IMG/VR virus record: IMGVR_UViG_3300030333_007500 | Coordinates: 1-28,348 of that record | From: a virus | Direction: 5' to 3' (one strand) | Length of the DNA stretch: 28,348 bases | Shown: in pieces, positions 1-28,348 of the stretch | Layout: every line of letters starts with the position of its first letter | Position numbering within the stretch: the first letter of the stretch is position 1 | Translations under genes and position numbers: made by a program | The notes under the pieces: generated by a model | Told to the model about the DNA's origin: nothing | Database searches by the model: none | Seen by the model: the letters and a program-made list of their open reading frames with translations, nothing else

Positions 1-2
1 GC

Positions 3-254
3 GGTAGACAGGCTATTGTATCTTGCCCTGACGATGAAATGAAATATGCAATTAAACTTAAAAAAGAAAAGGTAAATATAAAAAATCAAACTGATGCAGA
101 TGAAACAAAAGAGGACATGTTGCGTTGTATTAAACAAGCCTATGACAATCCTGATTGTCTATTAAATAAAACAGAAGAAATACACGATTATTATAAAAAT
201 CTTATGTGCCAAAAAACATATGTAGATACAATATATAGGTGTATTGATGAATAA
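3..254 (+). CDS. C-terminal part of an unidentified protein, possibly a glycosyltransferase (5' end outside window)
   Basis: The reading frame is open from the left edge of the window to a TAA at 252-254, so the gene very likely starts upstream. The Met at 39 is inside the frame, has no ribosome binding site and is probably not the start. The visible tail (about 83 residues) is charged and helical, with Cys residues and a NPDCLL stretch. It is followed at once by a glycosyltransferase, a nucleotide-sugar dehydrogenase and a methyltransferase, so a glycosyltransferase tail is the best contextual guess. No catalytic motif lies in the visible part, and the function is inference only. Confidence 0.55.
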   Translation, partial: GRQAIVSCPDDEMKYAIKLKKEKVNIKNQTDADETKEDMLRCIKQAYDNPDCLLNKTEEIHDYYKNLMCQKTYVDTIYRCIDE

Positions 255-270
255 TAAAATGGAGAAAACT

Positions 271-951
271 ATGGATTATAAAGACGATATAACGTTTGTT
301 TTACCTGTACGTAATCAACCTGTACATTTAAAAAAATGCCTTGATTCTTTACTTAAACAAACCATTAAAGGGAAAATTATAGTTGTTGATGATGCGTCCA
401 CTGATATTACACCGTATATAATAAAAAGTTATGAAAATTATATAGATAAAATTATAACGAACAAAGAACGGAAAGGATCAGCGTATTGTAGAAATATGGC
501 TAATCAATTAGTAAAAACAAGCATTATTGCTGTATGTGATTGTGATTATTATTACCCTAATAGAGGACTAAATATATTAGAATTTTTTAAACAGTATCCT
601 GATGTGGATGTTTTTTATAGTGCTTTGCATATCAAACCCCATAGTTATCTTGATAATGAATTATACCGAATGCAAGCGTTTGAATGGGATTTTAAAAGTA
701 AATGCCCCATTTCTCACCCTACAGTGGCATATAAAAAAAAGGTAGCTGAAAACGTTAAATACCCAGAAAAAAGTTTAGAAACTGATTTATACGAGTTTTT
801 TTTATTAGAAGCACATAAAAAAGGGTATAAGTTTGGGTGGGATGATACGGTACAGACCACTAAATATGAAGGTGTTTCACACCGTAACCAAGATGAATCA
901 CGTAAATTAAAAAAAGAAATGTATAAACCGTTTGGTATCGAATATGAGTAA
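271..951 (+). CDS. Family 2 (GT-A) glycosyltransferase
   Basis: The 226-residue product starts directly with the GT2 nucleotide-binding fold: a FVLPVRNQ strand-turn near residue 9, VVDDASTD at about 38-45, and a DCD metal-binding (DxD-type) motif at about 90-92. An acidic ETDLYE stretch lies later. It should transfer a sugar from a nucleotide-activated donor to a glycan or lipid acceptor; the specificity cannot be read. The frame is open from a TTG at 244, but GGAG at 261-264 sits 6 bases before the ATG at 271, and that start gives the usual GT2 N-terminus. It overlaps the next gene by 8 bases. It is short for GT2 and has no obvious membrane helix, as is common in phage or capsule clusters. 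Confidence 0.82.
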   Translation: MDYKDDITFVLPVRNQPVHLKKCLDSLLKQTIKGKIIVVDDASTDITPYIIKSYENYIDKIITNKERKGSAYCRNMANQLVKTSIIAVCDCDYYYPNRGLNILEFFKQYPDVDVFYSALHIKPHSYLDNELYRMQAFEWDFKSKCPISHPTVAYKKKVAENVKYPEKSLETDLYEFFLLEAHKKGYKFGWDDTVQTTKYEGVSHRNQDESRKLKKEMYKPFGIEYE

Positions 952-1828
952 ACCAGATATAGGTATTATAGGAAACGGATTTGTTGGAAATGCTGTTGCG
1001 TTTGGTTTTTCATCTCAATGTGGTTTTGATGCTAATATTAGAATCTACGATATAGACCCACTTAAAAGTACACATACATTAGATCAAGTATGTAATGAAT
1101 CAAAATTTATATTTATTAGTGTACCAACCTTAAATGACAGTAACGGTAATATTGATTTATCTGTCGTTAATTCTGTTTTTCATGAAATTAATAATATTAA
1201 TAAGCGTGATGATAATTATTTTCTGTTACGTTCTACTATTGTTCCGGGTACAACACGGGAAATTTCCGATAGATATCCTGACTTAAATATAATTTTTAAT
1301 CCTGAATTTTTGACAGAACGTTCCGCAAAGTTTGATTTTATTAACCCGTCTCGCATTATTTTTGGTAAAGATAGTTACGCTCATGATATTGATGAGGTTG
1401 TTAATTTGTTTGATAAACGGTTTTCTAATAGCGTGCCTATAGATGAAGTTTTTTATGAGGAAGCGGAATTAATAAAGTATATGTGTAATTGTTTTTTTGC
1501 TACTAAATTATCATTTTTAAACGAGATGTATTTAGTATCTGAAAAATTAGAATTAAATTGGAATAATGTTTTACAAGGTTTCTTAAAAGATAGCAGGATA
1601 GGGCATTCACATAATAAAATTGCTTTAGATGGTGAGCTAGGTTATGGGGGGGCTTGCTTACCTAAAGACTCACAAGCGATGGTATCGTTTATCGAAAAAT
1701 TAGGGTTACCAGTAAACACCCTTAAAGGGGCAATTTCAACCAATAAACTTATACGGTCAACTGAATTTCAAAATGAATTTAATAAAAATTATTTTTCACC
1801 ACGGTACTTTGGTAACATGAGAAGGTAG
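944..1828 (+). CDS. UDP-glucose/GDP-mannose dehydrogenase family protein lacking the C-terminal domain
   Basis: The N-terminal Rossmann domain has the NAD motif GIIGNGFVG, followed by RSTIVPGTT, NPEFLTERSAKFD and the catalytic GYGGACLPKD with its nucleophilic Cys (about residue 238). The conserved Lys of the central helix (about 188) is also present. Family members oxidise the C6 alcohol of a UDP- or GDP-sugar to a uronate in two NAD-dependent steps. They are normally about 390-450 residues with a C-terminal nucleotide-sugar-binding domain; this one ends at 294 residues, just after the central domain, and the following sequence does not encode the missing part. The start is the ATG at 944, overlapping the previous stop. 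Catalytic residues are intact, so it may be a naturally short enzyme, but UDP-sugar binding would have to come from elsewhere. Confidence 0.85.
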   Translation: MSKPDIGIIGNGFVGNAVAFGFSSQCGFDANIRIYDIDPLKSTHTLDQVCNESKFIFISVPTLNDSNGNIDLSVVNSVFHEINNINKRDDNYFLLRSTIVPGTTREISDRYPDLNIIFNPEFLTERSAKFDFINPSRIIFGKDSYAHDIDEVVNLFDKRFSNSVPIDEVFYEEAELIKYMCNCFFATKLSFLNEMYLVSEKLELNWNNVLQGFLKDSRIGHSHNKIALDGELGYGGACLPKDSQAMVSFIEKLGLPVNTLKGAISTNKLIRSTEFQNEFNKNYFSPRYFGNMRR

Positions 1829-1832
1829 TTTA

Positions 1833-2009
1833 ATGTATATATACAAAACGGTATATTCTTATAAGAGGTATTTTTATAATGAATGGATTGTATTAATAAA
1901 TTCAAAATTTGATAAAATTATTGATGATTCAAAAAAAAATGAGTTAAATTCTTTTATACATGATTTTAAATTATTAAAACACAAATTTAATAAAGAGTTT
2001 TCGCTATAA
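1833..2009 (+). CDS. Small hypothetical protein (58 aa)
   Basis: This is a complete short frame, ATG at 1833 to TAA at 2007-2009, with GAAGG (1821-1825) placed correctly before the start. It fills the gap between the dehydrogenase and the next small gene. The product is rich in Lys, Tyr, Phe and Asp, has no membrane segment and no motif I recognise. Its support is the ribosome binding site, the tight spacing and the fact that it fills the gap. Confidence 0.6.
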   Translation: MYIYKTVYSYKRYFYNEWIVLINSKFDKIIDDSKKNELNSFIHDFKLLKHKFNKEFSL

Positions 2010-2022
2010 TAAAGGGTAATCA

Positions 2023-2247
2023 ATGGTCATATCAATTATAGGTATTTTGGTAGTATTTTTATTCTATATAGCACTAGAAAACAGTATAAAGAAAGAAATA
2101 AAAGAAAGATTGGAATCAATGGAAAAAATAGATGATTATCTAAATAATATAATTGAAAAAAAATATAAAAATAAAAATACACGTTTAAAAAATTGTCCTA
2201 TTTCAGAAAATATAATTAATATAGAAAAAGAAATTAATAAACATTAA
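2023..2247 (+). CDS. Small single-pass membrane protein with coiled-coil tail (74 aa)
   Basis: The first 20 residues or so (VISIIGILVVFLFYIAL) form one membrane helix. The rest is highly charged (KEIKERLESMEKIDDYL) and likely a helical or coiled-coil cytoplasmic or periplasmic tail with a basic stretch. AAAGGG at 2011-2016 precedes the ATG. The architecture resembles small phage membrane proteins such as superinfection-exclusion or spanin-like factors, but nothing in the sequence decides this. No lipobox is present. Confidence 0.65.
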   Translation: MVISIIGILVVFLFYIALENSIKKEIKERLESMEKIDDYLNNIIEKKYKNKNTRLKNCPISENIINIEKEINKH

Positions 2248-2260
2248 GGAGTATTGATCT

Positions 2261-2284
2261 ATGAAATATAAATTAAAAGGATAA
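2261..2284 (+). other. Seven-codon upstream mini-ORF duplicating the methyltransferase start
   Basis: AAGGAG at 2246-2251 precedes an ATG at 2261 that reads MKYKLKG and stops at 2284. Thirty bases downstream the methyltransferase starts with almost the same DNA (atgaaatataaat, then MKYKSKD). The second ribosome binding site (AAAAGG, 2275-2280) lies inside the mini-ORF, so its translation could affect loading on the real gene. It may be a leader peptide or the remains of a start-region duplication. Confidence 0.4.
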
Positions 2285-2290
2285 AATTCA

Positions 2291-2950
2291 ATGAAATATA
2301 AATCAAAAGATGAAGCAATAAAAGATCATGTAGATAATTATAGATCTGATGGAGTAAAAAAACGTAAAGGGATGCCCGATCAAAGAGACTTTTTTAGGTT
2401 TCAGTTTTTTATTCAATCTGTGCCAGAGCATAGTCATGTTTTAGATGTTGGTTGTAATTCAGGTACTATTGGCAGATTTCTAATTGCCCAAAATAATTGT
2501 CATGTACTTGGTATTGATGTTGTTCCAGAATTAGTTAAAAAAGCCAAAAAAAATGGTACGTTTGCCATTGTTGGTGAAGCGGAAAACATTAATATGCCTG
2601 ATAATCATATTGATGTGGTTACTTGTGGTGAAGTGCTAGAACATTTATACGACCCTGAAATAGCAATAAAAGAAGCTCATAGAGTTTTAAAACCTAACGG
2701 TATATACCTTGTTACTGTTCCGCACCCTGATATTGCTAATGTTAATAAATTAGGAGATTACCACCAGCAAGATTTCAAGTATAATCAATTATATGAGCTA
2801 TTTACTAAATATTTTAATAAAAATAATGTGCATTTTTGGAATATTTCTTGGTCTAAAAGCTATTGCGAAGAAATTTCAAAAACAAAAGAGGAAGCCACCA
2901 TATTATTAAAAACCCCTCAATGGTTAGGAGTACACGCTACAAAGGATTAA
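2291..2950 (+). CDS. Class I SAM-dependent methyltransferase
   Basis: The 219-residue protein has the Rossmann-fold methyltransferase motifs in order: motif I VLDVGCNSG (about residues 50-58), the acidic end of strand 2 in LGIDVV (about 74-79), and the later DVVTCGEVLEHLYDPE ... RVLKPNGIYLVTVPHP of the Methyltransf_11/UbiE-type group. It transfers a methyl group from S-adenosylmethionine. In phage and O-antigen clusters such enzymes often methylate sugars or glycan ends, and the neighbouring glycosyltransferases favour that here. The substrate cannot be read. It is followed after 3 bases by a GT4-like gene, so the two are probably co-translated. Confidence 0.88.
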   Translation: MKYKSKDEAIKDHVDNYRSDGVKKRKGMPDQRDFFRFQFFIQSVPEHSHVLDVGCNSGTIGRFLIAQNNCHVLGIDVVPELVKKAKKNGTFAIVGEAENINMPDNHIDVVTCGEVLEHLYDPEIAIKEAHRVLKPNGIYLVTVPHPDIANVNKLGDYHQQDFKYNQLYELFTKYFNKNNVHFWNISWSKSYCEEISKTKEEATILLKTPQWLGVHATKD

Positions 2951-2953
2951 GTT

Positions 2954-4093
2954 ATGCAAATTAAAAAAGAAGATTTATACCCACACCTTAAAAAAATATG
3001 TTATATACCTACTTTAAATATTGGTGTTGTTACATGGCGTATTGAGAATTATGCTAATGAATTATTAAAATTTAAAGATGATTGTATTGTTCATATTGAT
3101 TATATTGTTGACGCTAATAGCAACATTGCATGGGATAAGTTTGCAATTAATCATAATGAATTTTCTAAAAAAATCGTTACTAAACTTGAACAATGTTTTG
3201 ATTATTTTGATTTTCTTATTTTTCAAAAAATACAAAATAAAGAAGCGTTAATTCTAATTGAACAATTAAAAAAGAAATACCCTCAAACTAAAGTTATTGC
3301 AGAAATTGATGATGCTATCGGGGAGGTAACACCCTCAAATAAAAATAAATTTACCTACCACCATAGATATGCCGCTCAACATATGATTATTAGTGATGCC
3401 ATAATAGCATCTACGCAATTTCTAGGTGAAAGTGTAAGAGAAATAGTAGGTAATAATAAGCCTATCCATGTAGCACCTAATTGTATTAATATCGGTGATT
3501 TTGGTATGTGTTTCGATCAAAAAAATATTAATCCTTTACCAAAAAAGGAAACTATTAACCTTGTTTATGTTGGGGCAGGTGGACACGATGAAGATTTAAA
3601 ACTCTTTATTAAGCCTATCCTTAATATACTTAAGAGCCGTGACGATGTACGTTTTATTATCAGGTATGGAGATCATAAACCAGAATTTATACCTAATCAT
3701 GAATTCATTGATTTTAAAACTAACGTTATTAACTCGCCTAATGATGAATGGGCAATTAAAAATTATTTGTATTCGATGTATAAATTAAATGCTAATATCG
3801 GGTTAGCACCACTAAGGGATACGCAATTTAATCGCTGTAAATCGGGTATTAAATGGGTTGAATGGAGTTACTTAAATGTACCACTTGTGGCTAGTAATGT
3901 TGAACCGTACAAAAGAATAGATGGTAGTTTATATTTAACTGATAATAACTCTACTGAAATTCAAAAACGTATTAATATCGCTATACAATCTCAAAGCAAA
4001 AGAGATTTTACTTTTTTGAAAAATCAATCTATGCAAACTTTTAATATTCAAAAAGAATGTAAACGTTTATTATCGTTTATGGATAGTTTATAA
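2954..4093 (+). CDS. GT4-like (GT-B fold) glycosyltransferase
   Basis: The 379 residues have a two-domain GT-B look. The N-terminal half contains FLIFQKIQ and VIAEIDDAIGE. A central linker has IIASTQFLGESVRE ... HVAPNCINI. The C-terminal donor domain has LVYVGAGGHDEDL, NIGLAPLRDTQFNRCKS and KWVEWSYLNVPLVASNVEPY, the usual nucleotide-sugar end of GT4 enzymes. It should add a sugar to a glycan. AAAGGA at 2941-2946 is the ribosome binding site. The gene ends just before a promoter-like element (4098-4106), so it probably closes this transcription segment. Donor and acceptor are unknown. Confidence 0.8.
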   Translation: MQIKKEDLYPHLKKICYIPTLNIGVVTWRIENYANELLKFKDDCIVHIDYIVDANSNIAWDKFAINHNEFSKKIVTKLEQCFDYFDFLIFQKIQNKEALILIEQLKKKYPQTKVIAEIDDAIGEVTPSNKNKFTYHHRYAAQHMIISDAIIASTQFLGESVREIVGNNKPIHVAPNCINIGDFGMCFDQKNINPLPKKETINLVYVGAGGHDEDLKLFIKPILNILKSRDDVRFIIRYGDHKPEFIPNHEFIDFKTNVINSPNDEWAIKNYLYSMYKLNANIGLAPLRDTQFNRCKSGIKWVEWSYLNVPLVASNVEPYKRIDGSLYLTDNNSTEIQKRINIAIQSQSKRDFTFLKNQSMQTFNIQKECKRLLSFMDSL

Positions 4094-4097
4094 AGTG

Positions 4098-4106
4098 TGA
4101 TATAAT
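4098..4106 (+). promoter_or_regulatory. Extended -10 promoter before the small-gene/bL32 segment
   Basis: TGA-TATAAT forms an extended -10. The -35 is weak (TTATGG-like). The bases after it (ATTGTTATAGATTAA...AAAGAGGTAA) match almost exactly the sequence after the consensus promoter at 6901-6906, so this is a repeated promoter-leader module. It sits just after the GT4 stop and 31 bases before the next start. Confidence 0.55.
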
Positions 4107-4136
4107 TGTTATAGATTAACATTAAAAGAGGTAACT

Positions 4137-4304
4137 ATGGCTAACATTTCAATAGATATTAATTTTATTAATAAGAATGAGGATTTAAAGAAAGGTATTC
4201 CTTTAATTATTAAACGTAATGGCATTACCGTTACCATAACGAATAAAGATCATCACTTAAATAGAAAATATTTTATTAATAACTTATTTAATATAGAAAA
4301 ATGA
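4137..4304 (+). CDS. Small hypothetical protein (55 aa)
   Basis: The frame runs from ATG at 4137 to TGA at 4302-4304, with GAGGTAA at 4128-4134 as ribosome binding site. The product begins MANISIDINF and carries an IIKRNGITVTITNKDHH stretch, a beta-rich, non-membrane small protein without a recognised motif. Its stop overlaps the next start (ATGA), a sign of translational coupling. It is the first gene after the promoter-leader module. Confidence 0.65.
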   Translation: MANISIDINFINKNEDLKKGIPLIIKRNGITVTITNKDHHLNRKYFINNLFNIEK

Positions 4305-4495
4305 AATATATTCAGGTAACGGTTAAAACTAATAACGTTATTTATTATGTATCGGGTAAATATAATATTACCCAAGATGAAAGCAAGATGTTAGTTTTAC
4401 AAGATGAAAAACGTATTAAAGAAATTGTTGAAAATATAGAGCGTGTGTTTTCTAAAGATGTTCATATAATTGAAATAAAAGAATTAAAAAAATGA
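4301..4495 (+). CDS. Small hypothetical protein (64 aa)
   Basis: It is coupled by ATGA overlap to the gene before and the gene after. The product is a small mixed alpha/beta protein (MKYIQVTVKTNNVIYYVSG start, helical KRIKEIVENIERVF, strand VHIIEIKEL). It resembles no family I can name. It has no membrane segment or Cys. Confidence 0.6.
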   Translation: MKYIQVTVKTNNVIYYVSGKYNITQDESKMLVLQDEKRIKEIVENIERVFSKDVHIIEIKELKK

Positions 4496-4569
4496 TTAAG
4501 GCAATTATGGATATAATACTGTTTTTTATGTTGTTTTACGGCTTATTTTATTTTTTATGTTCATTCTAA
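4492..4569 (+). CDS. 25-residue single-membrane-helix peptide
   Basis: The ATG at 4492 overlaps the previous stop (ATGA) and the frame ends with TAA at 4567-4569. Nearly all of MIKAIMDIILFFMLFYGLFYF is one hydrophobic helix. There is no independent ribosome binding site, so expression would depend on coupling. It is one of several very small membrane peptides in the window; chance hydrophobic frames are common in AT-rich DNA, hence moderate confidence. Confidence 0.45.
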   Translation: MIKAIMDIILFFMLFYGLFYFLCSF

Positions 4570-4595
4570 ATAAAAGTATTTAAAAGGATTAAGTT

Positions 4596-4769
4596 ATGGC
4601 AGTACCTAAAAGAAGACGATCAAAAGCAAAAAAAAGAAGCAATAAAGCTAATTGGAAACTAAAAAAGTATGAAACAAAGCAATGTAAGTCTTGTAATAAT
4701 TCAGTTATTTTTCATCATGCTTGCTTATGTGAAATTAAAAAAAGTAAAAAGAAGGTAGAACATGGATAA
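4596..4769 (+). CDS. rpmF: Ribosomal protein bL32, phage-encoded
   Basis: The 57-residue product begins MAVPKRRRSKAKKRSNKA, the signature N-terminus of bacterial and plastid bL32, and has the family length. A zinc-ribbon follows: C30-x2-C33, then the family's HH-x-C motif at 40-43 and C45. In zinc-type bL32 the last pair is usually C-x2-C followed by G and aromatic residues. Here it is C-x-C and the tail is a Lys-rich KKSKKK, so the C-terminus has diverged. bL32 is a component of the large ribosomal subunit near the exit-tunnel region. AAAGGA (4582-4587) precedes the ATG, and the stop overlaps the epimerase start by 8 bases, which places it inside phage transcription rather than a host yceD-rpmF-plsX locus. 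The name rests on the N-terminus plus zinc-ribbon. Confidence 0.82.
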   Translation: MAVPKRRRSKAKKRSNKANWKLKKYETKQCKSCNNSVIFHHACLCEIKKSKKKVEHG

Positions 4770-5790
4770 ATTTTTAGTAACAGGCGGAGCAGGTTTTATT
4801 GGGTCTCATATTGTTAAACACTTGCTATCACTTAACAATGTTAAAGTAGTTGTTTTAGATAATTTAAAAGCAACTAAAAACTTATCTAAGTTAGCTCTTA
4901 TCCCACAAATATTATCCGATAAATTTACCTTCATAAAAGGGGATATAAGAGATTATGATACTTGTATAAAAGCTCTTAAAGGTGTTAATTATGTTTTACA
5001 TCAAGGTGCATTGGGAAGTGTTCCACGTAGTTTTGATAATCCATCTGAATATCATGATAATAATGTTGTGGGAACTGATACGCTTTTCAAGGCTTGTGCT
5101 TATATGCAAAATAAAGAAAATAATCTAAAACGGATTATCCAAGCGTCATCAAGTAGCGTATATGGAGATATTCATATATTACCAAAAAATGAAGAAATAA
5201 AACCCAAACCAAAATCACCTTACGCAGAAACAAAACTTAAATGCGAAGAATTAGCAGAAAAATATAAAGACATTGATATAATATCCCTTCGATATTTTAA
5301 CGTGTTTGGATCAAACCAAAGTTTAAATTCCGATTATAGTGCCGTGTTTCCTGCTTTTTTTAATGCCATAAAAGAAAATAAACCTATTACTATACATGGG
5401 GATGGTTTACAAACTAGAGATTTTACTTATGTTCACAACACTGTTCAAGTTAATGTTCAGTTAGCATTAAAAGGAGCTAAACATTCGATTATCAATGTAG
5501 GGCAAGGAAATAGTATAAGCATTAATACATTAGCTAAAAAAATTATAGAATTATCAGATAAAAAAACACATGAAATTATTTACACTAAGCAAAGAAATGG
5601 AGATGTAAGGGATACTTTAGCCTGTACTAAACAATTAAGTAAAAGTTACAACATAGATGACTTTATTAACTTTAATATTGGATTAGCATTAACAGCTGAA
5701 TTTTATCTCCATGAAAAAGAATATTATAATAAATTGCACAAGGAATATCTAAGTTATTTTTTAGATAAAGGGATTGAGAATGGAGCATAA
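4762..5790 (+). CDS. NAD-dependent UDP-sugar 4-epimerase (extended SDR, UDP-GlcNAc 4-epimerase-like)
   Basis: The 342-residue enzyme has the extended short-chain dehydrogenase layout: TGGAGFIGSH NAD motif (about residues 7-16), VLDNL (about 33-37), GDIRD, HQGALGSVPRSF, ASSSSVYGD, the catalytic YAETK, LRYFNVFG and QTRDFTYV. The ALGSVPRS segment is typical of the WbpP/TviC group, which converts UDP-GlcNAc to UDP-GalNAc. That group feeds a WbpO/TviB-type dehydrogenase to make UDP-GalNAcA, and a (truncated) dehydrogenase of that superfamily is at 944-1828. The exact substrate is inference. GAAGGTAG at 4751-4758 is the ribosome binding site, inside the bL32 gene. Confidence 0.85.
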   Translation: MDKFLVTGGAGFIGSHIVKHLLSLNNVKVVVLDNLKATKNLSKLALIPQILSDKFTFIKGDIRDYDTCIKALKGVNYVLHQGALGSVPRSFDNPSEYHDNNVVGTDTLFKACAYMQNKENNLKRIIQASSSSVYGDIHILPKNEEIKPKPKSPYAETKLKCEELAEKYKDIDIISLRYFNVFGSNQSLNSDYSAVFPAFFNAIKENKPITIHGDGLQTRDFTYVHNTVQVNVQLALKGAKHSIINVGQGNSISINTLAKKIIELSDKKTHEIIYTKQRNGDVRDTLACTKQLSKSYNIDDFINFNIGLALTAEFYLHEKEYYNKLHKEYLSYFLDKGIENGA

Positions 5791-5860
5791 CGGTATTATT
5801 CAGTTGCTTGTTATTGTTTTAGTTTTACTGATAGTTAATGCTACTTTTACAAGGAGGTAG
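5780..5860 (+). CDS. 26-residue single-membrane-helix peptide
   Basis: The ATG at 5780 lies within the end of the epimerase gene and the frame closes with TAG at 5858-5860. The peptide MEHNGIIQLLVIVLVLLIVN is an almost uninterrupted hydrophobic helix ending in Arg-Arg. The two Arg codons (AGGAGG) are at the same time the ribosome binding site of the next tiny gene. Function unknown; holin-like or membrane-protein-binding peptides look like this. Confidence 0.5.
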   Translation: MEHNGIIQLLVIVLVLLIVNATFTRR

Positions 5861-5865
5861 TGCTA

Positions 5866-5925
5866 ATGATCGAAGCCGACGCACTGTTTTTTATATCTTT
5901 TATGATACTGGTTTTGCTGATATGA
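5866..5925 (+). CDS. 19-residue single-membrane-helix peptide
   Basis: A very strong AGGAGG at 5852-5857 sits 8 bases before the ATG at 5866. The frame ends at TGA 5923-5925, overlapping the start of the next membrane protein (ATGATG). The peptide MIEADALFFISFMILVLLI is a single hydrophobic helix. The strong ribosome binding site argues that ribosomes really start here, either to make the peptide or to deliver ribosomes to the overlapping downstream gene. Confidence 0.5.
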   Translation: MIEADALFFISFMILVLLI

Positions 5926-6260
5926 TGGAAAAATTTAGACCATATAAAACTGTAGATAGGCTTAAAAAGTTATTTATCTCTTTATTTTCTATAATTTCTG
6001 TTTTATCTCCTTTTATTTATATTTATTGGTTTATGATAACTAAAACTGAACTAGGGGTTGAAAATTACGTACCGCCTTTTTTTTTAATTTTTATTATTAT
6101 TTTTTTTATCTTATCCGAGTTAAGTTATGCTGTATTTTTATTCTTGCCAAAGAGATATTGGCACATAAATTGGGGCTACCGCATTACTTTTCATCAAATT
6201 TTCGGAATGATATATATGTCAGCGTTAATAACGTTTTTAATTAAGTTTTTATTACTATGA
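5922..6260 (+). CDS. Three-helix integral membrane protein (112 aa)
   Basis: Three hydrophobic segments are visible: KLFISLFSIISVLSPFIYIYW, PPFFLIFIIIFFILSELSY and IFGMIYMSALITFLIKF, with short charged loops. The frame is open from 5838, but that ATG has no ribosome binding site, whereas the ATG at 5922 overlaps the stop of the 19-residue peptide, which does. I therefore start it at 5922. It overlaps the next gene by 4 bases. The topology would fit a holin, but no lysin gene is nearby. Confidence 0.65.
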   Translation: MMEKFRPYKTVDRLKKLFISLFSIISVLSPFIYIYWFMITKTELGVENYVPPFFLIFIIIFFILSELSYAVFLFLPKRYWHINWGYRITFHQIFGMIYMSALITFLIKFLLL

Positions 6261-6499
6261 ATAAATCATTATTATTACACAATAACATAGAAAGAATACC
6301 AAGCAGTATAGCTAATTATCACTTGTTATTAGATGCTGTAGAGGAACTAAAAGAAAAAGGTTGGTCTCTTACAAAAATAGCTAAAACAATGAAAACATCT
6401 CAATCTCATTTAAATTGTTTATTATCTAATCCTAAAGGAATTAAACACGATAAATTAAAAAAATACATGCTTAACTTAAATAATTTTTTAGATGACTAA
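6257..6499 (+). CDS. Small helix-turn-helix protein (80 aa)
   Basis: Residues about 36-57 (GWSLTKIAKTMKTSQSHLNCLL) read as a helix-turn-helix, with the second helix SQSHLNCLL as recognition helix. The rest is helical and basic. It may be a DNA-binding regulator. It is coupled by ATGA overlap to the membrane protein upstream and has no separate ribosome binding site. No dimerisation or inducer domain is present. Assignment to a named repressor family is not justified. Confidence 0.6.
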   Translation: MNKSLLLHNNIERIPSSIANYHLLLDAVEELKEKGWSLTKIAKTMKTSQSHLNCLLSNPKGIKHDKLKKYMLNLNNFLDD

Positions 6500-6514
6500 A
6501 ACACAAATTTAATA

Positions 6515-6802
6515 ATGTCAAATATAACCATTTATACAATATATTTATTTTGCAAAAAAATATTAAAAAAAATTATATTAAATGAACTTTTTGCTGTATT
6601 GCTTGTTTTTGCTGTCTGGTTTTGGGTGATGTTTAACATTTTAATACCTATGACTGGCGTAGATTTATTTGAACAAACAGAATACTGGAAAAACTACAAT
6701 GAAAGTTACTACAAAGAAAGTCTTAGAAATAAAGTATGCAATGTTAAAATCATAGATAATAAATGTTGTAAAAATAATAAAGAAAAAACCAATCCAAAAT
6801 AG
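6515..6802 (+). CDS. Membrane protein with C-terminal Cys-rich tail (95 aa)
   Basis: A hydrophobic segment at about residues 25-47 (LFAVLLVFAVWFWVMFNILI) is flanked by a basic N-terminus (KKILKKII) and a polar tail with CNVKIIDNKCCKN. The ATG at 6515 has no clear ribosome binding site. A seven-codon-length frame (6492-6512) overlaps the previous stop and ends just before it, so re-initiation is possible. Function unknown; a single-pass protein with the tail outside the cytoplasm is plausible. Confidence 0.55.
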   Translation: MSNITIYTIYLFCKKILKKIILNELFAVLLVFAVWFWVMFNILIPMTGVDLFEQTEYWKNYNESYYKESLRNKVCNVKIIDNKCCKNNKEKTNPK

Positions 6803-6832
6803 AGTGATGATTAAAACCCCCCTCTATCTTTT
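6799..6832 (+). terminator. Possible weak intrinsic terminator
   Basis: ATAGAG (6799-6804, overlapping the TAG stop) pairs with CTCTAT (6822-6827), followed by CTTTT. The loop is long and the stem AT-rich, so this is weak. Its position, between the end of the membrane-protein run and a consensus promoter, fits termination. Confidence 0.3.
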
Positions 6833-6877
6833 AACTCAAAACAAACCCTCTATTTATCTATAATTACTCTATTTTAC

Positions 6878-6906
6878 TTGACATACACACTTTATAATTA
6901 TATAAT
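6878..6906 (+). promoter_or_regulatory. Consensus sigma70 promoter
   Basis: TTGACA (6878-6883), a 17-base spacer, then TATAAT (6901-6906) match the sigma70 consensus at all twelve positions. A short AT-rich leader and GAGGTAA follow before the ATG at 6939. This should be a strong promoter read by unmodified host RNA polymerase early in infection, driving the block of uncharacterised small genes downstream. Confidence 0.88.
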
Positions 6907-6914
6907 TGTTGTAG

Positions 6915-7205
6915 ATTAAAATTAAAAAGAGGTAAATAATGACAACAAATAAATATCACAAAAAACAAATAGAAAAAAGAAATAAAAAATATCCTTTAAT
7001 GGAGTATTTTATAGATCAAAAACCGATACAAGAATGTTCTAAAGAATGCCAAGAGCAAGTTAAGAGCATTAGAAAAAATAAATAAGTGAAGTTAATAAGA
7101 CACAAAAGGAGAAAATAACACAAATTGAGCAAAATAAAAAACTTTTAACGATAAATTATATTAACACACTTAGAAACAATTAAAATTAAAAAGAGGTAAA
7201 TAATG
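6915..7205 (+). repeat. Pair of identical 27-bp leader/RBS repeats
   Basis: The 27 bases at 6915-6941 recur exactly at 7179-7205. Each holds two ATTAAA-type units, AAAGAGGTAA and the start codon ATG, so each is the leader and ribosome binding site of a gene (starts at 6939 and 7203). Related, imperfect leaders precede the genes at 4137, 7630 and 8944. The first copy follows the consensus promoter; I see no clear -35/-10 pair before the second. Confidence 0.75.
6939..7085 (+). CDS. Small, highly basic hypothetical protein (48 aa)
   Basis: This is the first gene after the consensus promoter. GAGGTAA lies just before the ATG at 6939 and the stop is TAA at 7083-7085. The N-terminal half is very basic (KYHKKQIEKRNKKYP), and a CSKEC pair occurs near residue 33. 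Its position suggests an early, host-directed protein, but there is no motif to name it by. Confidence 0.65.
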   Translation: MTTNKYHKKQIEKRNKKYPLMEYFIDQKPIQECSKECQEQVKSIRKNK

Positions 7206-7592
7206 TATATTAATAAAAAAATAATTATAGAAATACCACATCAGTCCCGAGTTAGAACATGGGTAGCATATAATGATGCTGATATTATTAATAGGGCGTA
7301 TGAGCTTGGTTTAATTTATGAATTAAAAAACGAAAATAAAGACATTATTCAAGTATGTTTACGTGATTATCATGAAGGTGAGTTTTATAAAAAAGATAAA
7401 GCTCCTACAAAATTAGAGTGTGCCATGGATTGTATTTCATATGATCTTCATAGCTGTTATTTCCTTAGCGTACAAGAAGCAAAAGAGTTCATTGCTGATT
7501 ATAGAGGTCATAAAAAACATGAGGTAATACACGCCTTACAGGAGGTAATTCAATGGTATACGCGAGGAATTGAAAACCATTTAACAGCTTAA
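7203..7592 (+). CDS. Hypothetical protein (129 aa)
   Basis: The start is fixed by the 27-bp leader repeat with GAGGTAA before the ATG. The protein is soluble and mixed alpha/beta, with Cys residues (VCLRDYHEGEF, ECAMDCISYDLHSCYF) in the middle and a C-terminal helical segment with several His (HKKHEVIHALQEVIQWY). I do not recognise a family. It sits in the early-type block between other orphan small genes. Confidence 0.7.
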   Translation: MYINKKIIIEIPHQSRVRTWVAYNDADIINRAYELGLIYELKNENKDIIQVCLRDYHEGEFYKKDKAPTKLECAMDCISYDLHSCYFLSVQEAKEFIADYRGHKKHEVIHALQEVIQWYTRGIENHLTA

Positions 7593-7629
7593 AAAAAAAC
7601 AAATTAAGATTAAAATTAAGGAGATTAAG

Positions 7630-7980
7630 ATGGAAAATAAAAAACATGCGTCACTAATTCAATTAGAAAAAATGTGTGAAGGTATTTGTACCGAAATACA
7701 TAAAGGGAAATACGATTTTGAACGTGAATACTCAGATTATGATGAACCATGTGCAGGTGATTACCTTAAAGATATTTTAGATTATCAATTTATTATTAAC
7801 AGCGATAAATCTTATAGGGGAAGTATGATTTTGGTATCTTTTGGTGGCCCTAATATATGGATTAATACACGTGAGAGATGTGTGGAGGGCTATTGGGGAA
7901 GTGATGAAGTTAAGAGATATTACGCAAATGACGTGCTTGGAATAGATGAGTACATGGAAGAATTATATAATGGCATTTAA
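7630..7980 (+). CDS. Acidic hypothetical protein (116 aa)
   Basis: AAGGAG (7618-7623) precedes the ATG. The protein is strongly acidic (FEREYSDYDEPCAGDYLKDILDYQF; C-terminal EYMEELYNGI), with a core SFGGPNIWINTRERCVEGYWGS that looks like a conserved beta-hairpin or strand region. I have the impression of similar GGPN-W-INT...VEGYWG proteins in other mobile elements but cannot name a family. An acidic, DNA-mimic-like charge pattern is possible; this is speculative. Confidence 0.7.
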   Translation: MENKKHASLIQLEKMCEGICTEIHKGKYDFEREYSDYDEPCAGDYLKDILDYQFIINSDKSYRGSMILVSFGGPNIWINTRERCVEGYWGSDEVKRYYANDVLGIDEYMEELYNGI

Positions 7981-8012
7981 ATCGCTATCACTATAATAAA
8001 AAAGGATAAAAC

Positions 8013-8387
8013 ATGCTAAAACATAAAGACAAAGTTTTTACTAAGTTTTGTATGACTACATGGGAATATTTAAACGGCTCTTATTGGTTTGGAGTTTATC
8101 AGTATAGAGGCTACGATATTCACATTGGCTTTACTGACAACTACTTTCAAAAAGAAAACGAACAAACCCAACCAATAAAGTATTTTTGGGCTTTTAGCTC
8201 ATACTGCAAGTGTTGTAATCGGGGTATGGATGATAGGCATCTTAATACAGAAACTGATAAATTTTCAGACCCCTATATTGCTTTAAATAATGCAAAATCA
8301 CACATTGACACACTTTTAAATGATCACGCAGGGAAAAAAGAATGGATTGAAAAACGAAAAGAAATCATAAAAAGATTTACAAAATAA
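8013..8387 (+). CDS. Hypothetical protein with a CxC-C cluster (124 aa)
   Basis: AAAAGGAT precedes the ATG at 8013. The protein is rich in aromatics (GSYWFGVYQYRGYDIHIGF, IKYFWAFSSY) and has a central CKCCNRGMDDRH that could bind a metal, followed by a charged helical end. No recognised family. It probably belongs to the same transcription unit as its neighbours, with about 30-base gaps on both sides. Confidence 0.65.
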   Translation: MLKHKDKVFTKFCMTTWEYLNGSYWFGVYQYRGYDIHIGFTDNYFQKENEQTQPIKYFWAFSSYCKCCNRGMDDRHLNTETDKFSDPYIALNNAKSHIDTLLNDHAGKKEWIEKRKEIIKRFTK

Positions 8388-8410
8388 ACAAACACAAAAG
8401 GAAAAACCAA

Positions 8411-8450
8411 AAATGGAAAATAATTATAAAAAATGGAAAATAATTATAAA
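8411..8450 (+). repeat. Perfect 20-bp tandem duplication over a start codon
   Basis: The 20 bases at 8411-8430 are repeated exactly at 8431-8450. Each copy includes an ATG. From the first ATG the frame continues through into a 119-residue protein; from the second ATG it stops after six codons (TGA 8451-8453). Twenty is not a multiple of three, so copy number decides whether the upstream ATG is in frame with the rest of the gene. Confidence 0.9.
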
Positions 8451-8772
8451 TGAGATTAAGACAATGAATATTAAACAATCAATTAAAATGCTTGATAAAA
8501 GAGCTAATGACTATTTACAATCACCTAATTTACTGGAAAGAATTCTTGACGATAAACATATCTCAGAAAACGAATATGACCTATTTATTGAGTGGGTTGA
8601 ATGGGTGACAGATAAATATCATTATCATAATGTGTATTTAGCTAAAAAGATACGTGAGAAAGAGTACAATTTACAAGATATTATTGACCTGATTAAATCT
8701 ATAGATTTTGAAGACTTACCCCATAGAGACAGTCATTATGATAACGGTGTATCGCCAAACGATTTTATTTAA
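8413..8772 (+). CDS. Hypothetical helical protein (119 aa, or 102 aa from 8464)
   Basis: The frame from ATG 8413 is open because of the tandem duplication beneath it. AAAGG lies about 11 bases upstream. Met at 8464 (MNIKQSIKMLDKRANDYL) is an alternative start and may be the ancestral one. The product is mainly helical and acidic toward the end (IEWVEWVTDKYHYHNVYL, LQDIIDLIKSIDFEDLPH). I know no family for it. Confidence 0.65.
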   Translation: MENNYKKWKIIINEIKTMNIKQSIKMLDKRANDYLQSPNLLERILDDKHISENEYDLFIEWVEWVTDKYHYHNVYLAKKIREKEYNLQDIIDLIKSIDFEDLPHRDSHYDNGVSPNDFI

Positions 8773-8786
8773 AAAGGAGTATTTTT

Positions 8787-8894
8787 ATGATAGAAAAACG
8801 TATGCTAGAAAAACGAATAAATATTGTAGCTAATTATGTATATGCTATTACTATATTATTGATTTTATGTTTATGTTTTAGAGCTTGTTTTTAA
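8787..8894 (+). CDS. 35-residue membrane peptide
   Basis: AAAAGGAG (8772-8779) lies 7 bases before the ATG at 8787, and the stop is TAA at 8892-8894. A basic N-terminus with a partial internal repeat (MIEKRMLEKRIN) is followed by one hydrophobic helix (VYAITILLILCLCFRACF) with three Cys. It fills the gap between two larger genes. Function unknown. Confidence 0.55.
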   Translation: MIEKRMLEKRINIVANYVYAITILLILCLCFRACF

Positions 8895-8896
8895 TA

Positions 8897-8905
8897 TGGT
8901 ATACT
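8897..8905 (+). promoter_or_regulatory. Extended -10 promoter before the replication block
   Basis: TGG-TATACT is an extended -10 in the context TATGGTATACTATA. The same TATGGTATACT string is found on the minus strand at 13810-13820 in the divergent promoter region. No good -35 is visible. An AT-rich leader and GAGGTG follow, leading to the gene at 8944. Confidence 0.55.
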
Positions 8906-8943
8906 ATAAAGAAATTAAAATTAAAATTAAGAGGTGAATGATT

Positions 8944-9531
8944 ATGCTAGAAGAAATTCATTATATTCGTATTGCTAGATACAATTTTTTACTTAATAAA
9001 TTAACTAGGCTGGAATTTGATTTTTTAAAATGTTTAACAGCTGAAACTTCCAAAATATTACCTATGACTATGGACTTTATAACTGTTTCTGGCGAGTTAC
9101 AAAAATGCAATTTTAATGGGGTTCGGATTAATATATCTATTATTGAAGATTTGTTATCGGATATAAAAATTAGGGATAAAGATACTAAACAATTGGTTAA
9201 GTTTATCAATACAAACACTATTCATAAAAGTTTGTTTGAATTTTTAAATGGGATTTATTCTGTATATAAGTCTTTGCTTAAAGATAATCAAATGAAGACA
9301 AGACGTTATTCACAATTATGGGCTTGCATGGCGGGTGTTAATGGGGAGTGGTTGACACGTACCATCAAAAAACAAACGTGTCTTGATAATCTTGCGTTTA
9401 TAACCTATCCCAATAACACAAAAATTTTTATTGAAGGATTGAAAATCTTCATATGTAAAGAATTAAAGCAAAGGAGGAAATTATTTATAAAAGAAAAAGA
9501 ACAAAAACAAAAACAAAAACAGGAGAAATAA
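8944..9531 (+). CDS. Hypothetical protein at head of the replication/recombination block (195 aa)
   Basis: Two in-frame ATGs (8938, 8944) exist; GAGGTG at 8931-8936 fits the second, which gives MLEEIHYIRIARYNF. The protein is mostly helical, contains a central VNGEWLTRTIKKQTCLDN, and ends in a low-complexity basic KEKEQKQKQKQEK tail. It lies 2 bases before the ERF gene and follows its own promoter, so a role in DNA metabolism is possible, but no motif proves it. Confidence 0.65.
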   Translation: MLEEIHYIRIARYNFLLNKLTRLEFDFLKCLTAETSKILPMTMDFITVSGELQKCNFNGVRINISIIEDLLSDIKIRDKDTKQLVKFINTNTIHKSLFEFLNGIYSVYKSLLKDNQMKTRRYSQLWACMAGVNGEWLTRTIKKQTCLDNLAFITYPNNTKIFIEGLKIFICKELKQRRKLFIKEKEQKQKQKQEK

Positions 9532-9533
9532 CA

Positions 9534-10397
9534 ATGAAAAATAAAATAGATAACGTTCACGACGCTTTAGTATTAATACAAGGTAATCTTAAATGTCCAA
9601 AAAATCAAAAAAATACGTTTGGAAATTATTCATACAGAAATTGTGAGGATATATTACAAGCATTAAAACCCCTTTTAAAAGAAACTGATTGTTATATTAA
9701 ATTTGATGATCAAATAATATCTGTTATGGATAGGGTTTACATTAAATCAACAGCAACGTTACATCATATTATAAGCAATCAACATATTTCATCTACCGCA
9801 TTAGCAAGAGAACCCGAAATAAAAAAAGGTATGGATTTATCGCAGATTACAGGTGCTTCATCATCTTATGCGAGAAAATATGCCTTAAATGGTATGTTTG
9901 CCATTGACGATAATAAAGATGCTGATTTTTATAATAACAATGAACCTGCAACAGTTACGCAAAAAGCTGACGATAATACAGCACCGTCCACACCTTCAAC
10001 AAATTCAACACCGATAACAAATACATCTTCTGATGTATCTATGAGTGAAAAACAGATTAGATATATTAATAGTTTAACAAAAAAAATGAACCCTGAAGAT
10101 GTAACAGTATTATTAAAAAATATGTTTAATAAAGAAAGTTTGCTAGAACTGAAAAAAGAAGATGCTAACCGATTAATTACGGAACTGAAAAAATCTGAAG
10201 ATGAAAAAAGAGATAAGTTAATCTTACAGATAACGGAAAAGCATACTAACTACAAAGAGATGCTAGAGCCTTTAAATCAAATTTCACAAGAAGTATGTAA
10301 AAGAGATATATCAGATATAATTTATCTTTCTGATGCATTAAAGGTTAATAGCCAAATAGATCACCTAATTAAGGAATCTGTAGGGGTAGATCAATAA
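9534..10397 (+). CDS. erf: ERF-family single-strand annealing protein (recombinase)
   Basis: The N-terminal 130 residues match the ERF superfamily: LVLIQGNLKCPKNQKNTFGNYSYRNCEDIL, then the diagnostic GASSSYARKYALNGMFAIDDNKDADF at about 107-132. ERF proteins anneal complementary single strands and support recombination-dependent replication or circularisation of phage DNA. A Thr/Ser/Pro-rich linker (about 140-170) leads to a helical C-terminal region (EKQIRYINSLTKKM ...) of the kind found in other phage annealing proteins. The length of 287 residues is somewhat longer than P22 Erf. AGGAGAAATAACA precedes the ATG. Confidence 0.92.
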   Translation: MKNKIDNVHDALVLIQGNLKCPKNQKNTFGNYSYRNCEDILQALKPLLKETDCYIKFDDQIISVMDRVYIKSTATLHHIISNQHISSTALAREPEIKKGMDLSQITGASSSYARKYALNGMFAIDDNKDADFYNNNEPATVTQKADDNTAPSTPSTNSTPITNTSSDVSMSEKQIRYINSLTKKMNPEDVTVLLKNMFNKESLLELKKEDANRLITELKKSEDEKRDKLILQITEKHTNYKEMLEPLNQISQEVCKRDISDIIYLSDALKVNSQIDHLIKESVGVDQ

Positions 10398-10408
10398 AGG
10401 AAAATACA

Positions 10409-10951
10409 ATGATAAATTTAAACAAAGAAGAACTTACACACTTACTTAAAAGTGATGTTAGTGCTTTTAATAAGCATGTATCCAAATACCCACGCCAAAA
10501 AAAATATTTCTTAGAAGGTGTTGATCTTAGTGGGACTGATCTTGAAAAGGCTGATCTTAAACAGGCTAATTTTAAAAAGGCTAATCTTAGAGGGGTTAAT
10601 CTTAGAGGGGTTAATCTTGAAGGTGCAGTTTTTGAAGGTGCTGATCTTGAAGAGGCTAATCTTAGTAGGGCTAATCTTAGATTATGTAATCTTAGATGGG
10701 CTAATCTTGAAGGTGCTAATCTTGAAGATGCTAATCTTGAAGGTGCTGAGCTTCTAGGTGCTAATCTTGAAAAGGCTGATCTTAGATCTTCTTATCTTTC
10801 AGGTGCTGAGTTTGACGGTGCTAATCTTATAGATGCTAATCTTATAGATGCTAATCTTAGAAGGGCTAGTTTTAACATGGCTGATATTAGAGATGTTTAT
10901 ATACAACTAACAGAACCAAATATAAAAGCAATTAAGGTAGCTATTTTTTAG
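10409..10951 (+). CDS. Pentapeptide-repeat protein (180 aa)
   Basis: Residues about 36-160 consist of consecutive A(N/D)Lxx units (for example ADLEEANLSRANLRL, EGANLEDANLEGAELLGANLEKADL), which fold into a right-handed quadrilateral beta-helix. The N-terminal 35 residues are helical. Some family members mimic DNA and bind gyrase; others have unknown roles. The gene lies between the annealing protein and the replication initiator, with its own ribosome binding site (AAAGG). The DNA shows 15-bp periodicity, and the shadow frame on the same strand is an artefact of this repeat. Confidence 0.9.
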   Translation: MINLNKEELTHLLKSDVSAFNKHVSKYPRQKKYFLEGVDLSGTDLEKADLKQANFKKANLRGVNLRGVNLEGAVFEGADLEEANLSRANLRLCNLRWANLEGANLEDANLEGAELLGANLEKADLRSSYLSGAEFDGANLIDANLIDANLRRASFNMADIRDVYIQLTEPNIKAIKVAIF

Positions 10952-10972
10952 CAAAAAAAAGAAGGATGAAAT

Positions 10973-11677
10973 ATGAATATTAAAATTGAAGATATCACTA
11001 TTAAAATTAAAGATATAACCCAGTATGGTACGGATAGCGTTATCCTTTTGGGATTTATCAAAACCTTAACAAGTAGGCTAGATGACTGGTTTTATGTAGG
11101 TGTGGCTGATTTAGCCAAACTAGGTTGGAGTAAATATAAACAAGAACAACAACTAAAACGATTAATTAGTTTAAATCTAATTCAAGTTAGCTATTGCGAT
11201 AAAAATAAACGAAAAGTAAGACTTATCCACAGGTTATCCACAGGGCAGTCAAATTTTGACCAGCCCCCAGTTAAAAATTTTGACCAGCCTGTGGATAACT
11301 CCAAAGATTTACAAAAGTACGATTCTATGCTAGAATTGAACTCAGGTACAAGATCTCCTGAGTTATTAAGAAAAAAACCTATAACTGATATTGAAACTAT
11401 TATTACTTTCTGGAATAAATCTCAAAAATATATCAATATAGATACTATACATTTATATGATAAAGATTTATATAACCTTTTAAGGAAATATACAGTAAAT
11501 GATATTATAATGGCAATTACAAATGTTAATAATTCATCGTTTTGGCAAAATAACGAATTAACTTTTGGTAATTTTATAAAAATTAATGTGTTTACAAAAA
11601 TATATAGGGGTGATTTTTGTGGTAAATCGACAAAAGATAAAACAGAAACGGCGATAGGGGATTTTTATGGATATTGA
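10973..11677 (+). CDS. Phage replication initiation protein (winged-helix N-terminus, DnaD-like C-terminus)
   Basis: Residues about 14-88 (SVILLGFIKTLTSRLDDWFYVGVADLAKLGWSKYKQEQQLKRLISLNLIQVSY...KVRLIH) have the winged-helix pattern common at the N-terminus of phage O-type or replisome-organiser proteins. A polar linker (about 89-135) contains two NFDQP repeats. The end (ITDIETIITFWNK ... LTFGNFIKINVFTKIYRG) resembles DnaD/O-type helicase-recruiting tails. The linker DNA carries DnaA boxes and iteron-like repeats, so the protein probably binds its own gene as origin, as lambda O does. The 3' end overlaps the next gene by 11 bases. Confidence 0.75.
   Translation: MNIKIEDITIKIKDITQYGTDSVILLGFIKTLTSRLDDWFYVGVADLAKLGWSKYKQEQQLKRLISLNLIQVSYCDKNKRKVRLIHRLSTGQSNFDQPPVKNFDQPVDNSKDLQKYDSMLELNSGTRSPELLRKKPITDIETIITFWNKSQKYINIDTIHLYDKDLYNLLRKYTVNDIIMAITNVNNSSFWQNNELTFGNFIKINVFTKIYRGDFCGKSTKDKTETAIGDFYGY
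11223..11364. other. Candidate replication origin inside the initiator gene
   Basis: Three perfect DnaA boxes are present: TTATCCACA at 11223-11231 and 11234-11242 (spaced exactly 11 bases, one helical turn) and its inverse TGTGGATAA at 11290-11298. The second and third are part of a perfect 12-bp inverted repeat (GTTATCCACAGG 11233-11244; CCTGTGGATAAC 11288-11299). Between them AAATTTTGACCAGCC occurs twice (11251-11265 and 11275-11289), 24 bases apart. A perfect 8-bp hairpin (AACTCAGG 11339-11346; CCTGAGTT 11357-11364) follows. I saw no other TTATCCACA in the window by eye. Confidence 0.7.
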
Positions 11678-12251
11678 TTTATTAGCCAAGAAATGGGAAA
11701 AGGAATTTAATCAAGCTAAAAATAATCCTCTTTATTTTGCTTTAGCGGATTTATTTCGATCTTATAGCAAACCTTTAAAATTAATAGAGAATAAAGTTAC
11801 ATTTTTAGAATATTTAACCTTTCTAGAAGATCATAATGTAGATGCTAACACGTTGGTGGGCTTTATAAAGCAACATAAAAAGAACTTAGAGGCAGGGCAT
11901 TTTTTCCCTAAAATTAATCAACTGTTAAAACCGTTATTAGTTATTGAAGACAGTAAAAGGCAATTACAGAAAAAAGAAAATATAGATAGTTTGGTTGATA
12001 AGCATGTTGATTTGTTTTTAAAACGATTAAATCATGAGCGTATTGATACTACTGTTTCGTATGAGAAAGTGTTAATTGATAAAATTATAAAGGAGTTAGG
12101 GGGTTTAACTAGTTTAGCCATGCGTACACCTAAAGATCATATGTTTATAGTCAAAAATGTACGTGAACGGTTTCAATCTTATTTTGAAACACAAGTTGAA
12201 AAACAGATATTACATACTCAAATTGCTAATATTCCTATGTTAAATTCTTGA
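11667..12251 (+). CDS. Hypothetical protein downstream of the initiator, possible helicase loader (194 aa)
   Basis: It overlaps the initiator by 11 bases, with AGGGGAT as ribosome binding site. The protein is helical and soluble: LAKKWEKEFNQAKNNPLYFALADLFRSYSKPLKL, then FLEYLTFLEDHNVDANTLVGFIKQHKKNL, then a second helical domain with LLKPLLVIEDSKRQLQKKENIDSLVD. It has no Walker motif, so it is not a DnaC-type ATPase. Its place directly after an O-like gene is where a lambda P-type helicase loader would be; that role is inferred from position only. Confidence 0.65.
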   Translation: MDIDLLAKKWEKEFNQAKNNPLYFALADLFRSYSKPLKLIENKVTFLEYLTFLEDHNVDANTLVGFIKQHKKNLEAGHFFPKINQLLKPLLVIEDSKRQLQKKENIDSLVDKHVDLFLKRLNHERIDTTVSYEKVLIDKIIKELGGLTSLAMRTPKDHMFIVKNVRERFQSYFETQVEKQILHTQIANIPMLNS

Positions 12252-12316
12252 TTTTTAAGTAAAAAAATAGTAATATAACTGAAATTAAAATTTAATATTT
12301 ACATTAAGGAATTAAA

Positions 12317-12601
12317 ATGAAAAAACAAGATCAATTATTAAGACCTAGCTCAATTCCCGAACTAATTCTTATTAATATGTTAGATCGTGGAATGGTTACT
12401 TCTCAGATGTTTGAAATGATGTACAGCTCTATTGAAAACAATCCACTTGTAAAAAAGATTTTAAAAAACAGTTCTTTTGAAGATGAAATAAAACAGTACG
12501 GTTTAGATGATGTTGGTTTAAATTATAAGAAATCTAAAAATACTGTTTTTAAAAGAAAAAAAACGCAGTATAATAAAAATGTTGATAACTTGCAGGCTTA
12601 A
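12317..12601 (+). CDS. Hypothetical protein (94 aa)
   Basis: TTAAGGAATTAAA precedes the ATG. The first half is helical (SSIPELILINMLDRGMVTSQMFEMMYSSIENNPLVKKIL); the second half is basic (KKSKNTVFKRKKTQYNK). It is the last plus-strand gene of the replication block, and its stop codon is part of a hairpin (12593-12632). The family is unknown. A helical front and basic tail could bind nucleic acid. Confidence 0.65.
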   Translation: MKKQDQLLRPSSIPELILINMLDRGMVTSQMFEMMYSSIENNPLVKKILKNSSFEDEIKQYGLDDVGLNYKKSKNTVFKRKKTQYNKNVDNLQA

Positions 12602-12632
12602 GTTAGTTATCCCCTTTCTAATCTTAAGCCTG
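12593..12632 (+). terminator. Hairpin terminator at the convergent junction
   Basis: CAGGCTTAAG (12593-12602) pairs perfectly with CTTAAGCCTG (12623-12632). TTAG (12603-12606) extends the stem with CTAA (12618-12621), leaving a one-base bulge. The hairpin covers the stop of the 94-residue protein and is followed by TTTACATTT. It should end plus-strand transcription before the convergent operon. Confidence 0.65.
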
Positions 12633-12649
12633 TTTACATTTAAATTAGG

Positions 12650-12724
12650 ATGAATAACAGAATTAAAAGAGAATTGAAACAACTATTTTAACATTATAAT
12701 AAAAAATAATGATCTGTTATTCAT
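12650..12724. repeat. 12-bp inverted repeat with 51-base spacer between convergent genes
   Basis: ATGAATAACAGA (12650-12661) and TCTGTTATTCAT (12713-12724) are perfect inverse copies. The right arm covers the stop of the minus-strand gene at 12721. Inside is a smaller AT hairpin (CATTAT 12692-12697, ATAATG 12706-12711). It could terminate minus-strand transcripts or bind a protein; the long loop makes a simple terminator less likely. Confidence 0.5.
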
Positions 12725-12945
12725 TGTGATTTAAGTTCAAATTTACTTTTTCTGGATTTAGGGATTTGGTAATCTTTGTAACTGTTTCTATTGTACTGGT
12801 ATAGCTCATAAAGCTGAACTGAGTTAAATATCGGTTTCTTTTGGTAAGATGTCGTAATGTTTTCCAAACTCATAACTGAAACCGTGTTTTCGTTCAAAAT
12901 GACTCGTCTGTAAATCTTTGAGAATATACTCGTTAGTTTTTTCAT
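12721..12945 (-). CDS. Hypothetical basic protein (74 aa), overlapping its upstream neighbour
   Basis: On the minus strand AAAGGTGG lies just before the ATG at 12945, a strong ribosome binding site. The product starts MKKLTSIFSKIYRRVIL (amphipathic, basic) and ends in KDYQIPKSRKSKFELKSQ. It overlaps the previous minus-strand gene by 122 bases in another frame, which is unusually long for this genome. One of the two frames could be wrong, but both have good ribosome binding sites. Confidence 0.5.
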   Translation of the reverse strand: MKKLTSIFSKIYRRVILNENTVSVMSLENITTSYQKKPIFNSVQLYELYQYNRNSYKDYQIPKSRKSKFELKSQ

Positions 12946-13033
12946 TTTTAACCACCTTTCTTTTTTTCCAGTAAACCTGTCCTTGTTTGCTTATATTCCT
13001 AGAATAAACGATATTTTGATTTGTACCTAACAT
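12824..13033 (-). CDS. Hypothetical protein (69 aa)
   Basis: AAAAGGAG stands about 6 bases before the ATG at 13033 on the minus strand. The product (MLGTNQNIVYSRNISKQGQVYWKKRKVVKNEK...) is basic and beta-rich, without a known motif. It is the fourth gene of the minus-strand operon and overlaps the last one. Confidence 0.55.
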   Translation of the reverse strand: MLGTNQNIVYSRNISKQGQVYWKKRKVVKNEKTNEYILKDLQTSHFERKHGFSYEFGKHYDILPKETDI

Positions 13034-13056
13034 TTAATCTCCTTTTTAATCTTGTT

Positions 13057-13260
13057 TTAATTTGTGCTTAAATATTCTTTGGTGACAATAAGAACTGAAC
13101 CTAATGGAAAGTTTAGTGTATCGTGCATAAACTCTATCAAAATACGCTGATTTAAATTTAAGTTGTTATTACAAGGGGCGTAAAGATTTTTTAGTTTACC
13201 TGAATAGGAAAATAGGCCACGTTTTTGATAATCATAAACAGTAATTTTCTTTTGTTTCAT
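13057..13260 (-). CDS. Hypothetical protein (67 aa)
   Basis: Its start overlaps the stop of the DUF1064 gene by 4 bases (ATGA), so it is translationally coupled. The product MKQKKITVYDYQKRGLFSYSGKLKNLY... is soluble and basic at the start, with a strand-rich end (LGSVLIVTKEYLSTN). No family recognised. Confidence 0.6.
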   Translation of the reverse strand: MKQKKITVYDYQKRGLFSYSGKLKNLYAPCNNNLNLNQRILIEFMHDTLNFPLGSVLIVTKEYLSTN

Positions 13261-13592
13261 GTTTCTATAAATTCGTATTTATTAGAGTCTAACATATTTA
13301 GTAAAAGTTTTTTCTTTATCCGATACGTTTCTGTCTTAAACCCCTTACAATCCTCAATAATTGTCTTTTTTCCTGCTTGATAAACAAAATCAGCTATATA
13401 TTTAATTTCACGGTGTTTTTTTTTATTAAAGGTAAAACTAGGTAGCAGAATGTACGGAATTTGATATTTTAAATCTGCAATTTTCCCTGCTTTAAGTAAC
13501 AATTCAAGCTCAATAGCCCTTCTTTTTTCACGCTTTGAATGGTATCCGTCAGGAGTTACCGTATTGTTATACTTATTTTTGCGTATTCTCAT
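13257..13592 (-). CDS. DUF1064 family protein, nuclease-like fold
   Basis: The 111-residue protein matches the DUF1064 pattern: RKNKYNNTVTPDGYHSKREKRRAIELELLLKAGKIADLKYQIPYILLP, then IKYIADFVYQ, then KKTIIEDCKGFKTETYRIKKKLL. The E...D...ExxK-like arrangement (Glu in the first helix, ADF, then IEDCKG) is that of PD-(D/E)xK nucleases; family members are found among phage recombination or replication genes and are suspected Holliday-junction or VRR-type nucleases. The initiating ATG overlaps the upstream gene by 20 bases, without its own ribosome binding site. Function is inferred from the fold. Confidence 0.82.
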   Translation of the reverse strand: MRIRKNKYNNTVTPDGYHSKREKRRAIELELLLKAGKIADLKYQIPYILLPSFTFNKKKHREIKYIADFVYQAGKKTIIEDCKGFKTETYRIKKKLLLNMLDSNKYEFIET

Positions 13593-13773
13593 AACAGTTA
13601 CTTACAAAATATGCTTTTAATAAACGAAGCTCAGCTCTATCATTATCTTGTATATTTATCGTAAAATTTCTTTGTGCCATATTCTTTGCTTTGTATTCAG
13701 CATACTTTGTTTTAATATCAGGCGGCGATTGTGGTACCCTTGGACTTGTTGGTGGTGTCATATTTATATTCAT
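13573..13773 (-). CDS. Hypothetical protein, first gene of minus-strand operon (66 aa)
   Basis: A Met at 13785 is in frame, but its codon overlaps the GGAG (13780-13783, minus strand) that lies 6 bases before the ATG at 13773, so I start it at 13773: MNINMTPPTSPRVPQSPPD. A Pro-rich head precedes a charged helical part (KYAEYKAKNMAQRNF). The function is unknown; it leads the operon that carries the DUF1064 protein. Confidence 0.6.
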   Translation of the reverse strand: MNINMTPPTSPRVPQSPPDIKTKYAEYKAKNMAQRNFTINIQDNDRAELRLLKAYFVSNCYENTQK

Positions 13774-13801
13774 TTGATTCTCCATTTATTTTTAATTTAA
13801 A

Positions 13802-13815
13802 TATACCTAAGTATA
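13802..13815. promoter_or_regulatory. Operator-like inverted repeat between divergent operons
   Basis: TATAC-CTAA-GTATA is a perfect 5-bp-arm inverted repeat. It overlaps the minus-strand -10 and lies about 20 bases before the plus-strand -10, so a bound regulator could control both directions. No protein is assigned; the small HTH protein at 6257 is one candidate. Confidence 0.4.
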
Positions 13816-13818
13816 CCA
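13810..13818 (-). promoter_or_regulatory. Extended -10 promoter of the minus-strand operon
   Basis: On the minus strand TGG-TATACT, in the context TATGGTATACTTAG, mirrors the plus-strand element at 8897-8905. It is about 37 bases from the first start codon and has no clear -35. It likely drives the five-gene minus operon. Confidence 0.5.
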
Positions 13819-13835
13819 TAATTTTAAATTTCACG

Positions 13836-13841
13836 TATAAT
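13836..13841 (+). promoter_or_regulatory. -10 of the packaging operon, giving an almost leaderless transcript
   Basis: A perfect TATAAT ends 8 bases before the ATG at 13850. Transcription would begin about 13848, at or next to the start codon, and no ribosome binding site lies between. The -35 is poor, so an activator may be needed. Confidence 0.5.
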
Positions 13842-13849
13842 GTTTTTAA

Positions 13850-14254
13850 ATGGCAAAAAAAAAATCGGAAGTTATTCCTATGTTTTGGACTAAAGATCGT
13901 TTGAAAATGTTACAAAAATACGCTTTATTACCCCCTTTAAATTTATCTAGTATGTTTAATATATCTTTTTCTGAATTTAGAAAACATATTTCAAATAATA
14001 AAGAAGCGTATTACATTTTACAAAATGCTAGAAATTTTACACTATATCAAGCAATAGAAAATTTAAAAACTAATTCTCAAAGCGGTTGCTTTCAATCGTC
14101 ACGTTTATTGTTGTCTTTATATGGCGGTGATAACCCTGAATCGTTAGATGAGCAACTAGGGAGTAATCAACTATCACCTGAAGAGGTGAAAGCTAACATC
14201 CGAACACTATTACAAAATAATCCTGAACTTTTACCCCCTTCTGATAATGAATGA
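13850..14254 (+). CDS. Probable small terminase subunit
   Basis: The 134-residue protein lies immediately upstream of, and overlaps by 8 bases, the large terminase gene, the usual place for TerS. It is basic and helical with a WTKDRLKMLQKYALLPPLNLSSMFNISFSEFRKHI stretch that could be a DNA-binding HTH, followed by an assembly region and an acidic tail (SPEEVKANIRTLLQNNPELLPPSDNE). No TerS family can be named from sequence. There is no ribosome binding site; the -10 is 8 bases from the start codon. Confidence 0.6.
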   Translation: MAKKKSEVIPMFWTKDRLKMLQKYALLPPLNLSSMFNISFSEFRKHISNNKEAYYILQNARNFTLYQAIENLKTNSQSGCFQSSRLLLSLYGGDNPESLDEQLGSNQLSPEEVKANIRTLLQNNPELLPPSDNE

Positions 14255-15725
14255 TTTTTTAAATGATTTAGAACATCAGTTAAAACTTTATTCACAACTA
14301 AAAGAACAACATGGTTTATTGTTTATGGATTTTGAACGGTATAAAAAACAAAATGATTTCCGTAATTTGATTTTAGACCGTGTAAAAACAGGAGTAGGGG
14401 CTAAAATATTTGTTTGTTTTGGCGGTAATCGTTCTGGAAAAACCGAGTTAGGGGCATCCATTATCGCTGAATTATTAGAATCTAAAAAACAAATGAAATT
14501 ATTATGTGCTACCGTAAACTATTCTATGTCAGTTTCAGTTCAACAAATGAAAATTAACAATTTAATTAATAAGCAATCTTTTACAAAACGGAGCGGTACT
14601 TATGATAATGTAAGAGGATTTCCTCATGAAACAATAGCCACTGATTCAGGCAATATATGTTATTTTCGTTCTTATGCTCAAGGTCGTGAAACGTTTCAAG
14701 GTTTAGATATTGATTTTGCTTGGTTAGATGAAGAATGTAGTTTTATGTTATTTACTGAAGTTTTGTCACGTACTGCCGACCGTAATGGTGTTGTTTTATT
14801 AACTTTTACGTCTTTAATGGGCTACACTAAACTAGTTAATTTTTTATATGATTCTAATAACCCACTCATACAAACTACTACCCTATCTATACTTGATAAT
14901 CCTTTTATTTCTAAAAAAGCTAAAAATGATATAATTGCAACGTGGGATGAGGACGAAATCACAATGAGACGTGACGGAAAACCCCATATTAAAAGTGGTT
15001 TAATATATAAAGAATTTAATAATGATATACACTTAATTGATTCATTTGATTATCTTAAATATGTTAAAGGTAATCCTGATCGGTACGAAATCCACGAAGG
15101 TATAGACCCTCATACAAGAACCCCTCACCATTGGTTACGGTTTTGTTATGACAGAAAAAAAGATATTTTGTATGTAGTTGACGAATTAAAAGCCCCTTAT
15201 GAATCTATGTTAGTTGAAGATTTTTCACGATTAATAAAATCTAAACGTAATGGCGTACACCCCTTATACTGTCAAATTGATACATCCTCACAAACCCCTG
15301 ACGTTATACACAAAGTACACTCAGAAACAGGAGAGTTCCAAGAAGATTTACATACGATTAGAACCGAGTTTGATAAACATGGTATTTCTACTATTTTGTG
15401 TTCAAAAGATAACAATATTGGTATTAATGCCGTTAAAAATCGTTTAAAGTGTGTTAGGACTAAAGATGGAACAATCAAACGACACCCCAAACTATATATA
15501 TTTAATACCCTTAACGGGTTACGTTATGAATTTAAACGATATTCATGGCAAGCCTATGCAAGTGATCGTATTGCCGAGGGCAGGGAAACGTTAAATAAGG
15601 TCAACAAAAAAGATGATCATTTTCTAGATTGCCTTAAATATGAAGCAATAAAACTAAGTAATGATTATAACCTTTCTAACACACCTATCCCTGAATTACC
15701 TATGGTTATTCCTAACATGTATTAA
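14247..15725 (+). CDS. Terminase large subunit (packaging ATPase and nuclease)
   Basis: The 492-residue protein has the ATPase motifs at the N-terminus: Walker A GGNRSGKT (about residues 59-66), Walker B with catalytic Glu in FAWLDEE (about 157-163), and the coupling region LLTFTS (about 184-189). The C-terminal nuclease has EGIDPHT (about 284-290), ILYVVDE, a QIDTSSQ and a final DHFLDCLKYEAIK whose Asp completes the metal site. It powers DNA translocation into the prohead and cuts concatemers. Length and motifs are full. It overlaps the gene before by 8 bases and is followed by a 181-base gap. Confidence 0.95.
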   Translation: MNDFLNDLEHQLKLYSQLKEQHGLLFMDFERYKKQNDFRNLILDRVKTGVGAKIFVCFGGNRSGKTELGASIIAELLESKKQMKLLCATVNYSMSVSVQQMKINNLINKQSFTKRSGTYDNVRGFPHETIATDSGNICYFRSYAQGRETFQGLDIDFAWLDEECSFMLFTEVLSRTADRNGVVLLTFTSLMGYTKLVNFLYDSNNPLIQTTTLSILDNPFISKKAKNDIIATWDEDEITMRRDGKPHIKSGLIYKEFNNDIHLIDSFDYLKYVKGNPDRYEIHEGIDPHTRTPHHWLRFCYDRKKDILYVVDELKAPYESMLVEDFSRLIKSKRNGVHPLYCQIDTSSQTPDVIHKVHSETGEFQEDLHTIRTEFDKHGISTILCSKDNNIGINAVKNRLKCVRTKDGTIKRHPKLYIFNTLNGLRYEFKRYSWQAYASDRIAEGRETLNKVNKKDDHFLDCLKYEAIKLSNDYNLSNTPIPELPMVIPNMY

Positions 15726-15906
15726 TTTATAGTTTTTTTACCTATACAATCAATCAAAACGGTAATATTAGATAATTTTATATGAATTTTATTTGAATAT
15801 CGTTAAATTTTGGGTATAATATTATTATATTAAGCTATTAAATCTAAAAAAAATATAAAAATTACTATTTCTATTATATATATATTTTTACTAAAAGGCT
15901 TAATAT
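15726..15906. other. Intergenic gap with promoter before the portal gene
   Basis: This 181-base AT-rich gap is the largest without any gene in the late region. It contains the promoter at 15793-15820 and a run of AT dinucleotides (about 15877-15890). I see no convincing hairpin, RNA gene or short gene. Confidence 0.6.
15793..15820 (+). promoter_or_regulatory. Promoter of the portal/capsid operon
   Basis: TTGAAT (15793-15798), a 16-base spacer and a perfect TATAAT (15815-15820). It lies about 87 bases before the portal start. It would let structural genes be transcribed apart from the terminase pair. Confidence 0.6.
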
Positions 15907-17880
15907 TTGGAAAAGTTAGAAAGGTATCAGCAAGAGCAAGACGCTATAGAACATTTTCTAGGCTTAAAAAAAACGTATTCTGATCAGCGACAACCCTATG
16001 AAGACGCATGGCAACAAGCCTTAGATGCGGTATACATGCGTGACGATAATTTAACGAAAGTTTATGAAGGCCGAGCAGAAGTAAATTCCCCTATTATGAA
16101 GTGGAAAGTACAGGGCATTGTTAGCCGAGTTATGAAAATTCTTTTTAATTCTATTCCTATCGCACGAATTGAACCAACTCAAGATAGTAAAATGCATGAT
16201 TCTGTTATTGAAGTATGGAATCGTTTTATTTTTGAAAAACAATTAGGTGATATTGATTTCATGGATGCGTACCGATTATTTTTTAAAAATTGTGCTATTC
16301 AAGGTACATCTGTTGCAAAAATCCCACAAATTTATGAAAAACGTGATATTACTTTTTTTCCTGATGATGAAGAAAGTGATACGGAAATGGTTATCAAAGA
16401 TAATACATATTTTGAACCCATATTATTAACTGAATTTTATTCTGATGTTAATAAATATTCACCCCAAGATAGTTTAGCTAATATTCATACCACTGCTATA
16501 CGTTACGAAGATTTAAAAAAACATGAAAAACGTAAAGAAAAATCTACGTTTGAAATGGTTGATCCATCTACAGGTGAAGTCGTTGGCTATGAAGAAAAAA
16601 TGGAAGATGTTGGTAAATATCACAATTTAGATTTAATTGTTAATAACGAGGGCGGTTATTCCCCACAACAACAAGATTATATTGAATTGTTAGGCTTTAA
16701 CCGTACAGCCAGAACAGCATTTCAAAAAGCATTAAGAGATCAAAAAAAATCAGGTTTAGTACGTATTGATGAATGTTATGGAAAATACTTTTTAGATGGA
16801 GAAGAAAGAGAAGTTATTTGTACGATTGCTAACGGTAATGTTGTTATACAATTAGAAGAGTCACCATTTAGGCATAAACAATATGTTAGACCGTTTATTG
16901 TTGGTAAATATGAACCAATACCCAACTGTTTGTACGGTGTTAGTAACGTAGTAGCAGGATTATCTTTATTACGTGAATTAAATGCCGCTAGATCACAAAG
17001 CCGAGACGCTAACACGCAATCTATTTTCCCTATGACCTATATTGATAAAACACGTAACATTAACTGGGATAAAATGTGGAGGCCTAACGGAATTATTGAA
17101 GGTCAAGGCTCTAACGGTATAACTTCTATTATTAATCCTAGTTTAGCAAATGTTAATATTAACGATACGGCTATTATACAACGTGATATAGACCAATTAT
17201 TTAGTTTAAGTCCAGTTCAAGAAGGTACAAGTGACCGAACCAAAATACCACAAACTAAAGGGGCAACATTATCAATTATTGCCCAAAATGATATGCCATT
17301 AAATGAACTTATTAACTTACAAACAAATGAAGTTATAAAACCATTTATTGAAATGTTATATGAACGAAATATAACTTTCAAAGATGTATCCGATTTATTA
17401 AGTGTTTATTCTGAAGAACAGTTAGCAAAACTAGGGTTTACTAACAATATTAAAATGCAAAATTTATACTTTGATTTTAATACAAAAGTTTTAGGTAACT
17501 TAGAATTATCTAACGAAATAGCTCACCAAAATGGCTATATGAATTTTTTAAATTATGCGTCATCTATACCCCCATTAGCTAAACGCATAAATTGGCAAGA
17601 GGTAGGGGAAAAATTATTGGCCGCTTTTGGTATAAAAGACGATGCTAACAATATCTTTTTAGATGATGAACTGGTAGCTCAAACAGATGCACAAATGGCA
17701 CAACAACAACAACAAGCTATGCAACAAGCAAAGCAAATGGAAAAACAAGAACGAATAGAACAAAAAATAGAGGATATAGATAAATATAAAGCTGAAAAAC
17801 AAATTGATTTAGAAGCTAAGTTAATAGAAGACAATCACGAAGTTATGGTAGAAAAATTAACAGGACAAAAAATTGCCTAA
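15907..17880 (+). CDS. Portal protein (TTG start)
   Basis: The 657 residues fit a podovirus portal: helical N-terminus with QRQPYEDAWQQALDAVYMRDDNLT, MKWKVQGIVSRVMKILF, a central wing region, the segment PNCLYGVSNVVAGLSLLRELNAARSQSRDANTQSIFPM, and a Gln-rich coiled C-terminal crown (QMAQQQQQAMQQAKQMEKQERIEQ). The portal forms the twelve-subunit ring through which DNA enters and leaves. AAAAGG at 15893-15898 is 8 bases before TTG 15907; the next Met is at residue 43, beyond conserved-looking sequence, so the TTG start is well supported. Confidence 0.85.
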   Translation: MEKLERYQQEQDAIEHFLGLKKTYSDQRQPYEDAWQQALDAVYMRDDNLTKVYEGRAEVNSPIMKWKVQGIVSRVMKILFNSIPIARIEPTQDSKMHDSVIEVWNRFIFEKQLGDIDFMDAYRLFFKNCAIQGTSVAKIPQIYEKRDITFFPDDEESDTEMVIKDNTYFEPILLTEFYSDVNKYSPQDSLANIHTTAIRYEDLKKHEKRKEKSTFEMVDPSTGEVVGYEEKMEDVGKYHNLDLIVNNEGGYSPQQQDYIELLGFNRTARTAFQKALRDQKKSGLVRIDECYGKYFLDGEEREVICTIANGNVVIQLEESPFRHKQYVRPFIVGKYEPIPNCLYGVSNVVAGLSLLRELNAARSQSRDANTQSIFPMTYIDKTRNINWDKMWRPNGIIEGQGSNGITSIINPSLANVNINDTAIIQRDIDQLFSLSPVQEGTSDRTKIPQTKGATLSIIAQNDMPLNELINLQTNEVIKPFIEMLYERNITFKDVSDLLSVYSEEQLAKLGFTNNIKMQNLYFDFNTKVLGNLELSNEIAHQNGYMNFLNYASSIPPLAKRINWQEVGEKLLAAFGIKDDANNIFLDDELVAQTDAQMAQQQQQAMQQAKQMEKQERIEQKIEDIDKYKAEKQIDLEAKLIEDNHEVMVEKLTGQKIA

Positions 17881-18067
17881 ACTATTAGAAAATACGTTAG
17901 AGTTTAAAGAAATTTTAAACATTATTAATGAGCAAATTGCTATGTTACACAATGAATTAGATCGCTCTTTATTAGATCAAAATAGCAATATTGAATATTT
18001 AGCTGTTAAACGGTTGGCCTATAAAGAATTAATTGATGTATTTGAAACCAAATTTAACAGTAATTAA
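17873..18067 (+). CDS. Small helical protein after the portal (TTG start, 64 aa)
   Basis: The frame begins with TTG at 17873, overlapping the portal stop by 8 bases, with AGGA about 8 bases upstream. No ATG is available near the start. It is a two-helix protein (EFKEILNIINEQIAMLHNELDRSLLD...IEYLAVKRLAYKELIDVFETKF) like small proteins found right after portal genes in other podophages. The function is unknown. Confidence 0.65.
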   Translation: MPKLLENTLEFKEILNIINEQIAMLHNELDRSLLDQNSNIEYLAVKRLAYKELIDVFETKFNSN

Positions 18068-18078
18068 AAGGAGATTTT

Positions 18079-18591
18079 ATGGAAATTATAGAAGAAAATA
18101 ATAAGATAGAAAAATTAGAAGAAATAAAAAAAGAAAAGACGGTTGTACTAGATAAACCTAAAAGAAAGCCACGTAAAAAAAAGGTTGTTACACCTAAAAC
18201 AGATCATTTATTTAATGCTGATAATTATACAGATGATTCATTTAAAGCAAATCATAACATTAAATGTAAAGTCCGAGCGGCCAAGTCTTTAGGGGTTTCT
18301 ATTGATCATTTAAACGATACTTATAGAAAATTGAATGGAAAAAAACTAGACGGGTTTTATATTACTGAACTTATTGACCGTTTTGGGTTTTCTGATGGTA
18401 AACAAAAAAGCCGAGCGCAATTAGCTACGATTCATAATTTAACTAATATTATCCCTGTAGAAGTTGCTGAAGATAAACTAAAAAAGATTTTAGTGTCTAG
18501 TAACGTTGTCGATGCTTATAAAGCACATATAAAGGAATTTACAGACGGGTTTGCACACGAAACTCATGATAAAAGCGTATATGGAGAGTAA
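18079..18591 (+). CDS. Hypothetical head-region protein with basic motif (170 aa)
   Basis: AAAAGGAG precedes the ATG. A charged N-terminal helix (EENNKIEKLEEIKKEK) leads into a very basic KPKRKPRKKKV stretch (about residues 30-40), then a folded region (CKVRAAKSLGVSIDHLNDTYRKLNGKKLDGFYI). The basic patch could bind DNA or the acidic scaffold. It lies between the portal and scaffold genes; no family recognised. Confidence 0.65.
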   Translation: MEIIEENNKIEKLEEIKKEKTVVLDKPKRKPRKKKVVTPKTDHLFNADNYTDDSFKANHNIKCKVRAAKSLGVSIDHLNDTYRKLNGKKLDGFYITELIDRFGFSDGKQKSRAQLATIHNLTNIIPVEVAEDKLKKILVSSNVVDAYKAHIKEFTDGFAHETHDKSVYGE

Positions 18592-18597
18592 ATTAAT

Positions 18598-19491
18598 ATG
18601 GAAAAAGAAATAAATACAGACATTAACACTATGTCATCTGATGAATTAAAAGATTTTATTAATACCGAGAATGGTACACCCATAAACTCTACTAATGAAA
18701 CATCATCTGATACAAATACCGTTGTTGATGAAACTGAAAATGTAAATGTAAATGAAAATGATGCAAGTACAGACACGTCAGAAGATGTGAAACTAGAAGA
18801 ACCATCACAACCCGAAGAAAAACACTTTTATAAAGGTAAATCTAGGGAACAAATTATAGAGATGCAAGAAAATGCAACAAAAAAGATATCTCAACAAGAA
18901 AATTATTTACATAAATTAAATAAAGAGATTGAAGAGCTAAAAAATAGTCATAATGAATTGATTAATAATCAAAAAACAGTAAAAGATACTGATGATTTTG
19001 ACGAAATTTTAGAAAACTATAATCAAGATGACGTTAATGTGATAAATAAATTAGTTGAAAAAAAACTTAACTCTATAAAACAAAACGAAAAAAAACAGAC
19101 TGAAGCAGAATTACAACAAAATTTTTTAGAAAACGATGCTCAGTTTAAGGCATTTGAAATAGTTTTACACCAAACTAATCCTGAATTAATACATAAATTT
19201 CAAGAAAAATTGAAATCTGAGTTTAATTCTAAAGGACGAGCGGAAACAATCGATAAAAAAGGTTGGTTTATGAAATGGTCACAAAAAACATTATCGGATA
19301 TAAAAAATAATAATAATTCTGAAAAAGCTGTTAAATCACAAAAAAATTTAGTAGCTAGAAAATTGAAGGCTAATCCTGTTCCTACATCTTCTACATCTAA
19401 TAATGGTAGTTCTTTAAAAGGAGTGCCAGCACCTAGAGGGGCAGAAGAGTATAGACAATGGGTAAAAGTTAATCATGGTATAACCATCTAG
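18598..19491 (+). CDS. Probable scaffolding protein
   Basis: The 297-residue protein lies immediately upstream of the major capsid gene, where scaffolds are found. It has a very acidic, disordered N-terminus (about residues 1-80, repeated Asn/Thr/Asp/Glu), a long coiled coil (REQIIEMQENATKKISQQENYLHKLNKEIEELKNS), and a basic C-terminus (KAVKSQKNLVARKLKANP, then APRGAEEYRQWVKVNHG) suited to bind the coat protein. It is likely removed or released after prohead assembly. GGAGAG precedes the ATG. Scaffolds share little sequence, so the call rests on place and composition. Confidence 0.72.
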   Translation: MEKEINTDINTMSSDELKDFINTENGTPINSTNETSSDTNTVVDETENVNVNENDASTDTSEDVKLEEPSQPEEKHFYKGKSREQIIEMQENATKKISQQENYLHKLNKEIEELKNSHNELINNQKTVKDTDDFDEILENYNQDDVNVINKLVEKKLNSIKQNEKKQTEAELQQNFLENDAQFKAFEIVLHQTNPELIHKFQEKLKSEFNSKGRAETIDKKGWFMKWSQKTLSDIKNNNNSEKAVKSQKNLVARKLKANPVPTSSTSNNGSSLKGVPAPRGAEEYRQWVKVNHGITI

Positions 19492-19494
19492 TTA

Positions 19495-19513
19495 CGTTAC
19501 ATAAGGAGTAACG
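19495..19513 (+). promoter_or_regulatory. Hairpin presenting the major capsid RBS in its loop
   Basis: CGTTAC (19495-19500) and GTAACG (19508-19513) pair perfectly around a 7-base loop that holds AAGGA; the SD AAGGAG (19504-19508) is mostly in the loop. The ATG follows at 19517. It may tune or stabilise translation of the most abundant protein. Confidence 0.4.
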
Positions 19514-19516
19514 AAA

Positions 19517-20611
19517 ATGGCAGATCAAAAAGCAACAGACGCTAGTTTATCAGCGGCGGTCAATACGTATTACGAAAAAAAGATTTTAGAGGATTTTGAT
19601 AGTAAGGCAGTTTGGTATACAAACAGTCCTGAAATGACACCAATTCCACAGGGTTCAGGTAATGTTGTACAGTTTACACGATACAATAAAATTGATGCTC
19701 TTTTTGCTGATGATTCAGATGAATTTACAGCACAACAAATGTACTTGTCAGCTCAAACGTTGTCAGCAACATTACATGAGCGTGACGGTTACGTACAACT
19801 TTCACGTACAGTTACATTAACTGCTATATCTAATATTCTTGATAAAGCATCTAAAAAAGTACAAGATGCCGCTGTTAAAACATTAGATAAATTAGTACGT
19901 AATGATATCGGTATGGCAGTTGCAGACGTTGCTAATGCTACTAGTGTAAACATGAACAATTTAAAAATTGATGGTGGTACATTAAATAGCTCAGGTATTA
20001 CAGCAAGAGTATGGTCACATGATAAATCAGCCTCAGGCGATAGATTTCCTATGTATCATAACAAAACTCGTTTAGCTCAATCAGCTTTAGTAACAAGTTT
20101 TGCGGCTTCAGCTATGACTATTAAAACATTACAAGATGGTGTTGCCGTTTTAGAAAGTAAAGATATTCCTACATGTGATAACGGATACTATAAACTAATT
20201 TGTCATCCTAATGTGTCTTATCAAATAACAACAAGTCCAGGATTTAAAGGGTGGATTTCTCCTACAAGTTCTGAGCCTGCTAAACAATCTCCAGCATCTG
20301 TTGGAATCGTGGCAGGTGTTGAAGTTATTCAATCAACACTAGGCTACAAATTCCCATTATCAGGAGATACATTAAGCACATCTTCAGGTAGTTTGTATTG
20401 TTCATTATTGTTTGGTGATGAAGCTTTTGGTACTGCTATGATTAGTGGTGAACAAGGTGAGTCAGGTTTTAATTTCTATTTAAAACAATCTGGCCGTGAG
20501 TCAACTAATGACCCAACAAACAAGAAAAAACAAGCCGCTTTCTCTATTTATGGAGTAGGAAAAGTATTAAACAAGTCCGCAGGACTATGGATATTAACAA
20601 CTAAAGTTTAA
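19517..20611 (+). CDS. Major capsid protein, N4-gp56-like
   Basis: The 364-residue protein carries the N4-gp56-family pattern: YYEKKILEDFDSKAVWYTNSPEMTPIPQGSGNVVQFTRYNKIDALFADDSDEF, then TLHERDGYVQLSRTVTLTAISNILDKASKKVQDAAVKTLDKLVRNDI, and later CHPNVSYQI and SIYGVGKVL. It is the HK97-fold shell protein. A clear ribosome binding site lies within a hairpin just upstream, and a strong terminator lies 13 bases downstream of the stop, consistent with a highly expressed gene. Confidence 0.88.
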   Translation: MADQKATDASLSAAVNTYYEKKILEDFDSKAVWYTNSPEMTPIPQGSGNVVQFTRYNKIDALFADDSDEFTAQQMYLSAQTLSATLHERDGYVQLSRTVTLTAISNILDKASKKVQDAAVKTLDKLVRNDIGMAVADVANATSVNMNNLKIDGGTLNSSGITARVWSHDKSASGDRFPMYHNKTRLAQSALVTSFAASAMTIKTLQDGVAVLESKDIPTCDNGYYKLICHPNVSYQITTSPGFKGWISPTSSEPAKQSPASVGIVAGVEVIQSTLGYKFPLSGDTLSTSSGSLYCSLLFGDEAFGTAMISGEQGESGFNFYLKQSGRESTNDPTNKKKQAAFSIYGVGKVLNKSAGLWILTTKV

Positions 20612-20623
20612 GGCTTAATTTTT

Positions 20624-20657
20624 AGGGGTAATATTAATTTATTACCCCTTTTTTTTT
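20624..20657 (+). terminator. Strong intrinsic terminator after the capsid gene
   Basis: AGGGGTAATA (20624-20633) pairs perfectly with TATTACCCCT (20640-20649) around a 6-base loop, followed by an unbroken run of T to 20657. It would stop or attenuate transcription after the capsid gene, raising capsid message relative to downstream tail genes. Confidence 0.9.
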
Positions 20658-20711
20658 GCTTTATTTTACTTTTATGTTATTATAAAGATGTTCACTTAAA
20701 CCATGCTAAGG

Positions 20712-20749
20712 AAAGATGAGCGGCTTTATTGCTGTTCGTCTTTTTTTTT
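20712..20749 (+). terminator. Second terminator-like hairpin, in the leader of the next gene
   Basis: AGATGAGCGGC (20714-20724) pairs along its whole length with GCTGTTCGTCT (20731-20741) if three G-U pairs are allowed, loop TTTATT, then nine T to 20749. It comes about 24 bases before the start at 20773 and after a TATAAA-like element at 20681-20686. It could be an attenuator or the end of a short RNA. Confidence 0.7.
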
Positions 20750-20772
20750 GGCTAAAATTTATAAGGATTTTT

Positions 20773-21078
20773 ATGTCACAAAACCAATACGATCAACCCA
20801 AAACCGTTTATTTTGCTAGTAATGATACGTCATTTACTACAGGTGACGGCACGGTAACACTTGATGTTATTGGTACATTATTACGTAATAGTGTTGATGG
20901 TTATATTATTAATGATGGTGACGGAGCTATTACTGTTACTTTATCGTCTGATGGTACTAATTATGGTAATAACATTCATACCATTAAAGACCAAGTGTTT
21001 AGTTTGAAAACGTTATCAATAGCAAAAATAAGGCTTGTCGCTGTTGCTACAAGTGCCTATCGAGTATTTTGTGTTTAG
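20773..21078 (+). CDS. Beta-rich small structural protein, possible decoration or head protein (101 aa)
   Basis: AAGG (20763-20766) precedes ATG 20773, giving MSQNQYDQPKTVYFASNDTSF. The protein is beta-rich with Gly/Asp/Thr turns (GDGTVTLDVIG, INDGDGAITVTLSSDG), as in small capsid-decorating or head-fibre proteins. The same frame is open from an ATG at 20716 inside the terminator hairpin (adding a hydrophobic SGFIAVRLFFWLKFIRIF), but that start has poor spacing from AAGGA and lies in a hairpin. The decoration role is inferred from location and composition. Confidence 0.6.
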   Translation: MSQNQYDQPKTVYFASNDTSFTTGDGTVTLDVIGTLLRNSVDGYIINDGDGAITVTLSSDGTNYGNNIHTIKDQVFSLKTLSIAKIRLVAVATSAYRVFCV

Positions 21079-21087
21079 GAGGAAATT

Positions 21088-21219
21088 ATGCCCTTAAAAA
21101 AAGGTAAAAAAAATATTGGTTATAATATAAAAGAATTAAAATCATCTGGTAAACCTAAAAAGCAAGCTGTTGCAATCGCTATGAAAAAGGCAAAAGGTAA
21201 ACGAAACTATGGGAAGTGA
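21088..21219 (+). CDS. Short basic conserved phage protein (43 aa)
   Basis: GGAGGAAATT immediately precedes the ATG. The product has the pattern MPLKKGKKNIGYNIKEL ... GKPKKQAVAIAMKKA, which recurs as a very short conserved protein between head and adaptor genes of many phages. It is strongly basic and probably helical near the end; its role is unknown. The stop overlaps the following start by 11 bases. Confidence 0.75.
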   Translation: MPLKKGKKNIGYNIKELKSSGKPKKQAVAIAMKKAKGKRNYGK

Positions 21220-21922
21220 TTTAACAACGTTACGCAATTTATTAGAAACTCAATTAAATGTAGGTACTACAAGCACGTCCTCAGACCCAAGTTCTACGAC
21301 ATTAAATACTTACATTAATAAATCTATTAGAAAAATTGTACGTGAATCTGAACCAGTAGAATTATTAAGTGCAACACCTACTGATATTAATATTGTCGCT
21401 AATGCTAATACTGTTACTGTACCAAGTACATTATTAACGACACATAATGTTTATTATAAAGATAATAGCGGTACTTTTAAGCGATTAACAGCTATGCCAT
21501 ATAAACAATTAGTTGCTGAAACAGGAGCAAATAACTTTTTTAATACTTCTTATACAGGTGACCCTATTTATTATACTTCACGTGGAACAAGTTTAGTTTT
21601 TAATAGATATTTTAATCGAACTGAAACAGCGGCCATTAAAGTTGATGGTGTAACTGCACCCACTACATTAAGTAGTGATTCTGATACCACTGAATTACCT
21701 GTTGATTACGATATGTTAATTACTTATTTTTCAGCATTTTTTTATTATCAACGTGATGACGATTTCCAAAACCAACAAAAATTTCAACTGTTAGCACAAG
21801 AAGAAAAAACACAATTATCTGTAGATTTAGATAAAAATAACGAATCTGTTATTATGCTTGATCCTTCATATTTTACTCAATTAAGACGTAAAAATGATCC
21901 TAGTGTTTTTTTTAGTGGGTAA
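21209..21922 (+). CDS. Head-tail adaptor protein
   Basis: The 237-residue protein begins with DLTTLRNLLETQLNVG...DPSSTTLNTYINKSIRKIVRESEP, the start of helical podovirus adaptor proteins, with a middle beta part (VTVPSTLLTTHNVYYKD, GDPIYYTSRGTSLVFN) and a C-terminal helical part (ELPVDYDMLITYFSAFFYYQRDDDFQNQQKFQLLAQEE) typical of the adaptor family that caps the portal. It would form a ring below the portal. It overlaps the gene before and lies 5 bases before the nozzle-like gene. Confidence 0.72.
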   Translation: MGSDLTTLRNLLETQLNVGTTSTSSDPSSTTLNTYINKSIRKIVRESEPVELLSATPTDINIVANANTVTVPSTLLTTHNVYYKDNSGTFKRLTAMPYKQLVAETGANNFFNTSYTGDPIYYTSRGTSLVFNRYFNRTETAAIKVDGVTAPTTLSSDSDTTELPVDYDMLITYFSAFFYYQRDDDFQNQQKFQLLAQEEKTQLSVDLDKNNESVIMLDPSYFTQLRRKNDPSVFFSG

Positions 21923-21927
21923 TTAAA

Positions 21928-23523
21928 ATGGGAAATTATCCATACGCAGAAGTTAAATATTTTCGAGGCTTAACAACCAGTAGAGATTTATTAACATCAA
22001 TAGCAGGACAATTACAAAAAAACCATAACTATCTATATATGCCTGCAGGGGGTTTAGAAGAACGTGGGGGCGGTGCAAGGCTAACACAAAACCCTAATTC
22101 TAGTAGTGATGCAGATGACCCTATATTTAGTTTATCTAATTATATAGCCCCTAATAATTCAGAATTTTTAATTACTAACCAAGATCAAAAAGTTTATTAT
22201 TATAATAGTGGGTGGCAAGATGCAAACGCTAGTTTAGCATTAACGGCTGATAAAAAAATTAGGTGGGAAATGGCAGGCTTTGATACTGCACGTGCTATTT
22301 ATGGAGCGTCAGGAGAAGCCTATTTAGTAAAAGTTATTGGTAATACCCCTGCCGCTACTAAAGTAACTTCTGGTATTCCTAGCGGTTTAATCCAATTAAA
22401 ATTACATAAAAATAGATTGTTTGGTGTTGATAATGAAGATACGTTATATTTTACTGAAATTCTTGATTTTGATAACTGGAATACGACATCTAACAACATT
22501 GAAATAGCTCCGGGTATTGATGGGGGAATTAGAGCATTAGAAGTATGGGGTGACGCTCTTTTTATTTTTAAAGAAAAGGGTGTTTATGTTTTACCTAACG
22601 CTGATTTACCTGTACCGAAAACAAACTGGAATGTTTTAAGAACGGATGCCATTATTGGAACACAAAGTACAGATAGTGTAAAACGTACACGAATCGGAAT
22701 TATGTATTTATCTAGTGATAACTATATACGTTTAATTAGTCCAAACATTACATTTTCTTCTGGTGAATACCAATTAGGGGGTTCAGGTAGCCCTATTATT
22801 AGCGAGGATATACAAGACGATCTTGTAGAATTATTAGACACAACAAAAAAAGCTAACGCATCTGCTGTTGTTTTTAATGATTTATATATTATTAGTTTTC
22901 AAAGTGTTAATAACGGTTTAACGTATAATGATCTTACTTATTTTTGTGATACTACTAAATTTAATCAGTTACCTAATATCCCACAACCACAACCTTATTG
23001 GGGGCAATTTACAGGGTTTAATTATGATTTTTTTGCTACGCAATCAGCTAGTGATACTTTAAAATTATATGGTGCTAAAGGATTATCTGGTGCAGTTCAT
23101 GAAACATTAAATCCTAGTATTCATAATGATAATGGTGAGGCTATTGTTAGTAAGGCTATTTTAGCGTGGTTGCCTGTTGGCGGTTCTGGAACAGTAAAAC
23201 GAATTAATAATATATATTTTTCAGGTGATACTGATAACTGGAATATAAATCTTGTATTTAATGCTTATCGGTTAGGAAAAGAATTACCTACAGAAGGGGA
23301 AGGTATTTCACGTATTTACACAACAAGTACCACCGATGCTTCTTTAGTAGGTACTGGTGTTGTAGGAACTGCTGTTATTGGCGTACGTGGTTTATCTTCA
23401 TCACGATATAGTTGTAATTTACGTGGAAATTATTTTGTTGCTGAGTTTGGTAATGATAATGCTAACGAGTTTACACGAATTTTAAAATTAATTATTTATT
23501 ACCGTAATTTATCACAATCATAA
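21928..23523 (+). CDS. Tail nozzle / DNA-stabilisation-like protein
   Basis: The 531-residue protein starts with MGNYPYAEVKYFRGLTTSRDLL and contains LYMPAGGLEERGGGARLTQNP, the typical beginning of podovirus tail-hub or stabilisation proteins. Repeated beta-strand blocks follow (LIQLKLHKNRLFGVDNEDTLYFTEILDFDNWN, GIRALEVWGDALFIFKEKGVYVLPNADLP) with a propeller-like look. It should extend the tail tube beneath the adaptor and hold DNA in. A weak ribosome binding site (GTGGG) may mean coupling with the gene before. Confidence 0.72.
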   Translation: MGNYPYAEVKYFRGLTTSRDLLTSIAGQLQKNHNYLYMPAGGLEERGGGARLTQNPNSSSDADDPIFSLSNYIAPNNSEFLITNQDQKVYYYNSGWQDANASLALTADKKIRWEMAGFDTARAIYGASGEAYLVKVIGNTPAATKVTSGIPSGLIQLKLHKNRLFGVDNEDTLYFTEILDFDNWNTTSNNIEIAPGIDGGIRALEVWGDALFIFKEKGVYVLPNADLPVPKTNWNVLRTDAIIGTQSTDSVKRTRIGIMYLSSDNYIRLISPNITFSSGEYQLGGSGSPIISEDIQDDLVELLDTTKKANASAVVFNDLYIISFQSVNNGLTYNDLTYFCDTTKFNQLPNIPQPQPYWGQFTGFNYDFFATQSASDTLKLYGAKGLSGAVHETLNPSIHNDNGEAIVSKAILAWLPVGGSGTVKRINNIYFSGDTDNWNINLVFNAYRLGKELPTEGEGISRIYTTSTTDASLVGTGVVGTAVIGVRGLSSSRYSCNLRGNYFVAEFGNDNANEFTRILKLIIYYRNLSQS

Positions 23524-23538
23524 AGGAGAAAGAAAACA

Positions 23539-24891
23539 ATGCAATCAACACCTAATGAAACAGCAAATACAACCCCGATAGATGATGCTAGTTATTTGTC
23601 ACCTGAACAAAAACAATTAGCAACTGATACATTTCAAACGCAGGTACAACCATTGCGAGAAGGGTTTGAAGACCGAGTTACCACAGGTTTAGAAAGTTTA
23701 GCTAGACGAGGTATCGCTATGGGTGATTTAGGGTCATCCTCTTTAGCCGATATCTACAAAGAACAAACTAAAGCAGAAGCACAACTAGCAAGTCAAATTG
23801 GTACAGGTATAGGAGCTAAAAGTTTAGATCAAGCCTTCCAATCAGCAGAAGCCGCAAAACAAAGAGAATTTTTAACAGGTGAACGGTTAGGGGGTGAAGA
23901 ATTTAGAACAGGTGAACGATTAGGGCAACAAGAATTTATTTCAGGTGAACGATTAGGTACACAAGACTTTCAAAAAAGTGAAGCAGCTTTAGATAGAGAA
24001 GCACGAATAAATGAATTAAATGTATCACAAGAAGATAAAAAAGAATTGTTAGAACTTAATTCAGATTTAGAACAAGAAATGCTAGATTTAAAAAATTCTT
24101 TTACAACAAGTGAACGAGAAGCAATACAAGAGTATGAAGAAGCCTTTAGAGATCAAAATTTTGCAAACCAATTTGACTTAATTAAATATCAAGACCAACA
24201 AAGACGTTTTGATTTAGCAGATGAACGATTATTACAAGCTATACAAGCAGGGCAAGTATATAATAGACCACAACCAGAGGATTTTAATACTATTCCAGAC
24301 GGTGTAGATGAAGATGGAAATCCTAAGTTTAAACTTGATCAAGAAGCCTATAATGCTAAAGTTTCAGAAGTTACAAATGCTAGAAATGACGCAGTTAGCC
24401 GTTTGCTAAGTTCAGGAACAGAACCTGTTTTAGATGAAAATGGAGAACCTGAACTTGATGAAGACGGTAATCCAATAATGCAAAATATAAGTATAGGTAT
24501 ACAATTTACCCCATTAGAAGAAGTGCAATTACAAAGAATGGCTAGTAATGCAGGTCTTACAGTGGAAGAATATACAAATGTTAGAAATGCTTTAGGTGGA
24601 GCTCAGTCAGCTTTTATTCTTGAGCAAGAAGATGTTGTAGATGAAGATGGTAATACTGTAACTGTTTTTAAAAATTTAGATGAATTTATAAGAAATCCAG
24701 AAGCAGAAAGGGAATTTCAAAAAGAATTAGCTGATATAGCAGGAGGCAAAAACGATCAAGAAAAATTGTTAGACAAGCCCATAGGCAAAGGGTTTAAAGC
24801 AATTATAAAACGTGAATTATTAAATAAATCAGATGATAATCAAATTTACAAAAGACCAAAATTTAGCACAGATGACTATGGAAGTTTTTAA
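23539..24891 (+). CDS. Internal virion/tail protein with 11-residue repeats (450 aa)
   Basis: AAAGGAG precedes the ATG. The protein is helical and hydrophilic. Residues about 113-145 contain three tandem units of the form F-x-(T/S)-GERLG-x-x-(E/D) (DNA repeat 23875-23973), followed by coiled coil and an acidic DENGEPELDEDGNP region. Such proteins occur between nozzle and ejection genes in podophages. It might be an internal virion or ejection-chaperone protein; there is no catalytic motif. Confidence 0.6.
   Translation: MQSTPNETANTTPIDDASYLSPEQKQLATDTFQTQVQPLREGFEDRVTTGLESLARRGIAMGDLGSSSLADIYKEQTKAEAQLASQIGTGIGAKSLDQAFQSAEAAKQREFLTGERLGGEEFRTGERLGQQEFISGERLGTQDFQKSEAALDREARINELNVSQEDKKELLELNSDLEQEMLDLKNSFTTSEREAIQEYEEAFRDQNFANQFDLIKYQDQQRRFDLADERLLQAIQAGQVYNRPQPEDFNTIPDGVDEDGNPKFKLDQEAYNAKVSEVTNARNDAVSRLLSSGTEPVLDENGEPELDEDGNPIMQNISIGIQFTPLEEVQLQRMASNAGLTVEEYTNVRNALGGAQSAFILEQEDVVDEDGNTVTVFKNLDEFIRNPEAEREFQKELADIAGGKNDQEKLLDKPIGKGFKAIIKRELLNKSDDNQIYKRPKFSTDDYGSF
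23875..23973 (+). repeat. Three tandem 33-bp repeats inside a structural gene
   Basis: Units begin at 23875, 23908 and 23941, with ACAGGTGAACG or TCAGGTGAACG conserved, each coding for 11 residues with GERLG. The period of exactly 33 keeps the frame, so copy number can change without disrupting the gene. Confidence 0.85.
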
Positions 24892-24926
24892 AAGAGTTTA
24901 ATTAAATATAAAGGAGAGGTGAAATA

Positions 24927-25349
24927 ATGCAAGGAAGTTTATTACAATCGTTAGGATTACAACCTATTTTAGATATGAGAGAAAGGGAAGCGATGGCGGT
25001 TGGTGATGCTTATAGACAAAAATACGCTAGAGAAGAAGAAGAAAGAATAAGAAAACAACAAGAAGAAGAAAATAAACGTGCTAGACGTGCAGGATTATTT
25101 ACTACAATTTTAACAGGGGCGGCTACTATAATTACAGGCAATCCTGCTGTAGGTTCAGCTATAGGAAAAGGGTTTTCAGCTTTATTTAATAAAAACAAAA
25201 CACAACCAAGTCAATTTCCATCACGTCCATCTGGTAATAATCAATTTAGTTTATACCCACGTTTATCTAATAATCAATATAATTCTCCATATATTCCTCC
25301 TAATTCTTTACAAAATACGTATTCTCCTGCTGCGAGTGTAAAACAATGA
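24927..25349 (+). CDS. Small membrane-active structural/ejection protein (140 aa)
   Basis: AAAGGAGAGG precedes the ATG. A charged coiled coil (RQKYAREEEERIRKQQEEENKRARRA) is followed by a Gly/Ala-rich hydrophobic segment (GLFTTILTGAATIITGNPAVGSAIGKGFSALF), which could enter a membrane, and a Pro/Asn/Gln-rich tail. This composition is typical of small ejection proteins that help form a DNA channel. The 3' end overlaps the next gene by 4 bases. Confidence 0.6.
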   Translation: MQGSLLQSLGLQPILDMREREAMAVGDAYRQKYAREEEERIRKQQEEENKRARRAGLFTTILTGAATIITGNPAVGSAIGKGFSALFNKNKTQPSQFPSRPSGNNQFSLYPRLSNNQYNSPYIPPNSLQNTYSPAASVKQ

Positions 25350-26353
25350 CAACATTTGAAGAAATACAAGACAAAGGGTTATTAGCGGCTAAAGGGTTAC
25401 AATCTTTGTTAATGGAAACAGCGGCAAAGTATGGAACACCATTCATAAAAACAGCATCATTAGCGGGATCATCATTAAATAATCTTTTATTAGAAAAAAA
25501 CGATTTAGAGCCGACACAAGCACCTACACAAACACCTACACAAGCACCTATACAAGCACCTACAGAAGTTTCTACAGAAGTTCCTATAGAAAATGAAGAA
25601 AAACCAGTTGTTGGAAGTGGGTTATCTTCTTTATTAGAAGGATTTAAAAAATTAGACCCTTATACTAGAGCTGAAATTGGCGGTTTGGTTGGTCAGGTTA
25701 TAGGAGAGGCTTTAACAGGACGAGAAGCACCAAAAATGGCTCAAACTATTAGACAAATTCCTGCTGTATTAAGAGAACGAAAAGAAAAGCAAGAAGAAAA
25801 ACAAATTGAAAAGTTAAAATTATTAAGAGAAACACAAAAACAAACAAGAGACTATGGATTGAAATTTAAATATAATTTTCTAAAAGACAAATCTATACAA
25901 AAATCTCAACAGGCTTTAGATGCGGCTAGCTCTGTTAAGGCATTACTGGAAACAAAAAATCCAATTTCAGACCAAGCTATGAGAATACAATTTCCTAGAC
26001 TTTTGGGTGAAGTTGGAAACTTAACAGCTCAAGAACAAAATACATTTGGTGGCTCAAAAGCTATAGTGGATAAAATGACACAACTATTTAACACGTGGAC
26101 AACAGGTGAACTTACACCAAAAAATAAAAAGTTTCTAGGTGAACTTGTTAGCAAATTAGAAATAGCCGCATCACGAAATTATAACAAAAGAGCAAATGAC
26201 TTAATAGAAAGTGAAGTAGCCGCAGGTCAAGGGTATATAGATAAAGATTATCTTAATTTTATTATTAACCCTTTTTTAAAAGGTAATAACGATGCCTCTA
26301 CTACTGACTCAAGAGACCCAATAGACCCAAATGACCCAATGGCCATAAGGTAG
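25346..26353 (+). CDS. Probable internal/ejection protein with Thr-Pro linker (335 aa)
   Basis: It is coupled by ATGA overlap to the gene before. A helical N-terminus (GLLAAKGLQSLLMETAAKYG...SLAGSSLNNLL) leads into the linker TQAPTQTPTQAPIQAPTEVSTEVP (12-bp repeats at 25514-25585). A Gly-rich hydrophobic stretch (AEIGGLVGQVIGEALTG) and a long helical region follow, ending in DPIDPNDPMAIR. It is likely one of the proteins packaged in the head and ejected with the DNA; this is inference from position and composition. Confidence 0.55.
   Translation: MTTFEEIQDKGLLAAKGLQSLLMETAAKYGTPFIKTASLAGSSLNNLLLEKNDLEPTQAPTQTPTQAPIQAPTEVSTEVPIENEEKPVVGSGLSSLLEGFKKLDPYTRAEIGGLVGQVIGEALTGREAPKMAQTIRQIPAVLRERKEKQEEKQIEKLKLLRETQKQTRDYGLKFKYNFLKDKSIQKSQQALDAASSVKALLETKNPISDQAMRIQFPRLLGEVGNLTAQEQNTFGGSKAIVDKMTQLFNTWTTGELTPKNKKFLGELVSKLEIAASRNYNKRANDLIESEVAAGQGYIDKDYLNFIINPFLKGNNDASTTDSRDPIDPNDPMAIR
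25514..25585 (+). repeat. Six 12-bp repeats coding for a Thr-x-x-Pro linker
   Basis: Units of the ACACAAGCACCT type begin every 12 bases from 25514; the first four are nearly identical and the last two diverged (ACAGAAGTTTCT, ACAGAAGTTCCT). They encode TQAP/TQTP/IQAP/TEVS/TEVP, a flexible linker. Confidence 0.85.
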
Positions 26354-26380
26354 GTTGAGGTTAATATATAGGAGTATTTT

Positions 26381-28228
26381 ATGTTAAGCACAAAAGAGTT
26401 TGCATTAAGAATAAAAACAAAATATCCACAATATGATGATATTGAGGATTACGAGTTAGCTAAAAAGGTACTAAAAAAATATCCAGTATATTATGATCTT
26501 TTAGACCCTAAAATAGCTGAAGCAAAAGAATTTGAGCAATCAACTTTAGGAAAAGGTTTAGATATGGCCTCTAAAGTTATTTCTGCTCCTGCTAGACTTT
26601 TGGGTGTAGGTAAATCTATTCCTTTAAGCGAAAGACTTATAAAAGAAAAACAAAAAGATATTAGCCAAGAAGAAAGAGGATTAACAAAACTAGAACGTAT
26701 TAAAGAAGATGTAAAAGAAATAGGGCAAAAAAATATCGAAGATACAGCTAGGTTTGCACCTTTTGTAATTCCAATAGGAAGAGGTACTAGATTAGGAAAA
26801 TTAATGCAACCCAAATTTGGCAAAAAAGGTGAAGTAGCAGGTCAATTATTGTCACAAGGTTTACAAACTACAGCACAAGTAGGAGCACCACGTTTAATTG
26901 AAGAATTAGCAAAAGGTGAGGATTTAGATACATCAGTTAAAACCGCTATAAATGCAGGAGTAGGGGGTGGAGCTGTAGCATTAGCGTTAGGCGGTACAGC
27001 AAAAACTATTCCATACTTAGCAAAAAAATTAGCACCTTTTTCTAAAAAAACTTTTTTGCAAATACAACAACAACTTACAGGTATTCCTGCCGATGACATA
27101 AATTATGCTTTAAGAAAAGAAATGTCACCTAAATCAGTTTCAGTTTTTGATAAACCATATAATAAAAACGAGTATAAAACTATTGGTAATAATATTGTAG
27201 AAGCTAAAAACAGACTTATAGAAATAGCGAAAGAATCTGTAGGAAAAGCAAAAAAACCTATACAAAAAAAAGGTATTACGGAAAACATACAAAAACTACA
27301 AAACAAATGGGAAAAATTAATTGAGGATGCATCTTTTAAAGATAAGCTAGGCAAAATAACTAGCCTAGACCATAAAAAATTTATAGACGAAAAATTAAAG
27401 GAATTAATCCCTGTTACACAAGCAAAAGAACAGTTGTTATTGAAACAAACATCAAAAGGCGTAAGAAAATTACAAAAGACAAAAACAAAACCAAAAAAAA
27501 TAAGGACTATGGAATTAGGTAGATTAGATACAATTAAACAAGATATATGGAAGTATTTAAAATCACAAAATGTTTTTTCTGATAAAATTGACATGAAAAA
27601 AAATACAAATGGGGTTAGAATTTTAAAAATTATTGCTAATGATATTTCTGAGTTAATTGGTAAAAATAAAAACGTGCCACGTTATAAAGAAGCTAATAAA
27701 TTATATCATGATGCAATAAATATAAATTCTAAATTAGCAAATAAAATTCCTGATAAAAAAATACAAAATAATTTAAAAGAGTTAGTATTAGATAACAACA
27801 CACCTGAAACACGAGAATTATTACATGAATTACAAACCATTTTAAATGATTTTAATATAAAGAATCCGTCAAATAAAATAGAAAATGCTAAATTTATTAA
27901 TCAGATTAAACACACGAATACACGTGCAGGCTTTTCTGGAATATTTCCTAAAAATCCAGCTAGATTAATGACTGCTTTAGGTTTCGGTGGCTTTTATGGT
28001 GCTAAAGCGTTGATAGCAGCTTTGTTATTAACATCCCCAAAAATAGGTGGGAAATTTTCTGTAAAAGGTATCGGTATAGCAAGCCGCCATTCAAAAAATT
28101 TAAAAAAACATTTAAAAACTGGTAAATTAGCTATTCCTTTAATTGGTCAAAATTTAGGTGATATGAAATCAGATGACCAACAAGAAGAAGAAAATAAAAA
28201 ATTATTGAGAAGAAAAATAAAGGAGTAA
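26381..28228 (+). CDS. Large ejection/DNA-transfer-type protein (615 aa)
   Basis: The N-terminus FALRIKTKYPQYDDIEDYELAKKVLKKYPVYYDLL is a short module that recurs at the start of internal virion proteins of many phages. Glycine-rich hydrophobic stretches (SVKTAINAGVGGGAVALALGG at about 185-203; GFGGFYGAKALIAALLLTSPKIGG near 530-552) could insert in the host membrane. Between them lies a long, Lys-rich helical region. No lysozyme or transglycosylase motif is visible. It is the largest of the three ejection-type genes and precedes the fibre. GGAG precedes the ATG. Confidence 0.62.
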   Translation: MLSTKEFALRIKTKYPQYDDIEDYELAKKVLKKYPVYYDLLDPKIAEAKEFEQSTLGKGLDMASKVISAPARLLGVGKSIPLSERLIKEKQKDISQEERGLTKLERIKEDVKEIGQKNIEDTARFAPFVIPIGRGTRLGKLMQPKFGKKGEVAGQLLSQGLQTTAQVGAPRLIEELAKGEDLDTSVKTAINAGVGGGAVALALGGTAKTIPYLAKKLAPFSKKTFLQIQQQLTGIPADDINYALRKEMSPKSVSVFDKPYNKNEYKTIGNNIVEAKNRLIEIAKESVGKAKKPIQKKGITENIQKLQNKWEKLIEDASFKDKLGKITSLDHKKFIDEKLKELIPVTQAKEQLLLKQTSKGVRKLQKTKTKPKKIRTMELGRLDTIKQDIWKYLKSQNVFSDKIDMKKNTNGVRILKIIANDISELIGKNKNVPRYKEANKLYHDAININSKLANKIPDKKIQNNLKELVLDNNTPETRELLHELQTILNDFNIKNPSNKIENAKFINQIKHTNTRAGFSGIFPKNPARLMTALGFGGFYGAKALIAALLLTSPKIGGKFSVKGIGIASRHSKNLKKHLKTGKLAIPLIGQNLGDMKSDDQQEEENKKLLRRKIKE

Positions 28229-28231
28229 ACA

Positions 28232-28348
28232 ATGTCAGAAGATTATATATCACAATTTTATACATGGGCTACAGGTAACACCATTACTGCCGCAAGGCTT
28301 AACGGTAATGTTTCAAATGTTACTGATGGTTTAAGTGGAGGTTCAAAA
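28232..28348 (+). CDS. Tail fibre / receptor-binding protein, N-terminal fragment (cut by window end)
   Basis: AAAGGAG (28219-28225) precedes the ATG, and the frame is open to the window edge (39 codons). The sequence MSEDYISQFYTWATGNTITAARLNGNVSNVTDGL has the W-x-x-GxTITAARLNGNVxNxxxGL pattern of many phage fibre N-termini, which bind the tail while the distal part recognises the host surface. The rest, including receptor specificity, lies outside the window. Confidence 0.72.
   Translation, partial: MSEDYISQFYTWATGNTITAARLNGNVSNVTDGLSGGSK

Follow-up and report, generated by a model that had tools for sequence, protein, structure and literature searches.

Ribosomal proteins encoded by viruses form an established class (PMC6375957, PMC13157829). 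They include bS21, bL12, bL9, bL31, bL33, and others, and bL32 goes unnamed in the main text of the survey that describes them (PMC6375957). The same text gives bS21, bL12, bL9, bL31, and bL33 as exchangeable on ribosomes and leaves bL32 out (PMC6375957). Most phage ribosomal proteins reported to date are readily exchanged on finished ribosomes. The Microcystis phage PhiMa05/MaAM05, a jumbo phage of 274 kb, carries six ribosomal proteins (bS1, bL21, bL27, bL33, uL11, and uL1) and is without bL32 (PMC13157829). In E. coli, bL32 adjoins uL22 in 50S assembly, and binding of uL2 always needed earlier uL22 and bL32, a possible assembly checkpoint (PMC11723945). L32 is dispensable in E. coli and in B. 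subtilis (PMC5049393).

We analyzed an IMG/VR virus record of 28,348 bp (the window), which encodes a terminase, a portal, and a major head protein. An open reading frame of 57 residues on the plus strand (4596–4769, ATG to TAA; MAVPKRRRSKAKKRSNKANWKLKKYETKQCKSCNNSVIFHHACLCEIKKSKKKVEHG) had been proposed from the DNA letters to be a phage-encoded bL32, and profile searches bear this out. PF01783 (E = 6.4e-9, 36.3 bits, curated Pfam cut-off 21.3) and TIGR01031 rpmF_bact from NCBIfam (E = 9.7e-10, 38.6 bits, curated cut-off 22.6) both match the protein above their cut-offs, and bL32 chains in the PDB match it down to E = 3e-6. Phage genes lie on both sides. The reading frame is almost certainly a true phage-encoded bL32 homologue, a truncated hybrid rpmF whose closest sequences come from Candidatus Marinamargulisbacteria and kin.

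The phage protein is very basic (19 Lys plus Arg versus 3 Asp plus Glu). The N-terminal extension of bL32 threads into 23S rRNA, and the phage copy has this basic M-A-V-P-K-R extension, in which 13 of 14 residues match those of Marinamargulisbacteria rpmF. It shares with the Marinamargulisbacteria form the MAVPK-R-RRSK-KKR start, W20-K21, C-x2-C, and H-x2-C, and retains all host-conserved positions in residues 1–44 except P25, which is replaced by Tyr. Codons 1–47 (4596–4736, plus strand), which comprise the rRNA-binding extension, C-x2-C, H-H-A-C, and C45, are colinear with Marinamargulisbacteria rpmF and presumed host-derived. Unlike bacterial rpmF, the phage gene lies outside any ribosomal operon.

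The zinc ribbon is altered, as the original prediction stated. The first Cys pair (C30-x2-C33) is intact, whereas the second is C43-x-C45 in place of the host C-x2-C, and the four-Cys arrangement C-x2-C ... C-x2-C of zinc-binding bL32 is therefore incomplete. Zinc-free bL32 forms exist, for example in E. coli; the C-x-C thus bears on zinc binding and not on family membership, and a zinc site in the phage protein is doubtful. The normal end is indeed replaced by a Lys-rich tail: the conserved G-x-Y-x-G strand after the last Cys is absent, with EIKKSKKKVEHG in its place, its Gly, Tyr, and Gly are lost exactly where the tail begins, and the 12–15-residue host tail is missing as well. We take the loss of this strand to mean that a member of the family has been truncated at its C terminus. 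An AlphaFold model (mean pLDDT 81.6) has a helix at residues 10–18, two short strands, and a helix at residues 44–55 that replaces the last strand of the ribbon, with low confidence at the C terminus. Fold comparison ranks bL32 chains top with weak scores (Foldseek E = 0.03; Z of 4 or less) and so adds little.

The gene sits between a 25-residue hydrophobic peptide (4492–4569, plus strand, recognized from its sequence) and a nucleotide-sugar epimerase (4762–5790, plus strand; phrog_540, E = 1.9e-71; PF01370), which it overlaps by 8 nt. Sister contig L014 (∼90% DNA identity) shows the same order of genes but lacks bL32: the hydrophobic peptide is kept and is followed directly by the epimerase (90% identical). 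Both bL32 flanks align unbroken to this single contig (88–93%), and relative to it the window differs at the site only by an insertion of 0.14–0.17 kb; the contig is thus not chimeric here, a danger that the original prediction had raised. A glycosyltransferase (2954–4093, plus strand; phrog_7162) from the same sugar cassette as the epimerase is 97% identical in L062, a locus on the same contig as L014, and marks the shared phage backbone. bL32 is also absent from twelve other relatives found via the terminase, most of them partial contigs, and its presence therefore varies among the members of one phage group. Just upstream of the hydrophobic peptide, L014 carries a different small basic ORF (2904–3243 of L014) that is absent from the window, which gives the spot the look of a cargo hotspot.

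How the gene may have entered is suggested by the gene leaders. In blastn alignments, the sister leader (L014 3311–3337, 27 nt comprising the leader plus ATGG) aligns twice in the window, so that the single leader of the unoccupied sister site flanks bL32 on both sides. The left copy (4569–4599, plus strand) serves bL32, and the right copy (4737–4765, plus strand) encodes bL32 residues 48–57 and carries the ribosome-binding site and start of the epimerase; the two alignments overlap on the L014 side. Among ∼40 gene leaders in the window these two copies match the sister leader best, a similarity that is partly generic, as two other phage gene leaders come close (24 and 23 versus 27). The right-hand match was reached by 0.3–1.2% of shuffles, compared with 28–37% for matches to the 3′ ends of host rpmF. 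Read in the bL32 frame, the right-hand copy gives KKSKKKVEHG-stop, so residues 48–57 look like translated phage leader.

We propose that host codons 1–47 were joined between two leader copies by recombination at short similarities, namely the ATGG at the start and, at the other end, AAAGGTAAA in host rpmF, where the phage leader has AAAAGTAAA; the latter pair is a plausible crossover point. Such a capture would have supplied bL32 with a ready-made ribosome-binding site and kept that of the epimerase intact, and the second leader copy would then have been read as a 10-residue Lys-rich tail. Residues 1–47 look host-derived, and the tail probably arose because translation runs on into the second copy of the leader, rather than as a purposely added domain. 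The tail could also be a diverged host C terminus, with CGYYKGK changed to CEIKKSK, and host DNA is similar at that place too. We also weighed whether the tail is a conserved Lys-rich end of Margulisbacteria; such ends do exist (IKIKEEK...), yet the match to the leader has both the better position and the higher score. We consider capture by leader duplication likely. The occupied and unoccupied sites show nearly base by base how a phage can capture a host gene with the ribosome-binding site of the neighbor kept.

Several comparisons point to the donor. Residues 1–45 form a bL32 that is most like that of Marinamargulisbacteria. The best match has 56% identity and 48.7 bits, and in a pattern-limited protein scan of 84,980 species genomes a Marinamargulisbacterium was the best of six matches. 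The best phage bL32 matches in 74 genomes of the Margulisbacteria phylum reach 48.7 and 47.9 bits, against 31.1 bits in 380 Patescibacteria genomes and 32.5 bits in 395 Desulfobacterota genomes, the controls being these two phyla with about 775 genomes together. The phage protein and Marinamargulisbacterium sequence L015 have the motif N-K-A-N-W-K in common. They pair with support of 95/90 in a tree of residues 1–43, a weak tree of 43 columns, and stand side by side (93/53), with the phage protein on a long branch, when all columns are used. A single clade of Margulisbacteria plus the phage is neither shown nor rejected with all columns (p-AU 0.343). At the DNA level, codons 1–14 (4596–4638) are identical to rpmF of genome G018 in 41 of 43 nt (95%).

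A second genome of the same phylum, G019, contains 61 bp that are 90% identical to phage positions 6449–6507 (E = 1.7e-13). The match corresponds to the 3′ end of a phage gene, codes for KKYML.LNNFLDD-stop, and has no intact gene around it, and it appears to be a relic of this phage group. In a control phylum the background outside conserved genes was ∼1e-5, with nothing near the 61-bp match. The site of the match (L063 1501–1561; G019 C26:22867–22927) lies beside a predicted lipoprotein-like gene. From a second part of the phage DNA came two matches, both short and AT-rich (E = 1.5e-6 and 5.6e-6), which we left unused. The portal has one weak partial match in the 74 Margulisbacteria genomes, so these hold no evidence of a related prophage. 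It is very likely that the phage bL32 originated in or near Marinamargulisbacteria, a class that NCBI taxonomy places within the Cyanobacteriota/Melainabacteria group, and a tailed phage would have taken rpmF from a Marinamargulisbacteria-like host. We found no described phage of Marinamargulisbacteria, and the bL32 gene offers a first clue to the host of this phage group. The ribosomal proteins of PhiMa05/MaAM05 are likewise traced to a lineage near Cyanobacteria (PMC13157829). The portal of the window (15907–17880) has its sole GenBank phage match in a portal-like protein of that phage (20.5% identity, 81% covered).

That bL32 would be unusual among phages agrees with our searches: we found no close viral relative of the 57 residues in a pattern-limited scan of IMG/VR, no bL32 in GenBank phages, no bL32 match in PHROGs, and no mention of a phage-encoded bL32 in the literature searched. 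Two viral contigs with a bL32 match proved to carry bacterial rpmF beside a prophage, in L021 after a YceD-like gene and in L022 at the contig edge before a terminase. A pattern-limited scan for viral contigs with an alignment to Margulisbacteria-type bL32 gave no further match. The IMG/VR scans rely on short exact patterns, so the absence of other viral bL32 genes is unproven. No second phage copy, and hence no viral clade of the kind named as possible support, emerged from these pattern-limited scans, in which most relatives are partial contigs. Like the virus ribosomal proteins treated in the main text of the survey, the window gene is a single host-derived ribosomal protein gene within a phage genome, set between phage genes at a site unoccupied in the sister, and it differs in being truncated and apparently fused to a phage leader (PMC6375957). 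That it is the first of its kind is unproven, the comparison with the survey covering the main text (PMC6375957).

With the N-terminal extension kept, the likeliest activity of the phage protein is binding to the bL32 site in new 50S particles. It would sit beside uL22 in particles assembled during infection and replace host bL32 there, bringing a weakened zinc ribbon and lacking the C-terminal strand. As bL32 is not among the exchangeable proteins named in the survey main text, the route would be assembly rather than swapping in. Whether the protein enters 50S particles at all we consider evenly balanced. The conservation of residues 1–44 apart from P25 is an indirect sign of purifying selection from one copy, and the dispensability of L32 in the two model bacteria leaves the gain to the phage not obvious; we consider a selected benefit less likely than not. 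Our main reading, that a tailed phage captured a host rpmF whose product acts in 50S assembly, has a probability of about 0.5. The fullest version, a first phage bL32, truncated and built from a host gene and a duplicated leader, that enters 50S and changes the ribosomes of a Marinamargulisbacterium, is on the unlikely side. A phage bL32, a protein outside the named exchangeable set, would point to ribosome assembly as a second route for phage ribosomal proteins.

Uptake into newly assembled 50S beside uL22 is the likeliest mechanism suggested by these sequences, with a recent neutral capture only slightly less likely. In the latter case the host fragment would be an accidental hitchhiker that, whether or not it is translated, has no selected role and will probably disappear later. 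We hold this for a serious contender at somewhat less than even odds: one copy is known, bL32 is missing from the closest sister phage and from every other relative searched, the C terminus and the fourth knuckle are damaged, and the spot is one of variable cargo. Against it, the frame is open with its conserved positions largely intact, and the identity of 50–60% to known hosts suggests that the gene has resided long in the phage or that its host is unsampled. Phages with compact genomes, moreover, tend to shed useless DNA. Incorporation and neutral capture are compatible, as the protein could become part of ribosomes and still bring the phage no advantage.

A competing variant that attaches to early 50S intermediates and impedes the assembly of host ribosomes, slowing the host while finished ribosomes translate phage mRNA, would fit the combination of a kept rRNA-binding N terminus with a broken C-terminal ribbon, and the dependence of uL2 joining on prior uL22 and bL32 in E. 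coli offers a possible checkpoint to disturb (PMC11723945). Such poisoning may be mild given that L32 is dispensable in two model bacteria (PMC5049393), and we think this role improbable. More improbable still is an exapted RNA-binding peptide that acts away from the ribosome, for example on phage mRNA; the strong basic charge and the divergent ribbon are in keeping with it, but conservation is strongest at the residues that typify ribosomal bL32, bL32 is the sole family to score over its cut-off, and the fold comparison matches bL32 chains. An assembly artefact or bacterial DNA within the contig is very improbable, for although one record only carries the gene, both flanks run on into phage genes that align to one sister contig, and no other gene of the rpmF operon is present.

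The sugar cassette of the window comprises glycosyltransferases, a UDP-glucose dehydrogenase, a methyltransferase, and the epimerase. The UDP-glucose dehydrogenase (932–1828, 298 residues) is matched over its N-terminal and central domains, and its C-terminal domain is unmatched. The window contains no more promoters than shuffled sequence, no match to an Rfam family, and no tRNA. It also encodes an Erf-like annealing protein. A block at ∼9512–13799 is inverted in sister contigs L003, L005, L006, and L010, with shared breakpoints near 9512 and 13782, at which we found no clear inverted repeat; L004 has the window orientation, as does L002 from 12311 on. Within this block, positions 10409–10951 encode a pentapeptide-repeat-like protein, several repeated stretches of which are held by relatives L009 and L013. 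The structural region contains a very basic ORF of 43 residues (21088–21219; MPLKKGKKNIGYNIKELKSSGKPKKQAVAIAMKKAKGKRNYGK).
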